Of a stretch of 64,000 nt of DNA, positions 1 to 64,000 are shown one piece after another. The first letter of the stretch is position 1, and each line of letters opens with the position of its first letter. Below the pieces are notes generated by a model. It saw only the letters and a list, made by a program, of their open reading frames with translations, did no database searches and had not been told where the DNA came from. The stretch is from positions 62,001-126,000 of the forward strand of contig JALOON010000045.1 of NCBI GenBank assembly GCA_025454405.1, given 5' to 3'. The translations under genes and the position numbers were made by a program. The DNA comes from Oscillatoriaceae cyanobacterium Prado104 (GTDB taxonomy: Bacteria > Cyanobacteriota > Cyanobacteriia > Cyanobacteriales > Microcoleaceae).

Positions 1-1163
1 GGATCTGCTAAAGGTGACAGCCAAAACAGCCATTTACCCGATGCTTGAGTTCGATCGTATGATGGAGCGATCGCCCAACACAAAGCAGCTCGCACTACTA
101 CTAAAAACACATTCAATCCCAACAACACAAAATGGGGAAATACGCCAAGCAATGCTGGCAAACCAAACAGCAAATAACACAGTAAAATCGGTACAGGCAA
201 ACCTTGAACCGCCAGCAACAGCCACAAGTCCCCCCAAATTTGAATGCGAGAAGCAGCATCTTTCAAATCGAGCGATCGACCCCATTCATTCCAAGTTTCG
301 ATCGCCCCTTCATACATTCGCACTTGCAACACTTTCGCGCCGTCTAAAAACCCTACTTTAAAACCTTGATGCGCCGCATACCGGGCTAAAGTCACATCAT
401 CGCAAAAAGAATTCCTAGCAGCTTCGTAGCCTCCCAATTGCACCAAAACCTCGCGCCTGCACAAAAAACACTGACCGTTTGCCATCACCAATTCCGGCAC
501 ATCTCCCCCAGTTCCCGTCGGTCCGAACCGATAAACTAAAGTCATTAATAATGCCGGTTGCAGCCACAATTCCCCCGGATATTTGAGAATAAACTGCGGC
601 GATAAAGAAATTAAATCGTAATTTCCAGCCTTAGCTGTTTTGAGCAAACTCGCGATCGCCCCCGGATGCGGTACAGTATCGGCATCAATCCCCAAAATCC
701 ACTCGCTGCGATCGTCCGCATTCAAAAAGCCAGTATGCAAAGCCCACGGACGCCCCACCCACCCAGCCGGCAGCGGATCGTCGTTAATCAAGCGAAACCG
801 GGGGTCTTTTTGTCCCGCAGCTTTCACTAAATCCCCCGTTCCGTCCACCGAATAGCTGTCAACAACTATAACTTCCCGGAGTTCGTAACTTTGGCGGGTC
901 AATCCCTCCAAACAAGGTGAAATGCGATCGGCCTCGTTTAAAGTCGGCACTACGACACTGCAAGTACCCAACATATCGGGCGTCGGCACATCCGGTTCCA
1001 GAGGCGGGATGCGCGATGGTCCTTTTATCAAGCGCGACAGGAGAATTGCGACGGCGGGCAGTTGCAGCAGCAGGATGGCGGCACAGATGATGTTTATTGA
1101 GAGATGGGGATGGAGGGCGATTGGTGAAATCAATTTAAAAAATTTAATAAATTTTTGATTCAA
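1..1163 (-). CDS. cruG: Family 2 glycosyltransferase, CruG-like (3' end outside window)
   Basis: The minus-strand frame has no ATG near its start but is open from about 1163 to the window edge. It encodes a family 2 glycosyltransferase: a hydrophobic N-terminal helix (ILLLQLPAVAILL), a GT-A start (SVVVPTLNEADRISPCL), an aspartate motif (WILGIDADTVPHPGA), and CDDVTLARYA further on. Several hydrophobic stretches follow near the end (PVPILLCYLLFGLPALLGV). This layout fits the cyanobacterial membrane glycosyltransferases annotated as 2'-O-glycosyltransferase CruG, which glycosylate myxol to make myxoxanthophyll; the exact substrate is inferred from family resemblance. The start is probably a TTG at 1163 (AGGGG about 10 nt upstream) or a TTG at 1133. 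The gene diverges from cpcG. Confidence 0.72.
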   Translation of the reverse strand, partial: MNQKFIKFFKLISPIALHPHLSINIICAAILLLQLPAVAILLSRLIKGPSRIPPLEPDVPTPDMLGTCSVVVPTLNEADRISPCLEGLTRQSYELREVIVVDSYSVDGTGDLVKAAGQKDPRFRLINDDPLPAGWVGRPWALHTGFLNADDRSEWILGIDADTVPHPGAIASLLKTAKAGNYDLISLSPQFILKYPGELWLQPALLMTLVYRFGPTGTGGDVPELVMANGQCFLCRREVLVQLGGYEAARNSFCDDVTLARYAAHQGFKVGFLDGAKVLQVRMYEGAIETWNEWGRSLDLKDAASRIQIWGDLWLLLAVQGLPVPILLCYLLFGLPALLGVFPHFVLLGLNVFLVVVRAALCWAIAPSYDRTQASGKWLFWLSPLAD

Positions 1164-1466
1164 ATATATTAGACCCCTGGTGAAAAGCCAGTCAAGGACG
1201 GGCTGAAAGCTTGCTCAACCGGGCAGAAGCTCCCAAGGTCTACCGAGCGCCCAACTCAAGTAATATTACAGATTGTTGCGAAAATTCAGGAAGATGGGAT
1301 TTAGATTGCGAGAATCCCCTAATCTGTATGTTGGTTAGTTGTATCGTTACGCTGGCCGATCGCACTGTCAACTATCACAACAGTACGGGAAGGTGAGAGT
1401 CCCTGTGTTTCGACCGGAGGATGAAACCCGACCCGATCTGAAATTTGAGATAACGGAGATTTTAAC
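1164..1466 (+). promoter_or_regulatory. Foldable leader region upstream of cpcG
   Basis: This 303-base gap between cruG and cpcG has no credible gene. It is rich in pairable segments. AGACC (1171-1175) can pair with GGTCT (1237-1241), enclosing a hairpin of AGCTT+GCTC (1208-1216) with GGGC+AAGCT (1221-1231) around an AACC loop. Near the gene, GGGA and TCCC pair around 1388-1402. It probably contains the cpcG promoter and a structured 5' UTR. I do not recognise it as a known riboswitch class. Confidence 0.35.
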
Positions 1467-2225
1467 GTGGCGTTACCTTTGATAAACTACGCCCCCAAGA
1501 GCCAAAACCAGCGCGTAGCCGGTTATGAAGTGGGGGGCGACGAGCAGCCGAGAATTTTCACAACCGAAAACGTGCTGTCGTCTGGGGACATGGAGAATTT
1601 GATTTGGGCTGCCTATCGCCAGATTTACAGCGAACACCAAATCCTCAAGAGCAACCGCCAAACTTTTTTGGAGTCGCAACTCAAATTCGGTCAAATTACC
1701 GTGCGCGATTTCATCCGCGGTTTGGCGACTTCTGCTCCTTTCTTGGAGCGGAACTACCAAACTAACAGCAACTACCGGTTTGTGGAAATGTGCGTGCAGC
1801 GCGTTTTGGGTCGGGATGTGTACAGCGATCGCGAAAAGATTGCATGGTCGATCGTTGTGGCAAATAAGGGACCTCAAGGTTTTATCGACGAATTGGTAAA
1901 CAGCGCTGAGTACCTGGACAAGTTCGGTTACGATACCGTGCCTTACCAACAGCGCCGGGTATTGCCCCAGCGCAATGTTGGCGACACTCCTTTCAACCTG
2001 AAAACTCCCCGCTACGGCGCTTACCACCGCTCGCAGCTCGGTTTCCCTCAAATTATTTGGCAAACCAGCGTCCGCCGCTTTGTGCCTCAAGAGCTGCAAC
2101 CGAAGGCTGGCGATCCGGCAAACTACTTGGCTATGGCGCGCAATATGCCCCTGCCTGCTACGCCGCCGTCGCGTGTGCCTTTGGCTAATATCAATATCGA
2201 CACGATGGTTCCCCGTCGCCGGTAA
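1467..2225 (+). CDS. cpcG: Phycobilisome rod-core linker polypeptide CpcG
   Basis: A 252-residue linker that attaches phycocyanin rods to the allophycocyanin core of the phycobilisome on the thylakoid surface. The PBS-linker domain occupies roughly residues 15-150, with the typical signatures [35 protein letters not shown] and [21 protein letters not shown] conserved tail follows ([14 protein letters not shown]) and the protein ends in MVPRRR. Length fits CpcG1-type linkers. The start is a GTG preceded by GGAG at 8 nt. No other phycocyanin gene is adjacent, as is common for cpcG genes outside the cpc operon. Confidence 0.95.
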
Positions 2226-2370
2226 TTGATGTTGCCTGAATGCAATTATTGGTATCGGGCTTTCCTTGACCGAATCTTTTAGCGTTTAGCCTGAAAGAAT
2301 TTTGAGTTTTGAGTTTTGAGGTTTAAGTTCTCAGGAACTTGGAATCCAAAACTCGGAACTCATAATTTTT

Positions 2371-2545
2371 AAGGAAGAAGGAAGAAGGAAGAAGGAAGAA
2401 GGAAGAAGGAAGAAGGAAAAAAGAAGAAGGAAGAAGGAAGAAGGAAGAAGGAAGAAGGAAGAAGGAAGAAGGAAGAAGGAAAAAAGAAGAAGGAAGAAGG
2501 AAGAAGGAAAAAAGAAGAAGGAAGAAGGAAGAAGAAAGAAGGAAA
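2371..2545. repeat. Heptanucleotide (GGAAGAA)n polypurine array
   Basis: About 25 copies of the 7-mer GGAAGAA, with some units degenerated to GGAAAAAAGAA, fill most of the 448-base gap between cpcG and nrdJ. The complementary strand reads as an artificial Leu-Pro-Ser-Phe polypeptide. The rest of the gap has short AAACTC-type repeats and no gene. Related arrays lie inside the NAD(P)HX-repair gene (37153-37220) and before 50163. Confidence 0.9.
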
Positions 2546-2673
2546 AGTTAATAGTTGATAGTTGAAGCGTTCAATATTACTCCAGCCTTGGGCAAGAAGA
2601 TCGATTGCGAGCGGGGACGCTCGCACTGAACATTTACAACGATCGCCAGCGGGGCGATCGCACTCTCAACTAT

Positions 2674-4728
2674 TTACCGAGCCTTATCGTCAGCAATCAA
2701 GCACTTGTCAGAATCGCAGCCTGCCGGGCCGGCATCCATCATTTCACCCATGTCGTAACGCCTCAAAGCTGCGTGAAAAACCTCGCTTTCGCGACGCGCT
2801 AAAACATCCTGCAACATCGTCTCGTAAGTTTCCTTATTTATCGGTTCAAAGGGCAAGCGCGGGAAAGTTTCCAGCGCATCGAACCGAGCTAAAAGGGCTG
2901 CGGAAATGTAACCTTCGTCATCGCGAATTGCTTCGTAAATCCGAGTTCCCAGACTTTCAATTTCATGTTCGCGAAGTTCGATCGTCGCTGAAGTATTGTG
3001 TCTGACGTAGAACTTTTGCACCTGCATGTAAAAGTCCATTTGTGCCGCTGCCGAAAACTTGTTAATATCAATTTCATCAGCACCCGGCAAGTCAGCCCAA
3101 CTTACAGCAACAGGTATTTCTACCAACCATTCCGTACAGCGATCGTCGAAAGGATTGTCAAGCAAATTGCCGTTTTCATCTTTATCAGATTGAGACGGAA
3201 TTACATTGTATCCGTAATCGATGCAAGCGAGGGCTACGGGGTCATTTTTGCGGAAAGTAATGCGGCGGATAAAACGCTGCGCTTTCGGCGGGTGCCATCC
3301 CGGAGAAGCACCTGTCAGCAAAGATTTAGTACCCGATGGTTGTACCGTCGTGCAGCGATTTGGACGCTTTAAAGAATGTCGATCGCAATAATCCCAAACT
3401 GCCCGATTTACAATCTCCCGCCAACCGGTTAAATACTCTGCTTCCCGCTTTTTAAAAGCAATTCCCCGCGCAGTATCCGGCCGCCCGTCCGCCCACCAAC
3501 GCAGCCAATCTACGCCGAAAGCATTGACAAAAAAGTCGAACAACCCAGTAAAAGAAACACCGACGATCGGGTCTAATTCGCGGCTGTAATTGTAGCGCGG
3601 TTCGAGAAATTTGTGGTTGAGAAGTACCGCAACAGATAGAGCGCCAGCCTTGAAAGCTTCCTCCTGTTCTTTAAAATTGTAAGGATCGATTTGATTGAGG
3701 TGGATCTCAGACAAATTACAGTTTCCCGTTAGCGTATTGCCGAAAACTCCCTTATGAAACTCTGTTTCATTGAAGCAGTAAGTATCGTGCAATCCTGGTA
3801 ATTCTTCGACACTTCTGACGATTTGCCATTTACCTTTGTGTTTAGCCTTTGTCCCTTTGCTCACATCTAATCGCTGACAAGGAATTTCACCACAGTCAGT
3901 AATTTGCAAGTAGTACAAATCATGACTTCGGACACCGTAATTGGTAATTGCTCCTTGATGAGCACAAAGATTTAGCGACGAACGAATACCGCATTTGGTC
4001 AAAAGTAGCTGAACTCTAAAAGCGCGATCGCGATCGGAGATATAAATTCTGATACCATTACTATGGGTATTCGATCCGTCCGTATCTGCTAATCCAGCAA
4101 TAAAATGTAAAATTGCTTGCCGATTCCAGCTCGCAATTACATTTAGTGCTTCGGGGTTAACTTTCAAACTTTTCAGAAATTCTCCAGAAAAGCTCAAGTT
4201 AATTACATCTGCAAAAACAGGTAAATAGTCATAGTTTCTTTCAGGCGACTTATTTCCTGCTACTGACAATGCCATTTTGCCTTCGTAAAGTCGAACTTTT
4301 GCATTGTCATTTTGGTCTGTAGTTCCATCTCCTACAGCTACACCCAAAGTGTAAGCATAATTTGCATCGATATTCAAGCCATCTTCATACTGAATTGTAA
4401 AAGGTTCAGTATGAATGCTATATCGACTTGTATCCATCAAGTCTTTGGTTTGAACTTCTTGGTAAACTTTACCAAATCGATCTTTGACAAAGAAACGATG
4501 ATATTCTGTAGCATCCAGATAAGTACCATCAGCAAATTTTACGCGATAAAGTTTGCGTCGCCCGCCAGAAGTATCGCTTGTTGTTTTAAATGGCGTGACT
4601 GAGCTCCATCTTTTACCATTCCAAACTTCGATTTCACTTCCAACAACGTCCTTTATTTTATGCAGTCCGTCTTTCGTAATTAGCAGAGTGTCGCCACTGA
4701 CACAATGAAAATTAGAGCCGATGATTTC
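2674..4728 (-). CDS. nrdJ: Adenosylcobalamin-dependent ribonucleotide reductase, exon 2 (includes intein)
   Basis: This is the C-terminal coding exon of a class II (B12-dependent) ribonucleoside-triphosphate reductase, which reduces ribonucleotides to deoxyribonucleotides. The open frame starts EIIGSNFH at 4728, is interrupted by an in-frame intein (4704-3721), and resumes with CNLSEIHLNQIDP. Family landmarks follow: DPIVGVSFTGLFDF, TTVQPSGTKSLLTGASPG and RRITFRKNDP. The protein ends with a tail carrying a Cys pair (AGCDSDKC), the thioredoxin-accessible relay cysteines of this class. An independent short protein starting at the TTG near 4440 is not a real gene; it is the interior of the intein. 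The complete enzyme needs splicing at RNA level (4729-4981) and at protein level. Confidence 0.9.
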   Translation of the reverse strand, partial: EIIGSNFHCVSGDTLLITKDGLHKIKDVVGSEIEVWNGKRWSSVTPFKTTSDTSGGRRKLYRVKFADGTYLDATEYHRFFVKDRFGKVYQEVQTKDLMDTSRYSIHTEPFTIQYEDGLNIDANYAYTLGVAVGDGTTDQNDNAKVRLYEGKMALSVAGNKSPERNYDYLPVFADVINLSFSGEFLKSLKVNPEALNVIASWNRQAILHFIAGLADTDGSNTHSNGIRIYISDRDRAFRVQLLLTKCGIRSSLNLCAHQGAITNYGVRSHDLYYLQITDCGEIPCQRLDVSKGTKAKHKGKWQIVRSVEELPGLHDTYCFNETEFHKGVFGNTLTGNCNLSEIHLNQIDPYNFKEQEEAFKAGALSVAVLLNHKFLEPRYNYSRELDPIVGVSFTGLFDFFVNAFGVDWLRWWADGRPDTARGIAFKKREAEYLTGWREIVNRAVWDYCDRHSLKRPNRCTTVQPSGTKSLLTGASPGWHPPKAQRFIRRITFRKNDPVALACIDYGYNVIPSQSDKDENGNLLDNPFDDRCTEWLVEIPVAVSWADLPGADEIDINKFSAAAQMDFYMQVQKFYVRHNTSATIELREHEIESLGTRIYEAIRDDEGYISAALLARFDALETFPRLPFEPINKETYETMLQDVLARRESEVFHAALRRYDMGEMMDAGPAGCDSDKCLIADDKAR
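3721..4704 (-). mobile_element. Intein with LAGLIDADG homing endonuclease in NrdJ
   Basis: This is a 328-residue in-frame insertion between SNFH and CNLSEIH. It starts with Cys1 in block A (CVSGDTLLITKDG), has block B with the TxxH motif (DATEYHRFFV), and ends in GNTLTGN followed by Cys+1 of the host protein. The middle contains two DOD endonuclease helices: YTLGVAVGDGT and FIAGLADTDGS. The penultimate residue is Gly rather than the usual His, a known variant. Removing it restores continuous RNR sequence. The host Cys+1 corresponds to the redox cysteine region next to the active site (near Cys419 of Lactobacillus leichmannii RTPR). The endonuclease motifs look intact, but activity cannot be judged. 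Confidence 0.92.
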
Positions 4729-4981
4729 CAGTTATGTTACCCTAAAGGCTTTTTATCCTCTAGTTCTACAGATTCCATTTTCCCTGTAGCTCGGCGTACT
4801 TTTTCATCTACTTAAGTTGTAAATGCCCCGCACTCTTGCCAGGATTATATTCTTCAAAAAAGAAGGTTCACCCGGTACGCTCTACGGTGGTAAAGAATTT
4901 TTAATTTCCTTACTTACCTCGGAGTTAACATCTCAGTTTTCTCCGATTTTGCGAGGTTTTTAACGTGAGGCAAAATTACTT
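4729..4981 (-). mobile_element. Putative group I intron within nrdJ (no ORF)
   Basis: A 253-nt non-coding insertion separates the NPCG codons from the EII codons of nrdJ. Boundaries fit group I rules. The upstream exon ends GTGTGGT and can pair with GCCTCAC at intron positions 11-17, giving a P1 helix with a U.G wobble at the splice site (one U.U mismatch); the intron ends in G. GCGTAC (plus strand 4875-4880) and GTACGC (4794-4799) can form a long-range P3-like helix, directly followed by a hairpin CTACAG/CTGTAG. A terminal hairpin CTAGAGG/CCTTTAG lies before the 3' end. Exact excision rejoins the conserved NPCGE motif. There is no GUGYG start, which argues against group II. I could not identify a clear P7, so the subclass is open. 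Confidence 0.7.
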
Positions 4982-6220
4982 ACCACACGGGTTTAAGCCC
5001 AAACGAACTGACCGATGCTCTAGTTCTTTTTCAGTCATATTAGGATGGCGTTCCTGCAACCACTGTTGAGCTTTTCCTTCATCGTAAGCTCTCAAAAATT
5101 CAAGCTTAAGACTCGGTGTTGAAATTAAGTCAACGTTAGCTCTAGCTACGGCTTCGCCAGCCCATTGAATCGCACCTTCACCAGAATAATACTGTTTGCG
5201 AACGGCATCAATACATTCTTCTTGAGTTGGTTTGTGATGAAAAACACGAGAGTGATTGGCCATCCTCAAAGCATCGCGTTCTGGATCGATTCTCCAGTTG
5301 CCATTTTCATCTTGTTGCCACAGATTATTTTTAGCATTTGCCCCTAGTTCATCACTAGATTCAAACTGACGAATCCCCGCGCTTCTTCTAATGTTCCCAG
5401 CGACTATGGTGACTGCTGCTTCGTCAATCAATACGCAGCATTCAACTGAATTTAACTGTCGCCCCAGAGCTTTATTCAAAATTGCCGCGCACCGCTGGTA
5501 AAGGTCGGGCAATTTCACCGGATTTGCAACTCCGCCAAAGCCTTTTAAAGGTTCTCCTACCGGGCGAACGTCGCTCAAATAGATCGAGATTTGCACTTCA
5601 CCTTTGAATCTTTCATCTGTCGATAATTCCAGCAAAGTTTGATAGGATTTTACCCAACCTTGGCGGGAATCTCCGACATAGATTGTTGCAGTGTCTCCTG
5701 CGATTTTGACTTCGGTTTCTTGACGGCGGGATGCAGCGGGTGTAGCGCCTATTTCGCCTTGCAATGTGACAGTTAAACGGTTGCGAATTGGCGGCAATTG
5801 GTTGATATATTTTGGTTCTAAAACTGCGCCCGTCCCGCAGCCCATCATTGCCAAATCCATTAACAAACCAAAGGAACGCCAGTCAAGAATATTTGTTGAG
5901 GAACAGTTATATGCGCCGGAAAAGTTCTCGGGTTGTTCGATCCATTTGCTGCCGCCTACCCACAGCCAGCGCCCTGAAGCGAGGGTTTTGAGCTGGCTTT
6001 GCATCCGGTAGAGCAGTTGTGTTTCTTCGGGGGTGAGTTTTCCAAGCGATGCCAAGCCCTTGACAGTTCGATCGCACACTTCAGCCCAAGTCTCCCGCCC
6101 CGTCTCGGTACGGCGGCTGTAGGTCCTGAAAAACACTGGGTTGGCTGCTGGTGCCGTTTCTGGAAAATCGCACTGATTGCGCTGCTTGTTGGCGCTCGAT
6201 CGCTCTAATTCTCGAACCAT
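4982..6220 (-). CDS. nrdJ: Adenosylcobalamin-dependent ribonucleotide reductase, exon 1
   Basis: This is the N-terminal exon of class II RNR, beginning MVRELERSSANKQ. It carries GRWLWVGG, GAYNCSSTNI (the first redox cysteine region), AMMGCGTGAVLEP, IVAGNIRRSAGIRQF and ends in LGLNPCG, where the Cys is the thiyl-radical cysteine. Genomic translation continues two codons into the intron and then hits TAA at 4976, so the exon ends at 4982. An upstream in-frame start at 6268 is possible, but ATG 6220 starts closer to the conserved sequence. The start codon and first codons lie inside a 129-bp segment that is duplicated upstream at 6857-6984. Without intron splicing the product would be a truncated reductase lacking the rest of the active site. 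Confidence 0.9.
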
Positions 6221-6331
6221 AGGTCGTGTACTGATGCGGAATAAATTCAACAGACTACGACTATACAACAGGATTCAGATTTAGGGTTGATAACTGTTGC
6301 GGGTTGACAATTTGCGCTATATGTGGTGATC
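6203..6331 (-). repeat. Direct repeat copy A: nrdJ promoter and start region
   Basis: This 129-bp stretch is nearly identical to 6857-6984 in the same orientation. It covers the first codons of nrdJ, the start codon and about 110 bp of upstream DNA, so it should contain the nrdJ promoter. A TATAGT hexamer near 6264 is a possible -10 box. A handful of substitutions and one indel separate the copies. Confidence 0.88.
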
Positions 6332-6393
6332 GAGAATCTGCAAGCTCAGCAAAATTTTCTACCTAGTCCCACTGAATACCAGTAATTTTGTTG

Positions 6394-6425
6394 AAAAAAC
6401 AACCCTGACTTTTTAAGCCAGGGTT
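6394..6425 (-). terminator. Rho-independent terminator after the 93-residue ORF
   Basis: Reading on the minus strand, AACCCTG pairs with CAGGGTT across an 11-nt loop and is followed after one base by six T residues. It lies between the 93-residue ORF and the nrdJ promoter copy, so it would separate the two transcripts. Confidence 0.8.
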
Positions 6426-6446
6426 ACACACCTACTTTATTTCCAA

Positions 6447-6728
6447 CTACCAGTCTGAATTGCAAATTGCATCCCCATCAGAAGAGTTAGGATCGATACG
6501 CCATTGCAATTCCTGGTTAATCCGCCTCAAGTTTGAGTTTTCAGTCTTCAAGTCGAGATTTTCAGCATTTAGGTAATTCACTTGAGCTTGAAGCTCTTGA
6601 ATCTTGCTGTGGTAAGGTTGATATCGCTCAATATCTAGGCTGAACACCAGTTTTAGCCGGATATTTGCTAATAATTTCGGGTACTCGAATTCTTGAGCAT
6701 TTGCTGCAAAGTCATTGGTTTGTGTCAT
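6447..6728 (-). CDS. Hypothetical coiled-coil protein, 93 residues
   Basis: A short soluble protein that I do not recognise. Residues 40-75 (KIQELQAQVNYLNAENLDL, then KTENSNLRRINQEL) form a leucine- and asparagine-rich heptad pattern typical of a parallel coiled coil, so dimerisation is likely. It sits exactly between two direct repeats that contain the nrdJ promoter region, and has its own downstream terminator at 6394-6425. It could be transcribed from promoter copy B. A strong Shine-Dalgarno sequence is absent before the ATG. It may be a small cargo gene inserted with the duplication. Confidence 0.5.
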   Translation of the reverse strand: MTQTNDFAANAQEFEYPKLLANIRLKLVFSLDIERYQPYHSKIQELQAQVNYLNAENLDLKTENSNLRRINQELQWRIDPNSSDGDAICNSDW

Positions 6729-6856
6729 ACTGAGTACTTGATTTTTTTGTGCATTCCCTGGTCAGTTAGTCGCTGCTGGGGATTTTTATTGGTCTAGCTA
6801 TTGTTTTTTCACTGACGAGCTTGCCGAGTCTGATTAACCGTCAGACACTGCAATCT

Positions 6857-6984
6857 CTCTAATTCTCGAACCATAGGTCGTGTACTGATGCGGAATAAAT
6901 CAACAGACTACGAATATACAACAGGATTCAGATTTAGGGTTGATAACTGTTGCGGGTTGACAATTTGCACTATATGCGGCGATC
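6857..6984 (-). repeat. Direct repeat copy B of the nrdJ 5' region
   Basis: A 128-bp near-identical copy of 6203-6331. It keeps the ATG and about the first six codons of nrdJ, but the frame then runs into unrelated sequence, so it is a non-coding relic. A TATATT hexamer replaces the TATAGT of copy A; this could drive the 93-residue ORF downstream on the minus strand. Confidence 0.85.
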
Positions 6985-6997
6985 CAGACTCGATCGA

Positions 6998-7050
6998 ATA
7001 AACCGGGTTTGAGAAACCGGGTTTTTGGGAAAAACCCGGTTTCTGCTGGC
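6998..7050. repeat. Palindromic AAACCGGGTTT-type repeat
   Basis: Two direct arms (AAACCGGGTTT, with GAGA between) are followed by the inverse arm AAACCCGGTTTCT. Related elements occur near 20275, 23036, 26112 and 56700. It lies between the nrdJ 5' duplication and the APH-like gene. Confidence 0.75.
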
Positions 7051-7190
7051 TGCAATGAAGTATTTGCGTCACAAAATCGGTTTCTGAGAACCCGCACCGC
7101 GCAAAATTTCCGCAGTCAGTACTTGCAGCAGCCAGCAATCAATATTTTTGTAGTTTGTTGTATTATATAGAAGTACTCGATCGGTTTTCT

Positions 7191-8039
7191 ATGTTGCAAA
7201 ATTCTACATCCCGTGCCATTGCCGCATCAGTAGAGGTGGCATCAAATTACGGTATAAATGTTAGCGAACCTCAAATCTTGGCGGATGCTTATTCTGTGCG
7301 CGTTCACCTACAACCAGCACCAATTGTTGCCCGCATCAGTACGATTACTCCTGTCTTGCGCTATCCGATCGAATCGTGGCTGTTGCGCGAGCTATCTGTT
7401 GCTGAATTTTTATTAGCAAAAGGCGCTCCCGTAGTTCCACCCAGCGATCTTTTACCGTCTGTAGTTCACAATAAAGACGGGCTGTTCGTGACTTTTTGGC
7501 AGTACGTTCAGCCAGTATCCGATGTTGTACCGGAGTCGGAAACAGTCGGAAAAATGCTTGCCGAATTGCACGCTGTGTTGCGGGATTATCCGGGTAAATT
7601 GCCGCTGCTAGCACCACCTTTGAACGATATTCCGCGAGGAATAAAACGCTTGCAGCAAATTGGTAATATTTTGAGCGCTGGCGATTTGGATTTAATCCAA
7701 AGAACTTACGATTCACTGCTACCTAAGTTAAAAAATCCAGTTGGTTCGTTACAGCCATTGCACGGTGACGCTCACGCTGGCAATTTAATTCCGACGGCAA
7801 AAGGGCTGTTGTGGAATGATTTTGAAGATACTTGCATCGGTCAAGCTGCGTGGGATTTGGTTAATCTTGATGGTGCTGGAAGAAAAGCTTACGGCGATTT
7901 TCCAGAACCTGAAATGTTAGAAATCTACCAAAAAGTACGACAACTTCACGCGATCGTTTGGGTATATGCACTGTCACCGGAGTTTCCCGACTGGGTTGAA
8001 TATGTTCGATCGATGCTCAATGATTTGCGCGGTTGTTAA
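7191..8039 (+). CDS. Aminoglycoside phosphotransferase (APH) family protein
   Basis: A 282-residue kinase-fold protein of the APH/choline-kinase superfamily. The Brenner-type catalytic loop is LHGDAHAGNLI (about residues 193-203), and the metal-binding segment follows as LLWNDFEDTCIGQAAWDL. The N-terminal lobe is recognisable as IVARISTITPV and LRELSVAEFLLAKGAP. Members phosphorylate small-molecule hydroxyls; the substrate here cannot be predicted, and antibiotic resistance should not be assumed for a chromosomal cyanobacterial copy. I chose ATG 7191; an upstream TTG at 7155 is in frame but poorly supported. The gene is monocistronic. Confidence 0.85.
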   Translation: MLQNSTSRAIAASVEVASNYGINVSEPQILADAYSVRVHLQPAPIVARISTITPVLRYPIESWLLRELSVAEFLLAKGAPVVPPSDLLPSVVHNKDGLFVTFWQYVQPVSDVVPESETVGKMLAELHAVLRDYPGKLPLLAPPLNDIPRGIKRLQQIGNILSAGDLDLIQRTYDSLLPKLKNPVGSLQPLHGDAHAGNLIPTAKGLLWNDFEDTCIGQAAWDLVNLDGAGRKAYGDFPEPEMLEIYQKVRQLHAIVWVYALSPEFPDWVEYVRSMLNDLRGC

Positions 8040-8164
8040 TCAGATCTGTTTGGTAGCGATGTGGGGCGGGGGCGCGCACCCGATCGCCCTTCGGAAGACA
8101 AAAAAATACCGCTAGAACTTAGTTCAAGCAGATGCAAACTCAGGCACAAATTTTTCAAGCCCAT

Positions 8165-8371
8165 CTATTCCACAACTAAAATCAATCCTTTTTGGATGCC
8201 TTCGTAAACTCGACTAATTTGAAACCGCTCTTTGTAGTTGAGACCGTTTGGCGAAAGCATCGCTGATTTTAGCAGTTGCCGATCGAGCGGAGTAATTTGG
8301 CGGAAAGCCACGATCCGCTGGACGATCGCCTCTACAGAGACTCTGGGATTATTTGTTTGACCTACAGCCAT
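8165..8371 (-). CDS. Conserved small cyanobacterial-type protein, 68 residues
   Basis: A small soluble, charged protein (MAVGQTNNPRVSVEAIVQRI to the C-terminus GLILVVE) with AAGG about 9 nt before the ATG. It has no membrane segment and no cysteine, and helices are predicted around ITPLDRQLLKSAMLS and YKERFQISRVYEGI. I do not know its function. It is transcribed divergently from mtnP; the 200-bp gap probably holds both promoters. Confidence 0.6.
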   Translation of the reverse strand: MAVGQTNNPRVSVEAIVQRIVAFRQITPLDRQLLKSAMLSPNGLNYKERFQISRVYEGIQKGLILVVE

Positions 8372-8588
8372 TTCTTAAAAACCTTATAAAGAAAGTATGA
8401 AGCATAACTCAGTATCTTTATTTTTGAAGATTTCGCGAAGGCAATCTGCGATCGAAATCACAATACATAGGTGAGAAGCTAGTGTATACCGAGTGATATC
8501 GATCGCTTAACCGGCAATTAACTTTACACAAAGTTTACAGTTGCCCGGTAAAATAACTGAGTAAAAGCAAGGCAAAAAGTAACAAATT

Positions 8589-9287
8589 ATGGCGCAAGCA
8601 AAGATCGGAATCATCGGTGGCAGCGGTTTGTATAAAATGGATGCCCTCAAGGACGTGGAAGAGGTAAAAATTGATACACCTTTCGGTTCGCCGTCGGATG
8701 CTGCGATCGTCGGGACATTGGCAGGTACGCCGGTGGCATTTCTCGCGAGACACGGGCGCAATCATACTTTTTTGCCCTCGGAAGTGCCGTATCGGGCTAA
8801 TATTTATGCGATGAAAAGTTTGGGAGTTGAGTATTTAATTTCGGCTTCAGCGGTTGGTTCATTGAAAGAGGAAGCAAAACCTTTAGATATGGTAGTGCCG
8901 GATCAGTTTATCGATCGCACAAAAAACCGAATTTCTACATTTTTTGGAGAAGGAATTGTCGGACACATTACCTTTGGCGATCCGGTGTGCGGCGAATTAG
9001 CGAAAGTATTGACAAGCGCGATCGAATCTTTAAATCTCCCCGACGTTACCCTCCACCGAGGCGGCACTTACGTTTGCATGGAAGGGCCGGCATTTTCCAC
9101 GAAAGCGGAATCAAATCTTTACCGCAGTTGGGATGCGACGGTAATTGGCATGACAAATTTACCCGAAGCCAAATTAGCCAGAGAAGCAGAAATTGCCTAT
9201 GCAACTTTAGCCTTAGTCACCGATTACGATTGCTGGCACGAGGATCATGATAGCGTAACCCGGTTTCCGAGTCGCATTCAGCTTTAA
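8589..9287 (+). CDS. mtnP: S-methyl-5'-thioadenosine phosphorylase, C-terminally truncated
   Basis: MTA phosphorylase cleaves methylthioadenosine to adenine and methylthioribose-1-phosphate in the methionine salvage pathway. Conserved elements: [12 protein letters not shown] at the N-terminus, [20 protein letters not shown] (phosphate site), [31 protein letters not shown] and [14 protein letters not shown]. The frame is then lost: eight unmatched residues follow and a stop at 9287 gives 232 residues, against about 290 in the family. The true C-terminal end is still present in another frame (to 9370). Roughly 35-40 residues are missing at the junction, where the sequence ACCCGGTTTC resembles an arm of the dispersed palindromic repeat. 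The enzyme may be inactive, unless this is an assembly error. Confidence 0.85.
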
Positions 9288-9370
9288 AATATGCGATTCT
9301 GACGCCACTGGATAAAGTGCCGGAGGCAACGAAAGAGAAAATGGGTTTGATTTTGCAGAAATATTTGTAA
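9288..9370 (+). pseudogene. Detached C-terminal remnant of mtnP
   Basis: From about 9268, in a different frame from the upstream part, the DNA encodes [16 protein letters not shown] followed by [17 protein letters not shown], ending at TAA 9368-9370. This matches the usual C-terminus of cyanobacterial MTA phosphorylases. It shows that mtnP suffered an internal deletion with a net frame change rather than a simple loss of its end. Confidence 0.75.
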
Positions 9371-9869
9371 GGAATGGGGCATGGGGCATGGGGCATCGTG
9401 CCTGAACCCCATTGCCTAGCTAAAAAGTATAGGGCATTCAATCTAATTTAGAACGAAACCCAACTTATTAAATCATCTTCGATCGAAAGACTGCAATAAG
9501 TAAGGTTTGTAGTGTGGACTTTAGTCCGCACTTATTAAATCATATTCGATCGAAAGACTGCAATAAGTAAGGTTTGTTTGATAAGTGCGATCGAATAGAC
9601 TGTTACTCCCTTCCCATCTGAAGAATTTGTATTGAATGAACCGCGAAGACGCGAAGAACGCGAAGAGAAGAAGAAGAAAGAAGTACATAGTCGAGTAGTA
9701 CCGAAGGGAGTAATAGTCACGAATGGTAAATTTGACAGGATTTACGCAAGCATTCTATATGTAGGGTGGGCAGTGCGCACCTTACCGCTTTTTGCATTTC
9801 ACCACAGATTTTTGCAGAGAAACCCAGTTTATTCTCACTGTCAACTGCCAACTGTCAACTGTCAACTGT
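9371..9869. repeat. Repeat-rich intergenic region
   Basis: No credible gene. It holds (a) a GGGGCAT tandem near 9376-9396, (b) a direct repeat of about 45 bp, CTTATTAAATCAT..TTCGATCGAAAGACTGCAATAAGTAAGG, near 9464-9508 and 9532-9574, (c) a GTAGTGTGGACTTTAGTCC element at 9508-9530, (d) CGAAGACGCGAAGAACGCGAAG, and (e) a short (CAACTGT)n run at 9840-9868. The open frame 9632-9889 is made of these repeats. Confidence 0.75.
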
Positions 9870-11081
9870 TTAACTTATCAACTGCTTAAATGCGTCGTGT
9901 TCCCGAATTTTTTCCAAATCGGCTTCTGTCTTCGCCAACTCTTTACACAAATTGGGATTGAGATTTAAAGCGCGCTTCAAATTTTCAATTGCTTGGTCAA
10001 TTTTTCCTTGCAGCGCGTAACACCGAGCTTTATTGTACCAGATCCTGTAAAAATCCGGTCGAATTTTTGCCGCATTATCGTAAGAATCAATTGCCGCTTC
10101 GTATTTTTCCAATTTCGACAGCGCCACACCTCGATTGTTCCAAGCATCCGTATAATCATTTTTAATTTGCAGCGCGTTATTGTAAGAAATTACCGCTTGT
10201 TCGTACTGCTGCATTTTGGAAAAAGCAACGCCTCGATTGTTCCAAGCATCGGCATAATCGGGTTTAGCTTGAATTGCTTGTTCGTAACAGGCGATCGCAT
10301 CTTGATACTGCTGCAATTCTAACAAAACTACGCCTCGATTGTTCCAAGGGCGAATTTTAGTTGCTTGTTCGTAAGATGCGATCGCCTCGGGATAGCGCTG
10401 CATTCTTGTTAGCACTACTCCCCGATTGTTCCAAGTATCGGCTAAATCCGGCTGCATTTGCAAGGCGCGATCGTAAGCCGCGATCGCATCTTCGTAGCGA
10501 TTTTCAAAAAAGCAAGCATCACCCTGTTTTGCATAATCCGGCGCGCTCAATAATTGTTTGTAATTGCCGTAATTGACGGGTTCAAATTCTTGCATTTGGG
10601 CGTCGGGCAATAGCAGATCTGTTTCTACATTAGCCGGAAGATTGTGCTGTTGGATGTCTGCCAAAACGCTTTCAGCATCAGCAATTAATAGTTTGAATTG
10701 AGAAAGTGTATCGTAGCGGATACTTTCGATTTCTTGGCGGGCAATAGCAGTCTTTCTTGACAAGTTTGCCCATAAAAACCAAGCCCCGACTCCGGCTGCT
10801 GTCGGCAAAAAAGTTAAGGCAATTACTATGCCATTTAGCAGTGTCGCGGTGCGCCCGAAGGCAATGTCAACTTCTTCTTGAACGGCATCGCGAATTTCTT
10901 CTTTAATTTGCAGTTCTTCCGATTGCTGGCGCACCAACTGTAGCTGCTGGTGCGGTTCCGCTGCAGAAACAGCGCCGCCCGTGACTAAAATAGTCGCAAG
11001 GGCGATCGTGCTAATACTTGTTTTAACAATACTTGAGTAACACATTGTTTGAGCGATCGCCACCTGATTTGAGATGTTCAT
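9870..11081 (-). CDS. TPR-repeat protein with signal peptide and membrane segment
   Basis: A 403-residue membrane-associated protein. The N-terminus has a hydrophobic signal-like segment (ISTIALATILVTGGAVSA) and a second transmembrane stretch around residues 80-105 (GIVIALTFLPTAAGVGAWFL). The C-terminal half consists of about six tetratricopeptide repeats with the consensus AWNNRGVALSKLEKYEAAI, a protein-protein interaction scaffold. One repeat has lost its usual linker (KIRPWNNRG), consistent with a small in-frame deletion. A later ATG at 11045 is an alternative start that places the signal sequence nearer the N-terminus. Partner and pathway are unknown. Confidence 0.8.
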   Translation of the reverse strand: MNISNQVAIAQTMCYSSIVKTSISTIALATILVTGGAVSAAEPHQQLQLVRQQSEELQIKEEIRDAVQEEVDIAFGRTATLLNGIVIALTFLPTAAGVGAWFLWANLSRKTAIARQEIESIRYDTLSQFKLLIADAESVLADIQQHNLPANVETDLLLPDAQMQEFEPVNYGNYKQLLSAPDYAKQGDACFFENRYEDAIAAYDRALQMQPDLADTWNNRGVVLTRMQRYPEAIASYEQATKIRPWNNRGVVLLELQQYQDAIACYEQAIQAKPDYADAWNNRGVAFSKMQQYEQAVISYNNALQIKNDYTDAWNNRGVALSKLEKYEAAIDSYDNAAKIRPDFYRIWYNKARCYALQGKIDQAIENLKRALNLNPNLCKELAKTEADLEKIREHDAFKQLIS

Positions 11082-11194
11082 AATCTTGAATAGCTACTGG
11101 AGATTCCCACCATAACTCTGCTGCCGCTGATTCTGCTAAGGTTAATCTCAGACTAGCCGATTCGGTCAAAACTATTAAATAAAGGATATCTCCC

Positions 11195-11686
11195 GTGCAG
11201 TCCCATTCTATCAAGTGCCTGACGCAGGAATTGCTGGACGAAGTAGCGGCCGACTCCCGCCGCAGTCCCCGCCAGCGACAAAACTACAATTTCCACGAGT
11301 TGTCGGAAAAAGTGCAGCGATTTATCAATGTCCTCCAGCCGGGGACCTACGTCCGCCCCCACCAACACCGGCGCGCGGAAGCGGTTAACGGTTTTGAGTT
11401 TTTTGTCGTACTGCAAGGAGAATTGGGCATGATTATTATGAACGAAAATGGCGAAATTCTCCGCAAAGAGCGGATCTGTGCTGCAGGGCCGACTCGCGGG
11501 ATCGAACTTCCAGAAGGTACTGTCCACACGTTAGTAGCTTTGGCTGCGGATACGACAATTCTGGAGTTAAAAGAAGGACCTTATGACGCCAGCGCGGATA
11601 AGGATTTTTTGTCGAATTTTCCGGCGGAGGGAACTGAAGCGGCGCGGGAATTGGTGGAGATTTGGGAATCTGAATTTAACAAATAA
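11195..11686 (+). CDS. WbuC-family cupin-fold metalloprotein
   Basis: A 163-residue single-domain cupin. The metal site is visible as YVRPHQHRRAEAVNGFEFFVVLQGE (given in parts: PHQHR, NGFEFFVV) with the later His in LPEGTVHTLVALA. WbuC-like proteins are commonly found with lipopolysaccharide or O-antigen genes, but no such cluster surrounds it here and its reaction is unknown. The GTG start has AAGGA 9 nt upstream. It is divergent from the TPR gene, with about 110 bp between them. Confidence 0.82.
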   Translation: MQSHSIKCLTQELLDEVAADSRRSPRQRQNYNFHELSEKVQRFINVLQPGTYVRPHQHRRAEAVNGFEFFVVLQGELGMIIMNENGEILRKERICAAGPTRGIELPEGTVHTLVALAADTTILELKEGPYDASADKDFLSNFPAEGTEAARELVEIWESEFNK

Positions 11687-11695
11687 AATTAGTTC

Positions 11696-11743
11696 GTAGT
11701 GAGGATTTTAGTCCTTCTTTTTGCGGACTAAAGTCCTCACTAC
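11696..11743. repeat. Inverted repeat, GTAGTGAGGA..TCCTCACTAC
   Basis: Two 19-base arms (11696-11714 and 11725-11743) can form a near-perfect hairpin around a 10-base loop. It lies between two convergent genes and may act as a bidirectional terminator. Related elements occur at 9508, 24499, 26045 and 40131. Confidence 0.85.
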
Positions 11744-11759
11744 AAACCCCAATTTACGA

Positions 11760-11987
11760 TTAGTTAATCTCGTTGAGAGACCAACGATGTTCTACTGCTA
11801 TGTTCGATCGTTCGCAACTTTGTTCTAATTGTTTCTGAAGGACAAGGGCTTTGCGCAGGGTAATTATGAGTTGGTGAACTTGTTGCTGCTGCGGGGATTG
11901 CGGGCTAACAGCAAACATTGTTTTGCGTTCTAATAATTGAAGTAGCAATTCGTAGTGAATGTACGATGGCAGGGGAATTGGCTCCAT
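11760..11987 (-). CDS. Conserved cyanobacterial hypothetical protein (possibly DUF5340)
   Basis: A 75-residue soluble protein starting MEPIPLPSYIHYELLLQLLE, with a Gln-rich middle (SPQSPQQQQVHQLIITL) and a helical C-terminal half. It resembles the small cyanobacterium-specific family annotated as DUF5340; this is from memory of the N-terminal motif. No function is known. It converges with the wbuC-like gene. Confidence 0.6.
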   Translation of the reverse strand: MEPIPLPSYIHYELLLQLLERKTMFAVSPQSPQQQQVHQLIITLRKALVLQKQLEQSCERSNIAVEHRWSLNEIN

Positions 11988-12350
11988 GAAAGCTAATATA
12001 CCTCAGTGAACCGACACCCCATTTCAGTTAAATGGGGCATCATTTGTGTACTTTTAGATGCCCGATTGTTTGCGTCTTGTCAACTTGGCAAATCGACTCT
12101 GGAAACAACCCTACTTTACCGATTCAATATTTGAAGTAGGGTGGGTTTTTAACGCTAAATTTTGCGCTCGATCGACTGAAAAAATAGATTCAATTGCTGG
12201 GTTGCAAAATATCTCTCTGCTGTACGGCTGTGAGTCCTATTTTTTCATATTTAATCGCCTGAGTCGAAGTTAGTTAGAAAGTATCATTAATTGACCTACT
12301 TAATTAGTGTGTATCAGAATACAGGGTTGTTTGTCAAGCGGTCTCGCCTG
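11988..12350. other. Intergenic gap without a recognisable gene
   Basis: AT-rich sequence between the small conserved protein and trpC. The only open frame (12058-12273) has no Shine-Dalgarno sequence and no recognisable motif. Nothing else stands out apart from a short AAATGGGG palindrome-like stretch near 12018-12035. Confidence 0.5.
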
Positions 12351-13250
12351 TCAAGAATTCGGATGCGCCCCGACAAGGGAAGCTAAGGCTGCACCCGGAT
12401 CTGGCTGTTTGACTAGGGATTCGCCGATGAGGACGGCTTTTGCGCCGGCGCTGACAACTTTGGTGAGGTCATCGGGGGTATGTATGCCGGATTCGCTGAC
12501 GGTAAGGATGCCTTTTGCTTGCAGTTGGGGCAGGCGATCTGTTAATAGTTGGCTGGTAGTTTCTAGACTGACGGAAAAGTTTTCTAGGTTGCGATTGTTG
12601 ATGCCAATTAAGTTGACGCCTTCTAGGGTTAATACTCGATCGAGTTCTTCGAGGGTGTGGACTTCTATTAATGCTGTCATGCCCAAAGTCTTGACAATTT
12701 TGAGGAAGTATTGTAAGTCTTTGTCAGATAGAATGGCGGCGATTAAAAGTACGGCATCTGCACCGTGAATGCGGGCGAGATAGATTTGGTAGGGATAGAT
12801 AATAAACTCTTTGCAAAGCAGGGGAATATCGACAGCATTGCGGATATTACTGAGGTTTTCAAAGCTGCCTTGAAAGAACTTTTCATCAGTAAGTACGGAG
12901 ATGCAACTAGCACCGTTTTCTTGGTACGATCGGGCGATCGCAACCGGATCGAAATCTTCACGAATTACGCCTTTGCTGGGGGAAGCTTTTTTAACTTCGG
13001 CGATGATGGCGGGTGTAGTTTTACTGTTTTTAAGAGCGGCTAAAAAGTCGCGAGTTGGCGGTGCGGAGGGGAGTTTTTTTTGAAGTTCGTGTAAGGGAGT
13101 TCGATCGCGCTTTTGAGAGATTTCCGCTTCTTTTTGCCAGACAATTTCTTCGAGGATGTGCTGGGGTTCGGCATCGGGGACGGCGATTTGGTAGGTGAGG
13201 TAGAGTACGGAGACTGGGGTACTGGGGGAACGGCGGCGGATTTGAATCAT
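12351..13250 (-). CDS. trpC: Indole-3-glycerol-phosphate synthase
   Basis: TrpC closes the indole ring in tryptophan biosynthesis, converting CdRP to indole-3-glycerol phosphate in the cytosol. The TIM-barrel landmarks are all present: [11 protein letters not shown] (catalytic Lys), [45 protein letters not shown] and [13 protein letters not shown]. The start at ATG 13250 ([18 protein letters not shown]) fits cyanobacterial TrpC proteins of about 295-300 residues. The upstream ATG-less extension to 13280 is unlikely. The gene stands alone, as trp genes commonly do in cyanobacteria. Its first codons and upstream region have a decayed copy at 14134-14229. Confidence 0.95.
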
Positions 13251-13311
13251 GGTATGGGGGGTAAAGAGCGATCGCAACAATTTTCAACTTATTATATAAT
13301 AGTTGTAGTAA
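13201..13311 (-). repeat. Copy 1 of the trpC 5'-end repeat
   Basis: This covers the first trpC codons (GAACGGCGGCGGATT on the plus strand), the start codon and the AT-rich TTATATAAT promoter-like element. It shares an ordered series of blocks with 14134-14229 in the same orientation. Confidence 0.6.
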
Positions 13312-13336
13312 ATCTTCTTAGTTTGAGTGCTAATGC

Positions 13337-13756
13337 GTGTCAGCTAAAGATATTTTTCACGATACAGTTAAGCGTGCCTTGCAAAAGGATGGGTGGACAG
13401 TTACTCACGATCCGTTTCCCATGCAAATCGGTCGCAAGCGTTTATCTGCTGACTTGGGCGCAGAACGTCTAATTAATGCCGAAAAAGGAACCCAAAAAAT
13501 TGTTGTTGAGGTCAAGAGTTTTGTGGGGCGATCGGATGTAAAAGATTTGGAACAGGCTTTGGGACAGTACGTTCTTTACCGCCAAGTGCTTAACGAAATG
13601 CAGAGCGATCGAACTTTATATCTAGCTGTTTCTAAGCCTGCTTTTAAGAGTGTATTTACCATAGAATTAGGACAAGTATTATTGAAAAATCAGATTGTTA
13701 AACTAATTGTTTTTGATGAAAAAAGTGAGGCGATAGTTCAATGGATACCCGATTGA
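13337..13756 (+). CDS. xisH: XisH family protein
   Basis: A 139-residue XisH-type protein. XisH and XisI were named as accessory factors for excision of the fdxN element in Anabaena, but the families are spread widely as pairs in cyanobacteria without that element. The fold is endonuclease-like: DTVKRALQKDGWTVTHDPF, then ADLGAERLINAEKG and IVVEVKSFVGRSDVKDLEQA, the D...E.K pattern of restriction-like nucleases. The start is GTG. It overlaps xisI by 16 bases, so the two are translationally coupled. No recombinase xisF or nif element is present, so a toxin-antitoxin-like or nuclease role is an alternative. Confidence 0.9.
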   Translation: MSAKDIFHDTVKRALQKDGWTVTHDPFPMQIGRKRLSADLGAERLINAEKGTQKIVVEVKSFVGRSDVKDLEQALGQYVLYRQVLNEMQSDRTLYLAVSKPAFKSVFTIELGQVLLKNQIVKLIVFDEKSEAIVQWIPD

Positions 13757-14133
13757 AATACCAAGAGATTATCAAAACTATACTTCAGGAACACGCTAAC
13801 TTCCGCAATACTATACCTGACGGCTATCATTCTCAACTGTTATTTGATGACGATCGAGGAGGATATTTAGTTTTGGATATTGGTTGGAATGATGACAATT
13901 ATCTCCACGCTACACCAATCCACATCAATTTAATCGACGGTAAAATCTGGATTCAATATGATGATACCGAAGAAGGAGTGGCTACCGATTTACTGGCAGC
14001 AGGTGTTCCTAAAGAAGATATTGTACTCGGTTTTCGCCATCCGAGAGTACGGCAGTATACTGAGTTTGGGACGGGTTTTAGTGACAAAAATGAAGGAAAT
14101 ATTGTTGAATCGGCTGCTGTGCGATCGGCGTAA
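13741..14133 (+). CDS. xisI: XisI family protein
   Basis: A 130-residue partner of XisH. Family motifs: KYQEIIKTILQEHA, LLFDDDRGGYLVLDIGWND, HINLIDGKIWIQYDDTEEG and FRHPRVRQYTEF. The XisHI pair probably forms a complex. It overlaps xisH by 16 bases. The end of the gene directly abuts the decayed copy of the trpC 5' region. Confidence 0.9.
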   Translation: MDTRLKYQEIIKTILQEHANFRNTIPDGYHSQLLFDDDRGGYLVLDIGWNDDNYLHATPIHINLIDGKIWIQYDDTEEGVATDLLAAGVPKEDIVLGFRHPRVRQYTEFGTGFSDKNEGNIVESAAVRSA

Positions 14134-14229
14134 TTAGAGTAGGGAGAAGCAGGCGTTGGGAGAACGGCGGCGGATTAGGATCGCGATCGGGGAGATAAAG
14201 GGCGATCGTACAAGTTTCTATTATATAAT
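14134..14229 (-). repeat. Decayed copy 2 of the trpC 5'-end repeat
   Basis: Starting at the xisI stop, this stretch repeats blocks of 13201-13311 in the same order: TAGAGTA.GGAGA, GAACGGCGGCGGATT, TAAAG.GCGATCG and TTATATAAT. The trpC start codon is lost in this copy. It is therefore a relic, and xisHI lies between the two copies. Confidence 0.55.
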
Positions 14230-14290
14230 GTCGATCGCCATTTTCAATTTATGATAAAATCCTATCAACTAAGAATTCGGAGATAAACCG

Positions 14291-14626
14291 ATGCAACTAG
14301 AAGACTATTTTGAGTTTCTCGACCCCGATGACATCCGCATCAAAGGACATCGGATCGGCATCGACGACGTAATTGATTATTACTTGGATGGCTATTCACC
14401 AGACCAAATTCTGGAGGAATTACCGAGTTTGAATTTAGAGAAAATTTACGCGACGCTAACTTATTACCTGCACAATCGGAAGCAGATGGATGCTTATATG
14501 TTGCGGCTGGCGAAGTGGCGGGAAGAACGCTATCAGGAATGGTTGGCTAAGGAACCATCTGATGTTGTCAAGCGTGTAAGAGCACTCAAAGCACAGCGAG
14601 AACAGGAGTTGCTTAACCTAAAGTGA
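14291..14626 (+). CDS. DUF433 antitoxin-like protein
   Basis: A 111-residue member of the DUF433 family, winged-helix-like proteins that pair with PIN-like DUF5615 toxins. Visible signature: IRIKGHRIGIDDVIDYYLDG, YSPDQILEELPSLNLEKIYA. A charged C-terminal helix follows. GGAGAT lies before the ATG. The stop overlaps the start of the next gene by 4 bases, which supports one operon and one functional unit. Confidence 0.85.
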   Translation: MQLEDYFEFLDPDDIRIKGHRIGIDDVIDYYLDGYSPDQILEELPSLNLEKIYATLTYYLHNRKQMDAYMLRLAKWREERYQEWLAKEPSDVVKRVRALKAQREQELLNLK

Positions 14627-14982
14627 AAATCCGTTTTTTAATTGATGAAAATTTGCCTCCCAAGCTGAAAAGTGCAGTTTTAAAACTTCAGCCGGAGATA
14701 GATATTTTGCGGATTGGCGACGAAAATGCACCAGCCTTCGGAACCTTAGATCCAGAGATTTTGATTTATTTGGAATCATCAAAACGACTATTGGTAACGG
14801 ATAACCGCAAAAGTATTCCCGGACATTTGGAGGAATATTGGGCGGCGGGAGGACAAATTTGGGGACTGTTTTGGGTGCGTTCAAGTGCGAGTTTAGGCAG
14901 ATGGGCAGAAGAAATTGTAGTAGTTTGGGAGACTTCGGAAGCTGAAGAATGGATTGATAAATTGGATTGGATTCCTTTATAA
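14623..14982 (+). CDS. DUF5615 PIN-like toxin
   Basis: A 119-residue PIN-like protein. The N-terminal acidic strand FLIDENLPPKLKSAV and the later VTDNRKSIPGHL supply acidic residues expected of a metal-dependent ribonuclease fold; DPEILIYLESS lies between. The start is GTG inside the 3' end of the DUF433 gene. Together they form a type II toxin-antitoxin-like pair. Activity is inferred from the family only. Confidence 0.82.
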   Translation: MKIRFLIDENLPPKLKSAVLKLQPEIDILRIGDENAPAFGTLDPEILIYLESSKRLLVTDNRKSIPGHLEEYWAAGGQIWGLFWVRSSASLGRWAEEIVVVWETSEAEEWIDKLDWIPL

Positions 14983-15067
14983 AAGAGTGTTGAAAAAGTA
15001 CGAGTGGCGTAGCTATCTCGTAGGGAATCGCACTTTTGGGCCACCAAAATCCCTCCGCTAACCCGCA

Positions 15068-15132
15068 AGTCCGCCGGGGGTTGAAAACCCCCGTCTCATA
15101 GCGAAAGTCCTCTCAAAGAGGACTGAAAAGTC
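15068..15132. repeat. Dispersed double-hairpin repeat
   Basis: GGGGGTT-GAAA-ACCCCC is followed by CTCATAGCGAAAG and then AGTCCTCT-CAA-AGAGGACT. The same two-hairpin module recurs at 35282-35342 and, in rearranged form, at 35582-35642. It lies downstream of the DUF5615 toxin gene and could terminate its transcript. Confidence 0.75.
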
Positions 15133-15205
15133 AATGCAATAAACGAAGGTCGATCGCGCATTTCTAAGTTCCCGATAATTCATTTGACAGCCATATAATT
15201 TTTTA

Positions 15206-16624
15206 TTAGTCACAGTTGGGTCGGGAATAGTTAGTATTGACATACTCTTTTAATACGGGGCAAATTGCGAAACGTATGCGATCGCCCTCCTGGATTTTTT
15301 CAATTAACGATCGCCGTCCCAAGGATTGCATGACTTTCAACAAGTCCGATCGAGATAATTGCATATTTTCTTGCAGTTGGGCGAGGGAAACTGGTGCGGC
15401 TTCACTTGCCAGCCGCGACATTACCTGTTTTTCTCGATCGGACAAGCGATTAAATAGCTGATGAAGTAAAGATTCTAGATCGCCTAAAAATAGAGAGTCG
15501 TCTGACAGAAATTCAGATATGCTGCCATTAAATAAATCTTGAATCATTGTCGCAACTACTTTTAACCACAAGGGATTTCCGCTGTATTGTTCGATGAGTC
15601 CCGACCATTTTTCATCTTCAGCTAAACCTTTTTCTTTGAGAATTTCCCCTGCTTCTGCACCTAAACCATTAAGTTGTAACGATCGAACGGGTTGATTTTC
15701 ACCTTCTAATGTGGCGATTTCTATGGGTTTTTCCCAACTGAGCAACACCAAGCAACTGTTGTGAGATAATTCTGCTACTTGTCTGAATAGCCTGCCGTAA
15801 TCTTCGTATCCAATTTGGTAATTGCCTGCGAGTTGTCCGCTGCTATTTACCATTTGTACGTCATCGAGTATCAACAGACAGCGGTATTTTTGCAAGTATT
15901 CCAGTAGGCGAAATCCTCCTACGATCGTTCCATCGTCTGGGGCGGACACGGGGGCAGAGTCCCTACAAAAACATTGAATTATATTTGTTTGAAGTTTTGA
16001 CAGGGGTGGAGATGCGGCGAGACTGCGCCAGATGATGAAATCAAATTCATGTTTGATTTGTTCGACAAGTTGGGTGGCGAGTGCTGTTTTGCCAATGCCG
16101 ATTATGCCGTGTATGGCGATTAGGCGGGTGTTTTCTTGCAAAATCCACTGTTTGAGGGTGGTGAGAGAAGAGGTGCGATCGTAAAATGTGAATATTTTGG
16201 GTGCGTCGTTTAAGTCTATGTGGTGTTGTTTAGGAGTTTGTTGGGAATTTTGAGGAGATGCGGGCGATCGATTATTCATCACTTCTGAATCTTGTATATT
16301 ACCCGTGCATAAATTAACATTACTAACATTTATAAATTCTTTTCTAAACTTGGATGAACGAATAGATAAATAAGACTTTTGTAAGGTACGGCGTAAATTA
16401 GATTTATTAACTTCTTGACCTAAAGCATTAGAGAGAACTTGCCACAAGTCCGAGGCTACATTTCTTACATGACCTTCGGTACAATGTTCTTCTTCGGCAA
16501 TCTCGCTATATTTCCGACCCTCCAAGGTTCCTTTCAAAATAGTTTCTTGCAGGCGATCTATATGTTTACCCGTTTCGGTAAAAAATAGATGCTCTGTAAA
16601 CTGCAATACATCTTTTACTTCCAT
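15206..16624 (-). CDS. NB-ARC STAND ATPase with vMAP-type N-terminal HTH
   Basis: A 472-residue STAND-class NTPase. Residues 1-90 form a vMAP-type helix-turn-helix (KYSEIAEEEHCTEGHVRNVA), followed by a low-complexity linker. The NB-ARC ATPase starts near residue 145, with Walker A AIHGIIGIGKTALATQL, Walker B LLILDDV and the GxP-like SGNPLWLKVVATMI. A winged helix at the C-terminus follows (LSDREKQVMSRLASEAAPVS). The WD40 or TPR sensor domain that usually ends these proteins is absent, so this is a short form. STAND proteins act as signal-triggered switches, many in programmed death or antiviral defence; such a role here is inference. Confidence 0.85.
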   Translation of the reverse strand: MEVKDVLQFTEHLFFTETGKHIDRLQETILKGTLEGRKYSEIAEEEHCTEGHVRNVASDLWQVLSNALGQEVNKSNLRRTLQKSYLSIRSSKFRKEFINVSNVNLCTGNIQDSEVMNNRSPASPQNSQQTPKQHHIDLNDAPKIFTFYDRTSSLTTLKQWILQENTRLIAIHGIIGIGKTALATQLVEQIKHEFDFIIWRSLAASPPLSKLQTNIIQCFCRDSAPVSAPDDGTIVGGFRLLEYLQKYRCLLILDDVQMVNSSGQLAGNYQIGYEDYGRLFRQVAELSHNSCLVLLSWEKPIEIATLEGENQPVRSLQLNGLGAEAGEILKEKGLAEDEKWSGLIEQYSGNPLWLKVVATMIQDLFNGSISEFLSDDSLFLGDLESLLHQLFNRLSDREKQVMSRLASEAAPVSLAQLQENMQLSRSDLLKVMQSLGRRSLIEKIQEGDRIRFAICPVLKEYVNTNYSRPNCD

Positions 16625-16836
16625 TTTTCTGATTTGTCAAGGATTTATATCATATTATCACAAATATCTGACATTTGATGACCTTGGTAAGATGAGATGA
16701 CATCAACTGACATTTTGTATGACTAAATTAGTTACTAATTATGACTGATTGTAATTTGCATTTCTAAGATTTTAGTTGAATAATTTTAATAGAAGATGTT
16801 GAAAGGTTAGTTGTTTTAAATAGGAGACAATAATTG

Positions 16837-17136
16837 ATGGTAAAACCAGCACAATTTAGTAAAATAGCGATGGCGGTCTTAGTTAGTAGTGTAGTTGTTT
16901 TGTCTCACACTCAGCCAGCGGATGCAGCTTGGTTTAGAAAAGATGATTACCTGGGTCGCCTTTCGACAGGAGATAATGCTAATTATTGGCGAGCACAGGG
17001 AAAACAACCTTTGCCTTCACCTCCTGATGCGAATAAGCTTTGTCAATGGAGATATGGTAATAACAATGTATGGGGTCAGTCTGTCTGGTTTAGCTGGGAC
17101 ACAAAGTGTTACCGTTGGCGATGGTTTTGGCAGTAA
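16837..17136 (+). CDS. Small secreted Trp-rich protein
   Basis: A 100-residue exported protein. The first 32 residues form a typical signal peptide (FSKIAMAVLVSSVVVLSHTQ, cleavage likely after ADA). The mature part is rich in Trp and Tyr at the end (QSVWFSWDTKCYRWRWFW) and has two cysteines that may pair. A TAGGAGA Shine-Dalgarno sequence lies about 9-12 nt before ATG 16837. I know of no family. It could be a surface or periplasmic binding peptide. Confidence 0.65.
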   Translation: MVKPAQFSKIAMAVLVSSVVVLSHTQPADAAWFRKDDYLGRLSTGDNANYWRAQGKQPLPSPPDANKLCQWRYGNNNVWGQSVWFSWDTKCYRWRWFWQ

Positions 17137-17295
17137 TTTTACTGTCATTTTGTAGCGGTTTACATTCTTATGGTTGTTAGTCAATCGAGATAAACACCAA
17201 TATCAATAAGCCAGTATTCGTGTCTGCTACTAACATGGGGTTGTAGCAGGCGCGAAAATTATTAGCCCACTTGAAGCATTTAATTAGATTAATCG

Positions 17296-17697
17296 ATGGA
17301 ATATTTTTTAAAGCTTTATTGTCTTACTAATCGCAAATCAAACTCGGGTTTTACCTTAGTAGAACTGTTAGTTGTTATTGTTATCATAGGTATTCTTGCC
17401 AGTATTGCTATGGGAGCAATGTTAAAATTTATAAATAAAGCTCAACAAGTAGAGGGAATTACTTTCGTTAATACTTGTCAGAAAAAACAACTAGCTTACT
17501 ATGCTGAAAATAATCAATTTACGGGTTCCCTAGAACTACTGGGATTGCCAGAGGAAACCAATAATTATAAATTCAAAGTAGATATATTTCCTCCCAGCAA
17601 TCCAGAAGAGGGCAATCAAACATTCGCTTGTTGTATGGCTGGGCAAAAGGGAGGTAGTAGAGAAACCGTGTTTATGTGTGCATCATCTGGTGGCTAA
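17296..17697 (+). CDS. Type IV pilin-like prepilin
   Basis: A 133-residue prepilin. The leader ends in SNSG, followed by the classical FTLVELLVVIVIIGILASIA with Glu5 and the long hydrophobic helix, so it should be cut by PilD and built into a type IV pilus or pseudopilus. The globular part has four cysteines (CQKK, ACCMAG, FMCASS). It resembles the PilA-like major pilins of filamentous cyanobacteria used for gliding and natural transformation. No other pil genes are nearby. Confidence 0.88.
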   Translation: MEYFLKLYCLTNRKSNSGFTLVELLVVIVIIGILASIAMGAMLKFINKAQQVEGITFVNTCQKKQLAYYAENNQFTGSLELLGLPEETNNYKFKVDIFPPSNPEEGNQTFACCMAGQKGGSRETVFMCASSGG

Positions 17698-17772
17698 ATT
17701 GCTTGTAATATAATAGGAGCGATCGCCCTTCTCTCATTGAAGCGCGATCGCGAATGTCGATCGATCGTTCAT

Positions 17773-18093
17773 CTAATTTTGGTAATGATAGCGAGCTTGG
17801 AGAAAATCAATTCTATTATCGCTCACTAAATAAATTATTCTATGTTCTTGGGTAAGCCTTCGCGACCACGTACCTGCATCCAAATATTTTAGGGGTTCCG
17901 GCTTGCCGATACCTGAGAACGGATCGCGCACGATCGCCTCTACCAATTTTAAAAGTCGGAGGGCAACTTTGCGGTCAACTTCCACCCAATAGGTGAGGTC
18001 TTCTAGGAATTTAGGCCCAAAAACTGCATCGCGAACAGAAATGTTCTCCGGTTCCGGTGTTTCTTCTGACTGTTGTTTACGCTTCTTCGCCAA
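17773..18093 (-). CDS. yoeB: YoeB-family mRNA interferase toxin
   Basis: A 106-residue RelE-superfamily toxin of the Txe/YoeB type that cleaves mRNA at the ribosome. The family end is intact: LKYLDAGTWSRRLTQEHRII followed by YLVSD and ARYHYQN with the catalytic-type Glu, Arg, His and terminal Tyr. About 22 N-terminal residues (MAKKRKQQSEETPEPENISV) extend beyond the usual size. It overlaps the upstream antitoxin by 17 bases, a standard arrangement. The extension depends on the start chosen. Confidence 0.88.
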   Translation of the reverse strand: MAKKRKQQSEETPEPENISVRDAVFGPKFLEDLTYWVEVDRKVALRLLKLVEAIVRDPFSGIGKPEPLKYLDAGTWSRRLTQEHRIIYLVSDNRIDFLQARYHYQN

Positions 18094-18373
18094 GTCCCAA
18101 CTCCTGGCGTAATTCGCTGACAGTTTGAGGTTTGACAGTTCTGGCTTTTGCTTGTTCTAAAGCGCTCAATAAACGCTCGGCATTTTTGGGCGATCGCAGC
18201 AGGTATACTGTTTCCAGCAAGCTTGATAATTCGTCAGCAGCAATTAAGGCTACATTTTCGCCGTCTTTGCGGGTGATGACGATCGCCTCGCGATCGTTGA
18301 TGACTTGTTCGCACAGTTCATCAAAATTAGCTTGAGCTTCAGTATAGGTGACTTGGGTTAGTGTGAGTGACAT
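18077..18373 (-). CDS. yefM: YefM/Phd-family antitoxin
   Basis: A 98-residue antitoxin. The N-terminal DNA-binding fold reads VTYTEAQANFDELCEQVIND and REAIVITRKDGENVALIAAD; the C-terminal tail binds and neutralises the YoeB toxin encoded just downstream. The pair is normally autoregulated by the antitoxin binding its own promoter. The gene precedes and overlaps the toxin gene. Confidence 0.9.
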   Translation of the reverse strand: MSLTLTQVTYTEAQANFDELCEQVINDREAIVITRKDGENVALIAADELSSLLETVYLLRSPKNAERLLSALEQAKARTVKPQTVSELRQELGLGEEA

Positions 18374-18502
18374 GGTTTTTAGCTTACCAATACTAAGGAT
18401 ATTATAGCTGATGAATGCGGTAACTTTGACCGATCGCCAAATTTGGAATGAACTTGCTAAACTATTAGTACCTATTAATATAGATCGCAGCGATTAAAGC
18501 TC

Positions 18503-18823
18503 ATGGAAAAACTAGAGCATTCCGACACACAAACTCAGCATTCCTTGGAAAAAACATTTCTAGAACTTGCAGAAACATGGCGTCACGATACAGAAATGCT
18601 CTCCTCACCCACAAAAAAATTAAAACATCCTGCTTACCAAAAAATTATTAGCATCGGTAAACCCGTTCTCCCACTAATTCTGCGCGAACTTGAACGACAA
18701 CCAGATCATTGGTTTATGGCCCTTAGCGCGATCGCAAAACACGATCCTGTTAGCCCTGAAGATAACTTTAAACAAGCAGTTGAAGCTTGGTTGCAATGGG
18801 GTAGGGAGCAAAAACTAATTTAG
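18503..18823 (+). CDS. Conserved hypothetical protein, 106 residues
   Basis: A soluble protein with the pattern FLELAETWRHDTEMLSSPTK, HPAYQKIISIGKPVLPLILR and DHWFMALSAI, ending in VEAWLQWGREQKLI. Similar proteins are commonly found in cyanobacteria directly before DUF7689 genes. Its stop codon directly abuts the ATG of the following gene, so the two were a translationally coupled pair. The next gene carries a nonsense mutation. The function is unknown; a toxin-antitoxin or immunity relation is possible. Confidence 0.65.
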   Translation: MEKLEHSDTQTQHSLEKTFLELAETWRHDTEMLSSPTKKLKHPAYQKIISIGKPVLPLILRELERQPDHWFMALSAIAKHDPVSPEDNFKQAVEAWLQWGREQKLI

Positions 18824-19270
18824 ATGCGATCTGTTTCCTTAGAAATTCGTTTCCCCAACCTCCAAAATACTGCATATAGTGTAGAAAGTCCCAGAACACC
18901 CGATTATAACTGTGTTGCTTGGGCTGCTGGTGCGTGCGATCGCCCTTGGTGACTAAGATCTCAAAGTCCTTATTATTGGCCAGAAAAACCGCGAATTGAA
19001 TCTTTACCAGCTTTCATAAGTGCTTTTCAAACTTTAGGATATCAGATTTGTGAAAGTCGCAGTCTCGAAGCCGAGTTCGAGAAAGTAGCAATTTATGTAG
19101 ATGAAGATGAAATTCCAACACACATGGCGCGACAGCTTTCGTCGGGAGATTGGACAAGTAAATGCGGAGATTTGGAGGAAATCATTCATACTCTAGAAGG
19201 GCTAGAGGGTTCACCCTACGGACAAGTGGCTTGTGTAATGAAAAGATCGAAAAATGTAAAAAGCGCTTGA
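18824..19270 (+). pseudogene. DUF7689-like gene interrupted by an in-frame TGA
   Basis: The frame from ATG 18824 to TGA 19270 encodes 148 codons, with a single in-frame TGA at 18950-18952. Before it: PDYNCVAWAAGACDRPW; after it: SQSPYYWPEKPR, then ESLPAFISAFQTLGYQICES. The family pattern YNC.AWA...WW..YYWP suggests that the TGA replaced a TGG (Trp) codon. The rest is undamaged, so the lesion is recent or an error. Without readthrough only a 42-residue fragment is made. Confidence 0.78.
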
Positions 19271-19421
19271 AGCAATACGATATTAGATGAGCTTCCCCTG
19301 GAATTATTTGTCAACAATTTGTCACTGTTGGAGGAACTATTTCAGCAACATTCCTTAATAGAGATGAATTACGATACAATTGTAGTTCATCAGCAATCAT
19401 CCAGTAGGCTAGCACCTCGAT

Positions 19422-20132
19422 ATGAAACAATACTACCAAATACCGATCGCGGAATGCAACGAACCTTTAGTGCCGATTCCCTCCGAACATTTCGCCTTTG
19501 AAATACCGCACCCCTATCAAAAATTAGGCGCGCCATATCACAACAGCAAAGCAGATTCACCTTACTATTTGCGCCAAGGAGTTGTAGGTAGTTTGATTGC
19601 CGCTCAAAAGCATTTGCAGCAAAATCATCCCCAGTGGAAAATTCTGATATTTGATGCTTACCGCCCGGTGGAAGTGCAGCAATTTATGGTAGATTATACC
19701 TTTGCAGAAATTGCTAGAGAACGAGGTTGTACATTCCCTGTTTCAGAAAACCAAAAACAGATAATTTTAGAATATATCTATCAATTTTGGGCGGTTCCGA
19801 GTCTCGATCGCGCGACGCCTCCGCCTCACAGTACGGGAGCCGCATTAGATATAACTTTAGCGGACAAAAACCTGCAACCAATTGACATGGGTTCTCCAAT
19901 TGATGAAATATCAGAACGTTCTTACCCCGATTATTTTGCTAATAGCAACCAACCAGAAGCCAAAGAATATCACTTGCACAGGACAATCTTAAAAAATGCA
20001 ATGCTTGCGGTCGGTTTCCAGCAGCATCCTAACGAATGGTGGCATTTTTGTCTGGGCGATCAAATGTGGGCTTGGCTGACAAACCAACAGCAGGACAACA
20101 GTCAAGTTATTGCTAGATACGGGCGATGTTAA
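19422..20132 (+). CDS. D-alanyl-D-alanine dipeptidase (peptidase M15D, VanX-like)
   Basis: A 236-residue zinc dipeptidase of the VanX/DdpX family, which hydrolyses D-Ala-D-Ala. Conserved elements: FDAYRPVEVQQFMV, the zinc motif PPHSTGAALDITL (SxHxxGxAxD type), and EWWHFCLGD with the second zinc His and catalytic Glu. No signal peptide is evident, so it is probably cytoplasmic and serves peptidoglycan D-Ala-D-Ala recycling rather than vancomycin resistance. The gene is monocistronic; the short overlapping frame at 19319 is not credible. Confidence 0.9.
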   Translation: MKQYYQIPIAECNEPLVPIPSEHFAFEIPHPYQKLGAPYHNSKADSPYYLRQGVVGSLIAAQKHLQQNHPQWKILIFDAYRPVEVQQFMVDYTFAEIARERGCTFPVSENQKQIILEYIYQFWAVPSLDRATPPPHSTGAALDITLADKNLQPIDMGSPIDEISERSYPDYFANSNQPEAKEYHLHRTILKNAMLAVGFQQHPNEWWHFCLGDQMWAWLTNQQQDNSQVIARYGRC

Positions 20133-20596
20133 ACGATTTGAGATTTGAGATTTTAGATGGGAGAGGGTCGCAGGATGTTAGATGTTAAATGTTAGATGTT
20201 AGATGGGAAAGGGTCGAAGGATTTTAGATTTTAGATGGGAGATGGGAGAGACTCGAACGTATCCAGGACTTACACAGAAACTGGGTTTTTTACGAAAATA
20301 CAGGATTCGCGGCTGGAATCCAGATCGAAAAATCGGTTGTTTTGGGATAAATCGGTAAGCTATGGTATCGAGAAACACAATAACTATTGCCAGAGGAGTA
20401 ACAGCGATCTAAAATTAGTTAGGACTAGCGCAAAAAAACCAGTTTCTCCGAAAAATTACGGATCGAGTCGATCGAACTTGACGCCGAAACCAGGTTTTTG
20501 AACTCCTGCACAAGTCCTGTTAATCAAAACGCACAAGTAAGTGCAGGCAAATCGCGCCAGCACCGCAAACCCTAAAAGATAACCGAGAATTAACTG
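20133..20596. repeat. Repeat-filled intergenic region before rmlA
   Basis: No credible gene. A heptamer array based on TTAGATG fills 20158-20245. A long palindromic element follows (20272-20515): GAAACTGGGTTTTTTACG on the left, AAAAAACCAGTTTCTCCG and GAAACCAGGTTTTTG on the right. The open frame 20235-20501 is made of this element. Confidence 0.7.
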
Positions 20597-21673
20597 ATGA
20601 AAGCACTAATCCTCTCTGGCGGTAAAGGAACACGGTTGCGTCCCCTAACTTATACGGGTGCAAAACAGTTAGTTCCCGTGGCAAATAAGCCGATATTGTG
20701 GTACGGAATTGAGGGAATTGTGGCGGCTGGAATTACCGATATCGGGATTATCATCAGTCCCGAAACCGGAGAAGAAGTGAAAGCAAAAACCGGAGATGGA
20801 TCTCGCTTCGACGCAAAAATTACTTATATTTTGCAAGAAGAACCTGCCGGACTCGCTCACGCAGTGAAAGTTGCTCAACCATTTTTAGGCGATTCTCCAT
20901 TTATTATGTATTTAGGAGATAACTTAATTCAAAGTCAGTTAGATCCATTTTTAGAGAGTTTTAAAAAGAATCAATTAGATGCTTTGATTCTGCTGCGACC
21001 GGTTCCCAATCCGACGGCTTTCGGCGTAGCAAAAGTAGATGAAAGCGGGCGAGTTTTGCAGTTAGTAGAAAAACCCAAAGTCCCCCCATCTAATTTAGCG
21101 CTGGTGGGGATTTACTTTTTTGCTGCGACAATTCACGAAGCAATTGCTCAAATTAAACCTTCTGCCCGCGGCGAATTGGAAATTACAGATGCCATTCAAC
21201 AACAGATAGATACCCAAAAACAAGTAGAAGCTTGCAATTTAGAAGGTTGGTGGTTGGATACGGGTAAAAAAGACGATTTGCTGAGTGCAAATCAAATTAT
21301 TCTCGATAGCTGCATCGCAACTTCAACAGAAGAATTTAAAACTGACGGCACAAGTCAAATTATCGGGCGAGTTCAAATAGGAGAAGGCACGGAAATTATC
21401 AATTCTACAGTGCGCGGTCCGGTGGTAATTGGGGAGAATTGCCGCATCGAAAACTGTTTTATCGGACCTTACAGCAGTATTGCCGATCGAGTGACGATGA
21501 TTGATGCGGATATCGAACACAGTGTAATATTGCAAGGGGCAAAAATCTCTGGCATTCACCAGCGAATTGTTGATAGCGTTATCGGGCAACGAGCTCAACT
21601 TGTTAACGCACCGCCTCGCCCGAAAGCTTTGCGGTTTATGATCGGTGATGACAGCCAGATAGAATTAGTTTGA
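20597..21673 (+). CDS. rmlA: Glucose-1-phosphate thymidylyltransferase, long form
   Basis: A 358-residue nucleotidyltransferase that makes dTDP-glucose from dTTP and glucose-1-phosphate, the first step to dTDP-rhamnose and other deoxysugars. The nucleotidyltransferase domain (1-240) starts MKALILSGGKGTRLRPLTYT and holds KPILWYGIEGIVAAG, ILQEEPAGLAHAV, YLGDNLIQ and WWLDTGKKDDLL. Residues 260-350 form a left-handed beta-helix of hexapeptide-like repeats (VQIGEGTEIINSTVRGPVVI), which marks the long rmlA subtype. No other rml genes are adjacent. Confidence 0.93.
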   Translation: MKALILSGGKGTRLRPLTYTGAKQLVPVANKPILWYGIEGIVAAGITDIGIIISPETGEEVKAKTGDGSRFDAKITYILQEEPAGLAHAVKVAQPFLGDSPFIMYLGDNLIQSQLDPFLESFKKNQLDALILLRPVPNPTAFGVAKVDESGRVLQLVEKPKVPPSNLALVGIYFFAATIHEAIAQIKPSARGELEITDAIQQQIDTQKQVEACNLEGWWLDTGKKDDLLSANQIILDSCIATSTEEFKTDGTSQIIGRVQIGEGTEIINSTVRGPVVIGENCRIENCFIGPYSSIADRVTMIDADIEHSVILQGAKISGIHQRIVDSVIGQRAQLVNAPPRPKALRFMIGDDSQIELV

Positions 21674-21719
21674 CATACTCCCGGCTGTAGAAAAGTTGCT
21701 GCCGATTGTATTATCTCTG

Positions 21720-21975
21720 TGTCCCGAGAGTCAAACCGACAAGTCAATGGCGCGAATTTGAGCCTAATGAGCGAGCGGGGTTGTGGGCATGATGATTATG
21801 ACATTGGTGAAGGGCTGACTGCCCTATCCCGTTGAGGAGAATATAACATCACATCCGCCCACCGCTCGGGGCACCTCTTTCGTTTTGGTTTTTGGAATGT
21901 CAAGTAGACCTGAGGAGGACCTGGATCTTGCAGCGGACTATGGTGCGCGTTGCCTGCCGATAGATGTAAGGGGTA
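21720..21975 (+). ncRNA. Possible structured non-coding RNA
   Basis: The 312-base gap between rmlA and the methyltransferase gene has no gene on either strand but is strongly foldable. CGAGCG (21772-21777) pairs with CGCTCG (21863-21868), GTGGGC (21783-21788) with GCCCAC (21857-21862), and an inner hairpin AGGGC-TGACT-GCCCT sits at 21811-21825. This gives a long rod of nearly 100 nt with an asymmetric bulge and internal loops, resembling the 6S RNA type of fold. A TATTAT box at 21709 could be a -10 element. The strand is a guess, and no conserved 6S sequence is confirmed. Confidence 0.4.
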
Positions 21976-21985
21976 AGTTCTATTA

Positions 21986-22888
21986 ATGAAAACTGATTTG
22001 CTGCGCGACATACAGATCCAAAATGACCGAAAAATTAAAATTGACTTTCAGCATCCTCGCGGAACTTTATTTTGTGGCGACTCTTTACAATGGCTGAAAA
22101 CTTTAGCAAGTGAATCTATCGATCTGATATTTGCCGACCCGCCTTACAATTTGAAGAAAGCAGAATGGGATATTTTTGAATCTCCAGAAGTTTATATCGA
22201 TTGGTCGCTGGAATGGATTCGGGAAACAGCGAGAATTTTAAAGCCAACTGGTTCGATATATATTATGGGATTTTCGGAGATTTTGGCAGATTTAAAATAC
22301 CCTGCTGCCAAGTATTTTCGAGAATGTCGCTGGCTGGTTTGGCATTACAAAAATAAAGCTAATTTGGGTAAGGATTGGGGTCGATCGCACGAAAGTATCC
22401 TGCATTTTAGAAAACAAAAAAACACCAAAATTAATATCGATAATATCCGCATTCCTTACGGCGAACATACTTTAAAATATCCGGCGCGATCGCAAGCAAT
22501 TACCAGTCAATACAACAGTGGCAAACAGATAGATGATTGGACTCCCAACCCCAAAGGAGGAAAACCTAAAGATGTCATTGAAGTACCGACAACTTGCAAC
22601 GGCATGAACGAAAAAACCAAACATCCAACTCAAAAACCAGAAGAATTGGTGAGGAAATTGATTTTAGCTTCATCCAACAGAGGAGATACTGTTGTTGACC
22701 CGTTTTCTGGAGCGGGAACTGCGCTAGTTGCTGCCGAACAATTGGGGCGTCGCTGGTTGGGATGCGAAATTAATCCCCAGTACAATCAATGGGCAGTTCA
22801 ACGCCTCCAACAAGTCAAACAAATGACCGATGAAGAATGGTTTTGGTTCGATCGACACCGCCAAAAACGCCGCCAGCAAATCAGATAA
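21986..22888 (+). CDS. Orphan DNA amino-methyltransferase (beta class)
   Basis: A 300-residue S-adenosylmethionine-dependent DNA methyltransferase acting on adenine N6 or cytosine N4. Catalytic motif IV is DLIFADPPYNLKKAEW (DPPY, around residue 49) and the SAM-binding motif DPFSGAGTALVAAEQLG comes later (around 228), the beta-class order. HPTQKPEELVRKLI is the usual motif before it. No restriction endonuclease is nearby, so it is a solitary, probably genome-maintenance or regulatory methylase. It looks like the widely conserved cyanobacterial orphan methylases; the recognition sequence cannot be read from the protein. Confidence 0.88.
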   Translation: MKTDLLRDIQIQNDRKIKIDFQHPRGTLFCGDSLQWLKTLASESIDLIFADPPYNLKKAEWDIFESPEVYIDWSLEWIRETARILKPTGSIYIMGFSEILADLKYPAAKYFRECRWLVWHYKNKANLGKDWGRSHESILHFRKQKNTKINIDNIRIPYGEHTLKYPARSQAITSQYNSGKQIDDWTPNPKGGKPKDVIEVPTTCNGMNEKTKHPTQKPEELVRKLILASSNRGDTVVDPFSGAGTALVAAEQLGRRWLGCEINPQYNQWAVQRLQQVKQMTDEEWFWFDRHRQKRRQQIR

Positions 22889-23034
22889 ATTGATGAGTTG
22901 GCATTAGAGATCGGGCGCTGCTGGGTGTCGCAGCCCGATCGCAAACTCAATATCCAACTCAACATACAAACAGTCTTGAGTTGCCGATTTTAATAAATTG
23001 TAACACAATAAGATAGGACTCTCTTCGGAATATT

Positions 23035-23105
23035 CAAAAACCGGGTTTTTGCGAAAATTAACCAATTGCAACCAACATACTCAATAAAAAATCCGGTTTC
23101 TTTGG
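23035..23105. repeat. Palindromic AAACCGGGTTT-type element
   Basis: The left arm AAAAACCGGGTTTTTGCGAAAA and the right arm AAAAAATCCGGTTTCTTTG are separated by about 35 bases. This is the same family as 6998, 20272, 26112 and 56693. It lies between the methyltransferase and MFS genes, in a gap without other content. Confidence 0.75.
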
Positions 23106-23161
23106 TAGAAGGATGTGAGTCCTGGACTGAAATAAGTTAAGATTTCACGGGAATTGGCATC

Positions 23162-24406
23162 TTGAATCTGTTTAACGATATTGAACCGCAACGCCGGCGC
23201 AGCTTGCTGACTTTATTTATCGCAGGCTTGTTATTCTGGTCTAGCTTGGCTTCGCTGCTGCCAACTCTGCCGCTTTACGTTCAGTTTGTGGGCGGTACAA
23301 AACAGCAAATTGGCTTGGTTATGGGTGCCTTCGCGATCGGGCTTTTGCTGTCGAGACCGCAGTTGGGCAAAATTGCCGATCTCAAGGGTAGAAAACAAGT
23401 TTTGCTGGTTGGTGTAGTAGTAGCCGCGATCGCCCCAATCGGCTATTTATTTGCTAAATCTATCCCTTTACTGTTAGTTCTGAGGGCTTTTCACGGCATC
23501 AGTATTGCTGCTTTTACTACCGCTTACAGCGCTTTGGTAACAGATTTGTCGCCCCCTCAAAAGCGGGGAGAAGTAATCGGTTACATGAGTTTGGTAACTC
23601 CGATCGGCATGGCTTTTGGCCCTGCTGTCGGCGGGTTCGTACAAGCTGCGAACGGCTACACTCCCTTGTTTTTCATGTCAGCAATTTTAGCTGCAATGGC
23701 TGTATTTTGCACTTGCCAAATTACAGAACAAAATCGTGCTGAACTTGCCCAAAATGATGCGCCATCTGACGGTCGCGGCAGCCAAAACTATTGGCAGATA
23801 CTGTGGAATCCCCGCGTGCGGATTCCGGCTTTAGTGTTGTTGATGTTAGGTTTAGTGTTCGGAACCTTGAGTACGTTTCTGCCTTTGTTCGTCCAAGAAA
23901 CTAAAGTTAATTTAAATCCGGGGCTGTTTTACTCAACAGCAGCGATCGCCAGTTTCGGGATGCGTTTGGTGACGGGGAAGGCATCGGATAAATACGGTAG
24001 AGGTCTGTTTATCAGTGGCGGATTAATTTGTTATATCGCCTCGATGCTATTGCTGTATCTGGCAAACAACAGCAATGCTTTTTTATTCGCTGCTTTGCTT
24101 GAAGGAATCGCCGGTGGCACAGTTATCCCGATGATAGTAACGCTGATGGCTGACAGGTGCGAACCTCAAGAAAGGGGGAGAGTGTTTGCGATTTCTATTG
24201 GCGGATTTGACTTGGGAATTGCGCTGGCTGGACCGACTTTAGGCTTTGTTGCAGAACATATCGGCTACAGAAATATGTTTGGTGTTGCCGCCGGACTTGC
24301 TGTATTGGCATTGCTGATTTTTATTACTCAATCCAGCAAAAACTTGTCTCATTCGATGAAATTCGCGATCGGTCAATGCAAAGATATTTATGCTTTAAAC
24401 AAGTAG
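23162..24406 (+). CDS. Major facilitator superfamily transporter
   Basis: A 414-residue inner-membrane transporter with about 12 hydrophobic helices. Motif A between helices 2 and 3 reads RPQLGKIADLKGRKQVLLVG, and a second copy occurs in the C-terminal half (GKASDKYGRGLFISG). It resembles drug/sugar-type efflux MFS proteins; the substrate is unknown. The first helix would be lost if an internal ATG were used, so I place the start at TTG 23162 with GGAA upstream. The gene is monocistronic. Confidence 0.88.
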   Translation: MNLFNDIEPQRRRSLLTLFIAGLLFWSSLASLLPTLPLYVQFVGGTKQQIGLVMGAFAIGLLLSRPQLGKIADLKGRKQVLLVGVVVAAIAPIGYLFAKSIPLLLVLRAFHGISIAAFTTAYSALVTDLSPPQKRGEVIGYMSLVTPIGMAFGPAVGGFVQAANGYTPLFFMSAILAAMAVFCTCQITEQNRAELAQNDAPSDGRGSQNYWQILWNPRVRIPALVLLMLGLVFGTLSTFLPLFVQETKVNLNPGLFYSTAAIASFGMRLVTGKASDKYGRGLFISGGLICYIASMLLLYLANNSNAFLFAALLEGIAGGTVIPMIVTLMADRCEPQERGRVFAISIGGFDLGIALAGPTLGFVAEHIGYRNMFGVAAGLAVLALLIFITQSSKNLSHSMKFAIGQCKDIYALNK

Positions 24407-24498
24407 CATTCCCGGAAATAACGCCTCCGGCGCGAAAAGCAGCAATCCCTTGCTAGCAAAGTGCAATAATATTGCGTTCGATTGACGCTAATAAATAA

Positions 24499-24557
24499 GG
24501 TTTGTAGTAGGGACTTTAGTCTGATGAATCTGCGGACTGAAGTCCACACTACAAACC
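24499..24557. repeat. Inverted repeat GGTTTGTAGT..ACTACAAACC
   Basis: GGTTTGTAGTAGGGACTTTA and its imperfect complement GGACTGAAGTCCACACTAC flank a short loop. This is the same family as 11696-11743. It lies between the MFS gene and the next operon and could terminate transcription. Confidence 0.75.
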
Positions 24558-24655
24558 ATTTTTGAACTCAGTCAATGGGTCGGACACGATATAACAGCCC
24601 GATCGCCATGTCTCAAATGCTAAACTCAAACATAGATGAGAAACAGGAGATAATT

Positions 24656-25060
24656 ATGTCAGAGCAAGTTCAAGAAATTCAATCCCCCGAAACATCTCCA
24701 GCTATGCCTGCTGGGGTTAAACAAAACGAACCAACAGGCAGTAGTTCTGCCGCGCCCTCTGAAACCTCTATGGCTTGGCTAGTGCTGGCAATTGAGAAAA
24801 TTCCCAAAGAATACTGGCCTAACTTACTGCAAATAATTAAACTGTACGGTGAAAGCGTGGCGCTCAAAGAGGCACAGCAAAAAAGCTGGGAAAAAATCAA
24901 AGAAGAGCTGAAAAATCCCGACCCCGTGGTAGAATTGGCGAGACAAAAAGCTTTGAGCGAAATGCTCGCAAAGTGGGAGGAAGAAGGAGATGAAGAGGAA
25001 CAAACAGAAACAGCCGAAATTCTCCGCAAAGCCTTAGAAGAAGACCCCGTATCTATATAG
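24656..25060 (+). CDS. Hypothetical antitoxin-like partner of a PIN protein
   Basis: A 134-residue acidic soluble protein. The N-terminal third is disordered (Pro, Ser, Gln, Glu-rich); residues 45-85 form amphipathic helices (AWLVLAIEKIPKEYWPNLLQ), and the C-terminal part is very acidic (EEEGDEEEQTETAEILRKAL). ATG 24656 has AGGAGA upstream, better than the longer frame from 24575. It precedes a PIN-domain gene by 8 bases, so it probably acts as its antitoxin. I know of no named domain. Confidence 0.65.
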   Translation: MSEQVQEIQSPETSPAMPAGVKQNEPTGSSSAAPSETSMAWLVLAIEKIPKEYWPNLLQIIKLYGESVALKEAQQKSWEKIKEELKNPDPVVELARQKALSEMLAKWEEEGDEEEQTETAEILRKALEEDPVSI

Positions 25061-25068
25061 ATATTTGC

Positions 25069-25524
25069 ATGAGCAGGATAGTATTGCTAGATTCTGGACC
25101 TTTAGGAATGGTGACAACTCCTAAAGCTGCGTCTCCTATATATCAGGAGTGCAAGCTTTGGTTTAATTCTTTGAAGCCAAAGGGCTATACGGTGATGTTG
25201 CCGGAAATTGCCGATTACGAAGTACGGCGTGAATTACTGCGCGTAAATAAGCTAGCAGGTATTCAACGACTTGACGAGTTGAAAGCAGGGCTGATATATC
25301 TTCCCATTACCACACCGATCGTACTCAAAGCGGCTGAATTGTGGGCCCAGGCACGTAGAGATGGAAAACCAACTGCCGATCCTCAGGCACTTGATGGAGA
25401 TGTAATCTTAGCGGCACAAGCTATGTCGGTTGCGGACGAGGAAAATGAGGTGATAGTTGCCACGACAAATGTCAGACATTTGTCTCAATTTGTTGATGCT
25501 CGCGAATGGCGGCTGATTGAATAA
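25069..25524 (+). CDS. VapC-like PIN-domain toxin
   Basis: A 151-residue PIN-domain protein. The acidic residues expected of this RNase fold are in place: LLDSGPLGMV (first Asp), LPEIADYEVRRELL (Glu), ALDGDVILAAQAM (Asp) and VATTNVRHLSQF (final Asn). It is the likely toxin of a type II module with the gene just upstream. Similar cyanobacterial PIN proteins act as sequence-specific ribonucleases, but the target is unknown. Confidence 0.82.
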   Translation: MSRIVLLDSGPLGMVTTPKAASPIYQECKLWFNSLKPKGYTVMLPEIADYEVRRELLRVNKLAGIQRLDELKAGLIYLPITTPIVLKAAELWAQARRDGKPTADPQALDGDVILAAQAMSVADEENEVIVATTNVRHLSQFVDAREWRLIE

Positions 25525-25664
25525 ATTGCCCTTGATAACTAAAAACACCAAATAAATTCGATCGCCCGCCTCCAAAATCTCCTGCTTCATTGCCCCAGCC
25601 CCTGCTATAATTTATAACTACAATTATTTTTAAAGATAAACGCGCAACCAGCAAGGTGGATACG

Positions 25665-26039
25665 ATGGAAACAGAAACAATAGAAACATTGGACGATCGC
25701 ACGAAAACTCGGTACTGGGGTAAAGTTACAGTCATAGATGAGGGCGAACGTTACAGGATCAACCGCATCGAACTCAAACCGGGCCACCACATCAGCACCC
25801 AAATGCACTACCACCGCAGCGAACATTGGGTTGTCGTCTCCGGCACCGCAAAAGTCATCTGCGACGGTAAAGAAAATATTTTGATGCAAAAACAGTCAAC
25901 CTACGTTCCCATGAATATGCCGCACCGCGTGGAAAACCCCGGCGTGATTCCCCTGGTGATGATTGAAATTCAAAATGGTGAATACCTCGGTGAGGATGAT
26001 ATTATCCGCTTCCCGCAAGATGCCGAGGACGAAGATTGA
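25665..26039 (+). CDS. Cupin protein similar to mannose-6-phosphate isomerase C-terminus
   Basis: A 124-residue single cupin barrel of the type II phosphomannose isomerase family. Metal-binding motif 1 is QMHYHRSEHWVVVSGTAKV and motif 2 is YVPMNMPHRVENPG. This stand-alone isomerase domain is common in cyanobacteria and could interconvert mannose-6-phosphate and fructose-6-phosphate for GDP-mannose supply. An in-frame GTG at 25656 is possible, but AAGG at a suitable distance supports ATG 25665. Confidence 0.85.
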   Translation: METETIETLDDRTKTRYWGKVTVIDEGERYRINRIELKPGHHISTQMHYHRSEHWVVVSGTAKVICDGKENILMQKQSTYVPMNMPHRVENPGVIPLVMIEIQNGEYLGEDDIIRFPQDAEDED

Positions 26040-26111
26040 GGAGGTTTGCAGTCAGGACTTCAGTCCTCAAAAAGTCGAATTTAACTTAAATCTTGCACCA
26101 TTCTCAATTAG

Positions 26112-26190
26112 ATTGCGAGAAACCGGGTTTCTTGCGGGAAATATACGCTTTTGTACTCAGTCTTTGCCAGAAACCCGGTTTCTGACATTG
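26112..26190. repeat. Palindromic AAACCGGGTTT-type element
   Basis: The left arm GCGAGAAACCGGGTTTCTTG and the right arm CCAGAAACCCGGTTTCTGA are separated by about 40 bases. This is one of the best-preserved copies of the dispersed family. It lies in the 270-base gap between two convergent genes. Confidence 0.8.
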
Positions 26191-26225
26191 GTGCAAAATG
26201 TCAAATTTAACGGACTATTAAAATT

Positions 26226-26253
26226 GTAGGGGCAATTGAGAAACTGCCCCTAC
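26226..26253. terminator. GTAGGGGCA/TGCCCCTAC hairpin
   Basis: A perfect 9-bp stem with a 10-base loop lies between the convergent cupin and pentapeptide genes. There is no clear T tract, so termination is plausible but not certain. Confidence 0.5.
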
Positions 26254-26309
26254 ATAATTATATTGAATTTGTTAAACACGAGAATCTGATATAACAACAA
26301 GCGATCGTC

Positions 26310-26993
26310 CTAGCGCAAGACACCCGGCAAAGTACGGGGCAACGCAGCATTTCTTAAATCTGCATTCGCCATATTCGCATTTTTCAAGTTGGCACCTGTC
26401 AAATCAGAACCTCCCAAGTTGGCACCGGTCAAATTAGCACCAGTCAAATTGGCATCCCGCAAGTTGACTCCCATCACGTCGATTCCCGCTAAGCTGCCGC
26501 CCCGGAGGCTGACATTTGCTAAATTTGCTACAGACTGGCGGGCATTTCTGAGGTTGGCACCTGCCAAATCTGCGCTTTCTAAATTAGCACCGATTAAATT
26601 AGCGCTGGTGAGGTTGGTGTTTTTCAAGCTAGCAATTACTAATCCTGCCAAACTCAAGTTGGCGCGACTCAAATCGGCACCCTCTAAATTAGCCCCGTGC
26701 ATTTTAGCTGCGATCAAGCTGGCACCGTGCAATTTAGCTGCGTTTAGATTTGCTTGGTTGAGTTTAGCTTCGTTGAGATTAGCACCGTTTAAATTTGCAC
26801 CTGTCAAGTTGGCACCGCTCAAGTCAGAACCGCTGAGATTTATACCAGACAACTGTGCTCCTGTCAAGTCGCAGCCGCGACAATTTTTAGTTTCTAAAAG
26901 TTGCTTGACCTGCGCTGCGTTTTCCGCACTTGCTGGAGAGGCAAAAGCGATCGCAATTAGCAGACCTGTTGTTGTGACAATTGGGAATTTCAT
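26310..26993 (-). CDS. Secreted pentapeptide-repeat protein
   Basis: A 227-residue exported protein. A signal peptide (MKFPIVTTTGLLIAIAFASP, cleavage after ASA) is followed by a short linker with two cysteines (CRGC) and then about 35 A(N/D)LxX pentapeptides, for example GANLTGANLNGANLNEAKL, predicted to form a right-handed quadrilateral beta-helix. The location is periplasmic or thylakoid-lumenal. Such proteins are numerous in cyanobacteria with few known functions. The start at ATG 26993 has AGGGTGAG upstream and keeps the signal peptide at the N-terminus; the frame opening at 27038 is less likely. Confidence 0.88.
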   Translation of the reverse strand: MKFPIVTTTGLLIAIAFASPASAENAAQVKQLLETKNCRGCDLTGAQLSGINLSGSDLSGANLTGANLNGANLNEAKLNQANLNAAKLHGASLIAAKMHGANLEGADLSRANLSLAGLVIASLKNTNLTSANLIGANLESADLAGANLRNARQSVANLANVSLRGGSLAGIDVMGVNLRDANLTGANLTGANLGGSDLTGANLKNANMANADLRNAALPRTLPGVLR

Positions 26994-27155
26994 ACACTCA
27001 CCCTCAGCGATATCTCCTGAATTAATAATATCCGGCATTTTTGCAGGGAGTGGGGCGATCGTTCTCTTCCAGAAAGTGTGACAATCATCACGCTATTGCG
27101 CTCAAAGTATGCAATAATTATCAATGTTTCAACTTTTGCTAAATATTGTAAATAA

Positions 27156-28811
27156 TTATTGCTTTTTCAGGAACCAGAAGGGGAAAGCTTGCGTCGGTTC
27201 GAGGCGGACGCCGGAGACATTGTTCCGAGCAAAAGTATAGTCTTTATCTTGCCAAAGCGGGATGAAGGGAACATCCGTACCCAGTATCTCCTGAATTTCG
27301 GCAAACAGGGCTTTGCGGGTTTGCGGGTTTGGTTCTTTGCGCTGTTTGTCGATCAGTTGATTGACGCGATCGTTGTAATAAAAAGAACCCTGTCCCTGAC
27401 TCGCACCTTTCTGACAGCCGGTGCCCGCCGAACCTTCCGCACAATCTAAAAACGGCTGAATGTAATTGTCGGCGTCGAAAAAGTCCGCGTACCAGTCTAC
27501 TAAAACCGCCGGATAAATCCCCTTCTCCAGATTTTGAAATAAGGTAGGAGATTCAACGCTGTTAATTTCCACCTGCATGATGCCGTCCATTTTGAGTTTG
27601 GCTAAAGCTTTAATCGTACTCGCTACTAATGCTCTTTTTGTGGAAGCGGCAGGATGCCAAATTTGCAAAATAAAAGGATTGGCTGCGGAGTATCCGGCTT
27701 GCGCTAACAGTTCCTTAGCTTTGGTCGTGTTAGCATCGCCGTACATTTCTTGAAAAACCGGTTTGTGAACGTCGAAGGTTGTAGGAATCAGGCTGTAAAC
27801 CGGCTGCGCTTGGCCTCGAAGGACGCGATTGTTAATCAGCGGGCGATCCATAGCGGCCGCGATCGCCTGTCTGACTTCTAACTTATCCAGCGGCTGAGAC
27901 TTAAGATTGAGAGTCATGTAACTGACGGTACTGCTTTGGGCTGCAAATTCCTGCCATTTCCCTTTTTTTGCGCCCTCGTCCAAGCTGCGGATTTGATCGG
28001 CATCGAGGGACAAATAGGCAACATCGATCGCGCCTGTCCGAAAAGTATTGAACAAATTTGCCGAACTCGAAAGCAGCAACACATCGATGCCTTGATTCTG
28101 CGGTTTTTCTTCACCCCAATATTTGTCAAATACATCTAATTTCAGGGAATCGCTACCGTATTTTGCCAGTTTGTAGCGCCCGGTTCCCACAAAAGTATCG
28201 GGTTTAAATTTACCATCTCCAATCTCGTAAGCTTTCGGAGAAACCGGACAAAGACCGGCAAATGTCAGCAGCGACGAAAAAGCAGCAAAAGGTTTTTTGA
28301 GTTGGAAAGTTAATTCATATTCGCCCGTAGCTTTCACCGATTCTACCGCATCTCCTAACAAGAAAGCCGGACGGCCGCCATTTTTGATAAACCGCTGCAG
28401 GGAAAATTCCATTGCTGCGGCGTTAAATGGGGTGCCGTCGTGAAAAATCACGCCTTGACGCAGGGGAATTGTATAAGTCAATCCATCTTGGCTAACTTTT
28501 GGCATTGCGGTTGCTAAGTCGGGGATTAACTCAGTAGTTCCCGATTTGTAAGTGTAGAGAGTGTCGCCCAAATTGTGCAGCAATTCGCCCGAGATATTTT
28601 CGTAAGCGTCAGCAGGGTCGATCGTCCGCAATTTTAAGGTGGTGCCGATCGTAATGCGACCGTTACGATCGTTAGTAGCTGTTGCATCGAGCGAGCGATT
28701 TTCCCGTTGGCCGCAGCTTGCTGTTAACAAACAACAAATACAAAATAGAGCGATAACTTTAATTGCTGAAAGTTTAATATTGATTTTCGGAAGTAGTTTG
28801 GTAATTTTCAT
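27156..28811 (-). CDS. ABC transporter substrate-binding lipoprotein (family 5)
   Basis: A 551-residue periplasmic binding protein for peptides, nickel or similar ligands. The N-terminus is a lipoprotein signal (VIALFCICCLLTASC, lipobox LTASC). SBP family 5 signatures include IDPADAYENISGELLHNLGD, VFHDGTPFNA-like GVIFHDGTPFNAAAMEF, and FVGTGRYKLAKYGSDSLKL. The C-terminus has GTDVPFIPLWQDKDYTFARN. The permease and ATPase genes are not adjacent. The ligand cannot be read from the sequence. Confidence 0.9.
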   Translation of the reverse strand: MKITKLLPKINIKLSAIKVIALFCICCLLTASCGQRENRSLDATATNDRNGRITIGTTLKLRTIDPADAYENISGELLHNLGDTLYTYKSGTTELIPDLATAMPKVSQDGLTYTIPLRQGVIFHDGTPFNAAAMEFSLQRFIKNGGRPAFLLGDAVESVKATGEYELTFQLKKPFAAFSSLLTFAGLCPVSPKAYEIGDGKFKPDTFVGTGRYKLAKYGSDSLKLDVFDKYWGEEKPQNQGIDVLLLSSSANLFNTFRTGAIDVAYLSLDADQIRSLDEGAKKGKWQEFAAQSSTVSYMTLNLKSQPLDKLEVRQAIAAAMDRPLINNRVLRGQAQPVYSLIPTTFDVHKPVFQEMYGDANTTKAKELLAQAGYSAANPFILQIWHPAASTKRALVASTIKALAKLKMDGIMQVEINSVESPTLFQNLEKGIYPAVLVDWYADFFDADNYIQPFLDCAEGSAGTGCQKGASQGQGSFYYNDRVNQLIDKQRKEPNPQTRKALFAEIQEILGTDVPFIPLWQDKDYTFARNNVSGVRLEPTQAFPFWFLKKQ

Positions 28812-28944
28812 GTTGTTTATAATAAATGCCTGGGTTTTTTTCTAATGACTGATGACTAATGAGATCGATCGAGCCGATTTAGGAGATAGACGAGAATCTA
28901 ATATATCGATCGAGCCGATTAAAGTTCGCGAAAGTTCGCGCACT

Positions 28945-29000
28945 CAAAACTGAAAACTCTCTTTCAACTCAAAACTCAAAACTCAAAACTCAAAACTCCT
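28945..29000. repeat. Heptamer (CTCAAAA)n array
   Basis: Tandem copies of the 7-mer CTCAAAA/AACTCAA fill the end of the gap between the lipoprotein gene and the cyclase gene. Nearby, GTTCGCGAAAGTTCGCG and a duplicated ATCGATCGAGCCGATT motif (28862-28920) are further short repeats. Confidence 0.8.
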
Positions 29001-29013
29001 CCTTCTTCCTTCA

Positions 29014-30546
29014 TTAAATTCCCTTCAGCAACAATCGCCAATCCTGACAGCGTTTTTTGTAAATGCGGGCCACTCGATCGCCCGGACTTGCTCGCAAACA
29101 CTCATCAAACAATTTTCCGGCTTCTCGAAATTCCCTGCGATCGTACAGTACCATAGCTTGAGTGTATAGGTTCAAATTTGCGAGTTTTGCCTCTCGAATT
29201 TCTGGAGGATCGGCATCAAATACTTCATAGACTGTGACAAATTGGGATTTGCCTTTTACTTGTACTTTATCCACCATGCGAATCGCGTAATCAGCAGGAT
29301 TTCGCAAGCGTTCAAAAGTCGCGTGAGAAATTAACAGAGGCACGCTGTAATCTTTCGTCAATCCTTCAATGCGGGATGCCAAATTCACAGCATCGCTAAT
29401 TACAGTGCTGTCCATGCGACTCCTACCGCCGATCGTCCCCAGCATCAAAGTACCGGTATTAATGCCGATGCCAATTTTCACCGGAACGTAATTTGACTTG
29501 TGACGGTATTCATTGTAGGTACTTAAAATATTTAGCATAGCAACACCTGCTTTAACTGCATCATCGGCAAAGTCGCTAAACAGAGCCATAATTGCATCGC
29601 CAATATATTTATCAATAAACCCATTATTATTAGTAATAGCCGGCTCCATCCGCGACAGATAAGAATTAATAAAATTAAAATTTTCTTGCGGTGTCATTGT
29701 TTCTGACAGCGCTGTAAAATCGCGAATGTCAGAAAACAGCACCGACATTTCCTCCTGCACGTGGTCGCCTAAATTGACATCGACAATACTTTCAGAACCC
29801 AGCAAATTCAGGAATTTATGCGGTACAAATCGCCCGTAGGCATCAGTAATTTCTAACTCTGCATCGAGGGATTTTCCCAAATCTTGATTTAGTTTAGATT
29901 GTTTCTGGATCAATTCAAGGCGCTCGGCTTCTGATTGCTTGCGTTCCGTAATATCTTGAAAAACTGCGATCGCAAAAGCAACTTTTCCCTCGTCAATAAT
30001 TGGCGTACCCCAAGTTTCTACGGGAATTTTCAGCCCCTCTGGTTGGCGAATTTCCATATCCTCAGTCGTAGAACTTTCGCCGCTTAAAGCCCGAGCGATC
30101 GGTAAATTTTCAAAGGGATAAATTGTGTCTGTTCCGGCAACATAAATTTGATAAACTGCTGACAAATCGCCCACATCATCTAACCGTACCAGCCCCCGAC
30201 CTAGCAATTGTTCTCCAGCGCGATTGACGTAATAAGGTTGACCTTTAGCGTCTAGTACGAAAACTCCGATCGGAATTGCTTCGAGGAATTGAACCAGTCT
30301 GATTTCGCCTTCTCGCACCGCTTCCAATGCTTGAAACTGCAAGTCAGCTAACACCATATCTGAGTGCACGGAAGTAGTTTCGAGCAAAATTTCCAGATCG
30401 GTTTTTTCCTCCTCCAAGTCTCTCACTTGCTGGCGCAATTTTTCTATCTCCAAAAGTAACTCTTCTCTCGATGGTTGTTCTTCCAAGATAACCCCCGAAC
30501 TTGCGCCTCTACCAACATAAAATTGCGTAACAGTTTCTATCCTCAA
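29014..30546 (-). CDS. PAS-domain adenylate cyclase
   Basis: A 510-residue class III nucleotide cyclase that should make cAMP. Order: coiled coil (about 25-60, LLLEIEKLRQQVRDLEEEK), PAS domain (85-205, ending DITERKQSE), linker, then cyclase domain (about 265-440) with metal Asp in LFSDIRDFTALSE and IGDAIMALF, GFIDKYIGD with the adenine-type Lys, and SDAVNLASRIEGL with the stabilising Arg. A helical TPR-like end follows. No start ATG is available: TTG 30546 overlaps the STAS gene by 38 bases, and TTG near 30486 is an alternative. It ends the partner-switching gene cluster, so STAS/kinase signalling may act on it. Confidence 0.88.
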   Translation of the reverse strand: MRIETVTQFYVGRGASSGVILEEQPSREELLLEIEKLRQQVRDLEEEKTDLEILLETTSVHSDMVLADLQFQALEAVREGEIRLVQFLEAIPIGVFVLDAKGQPYYVNRAGEQLLGRGLVRLDDVGDLSAVYQIYVAGTDTIYPFENLPIARALSGESSTTEDMEIRQPEGLKIPVETWGTPIIDEGKVAFAIAVFQDITERKQSEAERLELIQKQSKLNQDLGKSLDAELEITDAYGRFVPHKFLNLLGSESIVDVNLGDHVQEEMSVLFSDIRDFTALSETMTPQENFNFINSYLSRMEPAITNNNGFIDKYIGDAIMALFSDFADDAVKAGVAMLNILSTYNEYRHKSNYVPVKIGIGINTGTLMLGTIGGRSRMDSTVISDAVNLASRIEGLTKDYSVPLLISHATFERLRNPADYAIRMVDKVQVKGKSQFVTVYEVFDADPPEIREAKLANLNLYTQAMVLYDRREFREAGKLFDECLRASPGDRVARIYKKRCQDWRLLLKGI

Positions 30547-30850
30547 AGCATCGCAGATTTTTGATGAACTCTAGCTCTAAAGCAGGCACCAGCCGTTGCA
30601 AATTTTTCAAAGATTTACCTTGCCAAGCTATAGATTGAGAATCTTGCACAGTCGTTTGCACCCCTGCTTTTTTGCGCCTCTCGATAACAAACTCGGACAG
30701 CATATTGATGCCATAAATGTTCATAAATTCTAACTTCTGCACGTTGAGAGTAATTTTGGGCTGTTTTAAATCCCGCACGTCGCCCAGCAACTTCGAGATT
30801 TGCTCGTACTCCGCAGGCCCGCCCAATTGGAGGGAACTAGCAAAACTCAC
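30509..30850 (-). CDS. STAS-domain (anti-sigma factor antagonist-like) protein
   Basis: A 113-residue STAS-type protein. Typical elements: QISKLLGDVRDLKQPKITLN and KLEFMNIYGINMLSEFVIER, the latter holding the segment where phosphorylatable Ser/Thr usually sits (here around NIYGI, so the classical Ser is not obvious). It resembles the Slr1859/HmpV-type proteins of cyanobacterial partner-switching systems, which are phosphorylated by a HATPase kinase and dephosphorylated by a PP2C phosphatase. The start is GTG. It overlaps the downstream cyclase frame. Confidence 0.75.
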   Translation of the reverse strand: MSFASSLQLGGPAEYEQISKLLGDVRDLKQPKITLNVQKLEFMNIYGINMLSEFVIERRKKAGVQTTVQDSQSIAWQGKSLKNLQRLVPALELEFIKNLRCFEDRNCYAILCW

Positions 30851-31011
30851 GGTGGTCGTTGCTGGATCTTAGCAGATAGGGTAGTCTTCTGTGTTAATTT
30901 CCATCTCGGCAAAAAACTTCCTTAAATATTATCGTTCGGCTCAGTTATAGTTACAGATTTGATAAACAAATATCTCACCTGCCAGATCGAACCGTTTTGT
31001 AAGAAGTTTTA

Positions 31012-31590
31012 TCATACTCTCAATTGCACCATTGTTGTTACTGCAATTATTTCGGGTTCTTGTTGCACCGTCTCGAACTTCCAGCCCATCTTGGCAGCAT
31101 AGTCGCTGAGCACTGTCAGCAAACCCAATCCTGAGGTAGTGGAATTCTCATCAGCAGCATTTTTTTCCAACTGCTGGATGTACAGTTCGCTAGGATCGCC
31201 CACTAGCAATTCTTGAATGTAAGCCTGAAACTCGCCAACTGCTAGGGGAGAAATACTGTTAGCAACTGAAAATATTAGCCCGTCGCTTTGCAATTGCAGT
31301 TTAATGTCGATCGGGTACTGCGAAGTTTTATCGTTAAATTTCATCGCATTTTCTAGTAACTCGTTAGCAATATAGCTAACGGCACTTTTAATCTCGGCTT
31401 GGCGGTTAATTGTTGATGGTTCGTCTTCATTTCCCGGAAAAAATGTTGTCAAGTAATCGGCGAGAAAATCCGCTGACAAACCGTTGTTGCGCCACCGCTG
31501 TTGGAGGGGAATAGAACTTGGGGAAAATCCGATGATTAAATATTCTTGGCTAGTCGGCAGTTCGATAAAGTCTCCGAAGATCTGAATCAT
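31012..31590 (-). CDS. HATPase anti-sigma-type kinase (DUF6272-like)
   Basis: A 192-residue protein with GHKL-ATPase features: N-box IANELLENAMKFNDKT (about 73-88) and a G-box-like SGLGLLTVLSDYAAKMGW near the end. It fits the Slr1861/HmpW-type serine kinase of partner-switching systems, which binds and phosphorylates the STAS partner encoded next. The gap to the STAS gene is 160 bases; the phosphatase gene lies 345 bases upstream on the same strand. Confidence 0.75.
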   Translation of the reverse strand: MIQIFGDFIELPTSQEYLIIGFSPSSIPLQQRWRNNGLSADFLADYLTTFFPGNEDEPSTINRQAEIKSAVSYIANELLENAMKFNDKTSQYPIDIKLQLQSDGLIFSVANSISPLAVGEFQAYIQELLVGDPSELYIQQLEKNAADENSTTSGLGLLTVLSDYAAKMGWKFETVQQEPEIIAVTTMVQLRV

Positions 31591-31935
31591 ATGCGCCTAT
31601 CAATAAGTAAATAGTTGAGAGTTGTTCGAGAGTTATGAGTTTTAAGTTTTGAGCTGTGAATTAAGAAGAGTTTTAAGTGTGCGAACTTTCGCGAACTTTA
31701 TTTAAATCACAACTCACAACTCAACATTCAAAACGTTTTAAGTTGAGAGTTGAGAGTCGATCGTTGACAGCAAACACCAAACTGTTGACAGTTGTCACGA
31801 GTGAAGCAGGAAGCAAGGTTTAGTTATCTAGTAAAGAATACTTAAGTTATTATTGCAATCGGGAAGAATATAGAGCGAGTAAGATTTTGTGTCATTTGTA
31901 CCGTAGATTGAATAAGGTGAACTTACTTAAGTCAT
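31591..31935. other. Repeat-containing gap within the signalling cluster
   Basis: No gene. Short AAGTTTTGAG/CAAAACTT-type repeats occur near 31630-31745. GTTCGCGAACTT at 31685 repeats a motif also seen at 28925. TTGACAG-like units appear near 31760-31795. Confidence 0.55.
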
Positions 31936-33909
31936 TTATTGTTGTTTGAGTACGAGTAATGTGATGTCGTCAAAAACCTTTTGCTCGCCGATGTGCGATC
32001 GCACGTCGTCAATTACAGCGTGCCTGATTTCAGATGCCGATCGCCAACGATTAATCTGGATCGCCTCAATTAACCTTTCCAAACCGTAAAGCACTTTATC
32101 CATATTTTCAGCTTCCGTAATTCCATCAGTGTAGAGCACCACCACATCTCCTGAATGTAACTGTACGATTGTTTCAGCTACAAAGTCAGCTATATCTGCA
32201 TCCAAGCCGATGGGAAAACCCAGGTCGATCGTATCAAATCTTTCCACAGCACCGCCAGAGCGCACCACGATCATTTCTTCATGCTGGCCGCTCAATTTTA
32301 GCATTCCCTGTTCGTAGTCCAGCAACGCGAGGCTGGCATTTTTGTCAGATTTCATCCGCTGCACGTTATCGTAAATTGCTCGGTTTACAGCGCTTAAAAA
32401 TCTTACCGAATCCGGTTCGTCGTAAGCCAGTAACGTGCGCACTGCTGTTTGCACCATAATCATTAGAACCCCGCTTTCCAATCCGTGCCCCGTAACATCG
32501 CCAATGCCAATTTTCACCCTACCATCTTGCTGGAGCACGTCGTAATAGTCGCCGCCAACTTCATCAGCAGGTTCCATAAACCCTGCTATATCCAAGCCGT
32601 TAACTTCCTTCAGTTCCCGATCTTTTGGTAGCAGCATTTGCTGAATTTTGCGAGTTACATCTAGTTCCGCGCTCATCCGCATATTTTCGGCTTTCAGGCG
32701 ATCGTTGAGTACAGTAATTTCTTGGTTTGCTGAAACTAATGCCCCCGCAATCCTGTTAAACGCACCCACAACTTGTCCCAATTCATCTCTATTATCCAAA
32801 GTTATTTTGTCGCTGAGATTGCCACTTGCCATGCTTTTTGCAGCTTCGTCAAGGACAAACACTGTTCGCATAACTGCTCGATAAAAAGCTAGAAATAAGT
32901 AGATAACTATGGCAAGGATAATTACAATAAAAATGCTGACGCTTTGTTTTCTCCCCACAAATCCGTCTATGCGGGCTTGCAAAAGAATATCCAATTCAGC
33001 GAGAGTTTCGTCCCAAAGTTGAAAACTTGCATCGAGAACCTGTTCGCTCTCAGTAACGTAGCTATCGTATTGCACGAAAGCCGTAGTAGTAATCAGTTTG
33101 TCTAAGTTTTTGCTTAACTGATTTGCTTGCGAGTTAAAAATTTTTAAAGACTCGCTCAATCTCGGGCGCAGATTGCCGCGGGGATTGTTGTTAAATCCTA
33201 CTTCCATATTAGCTGCCATGTCACGACTGATTTGTCGCAATCTGCCCGAGAGAGCGATCAGTTGAGCTCTTTCCTCTGCTGTGGCATTGGAACTCAAAGT
33301 AATTTTTTGGGACAGCAACCTGATTTCTGACAAAATTTTTTGCATTTCTGGCAGCTTCAACAAAGTAGCATCCATCAAATAATAGGTATCCAAGTCTGGG
33401 TCTAAGATTAAATTGGAAGTGTCGCCAACCCGATCGCTCAATCTATTGACATCCGTCAGCAATCTTTGATAGATTACGTCGTAAGTTTCTCTACTCCAGT
33501 CACGACGGCGCAATTTAAAATTTTGCCAATCTTGATAAATTAGATCGAACTTTTCGCTAGTAGCTAAAACACTTCCCAGGCGGCGATCGGTATTTTCCAG
33601 TTCGTGAAAACCCACATCTATTTTTGCTTCCAGATCTGCGCCGCGATCGGACTCTTGTAAATCTGGATTTAAGCGCTGGTAATTTAAAAATTGCAGTTGC
33701 GGGATGTATTCCCTCAACTGTCGCAGGGGGCGCAGGTATTCGTTACCGTAAATTTCCTTTTGAGCAAAGTCTATCCTGCTGTTAATTTCCGAAATCAACA
33801 GGTAAGTAACTAATGCCAGCGGCATGGCGAAGAGAAAAGCGATCGTAGAAAATTTTTGAGGGTAGCTCAGCCGATTCATTAAACTGATGCCCAGGGATTT
33901 TCTTTGCAT
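31936..33909 (-). CDS. Membrane sensor PP2C/SpoIIE-type serine phosphatase
   Basis: A 657-residue signalling phosphatase (RsbU/IcfG/HmpU type). Two transmembrane helices (about 20-40, IAFLFAMPLALVTYLLI, and 325-345, VSIFIVIILAIVIYLFLAFY) enclose a helical periplasmic sensor region. A HAMP domain (VLDEAAKSMASGNLSDKITL) and coiled coil lead to the PP2C domain (about 420-655) with metal Asp residues in DEVGGDYYDV, IGIGDVTGHGLESG and VVLYTDGITEAEN and the final DDITLLVLK. It should dephosphorylate the STAS protein in response to an outside signal and thereby set the state of the downstream module. ATG 33879 is an alternative start. Confidence 0.92.
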   Translation of the reverse strand: MQRKSLGISLMNRLSYPQKFSTIAFLFAMPLALVTYLLISEINSRIDFAQKEIYGNEYLRPLRQLREYIPQLQFLNYQRLNPDLQESDRGADLEAKIDVGFHELENTDRRLGSVLATSEKFDLIYQDWQNFKLRRRDWSRETYDVIYQRLLTDVNRLSDRVGDTSNLILDPDLDTYYLMDATLLKLPEMQKILSEIRLLSQKITLSSNATAEERAQLIALSGRLRQISRDMAANMEVGFNNNPRGNLRPRLSESLKIFNSQANQLSKNLDKLITTTAFVQYDSYVTESEQVLDASFQLWDETLAELDILLQARIDGFVGRKQSVSIFIVIILAIVIYLFLAFYRAVMRTVFVLDEAAKSMASGNLSDKITLDNRDELGQVVGAFNRIAGALVSANQEITVLNDRLKAENMRMSAELDVTRKIQQMLLPKDRELKEVNGLDIAGFMEPADEVGGDYYDVLQQDGRVKIGIGDVTGHGLESGVLMIMVQTAVRTLLAYDEPDSVRFLSAVNRAIYDNVQRMKSDKNASLALLDYEQGMLKLSGQHEEMIVVRSGGAVERFDTIDLGFPIGLDADIADFVAETIVQLHSGDVVVLYTDGITEAENMDKVLYGLERLIEAIQINRWRSASEIRHAVIDDVRSHIGEQKVFDDITLLVLKQQ

Positions 33910-34603
33910 AATTAATACATTTTAATAAGATTTCCCGAAACAAGTAGCGATCGCTACTAAAATTTAGGAATGTAGGTGTTAAAGGACTCCGAACGCAGAA
34001 AGCGAGTTGTTTGCAGGCGTTGTTTGCCAGCTTTGGGGGCTGCAACGGCACCTGCTAGATCGTCAACCCGGTTTCTCAAAACCCGCGCGCCAGTCGTCAA
34101 AATGTTGCTTGAGACGCTCCCGATCGAGCAAGACAGCGGCAATTCGCCAGCGGTAAATCGCTCAATTTTTAATTTCCATAACGGTTGCCACAGATGGCGT
34201 TGCATCCTTAAATTTTGCAAACTCCCACTGTGTAGGACTCCCCCAGCACAGTGTAAAACACCAGCAGCAGCTTTGGGGATAACTTAATAGTCAGTTGTAC
34301 GGTGATGCTGGGGATAAATCAGATCCTTTTCAGGAGATTTACTTAAACATAAATTTTCTCGATCGCGCGATTTTCTCAGTAAAAATTAAGTAATAATTGC
34401 AAGCGCAAGTTTCCTGAAAAACTTGTTGTGACAGTGTATAAAACAACACTGGTATCCCTGCCAGCGGCGAACAGCGACTCCTGGAATAAGGAACCAACAG
34501 CAGCAGCAGTGGAGTCTAAATAAGTAAACAAACGATCGCCAGCAAACAAACGATCGGAGGCAAAACGATTGCCAGAGTGTGAAGTTGAGGCAGAGGGTTG
34601 GTT
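33910..34603. other. Intergenic region without a recognised gene
   Basis: The 694-base gap has no convincing gene. A minus-strand frame 33957-34220 (87 codons, ...TAGELPLSCSIGSVSSN...) has no recognisable motif and covers a single AACCCGGTTTCTC repeat arm at 34067-34079, so it is probably not coding. Near 34530 the element AAACAAACGATCG occurs twice in tandem. Its right end probably holds the promoter of the secreted protein gene. Confidence 0.45.
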
Positions 34604-35164
34604 ATGAAAAGAATTTCCGAAAATCAATGTCAAAACAGTCAGAACCGAGTTCAAAGGCAGCCGAGTCCCTTAATCTTGGCTTTGTTACTGACAGGAATTC
34701 TGACCTGGGAAATGTATCCGGTATTAACAGACACCGCTGCCGCCAATGCAGGTGCTCTCAAACAATCGATCGTACAGTTAGAACAGCAAGAGCGATCGAC
34801 CGTACAGCAATTTCCCTCGGAGTCGGTAATTGAAAAAATCAGCTACGCCGGACTGGGGCGCGACAGTTTAGCGGGCGCTCGGGGAATTTTGGCCGAGAAT
34901 GCGAGACAATTGCCTGAGGCTGTGGCTGCTGCGGTGCGCCAAGACTTGTCGCGCCAAACTGGGATTGCAGTGAGTAAGTTGAAAGTAACTCAATCGAGCC
35001 CGCAAAGTTGGCCGAATACTTGTTTGGGGCTGGCAAAAGCCGATGAAATTTGCGGTCAAGCGATCGTGGAAGGTTGGCGGGTTGTGGTTTCTGACGGCCG
35101 CCAATCTTGGGTTTACCGCACTAATTTTCGGGGTAATGTGTTGCGTTTGGAACCAAAAAAATAG
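34604..35164 (+). CDS. Exported hypothetical protein
   Basis: A 186-residue protein with an N-terminal hydrophobic signal (PLILALLLTGILTWEMYPVL) and a conserved-looking C-terminal domain: RQDLSRQTGIAVSKLKVTQS, SWPNTCLGLAKADEICGQAI and EGWRVVVSDGRQSWVYRTNF. The two Cys in that part may form a disulfide. This C-terminal pattern recurs in secreted cyanobacterial proteins of unknown role. ATG 34604 follows GAGGCAGAGGG; the frame opens at 34598. Confidence 0.7.
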   Translation: MKRISENQCQNSQNRVQRQPSPLILALLLTGILTWEMYPVLTDTAAANAGALKQSIVQLEQQERSTVQQFPSESVIEKISYAGLGRDSLAGARGILAENARQLPEAVAAAVRQDLSRQTGIAVSKLKVTQSSPQSWPNTCLGLAKADEICGQAIVEGWRVVVSDGRQSWVYRTNFRGNVLRLEPKK

Positions 35165-35698
35165 TTGATAGTTGATAGTTGATAGTGCGAGCGTCCTCGC
35201 TTGTTAACGATAGTTAGTTAACGATTTTTTCTCGTGTTAGGATGTGGTCGATCGTGTTAGGATGTGGTCGATCGTTCCCAGAATCCGACAGGGGTTGCAA
35301 ACCCCTGTCTCATAGCGAAAGTCCTCTGAAAGAGGACTAAAATTTACTGTAATTTTGTTTGTAATTCACAGTCGGTAGTCCTCTTTCAGAGCATCCCACG
35401 GGCGCGGGCTACCCGTTATGAATCACAGAAACCCTCTCTCCCCTCCCCCTCTCTCGCCCTCTCCCCCTCGGTTTTCTGAGGAGCGTCCCACGAGGGCTGC
35501 GCACCCGTTATGTAATGAAAGAAACAAAATTCTCAAAATCTTAGGAGGACTAAAATTCACCCGTAAATTTGCTTTGAATTCACAGTCGGTTTTTAACCGA
35601 CTTTCGCTATGAGGCAGGGGTTTGCAACCCCTGCCGGACTGTGGGATTGTCGGTGGCGTGCCAGATGACTATCGATCGCGAGCGGGGAGGCTCGCACT
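35165..35698. repeat. Composite repeat region before mnmA
   Basis: No gene. A tandem TCGTGTTAGGATGTGGTCGA pair lies at 35231-35270. The two-hairpin module of 15068-15132 recurs at 35282-35342 (GGGGTTGCAAACCCC, then AGTCCTCTGAAAGAGGACT) and in inverted and rearranged form at 35360-35400 and 35582-35642. CT-rich CCCTCTC repeats occupy 35430-35470. Confidence 0.75.
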
Positions 35699-36799
35699 TC
35701 AACTATCGACTGTTTGCGCCGTTGGTTTTTCGATAATACCGCCACCCAAAAGCAGATCGCCGTCATACCAAACTGCTGCTTGTCCGGGCGTGATGCTCAA
35801 CTGCGGTTCGTCAAAAATTACCTTCACCCTCGTACAGCAAGTATTTTCCGCTGTTTCGTGGGTATTTGCAGGGACGATCGTTGCGGGTACGGGTTGCGAT
35901 CGATACCGAATCTGTACGGAGGCGCGAATCGGGGCTGCAGGCGGGGCTACTGATACCCAGTTTACCCGATCGACATAACATTCAGAATTGGCAGCTTTCG
36001 CGCGATCGCCCACAACTACGCGATTGCGGGCTGCATCGAGTTCGATGACGTACAGCGGTTCTGGAGCAGCAATTCCCAGTCCTTTCCGCTGGCCGATCGT
36101 GTAGTGGTGCACGCCGTCGTGCTCTCCGAGCACTCGCCCGTCCCTGTCAACAATCTCACCCTTTTGCGGGGCAATGTACTTATCCAGAAAAGCCCGCATC
36201 GAGCCGTTGCTTTCCACCAAACACAAATCTTGACTTTCCGGCTTGTCAGCAGTTTTCAAGCCAAATTCGGCGGCGATCCTGCGGGTTTCGGTTTTGGTAA
36301 TTTCCCCCAAAGGAAACACCGTACCCGCCAGCAAATCTTGTGTCAGATCGTACAAGAAATAAGACTGGTCTTTTTGCGGGTCGATCGCCCGCAGCAATTG
36401 ATAGCGATTCGTGTCAGGATTGAAACTAACGCGAGCGTAGTGACCGGTGGCAATTTTGTCAATTTGGAGTTCTTCGCGAGCGTAGCGCAGCATCGGGCCG
36501 AACTTCACAGTTTTATTGCACTGCGAACAGGGTAGAGGTGTAATTCCAGCGCTGTAACCGCCTACCAAATAATCCACAATACTTGCCTGGAAGACATCGC
36601 GGCTGTCAACTATGTGATGGGAAACGCCCAACTGTTCGCAAATGTAAGCGGCATCGACCATTCCCTCAGAGCAGCATTGACCTTTACCCTTCATCAACCA
36701 CAGCGTTAAACCCACCACTTCATAGCCTTGGTGGTGTAAAATTGCGGCTGCTGCGGAACTATCGACCCCGCCGGAGAGGCCTACAACAATCTTGTTCAT
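35699..36799 (-). CDS. mnmA: tRNA-specific 2-thiouridylase MnmA
   Basis: A 366-residue cytosolic enzyme that thiolates U34 of tRNA-Lys, -Glu and -Gln. The N-terminal PP-loop is [17 protein letters not shown]; the nucleophilic Cys is in [14 protein letters not shown] and the second catalytic Cys in the [15 protein letters not shown] segment. [17 protein letters not shown] and VGQRKGLGI-like [10 protein letters not shown] support the assignment. Length is normal and the ATG start is clear. Divergent from the NAD(P)HX-repair gene. Confidence 0.96.
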
Positions 36800-37008
36800 G
36801 TTTCTGAGAGAAATTGCTATTTTACTGTTTTACTGTTTTACGGTGAGTGAGTTCGATCGGGCTAATTTTATTATATTACATAAATACTACTCTAGCAATT
36901 TTCAGCGATCTGAGGTACGCTTGGTAATCGATAATTGGTAATTGGTAATGGGTAATCGGTTGAGCGTGCGCTCCTCTTACTTGAGAACTACTATAATGTT
37001 TAACCCTT

Positions 37009-38631
37009 ATGAATATTGAAAAGTTTGCGGTAACAGCCGATCGAATGCGGCAGGTAGAAGAGCGAATTTTTGCTGCTGGAATGCCTGTAGCTGCTTTGAT
37101 GGAAAAAGTCGCGGGACGGATTGCCGATCGCATTCAGGTGCTGGTGAAAGCCGAAGGAAGAAGGAAGAGGGAAGAAGGAAGAAGGAAGAAGGAAGAGGGA
37201 AGAAGGAAGAGGGAAGAAGGTAAAGAATTTGTTGATTTTAAATTGCCGATTGTTGGGGTATTGGTCGGACCGGGACATAACGGCGGAGATGCTTTGGTTG
37301 TGGCTCGCGAGTTGCATTTTCAAGGATTTTCAGTAGTTATTTATTGTCCGTTTGCTAAACTTAAAGAACTGACAGATTGTCACTTGCGTTACGCGCGTTC
37401 TTTAAATATTCCGTGCAGCGACAAGGTTGAAGATTTGACAAGCTGCGATTTGCTGGTTGACGGTTTGTTTGGGTTTGGGCTGGAACGGGAGATTGTCGAT
37501 CGAGTCGCTCTTGCTGTAGACCAAATCAACGATCTAAATAAACCGATTATTAGTATCGACATTCCCTCAGGAATTCATACAGATACGGGAGCAGTTTTGG
37601 GAACGGCAATTCGAGCTACGCGCACTCTATGTTTGGGTTTGTGGAAGTTGGCGTTTTTGCAAGATAAAGCGTTAGAATATATCGGGATAGCCGAGTTAAT
37701 TGATTTTGATATTCCGCTGGCAGATATCGAGGCGGTATTGGGCAAACAACCAGAAATCGAACGCATTACTCGCTCGTCAGCAATGCAGCATTTGCCATTA
37801 CCCCGATCGCCCGTTTCTCACAAATACACTAACGGTCATTTACTGATTGTTGCAGGTTCCGGCCGCTACACGGGAGCAGCAATTTTAGCAGGTTTGGGAG
37901 CGAGGGCGAGCGGAGTTGGAATGCTATCAATTGCCGTTCCCGAATCGATTAAACCGCTGTTGAGCAGTCAGTTACCGGAGGCATTAGTTATTGGGTGTCC
38001 CGAGACGCACGGCGGGGCAATTAGCGAATTGCCGATCGCGATCGATTTGGGCAGATACGACGCGATCGCGGTCGGTCCGGGCATGACATTAGAAGCAGCA
38101 ATTGCCGTAGAATCGGTATTGGAAAGCGATCGACCTTTGGTGTTAGATGCCGATGGTTTAAATGTGCTGGCTCAACTCGGAACTGTGCCGATTTTATCGG
38201 AACGGAAAGCACTGACAATTATCACGCCGCATCCGGGGGAATTCAAGCGTTTGTTTCCCGAATTAGTTGAAAAAACGGGCGATCGAATTGCTGCGGTTCG
38301 AGCTGCTGCTCAACTCAGCAGTGCGGTAGTATTGTTGAAAGGAGCGAGAGTTTGTATCGGCTGGCAAGATGGGGACGAGCTAACTCAGATTTACCTGAAT
38401 CCCGAGAGCACTCCAGCCCTTGCTAGAGGCGGCAGCGGCGATGTTTTGACAGGCTTGTTGGGGGGGCTTTTAGCAAGTGCGATCGCCCGCAAATCCCCCG
38501 CGCGCGAAGTAGTGCCGACAGCGGTTTGGTGGCATTCAAAAGCTGGAATTATGGCGGCAAAAGAGCGGACAGAATTGGGAGTTGATGCCTTTACTTTGAC
38601 TCAATATTTAATCCCCAGTCTGGTTAATTAA
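37009..38631 (+). CDS. nnr: Bifunctional NAD(P)HX epimerase/dehydratase
   Basis: A 540-residue fusion that repairs hydrated NADH/NADPH. The N-terminal YjeF epimerase (1-240) has VGPGHNGGDALVVARELH and SIDIPSGIHTDTG; the C-terminal ADP-dependent dehydratase (260-540) has VAGSGRYTGAAILAGLGA, LDADGLNVLA, ITPHPGEFKRL and ARGGSGDVLTG. Residues about 48-71 are an extra highly charged insertion (EGRRKREEGRRKKEEGRRK) that comes from a (GGAAGAA)n array inserted in frame in the epimerase domain, before the strand VGVLVGPGHNGGD. The rest of both domains is intact, so the enzyme may still fold with an exposed loop. Confidence 0.93.
   Translation: MNIEKFAVTADRMRQVEERIFAAGMPVAALMEKVAGRIADRIQVLVKAEGRRKREEGRRKKEEGRRKREEGKEFVDFKLPIVGVLVGPGHNGGDALVVARELHFQGFSVVIYCPFAKLKELTDCHLRYARSLNIPCSDKVEDLTSCDLLVDGLFGFGLEREIVDRVALAVDQINDLNKPIISIDIPSGIHTDTGAVLGTAIRATRTLCLGLWKLAFLQDKALEYIGIAELIDFDIPLADIEAVLGKQPEIERITRSSAMQHLPLPRSPVSHKYTNGHLLIVAGSGRYTGAAILAGLGARASGVGMLSIAVPESIKPLLSSQLPEALVIGCPETHGGAISELPIAIDLGRYDAIAVGPGMTLEAAIAVESVLESDRPLVLDADGLNVLAQLGTVPILSERKALTIITPHPGEFKRLFPELVEKTGDRIAAVRAAAQLSSAVVLLKGARVCIGWQDGDELTQIYLNPESTPALARGGSGDVLTGLLGGLLASAIARKSPAREVVPTAVWWHSKAGIMAAKERTELGVDAFTLTQYLIPSLVN
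37153..37220 (+). repeat. In-frame GGAAGAA/GGAAGAG array inside the nnr gene
   Basis: About nine 7-base units of the same polypurine family as 2371-2545 lie inside the coding sequence. Three units make 21 nt, which encodes the 7-residue period EGRRK(R/K)E. The array keeps the reading frame. Confidence 0.9.
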
Positions 38632-38840
38632 CTAATTTATGTTCCGGCAGCAAGTTCGCGATGCGTTGTTGAAAAAAATAGAATTTTGTTCGATCGTCTT
38701 TTATTGACAAGCGAGACTTTTTTATAAATGAAGCAAGTCGGATATTGGGAATTTTGACAATGCCGTTTCAAGGCTTTTATTCTCAAACGTAAGGTGCGCA
38801 GTGCGCACCCCTACTTAAAATATTAAATCAAAAAAATTAT

Positions 38841-38968
38841 TATAGCGCGATCGCTCGATTGCGCTATAATACTAAATCCGGGTTAGTCATCCCCGTTATC
38901 GTTGAAGAGGGGGAGAAATTAGTTCGCTTTTTTATCATGGGTAAGTAACCCGGATTTAGTATAATATA
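38841..38968. mobile_element. MITE-like element with TACTAAATCCGGGTTA inverted ends
   Basis: The arms TACTAAATCCGGGTTA (38870-38885) and its complement TAACCCGGATTTAGTA (38946-38961) are perfect 16-base inverted repeats, extended outward by imperfect TATAAT/ATAATA. About 60 non-coding bases lie between. Directly to the left, TATTATAGCGC and GCGCTATAATA (38838-38872) form another hairpin that overlaps the left arm. The 400-base gap (38632-39031) holds no gene. No transposase is present in the window. Confidence 0.65.
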
Positions 38969-39031
38969 GTAGATTATGTTGGGTTTCACTTCGTTCAACC
39001 CAACCTACAAATCTCAAATTTTAAATCTAAA

Positions 39032-40093
39032 ATGGTATTAACTATTGCATTTCGCATTTTGCCGATCACCCTTGCCCTCGCTTTTGCAGCGCTGATAGTC
39101 TTCTTAGCAGGTGCGTCGCCGGTGCAAGTAGCTGCGAGTTTGTGGTTCGGCGCTTTCGGTTCTTTTGATGGCGCAGCGCGGGTTGTTTCCACTCTCGCAC
39201 CGCTGCTTTTATGCGCTTGCGGGCTGGTTTTTACCTTTGCTGCGGGCTTGTATAATTTAGGAATTGAAGGGCAAATTACATTGGGCGCGATCGGCACTAC
39301 TTTTGCTCTCAGAATATTTCAAGATATCCTGCCCGCGCCGCTTGTTATCCTGTTAGGAATGATTGCAGGTATTGGCGCAGGTGTTTTGTGGGGATTGTTG
39401 GCAGGATGCCTGAATGTTTATGGGAAAGTTAGCGAAATATTTGCAGGTTTGGGTTTGAATTTTGTCGCTCAAGGATTGGCGATATATTTGATATTCGGTC
39501 CTTGGCAAAGAGCGGGAATTGCATCGATGAGCGGTACGGAATTGTTTGATGAATCTCTCTGGTTGCCCGCGATCGGGCGTACTGAAGCCAGTCCGATTTC
39601 TCTAATTTTAGCACTGTTGGGAGTTGCCGCGACATTCATCTTAATTCGTGGCACTTATTTTGGCTTGCAGTTGCGCGCTGTCGGGCAAAATCTCCGGGCT
39701 GCCTATGTTTTAGGAATTCCAGCAGTCAGGCAGTTGTTGGGCGCATTTGCTATTTGCGGCGCATTTGCTGGATTGGCGGGGGCGCTACAAGTTTTAGGAG
39801 TTTTTCACCGTTTGATTCCGAGTATCTCGAGCAATTTGGGTTTTTTGGGGTTGTTGGTGGTGATGTTAGTCGGTAGCGGGATTTTGTGGATTTTGCCTGT
39901 GGCGCTATTTTTTAGCGCGCTGAATGTTGGCAGTTTGCAATTGCCTTTGTCGTTAAGTTTGGAGTCATCTTTGGCGGGAGTAATTCAAGGAACTTTGGTG
40001 TTATTTGCTATTTTGGGACGCGGATTTAAAAATTTTAGATTGCTATTTAACTGGTTGTTAACGGGTTTCCAAGCACAGTCTGAGAAAGATTAA
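39032..40093 (+). CDS. ABC transporter permease, nucleoside/simple-sugar type
   Basis: A 353-residue integral membrane permease of the BPD_transp_2 family (about 9-10 helices). Signatures: YNLGIEGQITLGAIGTTFAL, GVLWGLLAGCLNVYGKVSEI, LRAVGQNLRAAYVLGIPAVR and GLAGALQVLGVFHRLI. Family members import nucleosides (BmpC/BmpD-like) or sugars. The ATPase, second permease and binding protein are not in the window. The start is ATG 39032, with little Shine-Dalgarno support. Confidence 0.9.
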   Translation: MVLTIAFRILPITLALAFAALIVFLAGASPVQVAASLWFGAFGSFDGAARVVSTLAPLLLCACGLVFTFAAGLYNLGIEGQITLGAIGTTFALRIFQDILPAPLVILLGMIAGIGAGVLWGLLAGCLNVYGKVSEIFAGLGLNFVAQGLAIYLIFGPWQRAGIASMSGTELFDESLWLPAIGRTEASPISLILALLGVAATFILIRGTYFGLQLRAVGQNLRAAYVLGIPAVRQLLGAFAICGAFAGLAGALQVLGVFHRLIPSISSNLGFLGLLVVMLVGSGILWILPVALFFSALNVGSLQLPLSLSLESSLAGVIQGTLVLFAILGRGFKNFRLLFNWLLTGFQAQSEKD

Positions 40094-40713
40094 TATTGTG
40101 TCCGATTGATTGCCATCACAAAAATAGTTCGCAGTGCGGACTTAAGTCCACATCTAGAGTGCCAGTCCAGTAAAAGAGGTTGACAAAAAGCCGAAAATAT
40201 CGTGGTCTCTAAAAAACTAACTGGGAAGCGCGCGATCGAGGTAAAAAGTCAGCCTATAGGGGTTGCTAGCGCACGCTGGAAGTGAGGGATGGTCTTTTCG
40301 AGTGTGCGTGCGACACCGCAGTGAGGTGCGGGAGCGACTTGTCGCTAGAGAAATATCGATTCCCCAGGCGCAAGCTCGCACGCTCAAGCAAACAAACCTA
40401 GGCGTAAACTACCCAAAAAACCAAACTATGCGTCCACCAACCACCGAATCCTCCGATCGAATTATTCGATGAGGAATTTCAAACAGAACTAGCAAGTCTG
40501 TTTAAAGAGTCTAAAGTAGGAAAAAATCAACAGATATCTGCCTAGCTAAAAAGATACTTGAATGGATACCAACGGTCAGTGCCACCTCCTTCAAGATATT
40601 GAGCCGTGTTTCGATCGCTTGCCGATACCCCCTGCAGCAGACGAAGCAGATCGGATTATGCTATAGATAGATGTTTATATAAATGCTTAGTCAAAATCCC
40701 GGCAGTTTTTAAT
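40094..40713. other. Intergenic region before plmA
   Basis: A 620-base gap without a convincing gene. It contains a GTGCGGACTTAAGTCCAC palindrome (40139-40153) of the dispersed GGACTTTAGTCC family and a frame 40263-40472 with no recognisable content. A second short frame (NPPIELFDEEFQTELASLFK, ending at 40545) might be the tail of a decayed gene, but I cannot name it. Confidence 0.45.
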
Positions 40714-41697
40714 ATGGTTCAATTTCATATTCAAACAGATAGCGACATCCCAGCATCTACACAACTGTTCAATCAAATCAGATTTGCGATCGCCTCCAGG
40801 CAATTTCCACCCGGACACCGCCTCCCCAGCACCAGACAGCTAGCCATGCAAACGGGGCTGCACCGCAACACCATCAGCAAAGTATACCGCCAGCTAGAGC
40901 AAACCGGACTTGTCGCCGCTCAAGCCGGTTCGGGCATTTACGTCCGCGCCCTGGGCCACGAAGGCGGTAGCAAACTCAACTCTCCGATTCTCGAACAATA
41001 TCCCCTCGCTAACAAAATAGTGCAGGAAAGCCTCGACGAACTCCTGGGACAGGGCTGTACGCTCAATCAAGCTAGAGAATTATTTTTGGCAGAAATTGAC
41101 TGGCGGCTGCGCTGCAGCGCCCGAGTTATCGTCACAGCCCCCACAGAAGATATCGGTGTCGGGGAGTTGATGGCGAGAGAGCTCGAACAAGCGCTGCGCC
41201 TTCCCATACAGTTGGTATCTATGGAAGAGCTAGCTGCTTTTCTGGATCAAATTGCGTCGGGAACGGTAATTACCAGCCGCTATTTTATCGGTGAAGCAGA
41301 ATCGATCGCAGCCCCCCGTTCCGTGAGAGTAATTCCCGTGGATATCAACGATTACAGGGATGAGATAGAATTGGTCAGCAGTTTGCCGAAAGACAGTTAT
41401 TTGGGCTTAGTCAGCATCAGTCCCGGAATGCTGCGATCGACCGAAGTGATCGTTCACAGCCTGCGGGGAGAGGATTTGTTGGTCATGACGGCGATGCTGT
41501 CGGATACTTACAAAATTAACTCGATCGTGCGATCGGCCAGAACAATTTTTTGCGACCAGCCGAGTTTTGCTACAGTAAAAGCGGCCGTTAGCGCAGCCAG
41601 AGAAGATATCATTCGTCCCCCGCAACTGATATGCTCTGAAAATTATATCGGCTCTAAGTCGATCGATCTGCTCAAGCGCGAGTTGGGATTGGGGTGA
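40714..41697 (+). CDS. plmA: GntR-family regulator PlmA
   Basis: A 327-residue transcription factor that matches cyanobacterial PlmA, a GntR-type protein first found through plasmid maintenance in Anabaena and shown to interact with the PII-PipX nitrogen-signalling complex. The winged helix is at residues 1-85: QLFNQIRFAIASRQFPPGHR, LPSTRQLAMQTGLHRNTISK, VYRQLEQTGLVAAQAGSGIY. The C-terminal region (about 100-327) is a PlmA-specific dimer/effector domain. I set the start at MVQFHIQ (ATG 40714); the frame opens further upstream at 40606 without support. It stands alone. Confidence 0.85.
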   Translation: MVQFHIQTDSDIPASTQLFNQIRFAIASRQFPPGHRLPSTRQLAMQTGLHRNTISKVYRQLEQTGLVAAQAGSGIYVRALGHEGGSKLNSPILEQYPLANKIVQESLDELLGQGCTLNQARELFLAEIDWRLRCSARVIVTAPTEDIGVGELMARELEQALRLPIQLVSMEELAAFLDQIASGTVITSRYFIGEAESIAAPRSVRVIPVDINDYRDEIELVSSLPKDSYLGLVSISPGMLRSTEVIVHSLRGEDLLVMTAMLSDTYKINSIVRSARTIFCDQPSFATVKAAVSAAREDIIRPPQLICSENYIGSKSIDLLKRELGLG

Positions 41698-41698
41698 A

Positions 41699-41968
41699 GA
41701 TAGTTGACAGTGAACAGTTGATAGTTGACAGTTGACAGTTGACAGTTGACAGTTGACAGTTGACAGTTGACAGTTGACAGTTGACAGTTGATAGTTGATA
41801 GTTTTCGGGAGTAGGGGCGAAGCAAACCAACGGGGAGTGGTCGAGGGTGCCCGCCCAGAACCCGTGCCCGCCCAGAGTTTTCAGTTGTGAATTAAGAGCT
41901 CTCTTTCACTCAAAACTTAAAACTCAAAACTCAAAACTCAAAACTCAAAACTCAAAACTCAAAACTCC
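41699..41968. repeat. Heptamer arrays (TTGACAG)n and (AAAACTC)n
   Basis: About 12 copies of TTGACAG, with TTGATAG variants, run from 41703 to 41800, and about seven copies of AAAACTC from 41917 to 41967. Together they occupy most of the gap between plmA and the nitroreductase gene. There are no spacers, so this is not a CRISPR array. Confidence 0.9.
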
Positions 41969-41980
41969 TTACCCATTCCC

Positions 41981-42655
41981 ATGACAATTGACATCCAACC
42001 TTCGATTAATGTCAAAATCGCGATCGAAAGTCGCCGGGCAGCCCGCAGTTTCAAGCCCGATCCGATTCCGCCAACAATCGTTAAAGAGATTTTCCGTTTG
42101 GGATTGCGAGCTCCCTCGGGTTACAACTTGCAGCCCTGGCGGTTTATCGTCCTTCAAGATTTAGCAAGTAAAGAAAAATTGGCTGCTTGCGCTTTCAACC
42201 AGCGACAAATTGTAGAAGCTCCCATAGTATTAATATGTTGCGGAGATCGGCGCGCTGCTGAATCGGAAAATGTTGAAGCTGTGATTCAATTGGGCAAAGA
42301 ATTGGGGGCAGTTAATGATGCTTTTGCCGATTATATGCGGCAAGCAATCCCGCAATTGTTCGAGTACCGTCCCTGTTTCGAGTCTGTGGAAGCTTGGACA
42401 AACCGGCATACAATGCTTGCAGTAGCTCACTTGGCGATCGCAGCTAAAAGCTTTGGGGTAGATAGTTGTCCGATGGAAGGTTTTGTCAGCGCTCAAGTAA
42501 AAGAAGCTTTTAACATTCCCGACACAGTAGATGTTTGCTGTTTGCTGCCTCTGGGTTATGCAGCGGAACCCCTCAAACAATACGGCGGGCGTTTCGATTT
42601 GACGCAAGTTTATTACGGTGAAAGTTATGGAGAAGAGTTGCAAATAGAAATTTGA
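41981..42655 (+). CDS. Nitroreductase-family flavoprotein
   Basis: A 224-residue FMN-dependent nitroreductase. SRRAARSFKPDPIPPTIVKE is the usual FMN-phosphate site at the start; LRAPSGYNLQPWRFIVLQD binds the flavin, and CCLLPLGYAAEP near the end is the C-terminal FMN motif. It reduces nitro- or quinone-type compounds with NAD(P)H; the physiological substrate is unknown. The heptamer array ends 13 bases before the start, so no strong Shine-Dalgarno sequence is visible. Confidence 0.88.
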   Translation: MTIDIQPSINVKIAIESRRAARSFKPDPIPPTIVKEIFRLGLRAPSGYNLQPWRFIVLQDLASKEKLAACAFNQRQIVEAPIVLICCGDRRAAESENVEAVIQLGKELGAVNDAFADYMRQAIPQLFEYRPCFESVEAWTNRHTMLAVAHLAIAAKSFGVDSCPMEGFVSAQVKEAFNIPDTVDVCCLLPLGYAAEPLKQYGGRFDLTQVYYGESYGEELQIEI

Positions 42656-42765
42656 GATTTAAGATAGGAATGCTTAGCGTCCAAGTAAAGTAAGCCCGCA
42701 ATACCGACCGTTTCGCCAACGTCGAAAATAGCGGAAAATCGGCATCAAAAATCCTAAATTTTCCC

Positions 42766-42832
42766 AATCCCCAATCCCCAATGCCCCATCCCCAATGCCC
42801 CATCCCCAATCCCCAATCTCAAATCGAAAATC
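42766..42832. repeat. Heptamer (CCCCAAT)n array
   Basis: Tandem copies of CCCCAAT mixed with CCCCATC and GCCCCAT units directly before the gene at 42847, followed by CTCAAATCGAAAATCCTCAGGAG, which supplies that gene's Shine-Dalgarno sequence. Confidence 0.8.
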
Positions 42833-42846
42833 CTCAGGAGTGAAGT

Positions 42847-44751
42847 ATGACAGTAGCAGCGCGGCAAACCAAAGCACAAATGCTCGAAGTAAAGTTGCAG
42901 AAGTATTTGCAAGCAGCCGGATTTAAAGATTTGCCGCTTTATATAAGTTGCGATTTTCGAGACGATTCTTTAACAGTAGTTGGAGAGCATCCCCGCAGTT
43001 TAGTTCTCAAAGCTAAACCGACTTTTGCAGTTATAGAATCAGCAATTGTTGAAATAGAACCGTCCAACGACCGACAAATCGTTCAACAAATCGGACTTTG
43101 CCTGAAAATTAGCGGGCAAAAACAGCCCTATGCTTTCCATTCTTTTACCATTGACAACCCTATTTTGTCAAGAAAAAGAACAGTGGAACTGCCACCCAAA
43201 AAAGTTGAGGAAAAACCTGCCGCAAATGAGCTAGCGCTGGCAGCAGCCAATGAGGCAGATGCAGCGGAGGATGTGGCGTTAGAAAAGAGCGAGCCAGAGG
43301 CGGGAATTGACGAAGAATATTTTCCCGATTTTTCGGAAAAACATGAGAAAGATACAGAAGCAGTTTCATTTAAAGTAGCAGCAATTCCGACAAATATCGC
43401 GGACAATCCCTTCGATCCGCTAGATATGGAACCCGTAGAGACAGCCGAACAAGCATCAAAAATATCGCCGTTTACGATGCTAGCTGTAGCGGGAATTACC
43501 AGCATCGTTGGGATAATTTTAGCGAGCGGTTATTACGTGCTGAGCCGCCCTTGCGTTATCGGAGAATGCACGGCAATAGCTAATGCCAAACAGTTGAATC
43601 AGAATGCCATACGGACGCTGAGAACTTCAAAAGTTGCTAACAGTGCCGAGGAAGCACAAACACAGTTAAAACAGGCGATCGCCCTGTTAGAACCGATTCC
43701 ATCTTGGTCGGGCAGCCGGGGGGAAGCTCAAAAAACGCTTGAAGATTACCAACAGCAAAGTCAGAACTTAAATTCCGCGATCGATGCTGCCAGATTCGCC
43801 ACATTAGCATCCCAAAAAACTCAAGATCCGCCTGTTTCCGAACAGCGCTGGCAGGAAGCAGAAACGCTTTGGGAAAGCGCGATCGCCCAACTCGGAGAAA
43901 TTTCCGAAACCAGCCCGGTTTATCCGTTTGCCCAGAGAAAGACGAAAGAATACCGGACAAATTTAGCAAGTACAAACCGCCGTTTAACTGCTGAGCAAAG
44001 AGGCGAAAAAATCCTGCGCGAAGCCAAAAGTACAGCTCAAATTGCCGAAGCTCTCGAAGCAGTAGCTCAGTCATCAGAAAGTTGGGAAAAAGTGCAAACA
44101 AATTGGGAAGATGCCCTCTACAGGCTATCAGAAATTCCCCGAGGTACAACATCCCACGAACAAGCACAAGTCCTGGTGCCCAAATACGAAGCCAAAGCAT
44201 CGCAAGCCCGCGAGCGCAAAAGTGTGGAAGGAATTGCCGAACAAGCTTACACTCAAGCAGTTACTTTAGCAGCGGAAGCGAGAATTTTAGAAGGGAAAAA
44301 CGGCTGGTTTAAAGCAGCGGAAAACTGGCGGCGGGCTTTGAGTTATGCCGAACAAGTTCCGGGGACAACTGTTTACGCTCAAAAAACCAAGCCTTTAATC
44401 GGCGAATACAGAAATTCATTGCAGCAAGCAGAAGTCAAGCTGCAGGAAGAAAGAAATATGCAAAAAGCGCGTGCCGATTTAGATAGAACTTGCAAAGGCA
44501 ACCCCAAGATTTGCGATTATACTGTTAGCAAAGATTTGATTGCCGTGCAGATGACTCCCGATTACGTGCAGAAACTGCAAAACACTTTCATCCAAGCGGA
44601 AAGAAACAGGGCTATCAAAACTCGCCAAGCTGTAGAAAAGCACGTGCAAACACTGCAAAAAGCTTTAGAGGCGATCGCGGAAAATGCGAAAATTCCGCTG
44701 CAAGTGTACGATAGCGAAGGCAAGCGCATCGGCAGCCACGAACCGAGTTAG
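42847..44751 (+). CDS. Single-pass membrane protein with helical repeats
   Basis: A 634-residue protein that I do not recognise as a named family. Residues 1-105 form a soluble N-terminal domain (VKLQKYLQAAGFKDLPLYIS), residues 110-205 a low-complexity acidic linker, and residues 213-235 a transmembrane helix (TMLAVAGITSIVGIILASGY). After it, the long C-terminal part has repeating helical units with W-x2-A...L..IP...Y..A, for example NWEDALYRLSEIPRGTT and NWRRALSYAEQVPGTT, reminiscent of TPR repeats. The end (LQKALEAIAENAKIPLQVYD) resembles a coiled stalk. TCAGGAG precedes the ATG. Possibly an envelope or scaffold protein. Confidence 0.75.
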   Translation: MTVAARQTKAQMLEVKLQKYLQAAGFKDLPLYISCDFRDDSLTVVGEHPRSLVLKAKPTFAVIESAIVEIEPSNDRQIVQQIGLCLKISGQKQPYAFHSFTIDNPILSRKRTVELPPKKVEEKPAANELALAAANEADAAEDVALEKSEPEAGIDEEYFPDFSEKHEKDTEAVSFKVAAIPTNIADNPFDPLDMEPVETAEQASKISPFTMLAVAGITSIVGIILASGYYVLSRPCVIGECTAIANAKQLNQNAIRTLRTSKVANSAEEAQTQLKQAIALLEPIPSWSGSRGEAQKTLEDYQQQSQNLNSAIDAARFATLASQKTQDPPVSEQRWQEAETLWESAIAQLGEISETSPVYPFAQRKTKEYRTNLASTNRRLTAEQRGEKILREAKSTAQIAEALEAVAQSSESWEKVQTNWEDALYRLSEIPRGTTSHEQAQVLVPKYEAKASQARERKSVEGIAEQAYTQAVTLAAEARILEGKNGWFKAAENWRRALSYAEQVPGTTVYAQKTKPLIGEYRNSLQQAEVKLQEERNMQKARADLDRTCKGNPKICDYTVSKDLIAVQMTPDYVQKLQNTFIQAERNRAIKTRQAVEKHVQTLQKALEAIAENAKIPLQVYDSEGKRIGSHEPS

Positions 44752-44849
44752 AGATTGTTGGGTTGAACTTAGATATTGCACCAATGTCAACAATTCTGTA
44801 GGGGCGGGTTCAGCAATGTCTCAAATACAAATGCTAAATCTCAAAAACC

Positions 44850-45040
44850 CGCCCCCACCCCACTCAAAACTCCCGAAAAACTCAAAATTCCCCAGAAACT
44901 CAAAACTCCCGAAACTTAAAACTCTCTTTCAACTCAAAACTCAAAACTCCCGAAACTTAAAACTCTCTTTCAACTCAAAACTCAAAACTCAAAACTCAAA
45001 ACTCCCGAAAAACTCAAAATTCAAAACTCAAAACTCCTTA
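44850..45040. repeat. Heptamer (AAAACTC)n region
   Basis: The 303-base gap between 44752 and 45054 is filled largely with AAAACTC/AACTCCC heptamers in several blocks. No gene is seen. Confidence 0.85.
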
Positions 45041-45054
45041 CCAACTGTCAACTA

Positions 45055-46326
45055 TCAATTTAACAGCGGTAAATGAATGATAAACTCACTTCCTTCTCCG
45101 AGAGTTGAATTTACTTCGATCTTTCCTCCATGTGTTTCTGCAATAATTTGACGGGCGATTGCCAGCCCCAATCCAGTTCCTTTCCCTACATCCTTGGTAG
45201 TAAACATTTCCTCAAAAATTTTTTTCTTGACTGCATCGCTCATGCCTTTACCGTTATCTGCAATCCTAATTAAGACTTGTTGTCGAGTGGGATCTGTCTT
45301 GGTTTCGATCGTAATTTGACGGGGAGTTTTTTGATATTTCTCTGTGAGATTTATATCGTCAAAAGCGTCGATCGCATTTGCCAAAAGATTCATAAATACC
45401 TGATTTAACTGCCCTGCATAGCACTCCATTGGTGGCAAATCGCCGTAGTTTTTGATAACGGCAATTTCCGGGCGAGATCCTGAAGCTTTGAGGCGGTGCT
45501 TGAGAATCATAATCGTGCTGTCGATACCGTCATGGATATTGCAAGTAACGGGGCGATCGCTATCCACACGGGTAAAGGTTCTGAGGCTAGTGCTGATGTC
45601 TTTGATACGCTTGATTCCCTCGTGCATGGAAGCAACTAACTTCGGTAAGTCTTCGCGGATATATTCGAGTTCGATCGCCTCAATTTTCTTGTGAATTTCT
45701 GCATCGGGTTGGGGATACTTTTGTTCGTACAAATCTAGCAACTCAAAGATATCTTTGATATAGTCTAAAGCAGGTTGGATATTGCCGCTGAGAAAACCCA
45801 CGGGATTATTGATTTCGTGAGCCACACCAGCCATCAAATTACCGAGCGCCGACAATTTTTCGTTTTGGATAATTTGCAGTTGCGAAGTTTGCAATTCAGA
45901 AGTTTTACGAGCTACTTCTGCTTCGAGGTTTTTAGTTAAGAGACTTAACTGCAAATGAGTTTTTACTCGCATTAACACTTCTTGTTCTTGAAAGGGTTTA
46001 GTAATATAATCTACTGCACCAAGTTCAAACCCTTTGACTTTAAGATCGACTTCCGACAGCGCTGTCATAAAAATGATGGGAATCTCGCAGGTTTTAGGAT
46101 TTGCTTTCAAGCAACGGCAAGTTTCAAATCCATCAATACCGGGCGACATCATCACATCTAACAAAATTAGATCGGGATGCTTTCGCTCGATTTGCAACAG
46201 CGCGCGTTCTCCACTCGTCGCGATCGCCACAGTATAACCTGCCTGACTCAATGCCTCTGAAATGACCTCTAAATTAGTAGGCGTGTCATCAACAATTAAA
46301 ATTAATCCTTTTACTTTTTTACTCAT
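45055..46326 (-). CDS. Response regulator-histidine kinase hybrid
   Basis: A 423-residue two-component protein. The receiver domain (8-125) has DDTPTNLEV and the phospho-acceptor LILLDVMMSPGIDGFE; coiled coil 130-160; histidine kinase HisKA with LGNLMAGVAHEINNPVGFLS and HATPase with MNLLANAIDAFD, IADNGKGMSD and GKGTGLGLAIARQI. It is an output kinase whose own receiver is phosphorylated by an upstream sensor kinase. Its start codon overlaps the remnant at 46326 by one base. The upstream sensor is broken, so its input may now be lost or come from elsewhere. Confidence 0.93.
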   Translation of the reverse strand: MSKKVKGLILIVDDTPTNLEVISEALSQAGYTVAIATSGERALLQIERKHPDLILLDVMMSPGIDGFETCRCLKANPKTCEIPIIFMTALSEVDLKVKGFELGAVDYITKPFQEQEVLMRVKTHLQLSLLTKNLEAEVARKTSELQTSQLQIIQNEKLSALGNLMAGVAHEINNPVGFLSGNIQPALDYIKDIFELLDLYEQKYPQPDAEIHKKIEAIELEYIREDLPKLVASMHEGIKRIKDISTSLRTFTRVDSDRPVTCNIHDGIDSTIMILKHRLKASGSRPEIAVIKNYGDLPPMECYAGQLNQVFMNLLANAIDAFDDINLTEKYQKTPRQITIETKTDPTRQQVLIRIADNGKGMSDAVKKKIFEEMFTTKDVGKGTGLGLAIARQIIAETHGGKIEVNSTLGEGSEFIIHLPLLN

Positions 46327-46670
46327 TATCCAATTATCCTCGAACCGATATTAATCAGGTATTTTTGAATTAATTCCTCAATTTTCTCTGTTTGGAATTT
46401 CTTGACCAGTTTCTGAATTTGTCCGACAAAGGGCTGATAGCGATCGTCCTTGTCTCCTATTTCTGCAGCAGTTTCTGCTAGTTGTTTCAGCAGCCCATCT
46501 CGGGCTAATTCCAGTAAAATTTGCAAGTCTGTTTCTGGGGGAGCAACTAACTCAACAAAGTCTGCCTCTTCGCTGCTAGTTGCAGGAATTGTATCAGATA
46601 TGGTTGCTTCAAAGAGTGTTGCGAGTGTTGGCATTGATTTGCGCCATGAAATCGGAGTCGGGTACGACAA
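46326..46670 (-). pseudogene. C-terminal tail remnant of a hybrid sensor kinase
   Basis: From residue 24 this frame reads VELVAPPETDLQILLELARD and KYLINIGSRIIG at the end, with EIGDKDDRYQPFVGQIQKLV between. That is the short helical tail that normally follows the last receiver domain of large cyanobacterial hybrid kinases. Its own kinase and receiver domains are missing. It joins the truncated Cache sensor at about 46640, so it is most likely what a large internal deletion left behind. It might still be translated from ATG 46634. Confidence 0.65.
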
Positions 46671-46676
46671 TGACGC

Positions 46677-47663
46677 TCAGCCAATGATACCTCGTTCGTC
46701 TTTAATGGTGGAAACTTGAACGAACTGCCGCCGATCGCCCAGCATAAAATCAAGCTGATGGCTTTGGGAAATTGCGTTAAAATTGCCAAATCGATCGAGA
46801 ATTGCTCTGGCTGTGGCGCTAATTATAGGACTGTCAGATTTGATGGCAGGGATTGGTTGCAGGGTGTTATTTTTCAGGTCGATAATGTAAGGATTTTCAA
46901 TAGCGGAACTGGCTATCAAATTGCCCGCGCGATCGATGATGAACGTTTGTCCTGTTTGACCGACTTTTAAAGTTTTGAGAAAGTTGTAAATTTTCTCAAT
47001 CCGAAAGATACTATTTTGCACTCCCAAAAACTCTCGATCGCGGCTGTAAATTGGTTGGGTTAGAGAAATTACGGCCAGTTTATAAATCTGGCTGAAGTAG
47101 GGCTGAGATATCCAGATCGGTCTTCCGGTTTGCTTGGCAATTTTATACCAGAATCGCGTTCGATGGTCGAAATTTGTTATAGTTTCTACCGGCCCCTTCC
47201 TTTGACACCGCTCGTCCAGAAGGTAGACTTTTCTTTGAGATGGATTCTCTTTATAACCGTTACGAGAAGTGATGTTGCCCTGAGGTGTTTCTTCCACGGA
47301 GATAGCCGATCCGTCAGCCAAACTAAGGTTGACGAATTCGACGGTATCTTGACTGACTAACCGCCAGAAACTCCGTTCCAGTTTGGTAAGATCTGTTAAA
47401 TCTAGTTGATTCTCCTCGGCTGCCACCACGATCGTTTGTCCTACAATGTAAGGCTTTTCGAGATAAGTCAGGACTTGCAAATTAATCCGAGCGCTCATTT
47501 GTTGGCGCAACTGACTGGAAACGTCATTGACTGCTTTTTGCCCGTTGCGCAGCGATAGATAACCCGTCAGTCCCACTGTCGCAAAGATTTGCAACACGAA
47601 CGGGACTACTAGCACGAGTTGTAAAGGTAGAGTTTTAGCGGGATTCGCGTTAGGCTGCTTCAT
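46677..47663 (-). CDS. Truncated Cache-domain sensor (N-terminal half)
   Basis: A 328-residue N-terminal part of a membrane sensor. A transmembrane helix (LQLVLVVPFVLQIFATVGLT) is followed by a periplasmic double-Cache domain (about 40-320, with KPYIVGQTIVVAAEENQLDL, FWYKIAKQTGRPIWISQPYF). The protein stops at DERGIIG. The expected continuation, WLSVIVVPDSDFMAQINANT, is encoded right after it in the next frame; one missing C in ATC(C)ATTGG would explain the shift. No second transmembrane helix, HAMP, PAS or kinase domain follows. It is the front of a destroyed hybrid histidine kinase; the downstream hybrid at 45055 survived. Confidence 0.82.
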   Translation of the reverse strand: MKQPNANPAKTLPLQLVLVVPFVLQIFATVGLTGYLSLRNGQKAVNDVSSQLRQQMSARINLQVLTYLEKPYIVGQTIVVAAEENQLDLTDLTKLERSFWRLVSQDTVEFVNLSLADGSAISVEETPQGNITSRNGYKENPSQRKVYLLDERCQRKGPVETITNFDHRTRFWYKIAKQTGRPIWISQPYFSQIYKLAVISLTQPIYSRDREFLGVQNSIFRIEKIYNFLKTLKVGQTGQTFIIDRAGNLIASSAIENPYIIDLKNNTLQPIPAIKSDSPIISATARAILDRFGNFNAISQSHQLDFMLGDRRQFVQVSTIKDERGIIG

Positions 47664-47911
47664 GGATCGCTGGCTGGTAGATGTACAGAAAATGACGGTA
47701 GCTGTTTTCTCCCGATCCTGTATTTGCCGACGATTCTAACTGATGTTTGCCATAGCGGTGCGATCGCGATCGCCAATTTTTATGTTCGATCGCTACATAT
47801 TTATTAAATTTTGTAATTAGCCAGCAGTGCGAGCGTCCCCGCGATCGAATTTTATTAGTTATAATTATGTTGCAGCTAGATTCCTGCAATCTCTTGCGAT
47901 ATTCCCACTAT

Positions 47912-48532
47912 TTAGCTTGCATCCAATCCAGCTTGAAAAATTTGGTTTGCTGCCAACTTCAAATCGGGAAATTTTGGCGACTCAATCCGATCGTCTCCCC
48001 GAAATTTGCTAATTTGATACTCGCCATCAACCAAATAGTAAATCGATACCGTCGGTTGTTTGGGATTCCCGATAAACCTGCGGCCGCCCAAACCTAGATA
48101 ATCCACAATCCAATATTCGGGAATTCCAATTAATTCGTATTCTCCTACTTTTTTCAGGTAGTCATCTTGCCAATTGGTACTCACTACTTCCACAACCAGC
48201 GGAATTGATGACCCCTGCGTCACAGTTGAGTGCTTTTTCCACAGAGGTTCTAATGCTAAACTCGGACGGTTTAAAATAAGAATGTCGGGTAAATAAGCGG
48301 ATTTATTATCGGCCGACTTAACTAATGCTTGATTCGGCATGAAGTACGGAAGTTTCAGACTTCTAAACTCAGCGGTTAAATCGGAAGCTAAAAAACCGAT
48401 GACTTATTCATGTTCTCCTACTGGCTGCGACATTTCAACAATTCCTCCGTTGTGCAGTTCGTAACGTTTGTTTTCTGGTTTCCATTCCAGAAATTCTTCA
48501 AGGGTTATCTGTTCGATGTCAGTTGGAAACAT
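47912..48532 (-). pseudogene. Uma2-family endonuclease gene with an in-frame TAA
   Basis: A full-length Uma2 (DUF820) frame of 206 residues with one nonsense codon. The first part is MFPTDIEQITLEEFLEWKPE ... MSQPVGEHE; then TAA at 48406-48404; then VIGFLASDLTAEFRSLKLPY and PYFMPNQALVKSADNKSAYL, PDILILNRP. The family usually has a Glu after GEHE, so GAA to TAA is the probable single change. Uma2 proteins have a PD-(D/E)XK nuclease fold and are abundant in cyanobacteria, with unclear roles. The rest looks undamaged; the portion after the stop could start at 48340 but would lack the N-terminus. Confidence 0.82.
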
Positions 48533-48580
48533 GGTAATGTATCCTCAGCGATTAGTTAGTTGACTGTTGACTGTTGACTG

Positions 48581-48808
48581 CTAAAAATCGGGTTCGGTCC
48601 CTAAAATCGCGATCGACAATTCCATTTGCTCTTTTCCCCGCGTCAAAAATCTTTCGCACTCCTGCAAGCATTCTGCCGCGATCGCAAACTGCTCGAAAAC
48701 TTCCTCCAAAGGCAATGCACCAGATTCCACTCGATCGATAATTTCTTCAATGCGCTCGACCGTTGCTTCGTAATTCCATTCCAGTCGATTTTGTGGTAGA
48801 TCGTTCAT
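48581..48808 (-). CDS. xseB: Exodeoxyribonuclease VII small subunit
   Basis: A 75-residue XseB. NYEATVERIEEIIDRVESGA, then LPLEEVFEQFAIAAECLQEC matches the family helical hairpin. Several copies coat the XseA subunit to form the ssDNA-specific exonuclease used in DNA repair. Its ATG overlaps the xseA stop codon (ATGA), so the two are coupled. Confidence 0.92.
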   Translation of the reverse strand: MNDLPQNRLEWNYEATVERIEEIIDRVESGALPLEEVFEQFAIAAECLQECERFLTRGKEQMELSIAILGTEPDF

Positions 48809-49983
48809 GTTTCCGCATCTAATATTTCTACAATTTTAACTCTCAAACTGCCCCGACTCAACCTCACCGTCAATTCTTCTCCCACTGCCAAACCGTCAGT
48901 ATTGCTGGCAGCAATCCCGTTACTTTTGATTGCCGCTGCATAACCCCTTTGCAATACCGCAGCCGGATTCAGCGCTGCTAATTTTTCTTGCAATACCTCC
49001 AGTTTACCCGTTGCCTGCTGCAAACTGCGAGAAGTAACTGGCAAGCGTTTTAAGCGATTTTTCAACAGTTGCAAATGCTGTTCTTCCCCTTGCAATCTTT
49101 CTCTAACAGCATTTACCAGGCCGATCGCTCTCTGCTGGTGTTGGAGGTAAAGATCGGCTAAAATTGGTACGGCTTGTTCCGCCGCAGCCGTCGGAGTGTG
49201 AGCGCATTTATCTGCTGCTAAATCGGCGAGGGATTCATCTCGTTCGTGTCCGATACCTGTAATAATTGGAATCGTACAATTGGCGATCGCCCGCACAACT
49301 CTTTCATCATTAAAACAAGCCAAATCCTCCACAGCACCGCCGCCCCGCCCTAAAATAATCACATCCGCCCTACCGTCCAATTCTACCCGCTCGATCGCCC
49401 GGACAATCCCCGCAGCCGCCCCTTCTCCCTGCACCGCCGTCGGCGACAGCAGCACTTGCAAACCGGGATACCTTTGAGCTAAAGTGCGTTGAATGTCGCC
49501 CCAAGCAGCCGCGGTGTCGGAAGTCACCACAGCCACAACTTGCGGGTGTGCGGGAATCGGGCGCTTTGCTGCAGGATCGAAAAAGCCCTCAGCCTCCAAG
49601 CGGGCGCGCAATTGCTGCAACTGCAAAGCCTGCAATCCTTCCCCCGCCTGCAGCGATTGCCAAACAGTCAACTGATACTCGCCGCGGTTTTTATAAACCC
49701 GGAGGCTGCCCAAAACTAGCAACTGTGCTCCTTTGGTCGGGATTTGCGCCAATTTCGGGCGCTGGGAATTCCACACCACGCAGCGAATTGCAGCGCTTTT
49801 GTCGGGTTCGCTGAGAGTGAAAAAGCAGCCGCTGCGGTGTTCCGAAATACTCGACACCTCGCCAGTCACCCAAGCCAATTGCAAGTAGCGATCGTTCTCT
49901 AACAAGTCTTGCAGGTATAATGTCAATCCAGCAACAGACAGCGCTGTATCGGGAAAAATGCGATCGGGAAGGATTGAAGTCAT
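48805..49983 (-). CDS. xseA: Exodeoxyribonuclease VII large subunit
   Basis: A 392-residue catalytic subunit. An OB-fold DNA-binding domain is at the N-terminus (WVTGEVSSISEHRSGCFFTL), the catalytic domain has VAVVTSDTAAAWGDIQRTLA, IILGRGGGAVEDLACFND and ITGIGHERDESLADLAADK with HTPTAAAE following. A coiled coil and C-terminal end (LQRGYAAAI) complete it. The ATG at 49983 (MTSILPDRIFPD) matches the family; the frame opens upstream inside a GAGATTT heptamer repeat, so the longer start is rejected. It forms an operon with xseB. Confidence 0.95.
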   Translation of the reverse strand: MTSILPDRIFPDTALSVAGLTLYLQDLLENDRYLQLAWVTGEVSSISEHRSGCFFTLSEPDKSAAIRCVVWNSQRPKLAQIPTKGAQLLVLGSLRVYKNRGEYQLTVWQSLQAGEGLQALQLQQLRARLEAEGFFDPAAKRPIPAHPQVVAVVTSDTAAAWGDIQRTLAQRYPGLQVLLSPTAVQGEGAAAGIVRAIERVELDGRADVIILGRGGGAVEDLACFNDERVVRAIANCTIPIITGIGHERDESLADLAADKCAHTPTAAAEQAVPILADLYLQHQQRAIGLVNAVRERLQGEEQHLQLLKNRLKRLPVTSRSLQQATGKLEVLQEKLAALNPAAVLQRGYAAAIKSNGIAASNTDGLAVGEELTVRLSRGSLRVKIVEILDAET

Positions 49984-50107
49984 TCGATTTGAGATTTGAG
50001 ATTTGAGATTTGATATTTTAGATGAGTGATAGGTTACTATATTCAAGGTAATTTGTGTGTGGGTCTATCGGGCGATCTCCAAAAGACTAAAAACCTTTCT
50101 GCATCGG

Positions 50108-50158
50108 CTTTCTTCCTTCTTCCTTCTTCCCTCTTCCTTCTTCCTTCTTCCTTTTATT
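50108..50158. repeat. (TTCTTCC)n heptamer array
   Basis: About seven copies of the complement of GGAAGAA, including a TTCCCTC unit, end a few bases before ATG 50163. This is the third array of the same family in the window. A GAGATTT array lies at 49985-50015. Confidence 0.88.
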
Positions 50159-50162
50159 TATC

Positions 50163-50909
50163 ATGACTTCAATGGATGTGCTGCGCCAAGAGGCTGCCGC
50201 GATCGGCATTACGGAAGCAGAAGCTAAAAAATACGGCAACGTTCGACACAGAAGAACTTGGTCTCTGGCGATCGAACACCACCTTTCAATGCAAGCTTCA
50301 GCCGATAAAATAGAATTGCCCGCAACATCTGGCAATCCCGATTCTCCAACATCCAAGAGCGATCGGGCTGGGGGGAATCAGAGTAATTTAAAAGATAGCG
50401 AAATCCAGCTAACTGCAGAGCGGTGCGAATTGATTCCCCCTGTAGATAGTAAGACAGCACCGCCAGCAGAAACCCTTGTTTTGCCCCAACAACAAGTAGA
50501 AGAAACAGGGCGATCGAGCGATCGTTATATCTACCTCAACAGCAAAACCAGAGGTTTTCAACAAGTAGTTCACAACCATATTAAAGCCTTAAAAACAGCC
50601 TCAGCATCTCGCACAAACCCGCTAAATTCGCAATTCATCAATTGGGTATGTCCCGAGTGTCACCCCAACCCTCAAAGTAGCTGCCACTTGTGCGGTGGAG
50701 AGGGCTATGTAGGCGACATTGAAGCTATTGGCTGGACGCTAGCTTACATGGAATTATTGGGCTGTTGGGCCAAGGAAATTGAACCTCTGAGAAAATTGTC
50801 GCCAGCGTTAGATGTTCTGGAAATGAATTTAAAAGTTTGCGTTGCTATCAAAGAAAGTAGTGAAGTTTTAGCCCGAACGGAGAAATGGATAGGTCGATTT
50901 GAGATTTGA
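50163..50909 (+). CDS. Zinc-ribbon hypothetical protein
   Basis: A 248-residue protein that I do not recognise as a named family. Residues 1-50 form a helical region (MDVLRQEAAAIGITEAEAKK), residues 50-115 are low complexity, and a zinc knuckle is visible at about 160-185: VCPECHPNPQSSCHLCGGEG, like a single DnaJ zinc-finger repeat. The last 55 residues are helical. The start sits right after a heptamer array, and there is no good Shine-Dalgarno sequence. Its 3' end overlaps the convergent XRE gene by 62 bases. Confidence 0.65.
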   Translation: MTSMDVLRQEAAAIGITEAEAKKYGNVRHRRTWSLAIEHHLSMQASADKIELPATSGNPDSPTSKSDRAGGNQSNLKDSEIQLTAERCELIPPVDSKTAPPAETLVLPQQQVEETGRSSDRYIYLNSKTRGFQQVVHNHIKALKTASASRTNPLNSQFINWVCPECHPNPQSSCHLCGGEGYVGDIEAIGWTLAYMELLGCWAKEIEPLRKLSPALDVLEMNLKVCVAIKESSEVLARTEKWIGRFEI

Positions 50910-51372
50910 GATTGGAGATTTTTGGAGATTTCAGAAATATCGTGTCCGATCGATTAATAATCTTTTTTAGTCCCTCGTAAAGTTTTGGATCGTTATACGG
51001 CGGATGTTCGCAGGCGATGTATAGCGCGTTTGTCGGTTCCAGGGTTTCTGATGTCAGCGGATCTTTTGGCTTCAGCACAAAGCATAGCAGGGAGAGCGAT
51101 CGCCAATCCAAACTTTCCAACTTCCCCCGTTCGTAGCGACTGACAGTTGCATTGCTAATACCGACATCTTTAGGTACAGCGTCCCCCGCCGTCCGAAATA
51201 TAGCCGCTTCGTATTCTTTGGTAACAATTTCTGTCTCAATAATTGACCAACCCCTAACCTCTCTAGCTGCTTTCAGAATTTTGCCCAATCTACTCCGTCC
51301 CGTATCGGTAAATCGCACAGGACGCAATTTTTCTTGCTCTACAACAGCCTTAAAGTCTAGAAATCCCGGCAT
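50848..51372 (-). CDS. XRE-type DNA-binding protein, paralogue 1
   Basis: A 174-residue protein with a helix-turn-helix near residues 60-95 (VGISNATVSRYERGKLESLD) preceded by the family segment LRPVRFTDTGRSRLGKILKA. It is a close paralogue of the gene at 51416 (same order, roughly 60-65 percent similar by eye, e.g. RSLSLLCFVLKPKDPLT in both). The paralogue ends at DPKLYD; this one continues about 45 residues, which come from repeat-like intergenic DNA (KISNLKSQI). The tail is probably not conserved. Function is unknown, likely transcription control. Confidence 0.72.
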   Translation of the reverse strand: MPGFLDFKAVVEQEKLRPVRFTDTGRSRLGKILKAAREVRGWSIIETEIVTKEYEAAIFRTAGDAVPKDVGISNATVSRYERGKLESLDWRSLSLLCFVLKPKDPLTSETLEPTNALYIACEHPPYNDPKLYEGLKKIINRSDTIFLKSPKISNLKSQIDLSISPFGLKLHYFL

Positions 51373-51415
51373 TTTACAAACCTAAATTTAACTCTCAAGC
51401 GAACAGGAGATTATG

Positions 51416-51817
51416 TCAATCGTAAAGCTTTGGATCGTTGTAGGGCGGATGTTCGCAGGCTATATATAGCGCGTTTGTTGGTTCTAGCGTTTCTTCCGTC
51501 AGCGGATCTTTTGGCTTCAAAACGAAGCATAGCAGGGAGAGCGATCGCCAATCTAAATTATCCAACTTCCCGCGCTCGTAGCGATTGACTGTTGCAGCGC
51601 TGATACCTACATCTTTGGGTACGGGTTGATTTGTCGCCACGAACAACGCCTCTTCATATCCTTTCGTTTTAAATTCTGTTTCGCTGACAGACCAACCGGT
51701 TCTTTGTCTCGCTGCTTTTAAAATTTTCCCCAAACGCATCCGCCCCGTTTCCGTAAAGCGCACGGGACGCAACTCCAGCTTATTGTCTGCCACAGCTTTG
51801 TTAGAGAGTCCTGACAT
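51416..51817 (-). CDS. XRE-type DNA-binding protein, paralogue 2
   Basis: A 133-residue protein: LELRPVRFTETGRMRLGKIL, then a helix-turn-helix at VGISAATVNRYERGKLDNLD and RSLSLLCFVLKPKDPLTEET. The end EPTNALYIACEHPPYNDPKL is shared with the next gene. ATG 51817 has AGGTGG six bases upstream. The two genes are 43 bases apart on the same strand, a tandem duplication. Targets are unknown. Confidence 0.75.
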   Translation of the reverse strand: MSGLSNKAVADNKLELRPVRFTETGRMRLGKILKAARQRTGWSVSETEFKTKGYEEALFVATNQPVPKDVGISAATVNRYERGKLDNLDWRSLSLLCFVLKPKDPLTEETLEPTNALYIACEHPPYNDPKLYD

Positions 51818-51991
51818 TGTTTCCACCTACCTTAACTCTCAAACTAGCACAGCATCGGCGATCGAAGATTGCAAGAGCAACATCGGAGTTTGCATTAAGT
51901 CTTGTTTCACTTATGCAATAAGAGTCTGATATGGAGTAATATGTAATTGACCGCAAACAGAAGTTGGCTCTCAAGCCTTAAATATACAACG

Positions 51992-52375
51992 ATGACACCG
52001 CTGTTCCGTCGCATCCAACCATCTAAAAAGTTGCGCATCACTGTTCGATCGATCGCTCTTGCCCTGAAAATCAGTCAAAATCTGATTAAAAGAGTGGAAT
52101 GCTGGGCTAATGTGGTATTCGTACACAGGCTCGATCGAGGCGGTCAGTTCGTCAGCTATCGGAAGTTGGTAGAGTGGCAAAATGCGATCGCCAGTTACAT
52201 CCAATCTTGCCCCAACATTTCGGAACTTGCGCAGTTAGCGACATCAATTCACCGCGACACCCGAAAATTTAACAAACAATACAGCCAACAAACCATTGAC
52301 TTTTTGCTACAAATGTGCAGCGACAGACAAAACGAATTCAACATCTGGGAATCAGTGAATTGTTTGGCTTGCTAG
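51992..52375 (+). CDS. Hypothetical protein, 127 residues
   Basis: A basic soluble protein (MTPLFRRIQPSKKLRITVRS) with a helical C-terminal half (IHRDTRKFNKQYSQQTIDFL). I do not recognise it. The frame opens at 51947; I prefer ATG 51992, because the earlier part has no support. It diverges from the XRE paralogues. Confidence 0.45.
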   Translation: MTPLFRRIQPSKKLRITVRSIALALKISQNLIKRVECWANVVFVHRLDRGGQFVSYRKLVEWQNAIASYIQSCPNISELAQLATSIHRDTRKFNKQYSQQTIDFLLQMCSDRQNEFNIWESVNCLAC

Positions 52376-52493
52376 CAGAAACTCGAAAGATTTCCCAACT
52401 CTAACAGTAGCGAAACACTCGCGAGCAATTGCGAGACAAATTTACCCCAAAACTGCCCGCGAATCCTCCGCCACAACCGCATTTTTCAGCAAC

Positions 52494-52979
52494 TTAAGAC
52501 ATTGACTGAGCGATATAATCAAAATAAGGAGCTGCTTCTTTAGCATCTTCCTGATTCAACAAAGCTAAAGCTGCTTCTTTCAAACAGCGAATCGCTTCGA
52601 CCATTCCGGGGACGGGGACACCCAAGGAATTGTACATTTCTCTAACGCCAATCAAACCGATGCTTTCGATCGGCTCTTTGTCTCCGGCTAAAATACCGTA
52701 GGTAATCAAGCGCAAATACCAGCCGTAATCGCGCAAGCACAAAGCCCGTTCGCGCTGGCCGTAAGCATTGCCGCCGGGAGAGATAAAATCGGGGCGTTTT
52801 TTCCAGAGTTTTTTGCTAGCTTCTTCAACAATTTTTCTTTCACTGTCAGACAGCGCAGCAGCTATGCGCACTCGCTGTTCTCCGGTTTTAAAGAAATCAT
52901 TGATACTTTGGAGCTCGCCGGTACTGGGATAACGAAGTTCGTCATCGGCTTGGAGAATTAGTTGGCTAACTACGCTCAT
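52494..52979 (-). CDS. apcD: Allophycocyanin B alpha subunit ApcD
   Basis: A 161-residue phycobiliprotein, the alpha-type subunit of allophycocyanin B, a terminal energy emitter in the phycobilisome core. [20 protein letters not shown] at the start, the chromophore Cys in [20 protein letters not shown], and [14 protein letters not shown] with DYIAQSMS at the end match ApcD rather than ApcA. The start is ATG 52979; a longer frame opens at 53033. The gene is monocistronic, as usual for apcD. Length equals that of known ApcD. Confidence 0.93.
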
Positions 52980-53435
52980 TGTTATGCAAATTTTTTGAGG
53001 ATATTTGAGGGAAAAACTGACTGACATTCCCATCTTTTACAGATGAGATTTTTGGTTTGACGATTTACCTCGCTGCTAACATCGATAGCGATATTAGTAA
53101 CAGGTAAATCTTGGCAAGCGCGATGCTTATTGACACTCACCGCCCTCATGGGGACGGAGATGCTTTCGACTGATGCTTTCGATTTGGGGATTCCTATGAA
53201 TTTACCTACAAGAAAGCATACATCGACTGTCAGGCGACGTTACATAGCATATCGCACGGACTCGATCGAGGGCAATCTGCCCGGTTGTGGACTTTGCTGC
53301 TGCAGGAATACAGCCTGCAATTGAGCATCGCGCGATCGACCTACCTCAATCCCAGAGGGTTCGAGTGCGTTACCATTTGAAATTCTACCACGACCGCTTG
53401 TTTCTAACGGCTTTCAAAACTACGAGGTGTTTTTC
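52980..53435. other. Intergenic region between apcD and rlmD
   Basis: A 456-base gap that should hold divergent promoters for apcD and rlmD. The frame 53130-53324 has no recognisable content and no Shine-Dalgarno sequence. A short direct repeat GATGCTTTCGA occurs at 53160 and 53172. Nothing else is recognised. Confidence 0.45.
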
Positions 53436-54848
53436 GTGAGTAAATCTAAATCCCCCGCCCCAGCCGCAAAATTCACAAATCTTTACCAGCAAGGTCAACT
53501 GGTTGAGATCGAGATTGCCGATTTGACGGATACCGGCGAAGGAGTCGGGCGTATCGGTGAGTTGGTGGTGTTTGTACCCGATACAGTGACGGGCGATCGG
53601 GCAAAAGTCCGCCTCGTGCAAGTCAAATCCGGCTATGCTGCAGGCAAGCTGGAGGAACTTGTCGAAAAATCCGAACACCGCATCCGACCCAACTGCATTG
53701 TTGCCGACAAGTGCGGCGGCTGTCAGTGGCAGCACGTAGATTTTCAATACCAGCTTGCAGCTAAAGAAGAGCGAGTCAGGCAAGCTCTCGAACGGATTGG
53801 CGGATTTAGCAATTTGACGGTCGATCGAATTTTAACGGGAACGATCGATGAATTGCCGCAATTTTTAGGATATCGCAACAAAGCTACATATCCCGTGTCG
53901 AAATCGGCAACGGGTCAAGTCCAAGCGGGTTACTATCAAAAAAGCAGCCACAAATTAGTTAATTTAAATCAGTGTCCGGTGCAAGACGCGCGGCTCAATC
54001 CTTTGTTAAAAGAAATCAAAGAAGACATCTATTGGCGCGATTGGCCAGTGTACGACGAACAGAAACATACGGGCGAAGTGCGCCATTTGTCGCTGCGGAT
54101 CGGACGGCGCACCGGGGAGATGTTGCTAACTTTAATAGTTCGCACTGGAGACTTGACGGGAATCGGATCGCAAGCTGCAGATTGGTTGAAACGCTATCCT
54201 CAACTTGTTGGTGTTTGCGTGAATGTGAATTCAGCTAAAACCAATGCGATTTTCGGCAGTGAAACTAGCTGCATTGCGGGACGTTCTTACATCCGAGAAA
54301 TCTTTGGCGGTTTGGAGTTTCAGCTTGGGGCGGATACTTTTTTTCAGGTGAATACAGAGGCGGCTGAGGCTTTGTTGGGGGCGATCCAAGAAGAATTGAA
54401 TTTGCAGGGGAGTGAGATTTTGGTTGATGCTTACTGCGGGATTGGCACTTTTACTTTGCCGCTGGCGAAACAAGTGCAAACAGCTATAGGTTTGGAAGTG
54501 CAAGCAGAGGCGATCGCGCAAGCTCAATTAAATGCTAAATTAAATAACTTGACAAATGTCTCGTTTCAGGTTGGGAAAGTAGAGAAATTGCTACCGCAGT
54601 TGGATGTAGTGCCGGATATCGTATTGCTAGATCCGCCGAGAAAAGGGTGCGATCGAGCGGTTTTGGAAACGATTAAGCAAATCCAACCGAGTCGGATTGT
54701 TTATGTTAGTTGCAAGCCAGCTACTTTGGCTCGCGATTTAAAATTATTGTGCGATAATGGGGATTATCAAGTAGTGCGAGTGCAGCCGGCGGATTTCTTT
54801 CCCCAGACTTCTCATGTGGAGTGCGCGGCATTTTTGGTGAAGGGATAG
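53436..54848 (+). CDS. rlmD: 23S rRNA (uracil-C5)-methyltransferase RlmD-like
   Basis: A 470-residue RumA/RlmD-type enzyme that methylates a uracil (U1939 in E. coli) of 23S rRNA with SAM. Order: TRAM domain (about 20-80, VEIEIADLTDTGEGVGRIGE), four [4Fe-4S] cysteines (NCIVADKCGGCQW and NQCPVQ), the SAM motif VDAYCGIGTFTLPLA, and the catalytic DPPRKGCDRAVLE with VYVSCKPATLARDL. The start is GTG at 53436, with GAGGTG about 8 nt before it; the first GTG at 53427 belongs to that Shine-Dalgarno region. Confidence 0.92.
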   Translation: MSKSKSPAPAAKFTNLYQQGQLVEIEIADLTDTGEGVGRIGELVVFVPDTVTGDRAKVRLVQVKSGYAAGKLEELVEKSEHRIRPNCIVADKCGGCQWQHVDFQYQLAAKEERVRQALERIGGFSNLTVDRILTGTIDELPQFLGYRNKATYPVSKSATGQVQAGYYQKSSHKLVNLNQCPVQDARLNPLLKEIKEDIYWRDWPVYDEQKHTGEVRHLSLRIGRRTGEMLLTLIVRTGDLTGIGSQAADWLKRYPQLVGVCVNVNSAKTNAIFGSETSCIAGRSYIREIFGGLEFQLGADTFFQVNTEAAEALLGAIQEELNLQGSEILVDAYCGIGTFTLPLAKQVQTAIGLEVQAEAIAQAQLNAKLNNLTNVSFQVGKVEKLLPQLDVVPDIVLLDPPRKGCDRAVLETIKQIQPSRIVYVSCKPATLARDLKLLCDNGDYQVVRVQPADFFPQTSHVECAAFLVKG

Positions 54849-55002
54849 GGGATGTTAGTCATTAGTCAGCAGTCATCAGTCGTTAGCAGGAATTATGCAG
54901 GCACTGGCTGATTTCGGGTGCGCGCTGTGCGCCTTACTGCTGCTCTGTACGCGGATATTTTTAGTTGGTTTTACTTTCGATCGCGCGAAAGGTCTAATAA
55001 AA

Positions 55003-55806
55003 TTAATTATCTCGCAATCCAGTCGATCGTAAAAGTTCGTTTGCCCAAACTTGATTTTCTTCTGATAGAGAGGGCACGGGTTCTCGATCGTAATCGATCC
55101 GATAATCATAGCCAGCGCGATCGTACACGCTTGTAAGTAATTCTGGTAAGTTAACAATAGGTTCTACATCTTCCTCGCGCAATGGAAGTAAAAATACAGG
55201 TAAAGAATCGCGCAGATTAAAAGCATAAAGCTCTGCAAAGGGGCGGCGATCGCTGCGACTTACTAAAACCCGATAATCGGTTTTAATGGAATTGTTAACT
55301 ATCGGCATAGGTTGCCAGTTTCTCAGCAAGTCAATTTCAACTAAATGTGTCAAGCTACCTAAAATACTCTGGCGTTTTTTGAGGTAAGTAACTCTGCCAT
55401 CTCCACTGCGTTTGTTGACTGGAGAAAGTATTTCAATTGCCGTGACAACTTGCCTATTTGCCATTTCTCGCACTTCCAAGTAACTCTGTTTAATTTGTTC
55501 CGGGGCTGGCACTTTGACGGTAGTTGGAATTGTTAGAGTTGCAGTGGCAATTGAACGGGTAGGAACCTCGGGAGGATTGGGTTGACGTTTGATGGCTACA
55601 TCAGGGATACCTACTAAAAGCGAGTTATCGTTATCGTCACTGGTGTCGTTAATTTCATAGATGCGTTTTTCAATCGCTATCTCATATTTGGGACGAATTT
55701 GGGGGACTAAGGATTCTGCAATCAGGGAAATTAACCAATGATGAGTTTCCTGCCAGAAATCGGGGTGTTCTAAGTAGGGGTCCATTCCGGGAAAGGGTGA
55801 GGGCAT
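55003..55806 (-). CDS. DUF4058 family protein
   Basis: A 267-residue protein with the DUF4058 hallmarks: MPSPFPGMDPYLEHPDFWQE at the start, YEIAIEKRIYEIND, YLEVREMANRQVVTAIEILS, PVNKRSGDGRVTYLKKRQ and a C-terminal EPIVNLPELLTSVYDRAGYD. The ExLSP-N-K pattern is reminiscent of a PD-(D/E)XK nuclease core, but no activity is established. It is a very common cyanobacterial family with unknown function. Confidence 0.9.
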   Translation of the reverse strand: MPSPFPGMDPYLEHPDFWQETHHWLISLIAESLVPQIRPKYEIAIEKRIYEINDTSDDNDNSLLVGIPDVAIKRQPNPPEVPTRSIATATLTIPTTVKVPAPEQIKQSYLEVREMANRQVVTAIEILSPVNKRSGDGRVTYLKKRQSILGSLTHLVEIDLLRNWQPMPIVNNSIKTDYRVLVSRSDRRPFAELYAFNLRDSLPVFLLPLREEDVEPIVNLPELLTSVYDRAGYDYRIDYDREPVPSLSEENQVWANELLRSTGLRDN

Positions 55807-55941
55807 AGCACTGCATTCCGATCGGTTGATTTTCCAATTATTTTAGCATTGGGTTAATGTTTTGGGATAAGGGCGATCGCTTTTATTGAGTGTTATAATA
55901 TTATTTATGCTCAGCTCCTGTAAAGATAAATCCAAAAAGCA

Positions 55942-56256
55942 ATGACATCAGCTTTAATTTATCCTCATATCGAGAAAGTAGCGGGTCAACCCGCACGGTT
56001 GCAACGAATACCGCGAGTGCGGGTTGCTCAGATTGTGATGGATTATCTAGCTTATGGTTGGTCAGTGGAAGAAATGTGCCGCCAGCATCCTTATTTGATG
56101 CAATCGGAAGCCCATGCAGCAATGGCTTATTACTTCGATTTTCAAGCAGAAGTCGATCGGGAAATTCGGATGGAATGGGAGCAAGTACAACAGGAAAAAT
56201 CGCTGCTTTCGCCTTCACCATTTTTTGTGAGAATGCGTGCTAAGGGGTTATTATAA
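55942..56256 (+). CDS. Orphan DUF433 protein
   Basis: A 104-residue DUF433 protein: RLQRIPRVRVAQIVMDYLAY, then GWSVEEMCRQHPYLMQSEAH and AAMAYYFDFQAEVDREIRME. The usual DUF5615 PIN-like partner is not found downstream, where a convergent XRE gene begins after a short gap. It could act on a remote toxin or be a relic of a lost pair. Confidence 0.75.
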   Translation: MTSALIYPHIEKVAGQPARLQRIPRVRVAQIVMDYLAYGWSVEEMCRQHPYLMQSEAHAAMAYYFDFQAEVDREIRMEWEQVQQEKSLLSPSPFFVRMRAKGLL

Positions 56257-56318
56257 GTGGTAATTTCTCGTGCGTCAGAACATTTTTAGTTGAATTGGTT
56301 GGTGCAAGGGCGATCCAC

Positions 56319-56615
56319 CTAAGCCGCTTTGGGTAAAATTTCGACTTTGACAGTCATGCCTAATTTGTTGAGCATTGCTATTAGAATGTCAACCGAGAAC
56401 TGTCCAATTTTACCTTGAGTTAGAGCTTGAATTTGATATTTTGACTGTTGGAGATGTTGAGCCGTTTGGTCGATCGTCCAACCGTGGTGCTTAATCTGAT
56501 TTTGGAGAGCGAGCATTAGTTGCGATCGAATTAGTAAGTTATCGGCTTCTTCGGCGAAAAATCCGAGGTCAAGAAAGATATTATCGGCGGCTTGGGTAAT
56601 GATATTTTTGGTCAT
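56319..56615 (-). CDS. XRE/HigA-type antitoxin-like protein
   Basis: A 98-residue helix-turn-helix protein. MTKNIITQAADNIFLDLGF is the start; the HTH is at about 50-75 (WTIDQTAQHLQQSKYQIQAL). It ends in VDILIAMLNKLGMTVKVEIL, the HTH_37 pattern of antitoxin-like partners of RelE/HigB toxins. No toxin gene is adjacent. I chose ATG 56615; the frame opens at 56774 inside a palindromic repeat. Confidence 0.72.
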   Translation of the reverse strand: MTKNIITQAADNIFLDLGFFAEEADNLLIRSQLMLALQNQIKHHGWTIDQTAQHLQQSKYQIQALTQGKIGQFSVDILIAMLNKLGMTVKVEILPKAA

Positions 56616-56692
56616 CGAGTTTGTGGAGAATCGAATACTGTACAATTGTAATTGCGATCGGCTAAAATCATCAATTACAAAACTTATAGACT

Positions 56693-56790
56693 CCGACAAA
56701 GAAACCGAGTTTTTTACGCCCGTCTGCAGGTAACAACGAAGTATCTCGGAAAAAACCCGGTTTCTGAACCCCACGCATAAGTCCTATTAA
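56693..56790. repeat. Palindromic AAACCGAGTTT-type element
   Basis: The arms AAAGAAACCGAGTTTTTTAC and AAAAAACCCGGTTTCTGA are separated by about 45 bases, followed by the TAAGTCCT motif also seen next to the copies at 20510 and 23110. It lies in the 288-base gap between the XRE and Unstab_antitox genes. Confidence 0.75.
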
Positions 56791-56903
56791 GCCGATCGCA
56801 CTTCAGTTAGGTTGGTAGGTGTAGGGGCGATCGAACTTATTTAGTTATTAAAATTTTGGTTGAGTGCTATAATATTTATGCTAAGCTCCTTTAGAGTACA
56901 AAT

Positions 56904-57134
56904 ATGCGATCGATCGAGCAACTGATGAAAGAGGCTTTATCTTTGCCAAATGCGTTGAGAGCGCAGTTAGCAGAGAGGCTAGTTGAGAGTCTTGAATTCG
57001 ATGTAGACGGCACAGTTCAAAAGTTGTGGACTGTGGAAGCTAAAAAGCGTCGCGACGAAATTCGTAGCGGTATAGTTGAGCCAATTCCAGGAGAAGAGGC
57101 GTTAGCTCAAATTAGGCGAATTGTAGCACAATGA
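56904..57134 (+). CDS. Addiction-module antitoxin component (Unstab_antitox type)
   Basis: A 76-residue antitoxin-like protein: MRSIEQLMKEALSLPNALRA, QLAERLVESLEFDVD, with an acidic IEPIPGEEAL-like C-terminus (IVEPIPGEEALAQIRRIVAQ). This matches the addiction-module component family paired with RelE/ParE-type toxins. The stop codon overlaps the toxin start by 4 bases. Confidence 0.85.
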   Translation: MRSIEQLMKEALSLPNALRAQLAERLVESLEFDVDGTVQKLWTVEAKKRRDEIRSGIVEPIPGEEALAQIRRIVAQ

Positions 57135-57439
57135 GGTACGTTTTTCACCCTGAAGCATTAACTGAATATGCTGAAGCTGTACAATTTTATACAGAGCGTC
57201 GAGTGGAGTTAGCGCAAGCTTTTATTAACGCTGTTGAAGATGCTATCTTCCGTTTGGTGGAATCTCCAACTCGTTGGTCGATAGTTGATGAAGATATTCG
57301 CCGTTGCTTAACGCGAAAGTTTCCTTATGGAATTCTCTACACTATAGAGGATGATTTTATTTTAATTGTGGCAGTAATGCACTGCAATCGAGAACCAGGA
57401 TACTGGAAAAAGCGAGTTACACAGCAACCACCCGATTAA
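57131..57439 (+). CDS. RelE/ParE-family toxin
   Basis: A 102-residue toxin: YVFHPEALTEYAEAVQFYTE, then FINAVEDAIFRLVESPTRWS and VDEDIRRCLTRKFPYGILYT with VMHCNREPGYWKKR. It belongs to the ParE-like subgroup; the target (gyrase or ribosome) cannot be settled here. It overlaps its antitoxin by 4 bases. Confidence 0.88.
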   Translation: MRYVFHPEALTEYAEAVQFYTERRVELAQAFINAVEDAIFRLVESPTRWSIVDEDIRRCLTRKFPYGILYTIEDDFILIVAVMHCNREPGYWKKRVTQQPPD

Positions 57440-57515
57440 GTCACTTTGATTGATAGAGTTGGTCGATCGCCCTTCAGTTAGATTGGTTCGTATAGGGGCG
57501 ATCGCACCTCTAATC

Positions 57516-58010
57516 CTATTTATCCAAGTCTTCTGTTTTCGGAGTTTCTGAAGTTGAGGGAAATTCTAATTTAATGTTAATATCAATTGATACTGTACTT
57601 TCTTTAAAACCTATATTAACTATTTTTACTAATGCTTCTGTTGGTAAAGAGGTATTGAGTTTAAATTCAGGAGAAGACTGAGTTTTATATCCGGCTTCCT
57701 GTAGCCGATCGCAAATATTTCGCCAATTTCCTACAGGTTCGTTGGGTAAATCTGCCAGTTTTTTAACGTATTGATATAAAGTTTTACACAAATAAACTTC
57801 AGCACTTTTGGGAGTTTGAAACATTTTTTTAGCTATTTCAGCGGGACTGAAACCGCAAAGCAGCCCGCGCAGGTAAAGCTTTTCAGTTTCCGTGAGTCCC
57901 CTTCGGGAACGGGGAGAGATTAGCCGTTTAGCTTCCGCGAAAGCTTGGTAAAGCCTTTCTAAGTCCCAGTGTTTGGCGGCTTCGGCAAATAAATCTTCTT
58001 TGGATGCCAT
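57516..58010 (-). CDS. LuxR-like helix-turn-helix protein
   Basis: A 164-residue protein whose first 100 residues form an HTH: LTETEKLYLRGLLCGFSPAE, IAKKMFQTPKSAEVYLCKTL. The region NEPVGNWRNICDRLQEAGYK follows. This is the N-terminal module found on many cyanobacterial STAND or NB-ARC proteins, here alone with an unrelated C-terminal strand-rich part (VSIDINIKLEFPS). It resembles the N-terminus of the NB-ARC protein at 15206 in type but not closely in sequence. A stand-alone regulator is likely. Confidence 0.68.
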   Translation of the reverse strand: MASKEDLFAEAAKHWDLERLYQAFAEAKRLISPRSRRGLTETEKLYLRGLLCGFSPAEIAKKMFQTPKSAEVYLCKTLYQYVKKLADLPNEPVGNWRNICDRLQEAGYKTQSSPEFKLNTSLPTEALVKIVNIGFKESTVSIDINIKLEFPSTSETPKTEDLDK

Positions 58011-58492
58011 TTTTGCGTGTTTTGAGATATGACTAACGATAGCATAACCAAAAATGCTAGCGTTTGTTAGTTGAATACTAGCTATGCTTAGTGTATTGTT
58101 ATTTAAAGTCAGATATAGTTAAGTTCGTTAAGGCGGTGTGACGCCGAGTAGGAATACTCAGAGTCAGTAATGGGCGCGATCGCTTCAACCAACCTCAAAG
58201 CTACTATCTGCCAACATCTGACGGCATCAAGTAAAGTTTTGTAACAAAAAGCAAGTATTTTGCATAAAACTTGCGGACTAAGCCTGATAGATAAATAGAG
58301 CTTGAGAAGTACCGCTACTGTTGCGGTGCGTCGGGGCTGGTGGGTGCATCAGGTCGATCGCTTGTCCTGTTCTTGAGTATACATACTCGGGGTTTGGGGC
58401 ACAGCGGGCGATCGGCTTTGACAATCAATCTTTTATTTAATCCAAGCAAACGCGCGACAAGTGTATGTACTTGTCTCGAATCAACACGGGGA
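58011..58492. promoter_or_regulatory. Upstream region of the lipase gene with a palindrome
   Basis: The 482-base gap holds no gene that I trust; a frame open from 58340 lacks support before ATG 58493. A 7-bp inverted repeat GACAAGT-GTATGT-ACTTGTC lies at 58456-58475, only 18 bases before the start codon. It could be an operator or an RNA hairpin that affects translation. Confidence 0.45.
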
Positions 58493-60931
58493 ATGGGTAA
58501 TAACGTGTCTAATTTTTTCACGCCTGAATTTAATAACGAAAGTGCGATCGGGCCCTGGAATGCCAGTTTAGAAGCGGCTCAAGGGATTATCCGCAAATTA
58601 GATCCTAACAGCAGCCTAACGGGGGGTGTCGGTCAAGAGGTTAATATCCCGACTTTAACGCCAGAATCCTACGACAATATCATTTTGCCTGACGCTTTGC
58701 CGACTTCGATCGCCAGCGCACTGACAACCGACTCCAACACAAGTTTACCGGATAGCTCTGTGGATTTGCTCACCGGTCAAGCGATGTCGGAGGTTTATGA
58801 GGATTTGAGTAAGTTTGCGGCCGGGTCAGATTTCGCGAGTAAGATGAATTTGGCTTTCGGGGAAAACTGGGATGCTGCGGGTGCGAAAGCCTTAGCGGAA
58901 GGATGGTTTAATGGCGATTTTAGTGCGATTCCCTCAGTGAAGGTTGTGTCGTCTGCTGAGATTGGCGGGGCGAATGGGGCTTTTGCTGCTGCTACGGATA
59001 CTATCTATTTATCCAAGGAATTTTTGACTCAGAATGAGGCGAATCCGGCGGCGGTAGCGGATGTGTTGCTGGAAGAGATCGGGCATTCTGTTGATTCGCT
59101 GTTGAATGTTACCGATTCACCGGGAGATGAGGGAGCAATTTTTGCAGCGGTTGTTCAAGGTAAGGAGTTGAGTCAGGGTGAGATTCAGGGGTTGAAAAGT
59201 GAGGACGATCGGGCGACTACCACTATAGATGGAAAGGTTATTGAGATAGAAGAGCAGCAGCTTTCTGGTGGATCGCAGGGAACAATACTGGGAGTAGATG
59301 GATCAGGCATTCTTCTAGGTGGAGAACTGACTAGAAACGATAGTAACAATCCCACCCGTCCTGGTAAGTTCGCTGATGAATACCGTTTAGAGGGAGCTAG
59401 TGAAGGTCAACAATTGCAACTCGATTTAAACTCAGAGGATTTTGATACTTTCCTACAACTGGTGGATGAAAGAACAGGTCGAGTTATTGATCAAGATGAT
59501 GATGATGGTGACGGTAGAAACTCCCGCTTGAGCTTTACCGTACAACCAAATATCAATTATCTAGTACGCGCTACCAGCTATGACCCAGGTGAGACAGGCA
59601 GTTATAATATCAGTTCTACAAGATTATCGCCAGGATTATCGACTGACGGTGCAGGGAATGACTTTTCAAATGCTCGTCAGATAAGTGTAGGTCACGAGCA
59701 ATCCTCTTACAATGATTTTGTAGGTGACACTGACGGAAATGATTATTACAAATTCACTCTCAATCAGAAAAGTAACTTCAATCTTTCCCTAAACGGCTTG
59801 AGTGACGATGCTGATGTGCGGTTATTTTTGGATAGAAACGACAACCGCGTAATAGATAATGGTGAAACAGTGGCAAGGTCAATTAAGAGTGGGACCCTTG
59901 CTGAAACAATTAGCATGAATTTAGAAGAACCTGGAACTTATTATATCCAGGTGTATCCAGGTACATTCAACGTTAATACAAACTACAATCTTAATGTTGC
60001 AGCCGATCTTAACTGGGGAACTATCACTGGACCGAATGTTTTTGGTGAAACAATATCCAATCCTATAGGAATAGAACGAGTAGATAATAATGGACGTGGA
60101 TCGTCACAACCTATAGAGTCAGGACGAGAAACCTGGTTAGTAATTCACGGTTGGAAGGGAAATCCTTCGGAGGGTGAGTTTCCAGGTTTAGCAAAGGCTA
60201 TTGACGGTTCAGAAGATCAAGTTCTTACTCTTGACTGGAGTGGCGCTGCTAGTTCTACTGGTCTGTTTGGTGCTGATGTAGCAAAAGCTGCTTCTTGGAT
60301 TACTACCGTTGCAGATTGGGCCGCTCAGAAGTTGATAGAGTTGGGATTTACAAATAATGAAGGGCGAAGTACAAATAATCTCAGGCTTAACCTTGTTGGG
60401 CATAGTTTAGGTACTTATGTGGCTGCTGAAATTGCGAAAAGAATCCCTGGAGGTGTTGACAGAATAGTTGCTTTAGATCCAGCTAAAGAGTTTCAGGGAG
60501 GTTACGATACTTCCACAATTGATTTCAGCGCTAATTCTCAATTCTCTTGGGGATTTTATGGTAGTGCTGCTGGTTCGGTAGAACGTGCTGTAACCGCTGA
60601 TGAATCATGGTCAATGGGCTTTGGTGGTGTTCCTTTATGGAGTGCCTCAGATAATCATGGTAGAGTTATCAACTTCTTTTCATCTATGGTAGAGCAGGCA
60701 AAAAACGATCCAAATCACCCAATCAGTAAATATTTTGATCTTAGCCAAATGAGTCAGGAAGTCTCAAAGCCTTGGAGGAATAATACGTTAAATGATTTTG
60801 GGGGTAATTTAACTGGAGTTCTCCTATTTGAAGGCAGATTAGAAGGGAAAGAAGAGGAGGAGCGATGGATACCACGAGAATTAGTATATTACGATTTAGT
60901 AACTGGAAATCTTCAGGAAAAAACTGTTTAA
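58493..60931 (+). CDS. Large secreted lipase-like protein with PPC domains
   Basis: A protein of 812 residues. Domains: an N-terminal module (about 10-200, with SDFASKMNLAFGENWDAAGA and VADVLLEEIGHSVDSLLN, a degenerate HExxH-type motif), two beta-sandwich PPC-like domains (about 230-400) with Asp-rich loops (DQDDDDGDGRN, VRLFLDRNDNRV) that probably bind calcium, then an alpha/beta hydrolase domain (about 440-770) with the nucleophile elbow LNLVGHSLGTYVAAEIA (Ser) and DRIVALDPAKEF (Asp). His follows in SDNHGRVI. There is no N-terminal signal peptide, as in type I-secreted cyanobacterial proteins. The start at ATG 58493 has a GGGGA region upstream. Confidence 0.82.
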   Translation: MGNNVSNFFTPEFNNESAIGPWNASLEAAQGIIRKLDPNSSLTGGVGQEVNIPTLTPESYDNIILPDALPTSIASALTTDSNTSLPDSSVDLLTGQAMSEVYEDLSKFAAGSDFASKMNLAFGENWDAAGAKALAEGWFNGDFSAIPSVKVVSSAEIGGANGAFAAATDTIYLSKEFLTQNEANPAAVADVLLEEIGHSVDSLLNVTDSPGDEGAIFAAVVQGKELSQGEIQGLKSEDDRATTTIDGKVIEIEEQQLSGGSQGTILGVDGSGILLGGELTRNDSNNPTRPGKFADEYRLEGASEGQQLQLDLNSEDFDTFLQLVDERTGRVIDQDDDDGDGRNSRLSFTVQPNINYLVRATSYDPGETGSYNISSTRLSPGLSTDGAGNDFSNARQISVGHEQSSYNDFVGDTDGNDYYKFTLNQKSNFNLSLNGLSDDADVRLFLDRNDNRVIDNGETVARSIKSGTLAETISMNLEEPGTYYIQVYPGTFNVNTNYNLNVAADLNWGTITGPNVFGETISNPIGIERVDNNGRGSSQPIESGRETWLVIHGWKGNPSEGEFPGLAKAIDGSEDQVLTLDWSGAASSTGLFGADVAKAASWITTVADWAAQKLIELGFTNNEGRSTNNLRLNLVGHSLGTYVAAEIAKRIPGGVDRIVALDPAKEFQGGYDTSTIDFSANSQFSWGFYGSAAGSVERAVTADESWSMGFGGVPLWSASDNHGRVINFFSSMVEQAKNDPNHPISKYFDLSQMSQEVSKPWRNNTLNDFGGNLTGVLLFEGRLEGKEEEERWIPRELVYYDLVTGNLQEKTV

Positions 60932-61062
60932 ACTCTTTGAATTTGGTTATATTATGCGATTTCCATTAACTTTTGAAGGAGTCCTTATCCGTCAATAATG
61001 GGATTGCCTTTAATATTTACTCACTCAAATCTAGTCCAATTCACAGTTGAGAAAAAGTAACA

Positions 61063-61800
61063 ATGGCACTAAGATTTACCAATGATAATGGTCTTATTCG
61101 CTTGCTTGGCGATAATACCTCAGAATCTATTACCCTATCACCTGGAGAACTAACAAATATTCCTGGCGGTGTGTGGGTTCGCGGTGGCAACGATACAGTT
61201 CTAGGTTCTGCTGATAGTGAACTGATTCTAGGAAACGAGGGTCTAGATAGCTTTTTAGGCGGTGCTGGTAACGACACTCTCAGCGGTGGCAAAGATAGCG
61301 ATTTTGTTGATGGAGGTATTGGCAACGATTTAGTCAAAGGGGATCAAGATTCTGATACCGTCAGAGGCGGAGACGGAAACGATAGTTTATTTGCTGGTAG
61401 AGGCAAAGATCAACTCTTTGGCGATGGTGGAGATGATTTCCTATCCGGTGATAGGGACAATGATACACTCACTGGCGGATTGGGAAGAGATACATTTGCC
61501 CTGTCTACAGGTGGCGGTTTAGATATCATCACCGACTTTGACAATACGACTGATTTTATCCAAGTACCAGCCAGTGTAAATATCAGTGACATCTTAATTC
61601 AAACCGCAGGTGCTAATACTCTCCTGACTGTGAGAAGTACAGGTGAAGAATTAGCCCAACTGAATAATGTTCAGGCTTCCAGTATCACAACTGCAAACTT
61701 GTTAGCTAATCAGCCACCTCTTCAGAGTACGCCTATACCTCGACCAGATACGCCAGTGTTTTTACCTCCTGATTCCCCACTTTCCCCTATTCTGCTTTGA
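61063..61800 (+). CDS. RTX calcium-binding repeat protein
   Basis: A 245-residue protein with about seven RTX nonapeptide repeats (GGxGxDxLx), e.g. GGAGNDTLSGGKDSDFVDGG and GDGGDDFLSGDRDNDTLTGG, which bind calcium. A C-terminal domain (ISDILIQTAGANTLLTVRST) of the kind that follows RTX repeats and a Pro-rich end complete it. Such tails direct type I secretion. It lies 131 bases after the lipase-like gene on the same strand, and both may be one exported system. A separate T1SS apparatus is not in the window. Confidence 0.88.
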   Translation: MALRFTNDNGLIRLLGDNTSESITLSPGELTNIPGGVWVRGGNDTVLGSADSELILGNEGLDSFLGGAGNDTLSGGKDSDFVDGGIGNDLVKGDQDSDTVRGGDGNDSLFAGRGKDQLFGDGGDDFLSGDRDNDTLTGGLGRDTFALSTGGGLDIITDFDNTTDFIQVPASVNISDILIQTAGANTLLTVRSTGEELAQLNNVQASSITTANLLANQPPLQSTPIPRPDTPVFLPPDSPLSPILL

Positions 61801-61892
61801 AATTTAGTGGTATCGCCCCTTTTCTTCTTAGGGGCGATCGATTTTTTTTACAATATGCGATAGGACAAAATTTAACATGAGGATAATGTTTA

Positions 61893-62375
61893 ATGAATAG
61901 ATTGACTCTCATTCTTATAGCTGGTTGTTTGTCAATGAACACAATTGAGATAGCAAAAGCTAACCCCGATCGACTGGCACAATTACCACAGTCTCCATCT
62001 ATTTCTTCTCAATTGCAATTTTTGAATGGAACTTGGGAAGGTACATACGTATGCGGCCAAGGTTTAACACGATTTAAACTAGCGATCGCAGCAAATAGTA
62101 CAGCAGAAATAGATGCAGTTTTTACTTTCTTTGCACATCCCCGCAATCCTTCCGTTCCTTCCGGTTCTTTTAGAATGGTAGGTACATATACAAGTTTTAA
62201 CTCTCCTGAAATACCAGGACTACTAGAATTAAAAGCAACAACTTGGATTAATAGACCTTCTGGTTACTTGACTGTCAATTTACAAGGTAATGTCTTTACT
62301 TCAGAGAAGAGAATTATTGGTGAGGTAACGAGCAGCGGTTGTTCTAAGTTCGATCTAATTAAGACGGGTATTTAA
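61893..62375 (+). CDS. Exported hypothetical protein, 160 residues
   Basis: It begins with a signal peptide (LTLILIAGCLSMNTIEIAKA). The mature part has the motif LQFLNGTWEGTYVCGQGLTR and ends in GEVTSSGCSKFDLIKTG, with two cysteines. The strand-rich pattern suggests a small beta-barrel (lipocalin-like), but this is weak. It follows the RTX gene by 92 bases on the same strand. Confidence 0.68.
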   Translation: MNRLTLILIAGCLSMNTIEIAKANPDRLAQLPQSPSISSQLQFLNGTWEGTYVCGQGLTRFKLAIAANSTAEIDAVFTFFAHPRNPSVPSGSFRMVGTYTSFNSPEIPGLLELKATTWINRPSGYLTVNLQGNVFTSEKRIIGEVTSSGCSKFDLIKTGI

Positions 62376-62483
62376 CTGTAGTATAATTTTCCATATCTTA
62401 TCACTACTGTCAAAGTGCGAGCGCCTTTTTTTTCCCAAGTGCGCTCGCCCTTTTTTTCCGAAAGCGCGATCGACCCTCTCTTA

Positions 62484-62516
62484 AGTGAGGAGCATTATCG
62501 AGGTAAATTACTACTG
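62484..62516 (+). repeat. 33-bp direct repeat, left copy
   Basis: Identical to 63028-63060 over 33 bases (start AGTGAGGAGCATTATCGAGG). The right copy codes for part of the C-terminus of the DUF5615 toxin (SEEHYRGKLLL). The left copy lies in non-coding DNA just before the antitoxin gene. Confidence 0.93.
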
Positions 62517-62539
62517 TTTGTTTAACCACAAATCTAAAC

Positions 62540-62725
62540 ATGATAAGCAGTAATAGCAACGGTTCCAAAGGAACTAGAATTCCCGTTAGTCTCATTTTAG
62601 GTTATTTAGCATCAAATAACACTGTCGAACAAATCATGGAAGAGTTTCCAGATCTCGTCAAAGAACAGATAGCTGCTTGTCTGGATTATGCTCGCGATTT
62701 GTCAGATTTTGAAACAGTTGCCTAA
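62540..62725 (+). CDS. DUF433 antitoxin-like protein
   Basis: A 61-residue short DUF433 protein: TRIPVSLILGYLASNNTVEQ, then IMEEFPDLVKEQIAACLDYA. It lacks the N-terminal strand segment of longer members. The stop codon and the next ATG share one base (TAATG), so the pair is coupled. Confidence 0.85.
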   Translation: MISSNSNGSKGTRIPVSLILGYLASNNTVEQIMEEFPDLVKEQIAACLDYARDLSDFETVA

Positions 62726-63093
62726 TGAGTTTAAAATTGTTCATCGATCGATGCGTTCCTAAATCTATTATTCAAATCCTTCGCGATACCGAACATGAAG
62801 TTTTTGTATTGGGAGATTACATCCCAATTGAATCTCCAGATACTATTGTCATTGCCAAAGATCGGGAATTAAATGCAATACTTATTTCTTTGAATGGAGA
62901 TTTCGCTGATATTGTGACTGAGCCACCAAGCGCATATCGGGGAATCATTTCTATTCAACTGAGAAATCACCCGGAAATTATTCCTCAGTTGATGGCAAGG
63001 CTAACAGAATACTTATCATTGCACGATAGTGAGGAGCATTATCGAGGTAAATTACTACTGGTAGAAGTTTACAGAATTCGCATTCGAGAGTAA
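62725..63093 (+). CDS. DUF5615 PIN-like toxin
   Basis: A 122-residue PIN-like protein: LKLFIDRCVPKSIIQILRDT at the start (acidic strand), AKDRELNAILISLNGDFADI in the middle and YRGIISIQLRNHPEIIPQLM later. The RNase fold is inferred from the family. It is a second pair of the same type as 14291-14982, of a different subgroup. Its 3' end carries the right copy of a 33-bp repeat. Confidence 0.85.
   Translation: MSLKLFIDRCVPKSIIQILRDTEHEVFVLGDYIPIESPDTIVIAKDRELNAILISLNGDFADIVTEPPSAYRGIISIQLRNHPEIIPQLMARLTEYLSLHDSEEHYRGKLLLVEVYRIRIRE
63028..63060 (+). repeat. 33-bp direct repeat, right copy
   Basis: This is the original, coding copy inside the DUF5615 gene. See 62484-62516. Confidence 0.93.
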
Positions 63094-63281
63094 AAATTGA
63101 CGATGAAACTAATAACTCTCGCCGCCGACGCAAACTAAATTCAGTACGTGCGGAATCGCGAAGAGTCGAGGAGTATAAAATATCAGTTGCCGAACCGGCA
63201 CGCCGATCGCCCGATCGACCGCCAGCAATTTGTTAACCTAAAAGTAGAACCATCCCCCAACACCCTCGCACTCTCACTCCC

Positions 63282-64000
63282 ATGAACAACGCTTCTCCCC
63301 TCATTCAAACAGTGACTCCAGAACGCTGGGCCGGGTTTAGCATGGACTTTATCGGGGCCGGTTACACGGGGCTGTTGGTCAAAAACGGCCGCGCCGTGCG
63401 TACCCTGAAATCCGGTCGGCATTTCAGTTTTGCCCTTCCCCTGCTGGAACAGTGTCAAATAGTTATTGTAGACACCAAACTCCGCAACTTAGAAGTACAG
63501 TCCCACGGGGATTTTCTGTCTAAGGATCGGTTTTTAATTGATGCTAGTTTGACTGTTATTTATCAAGTTATAGATCCGAAACGAGTAGCTTTGGAATTGT
63601 CCGATCCGGTTGCTTCTCTAGCAAGTGCAGTAAAAGATTGCTTGGGAGTAGCGATCGGGCAATTTCCCCTCCACCAACTGATAAGTCAAGGCAGAATTTT
63701 GCTGCGCCAAAATTTGCTCGATCGAGTGCAGGATTTCTATACATTAGGATTTGCTTTAGAAGACGTGCGAATCGGCGATGTCAGCTTTCCCGAAACTAAC
63801 GGAGTCATCCGCCAAGTTGAGGGAATGAGCGCCAGACAAGAAGCAGAAAACTCTGCAGCTTTGCAAATGAGAATTGCTGAAGCCGGCCGCCCGATTATTG
63901 CGCCGATCGTCCCCCCGGCTCCCGTACAGCAGTTAAACTTAATATCGGGTCAATCTCCTGCCAACCTGTCAGTTACCGATGCTGCGGGAGTCGATCGAGA
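63282..64000 (+). CDS. SPFH/Band 7-domain protein (3' end outside window)
   Basis: The ATG at 63282 opens a frame to the window edge, at least 239 residues: MNNASPLIQTVTPERWAGFS, a band-7 core with VDTKLRNLEVQSHGDFLSKD and RFLIDASLTVIYQVIDPKRV, then LEDVRIGDVSFPETNGVIRQ and a coiled helix AEAGRPI. SPFH proteins organise membrane microdomains and protease complexes. No N-terminal transmembrane helix is seen. The gene is cut by the window, so domains after residue 239 are unknown. Confidence 0.82.
   Translation, partial: MNNASPLIQTVTPERWAGFSMDFIGAGYTGLLVKNGRAVRTLKSGRHFSFALPLLEQCQIVIVDTKLRNLEVQSHGDFLSKDRFLIDASLTVIYQVIDPKRVALELSDPVASLASAVKDCLGVAIGQFPLHQLISQGRILLRQNLLDRVQDFYTLGFALEDVRIGDVSFPETNGVIRQVEGMSARQEAENSAALQMRIAEAGRPIIAPIVPPAPVQQLNLISGQSPANLSVTDAAGVDR

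Follow-up and report, generated by a model that had tools for sequence, protein, structure and literature searches.

A group I intron and an intein lie 24 nucleotides apart between the catalytic cysteine codons of a cyanobacterial nrdJ gene, where intron and a neighbouring intein appear to exclude each other

The DNA analysed here, referred to as the window, is a stretch of 64,000 nt from Oscillatoriaceae cyanobacterium Prado104 (GCA_025454405.1, contig JALOON010000045.1, positions 62,001-126,000). Its minus strand contains nrdJ, which encodes an adenosylcobalamin-dependent class II ribonucleotide reductase (RNR) of the RTPR type with the catalytic cysteines of the NPCGE..C motif present. The gene probably begins with the ATG at 6220, and a TTG at 6268 is open too. 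The gene was found to be interrupted by an intron and, shortly downstream, by an intein. A slash marks an insertion point or junction throughout.

4982-6220, minus strand: nrdJ exon 1, ending NPCG/; matches positions 18-378 of the TIGR02505 RTPR profile
4729-4981, minus strand: intron of 253 nt, group I by its predicted structure, beginning AAGTAA and ending in G (omega G); supported by empty-site alleles and covariation
4976-4978, minus strand: in-frame stop TAA, the second codon of the intron
4705-4728, minus strand: 24-nt extein segment EIIGSNFH (eight codons), the spacer between intron and intein
3721-4704, minus strand: intein (site B) of 328 aa, from Cys1 to TGN, followed by a +1 Cys, with two LAGLIDADG-type motifs
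2674-3720, minus strand: rest of NrdJ, starting CNLSEIHLNQ; its first Cys corresponds to C419 in the alignment with 1L1L

Exon 1 reads ...GLNPCG with its last base at 4982 (GGT/), and exon 2 begins at 4728 with GAAATCATC. In two intron-free genomes of the same genus (G277 and G033), the exon pieces are joined exactly at 4982/4728, which confirms to the base the claim of an earlier note that the intron splits the NPCG/E codons. The same note had placed the intein eight residues further on at the next conserved Cys, and this was found to be correct, as EIIGSNFH is followed by the first intein codon, TGT at 4704. Extein sequence starts again at 3720, likewise with TGT. The reductase sequence was also expected to be continuous once both elements are removed. 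Consistent with this, the two nrdJ halves match adjoining parts of TIGR02505 (18-378 and 387-723 of 724), with 412.8 bits for the 3' part and 335.8 bits for the 5' part, which alone is below the cut-off of 340.05, and the exon pieces are adjacent in the two intron-free alleles. The alignment to 1L1L places the intron downstream of one catalytic cysteine codon and upstream of another, those of C408 and C419 in the Lactobacillus enzyme.

A search of the window with Rfam gave no group I match, neither at the gathering cut-off nor with the threshold relaxed to E 10, so that this intron lacks the Intron_gpI score by which the earlier note would have judged it. Its group I identity holds nevertheless by covariation among 35 relatives. 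The introns at this nrdJ position fall into two classes, and the window's intron belongs to class 1. None of the five class-1 loci tested scored with RF00028 (Intron_gpI), while all three class-2 loci tested did, with 75-89 bits. Rfam thus misses class-1 introns, and the window's intron is, judged by its predicted structure, a group I intron.

Because RNAalifold cannot show crossing helices, we assembled the fold manually from the relatives' sequences and then counted it with controls. It comprises 69 pairs, P1, P10 and the P3/P7 crossing among them, and was assessed on an alignment (A1) made from sequence alone. Over the 35 relatives, the same sequences that had suggested the fold, 96.8% of cells were paired compared with 81.1% when shuffled, 43 of the 69 pairs showed compensatory (two-sided) change, and the covariation score was 0.455 compared with 0.153 shuffled (0/500) and at most 0.101 slid. 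The helices follow the group I order: P1, P3, P4, P5, P6, P7, P7.1, P7.2, P8, P9, a terminal hairpin and P10. Apart from P1 and the two outermost P10 pairs, all helices showed two-sided changes. The main strands are:

4982-4989, minus strand: exon strand of P1, CGTGTGGT, with its final U in the U.G pair of the 5' splice site
4964-4971, minus strand: internal guide sequence GCCTCACG, the 3' strand of P1; compensatory partner change in loci L302 and L289
4972-4976, minus strand: intron strand of P10, AUUUU, pairing with GAAAU of exon 2 (4728-4724)
4951-4956, minus strand: 5' strand of P3, CCTCGC, pairing with 4831-4826; 6/6 pairs changed on both sides
4826-4831, minus strand: 3' strand of P3, GCGGGG; covariation
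4876-4880, minus strand: 5' strand of P7, GCGTA, pairing with 4798-4794 and crossing P3; 100% paired, 3/5 pairs two-sided
4794-4798, minus strand: 3' strand of P7, TACGC; covariation

P1 is 99.6% paired in the 35 relatives, with U.G at the 5' site in all of them. It hardly varies within class 1, and the guide follows the exon change in L302 and L289. P10 is 94-98% paired with two-sided change in one of its five pairs, and its partner in Bacilli changes along with the exon, as judged by eye. The catalytic core, consisting of the crossing P3/P7, P4-P6 and P8, is 86-100% paired, with compensatory changes in each helix. An extra hairpin, P7.1/P7.2, lies between the 5' strand of P7 and the 3' strand of P3 and is 98.5-100% paired; we take such a hairpin to be a mark of subgroup IA, and the intron appears to be IA-like. 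In the joint alignment, P6 is poorly paired (61.6%) and none of the seven non-cyanobacterial rows forms three outer pairs of P4, which may be due to misalignment or to a real difference.

Given the lack of an Rfam group I score, we considered whether the insert could instead be what is left of a group II intron, or a structured RNA of some other kind. Group II introns have been published for cyanobacterial RNR genes. The best weak match in the window's intron was to the SAM_alpha riboswitch (18.1 bits, E 0.21, half of the gathering score of 36), which was rejected because its paired bases are the outer P1 pairs. The intron ends (AAGTA at the start, ACTG at the end) do not resemble the group II consensus. 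The helices in group I order with their P3/P7 crossing and two-sided changes, the invariant U.G (35/35) and the terminal G also speak against this explanation: all 60 introns at the site follow T and end in G. The group II reading was rejected on ends and core, and we regard a non-group I identity as scarcely credible.

To describe how the elements are distributed, we classified 150 nrdJ loci; four genomes with a reductase match were left unclassified, and one order was sampled in detail. An intron was found at the same nrdJ position in 60 loci. All 54 class-1 introns follow the codons CCG-TGT-GGT and are preceded by the P1 exon 8-mer CGTGTGGT, compared with 11 of the 90 intron-free loci. In the second class, the exon at the same site is CTTGCGGT in 6/6 loci. 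Members of the window's intron family also interrupt another class II reductase at this codon; they were found in 28 genomes, of which 27 are Bacilli, and many of them come with homologous endonucleases. The window's intron, a compact one, lacks an endonuclease gene, and therefore its present mobility is doubtful. Within its own genome, only the window copy gave a significant match; the next matches are at most 31 nt long with E 0.02 or worse. The same-genus intron-free alleles G277, G033 and G228 all keep the locked codons, so that intron loss and gain look alike there. The 3' motif of the intron is common in phage contigs, with at least 124 matches in 120 viral stretches. Among the viral matches listed, none was clearly an RNR exon; one (L332) has a CNL string downstream and no NPCG upstream.

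In agreement with its earlier identification, the intein carries the terminal residues expected of it, and its LAGLIDADG domain scores above cut-off. A profile search proposed for it bore out one end: the N-terminal splicing region matched TIGR01445 (36.4 bits, cut-off 24.5) and one stretch matched PF14528 (28.1 bits, cut-off 22.5), while at E up to 0.01 no model for the C-terminal end was returned. Two LAGLIDADG motifs, YTLGVAVGDG and FIAGLADTDG, could be seen by eye. Among the 49 site-B inteins, TxxH is present and the reading frame is open in every case. The C-terminus is TGN/C in the window's intein, and site-B inteins end in GN in 34/49 and in GQ in 15/49. The penultimate residue of the window's intein is Gly, not His; exceptions to the penultimate His are known among inteins. 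In four comparisons, intein dN/dS was 0.12-0.17 (few amino-acid changes).

NrdJ appears to be the sole RNR of its host: we found no match to PF00268, PF02867 or PF13597 in the genome, which is 99.94% complete, and one RTPR locus only at E up to 1e-20. These results suggest the following pathway. The pre-mRNA most likely self-splices first, with the exon end CGUGUGGU pairing with the intron guide GCCUCACG. Guanosine would attack after the U and the exons would join at NPCG/EII, giving the predicted junction CCGTGTGGT/GAAATC. The joined mRNA would then be translated, and the intein would excise itself, ligating FH to the Cys that matches C419. The intron has its stop at the second codon, and therefore unspliced RNA should yield only a truncated product ending NPCGK. 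We infer that both elements splice in the cell, RNA first, and that a functional RNR needs both events. The dependence on both rests on the in-frame stop in the intron and on the fact that no other RNR family was detected. Alternatively, the intron could be a dead remnant, with nrdJ split or unexpressed and another reductase in use, for which the missing endonuclease gene could be taken as a sign. The single RTPR locus in a nearly complete genome with no other RNR family, the invariant P1 codons (54/54), the helices conserved in relatives and the low dN/dS of the intein make this highly improbable.

The earlier note had described two unrelated elements converging on one spot. This was supported and proved an understatement, as we found a second intein site (site A, at NP/C) 6 bp upstream of the intron, occupied in 43/150 loci. 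The intron and the NP/C intein never occur together (0/150 loci, with 60 and 43 carriers), whereas simulated independent evolution on the tree gave a mean of 15.6 double carriers and a minimum of 5. The site-B intein coexists with the intron in 14 loci (15.3 expected) and with the NP/C intein in 16 (13.5 expected), and both control pairs fit independence. The intron and the site-B intein lean slightly apart (Fisher p 0.074; independent pairs 2.3 in the same way and 7.0 in the opposite way, median p 0.18). Independent pairs for the intron and the NP/C intein never changed in the same way (median p 0.004). We found no report of exclusion between such an intron and intein in the literature searched.

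The pattern could be an artefact of sampling or relatedness, in which few intein clades and few intron clades simply never met. The loci are related, the detailed sampling covers one order, four genomes are unclassified, and the tree was quickly made from the reductase itself. However, the tree shows at least 36 intron changes and at least 31 site-A intein changes, and one genus with 15 loci contains six of the eight state combinations, the missing two being those with both intron and NP/C intein. Together with the simulation minimum, the independent pairs and the two control pairs without clear exclusion, this makes an artefact improbable.

Candidate causes of the exclusion may include loss of the endonuclease site, disruption of P1 and a combined cost. 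The homing target would be the codons around the two catalytic cysteines, which an RNR gene can presumably hardly change. With insertion points 6 bp apart, the NP/C intein and the CG/E intron each most likely destroy the endonuclease site of the other (and P1), and elements 24-30 bp apart would be able to coexist. Another explanation is a failure of RNA splicing in which the upstream intein codons remove the two outer pairs of P1, double carriers would be unable to make the reductase, and endonuclease targeting is irrelevant. In its favour, the insertion point of the NP/C intein falls within the exon strand of P1, and the full 8-mer is kept in all class-1 loci. However, the five inner P1 pairs (in TGTGGT) would stay, and the guide tracks the exon in evolution (class 2; L302, L289), which would leave selection room to adapt P1. 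Exclusion would also arise, with splicing intact, from homing endonucleases that have long targets. Splicing failure as the whole cause is possible, and we consider it rather unlikely. Taken together, nrdJ very probably carries a compact IA-like group I intron and a LAGLIDADG intein that are spliced in series, at a site where an NP/C intein and the CG/E intron exclude each other.

More broadly, we lean slightly towards a view in which the radical-cysteine codons of class II RNR form one homing target for which two intron classes and two divergent intein lineages compete across phyla. The elements 6 bp apart would have displaced each other repeatedly while the intein 24-30 bp away coexists, and the window's intron family lies on the identical codon of a distant Bacilli reductase. 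If true, this would set a measurable limit, lying somewhere from 6 to 24 bp, on how close together self-splicing elements can be in one gene. Three element types between two catalytic cysteine codons, with one site pair that excludes and two that coexist, provide a test case; with six of eight combinations in one genus, competition, displacement and the cost of serial splicing are therefore measurable in natural strains. The analysis also shows a case in which intron position follows the active-site codons of the enzyme across phyla, and a class of group I introns, common in cyanobacterial nrdJ and occurring in Bacilli as well, that Rfam missed in all class-1 cases tested.

Both kinds of arrangement, an intron in a cyanobacterial RIR gene and the coincidence of an intron with an intein, are already known. 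The RIR gene of Trichodesmium erythraeum, described by Liu, Yang and Meng in 2003, reportedly contains four inteins and three group II introns. It is a cyanobacterial class II RNR gene loaded with inteins and introns like the window's nrdJ, but its introns are group II while ours is group I. Gene family and intron group are both shared by the group I intron that Meng, Zhang and Liu described in 2007 (also referenced in PMC3984707) from the RIR gene of Nostoc punctiforme PCC 73102, and whose splicing yields a functional RIR according to the review PMC12702839. Judging from the title of the 2007 paper, that intron carries an insertion sequence, whereas ours is compact and is followed after 24 nt by an intein. 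Another strain, Nostoc punctiforme NIES-2108, has a class-1 intron at the window's nrdJ site. The coincidence of an intron and an intein in phage SPbeta was reported as 'Lightning strikes twice' (Derbyshire and Belfort 1998, as listed in PMC3653736); there the gene is the phage nrdE, while the window's gene is a chromosomal one of class II, and no other RNR was detected beside it. Inteins and self-splicing introns have been described as favouring conserved sites (Swithers et al. 2009, PMC2814812), in a study that concerns ATPase and other proteins and that, in its excerpted text, reports no exclusion between intron and intein at one site. The 2009 curation of RNRdb (PMC2795772) counted more than 100 group I introns and about 80 inteins from RNR entries, and such elements are therefore common in RNR genes. 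As excerpted, it gives no site-by-site comparison of introns and inteins.

We located the boundaries of both inserts in nrdJ, the gene for an adenosylcobalamin-dependent class II ribonucleotide reductase (RNR), which lies on the minus strand of the window. A match to the profile TIGR02505 identifies the protein as an adenosylcobalamin-dependent ribonucleoside-triphosphate reductase (RTPR). The earlier note had placed a group I intron and an intein 24 coding bases apart in the catalytic site, and this spacing was confirmed. The exon join matches G277 and G033, genomes from the window's genus in which the exon pieces are contiguous with the exact join 4982|4728.

Features of the interrupted nrdJ gene
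4982, minus strand: 3' end of exon 1, with the protein ending GLNPCG
Between 4982 and 4728, minus strand: intron of 253 nt, placed by reading frame and empty-site alleles
From 4728, minus strand: extein stretch from intron to intein, eight codons by translation (GAA ATC ATC GGC TCT AAT TTT CAT)
4704 (TGT) to 3721, minus strand: intein of 984 nt and 328 aa, starting CVSGDTLLITKDG... and ending ...TLTGN
3720, minus strand: extein Cys after the intein, by translation

The codons right after exon 1 are AAG TAA, which close the frame immediately. In an alignment to 1L1L, which we take to be the Lactobacillus enzyme, the Cys of NPCG corresponds to C408 and the Cys after FH to C419. C408 is the thiyl radical carrier and C419 is a redox-active cysteine. 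Around the gene, about 140 bp covering the nrdJ start and upstream region were present twice (6199-6338 and 6853-6991, 93-98% identity), with the second copy about 654 bp further upstream and a 93-aa reading frame (6447-6728) between the copies. This may be a promoter duplication or the scar of an insertion. A low-complexity reading frame with PSFFFLLPSS repeats directly downstream of nrdJ (2369-2626) is probably a simple tandem repeat.

We searched 291 genomes of the order for the reductase and found matches in 151. Four of these genomes were left out, and 150 loci from 147 genomes were analyzed. An insert of 235-1153 nt was found at the intron point (NPCG|E) in 60 of the 150 loci. All 60 introns have a T directly before them, a G as last base and an in-frame stop within seven codons; according to a review, such stops may help the intron to fold (PMC3984707). 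The introns can be split into class 1, that of the window (54 loci), and class 2, with the exon CCT TGC GGT (L054, L060, L067, L078, L084 and L135, from genomes G121, G150, G081, G062, G039 and G005). Class 2 introns occupy exactly the codon of the window intron, with a different guide that fits a different synonymous exon. CCG TGT GGT precedes the intron in all class 1 loci; the Asn codon that adjoins P1 on the outside is variable (AAC in 32, AAT in 22). The same P1 exon 8-mer was found in 11 of 90 intron-free loci. This codon lock is what P1 pairing, or a homing target, would require. Among these 11 are three alleles from the window's genus, namely those of G277, G033 and G228, of which G228 has an intein upstream of the intron point. 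These three may reflect recent loss, replacement or a target standing vacant. The 3' exon has no comparable lock, GAAAT being present in 47 of 54 class 1 loci versus 70 of 90 others.

The check named in the earlier note, a group I score from an Rfam model, returned none: no group I match was found in the window at E up to 10. We therefore tested the structure on relatives, using the 35 distinct class 1 introns no longer than 312 nt (of the 54 class 1 loci, 37 have introns this short). The helices counted were P1, P10, P3, P4, P5, P6, P7, P7.1, P7.2, P8, P9 and a terminal hairpin. Over 69 pairs, 96.8% of cells were paired versus 81.1% when shuffled, and 43 pairs showed two-sided changes. Covariation was 0.455 versus 0.153 for shuffles, none of 500 shuffles was as high, and slid controls reached at most 0.101. 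The P3/P7 crossing that group I introns require was present, with P7 paired in 100% of cells; P6 was the weakest helix (86.1%). P1 is nearly invariant within class 1, so its support comes from a U.G pair in 35 of 35 introns, from the Bacilli introns L302 and L289, whose exon CATGTGGT is matched by the guide GCCTCATG, and from class 2, whose exon TTGCGGT is matched by the guide GCCGC. Rfam RF00028 matched all three class 2 loci scanned, out of six, at 75-89 bits and none of five class 1 loci in the same scan. The fold and covariation of the relatives bear out the group I assignment of the window intron.

A second intein site, site A, lies between NP and C, 6 bp upstream of the intron point, and was occupied in 43 of 150 loci by at least two divergent lineages (the G001/G250 type shares 30-36% identity with four others compared). 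With the window's intein site (FH|C) denoted B, 28 loci carried none of the three elements, 19 had B alone, 27 had A alone, 16 had A and B, 45 had the intron alone, 14 had the intron and B, and 1 had the intron with B unjudged. Site A intein and intron were never found together in the 150 loci, with or without B (Fisher's test, 1e-12, relatedness ignored). A quick tree of the reductase requires at least 36 changes for the intron, 31 for A and 35 for B. Across 21 independent pairs differing in the intron on supported branches, A never went the same way (median p 0.004). When each trait was evolved separately along the tree (1035 of 6000 runs kept, those whose totals came within 25% of the actual totals), simulated double carriers of A and intron averaged 15.6 and never fell below 5, compared with 0 in the data. 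The control pairs fit independence: 14 observed and 15.3 simulated for intron and B, 16 and 13.5 for A and B. Intron and B lean slightly apart (Fisher p 0.074; independent pairs 2.3 same way versus 7.0 opposite, median p 0.18). Within the window's genus (15 loci), six of eight combinations were present, and the missing two are those with A and intron. A phylum-wide pattern search, whose set of 386 genomes overlaps the order survey, found an intron start after NPCG in 27 genomes; judged by sequence, 6 of the 27 appear spurious. The search found an intron start after HNCG, the end of an intein, in none of the 386. We favor the reading that intein and intron each destroy the target of the other's endonuclease, because guides have kept pace with changes in the exon and elements coexist at a spacing of 24-30 bp. 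The second reading, that the site A intein shortens P1 by the helix's two outer pairs, is compatible with the same data. Our literature search, which covered a minority of subscription papers, found no report of intron-intein exclusion.

Some loci held further arrangements. G183 has two nrdJ copies (L112 and L122), one with both inteins and the other with the intron only. In L136, L186 and L187 (G073, G124 and G107), which also carry the intron, the nrdJ match stops at query residue 180/210, and a further insert seems to interrupt the gene about 30 residues upstream of NPCG. L124 (G143) has an additional apparent intein (CLDRTALRIFDQG...) downstream, after TTVQPAG.

A scan of species genomes with a 24-base pattern of the intron 3' end matched at least 114 stretches. 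Among the 116 matches listed, 72 precede a cyanobacterial NrdJ exon, 28 a different reductase (EQPL..CNL; 27 labelled as Bacilli and one as Arthrobacter) and 16 something else. One of the 28 (L196) is a vitamin B12-dependent reductase (NF005991), and the remaining 27 were recognized by motif only. The intron follows NPCG in all 95 reductase matches with exon 1 inside the locus, of 100 listed, which indicates that the window's intron family has one insertion codon in two phyla, in enzymes that are only distantly related. When eight cyanobacterial introns were aligned jointly with seven from elsewhere (six from Bacilli and one labelled Arthrobacter), the structure held, with 92.1% paired and none of 500 shuffles as high, except that P6 was 61.6% paired and three outer P4 pairs fail. 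Longer copies carry endonuclease genes. Among 27 introns of at least 600 nt with an open frame (9 cyanobacterial, 18 others), the 345-aa frame of one cyanobacterial intron matches frames in 7 of the 9 cyanobacterial introns, counting its own, and in 15 of the 18 from elsewhere (the best of these 15 at E 7e-37, about 30% identity); its Pfam matches were below cut-off. A second type, HNH, is by eye similar to Bacilli copies. The 3' motif is also common in viral contigs (at least 124 matches in at least 120 stretches), none clearly RNR among the matches listed. Some viral stretches (L398, L401, L373 and the like) have two matches each, and the frames beside such pairs look by eye dUTPase-like, tape-measure-like or capsid-like. 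Our search, not aimed at Bacilli by name and covering a minority of subscription papers, found no report of this Bacilli-cyanobacteria coincidence.

The site B intein was found in 49 of 149 loci, all 49 open; one short-contig locus could not be judged. The window intein scored above cut-off for TIGR01445 and LAGLIDADG_3, and its dN/dS of 0.12-0.17 against four near relatives indicates purifying selection. Its penultimate residue is Gly and no C-terminal intein model gave a match at E up to 0.01, making its predicted splicing chemistry less certain. The earlier note also had RNR depend on RNA and protein splicing in series. The window genome (99.94% complete) has one RTPR locus. Profiles for the class I small subunit (PF00268), the C-terminal part of the large chain (PF02867) and class III (PF13597) matched nothing in it but had matches in 7, 11 and 6 of 14 control genomes, respectively. 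If this inventory is complete, DNA precursor synthesis would pass through both predicted splicing steps.

Published work describes a case of intron and intein coinciding in an RNR gene (PMC3653736), a curation of RNR entries with more than 100 group I introns and about 80 inteins (PMC2795772), a preference for conserved sites (PMC2814812) and endonucleases competing for target sites (PMC1654191). A group I intron in the RIR (RNR) gene of N. punctiforme has likewise been described (Meng 2007, via PMC12702839); as far as that account goes, it and the window intron are alike in being group I and in lying in an RNR gene.
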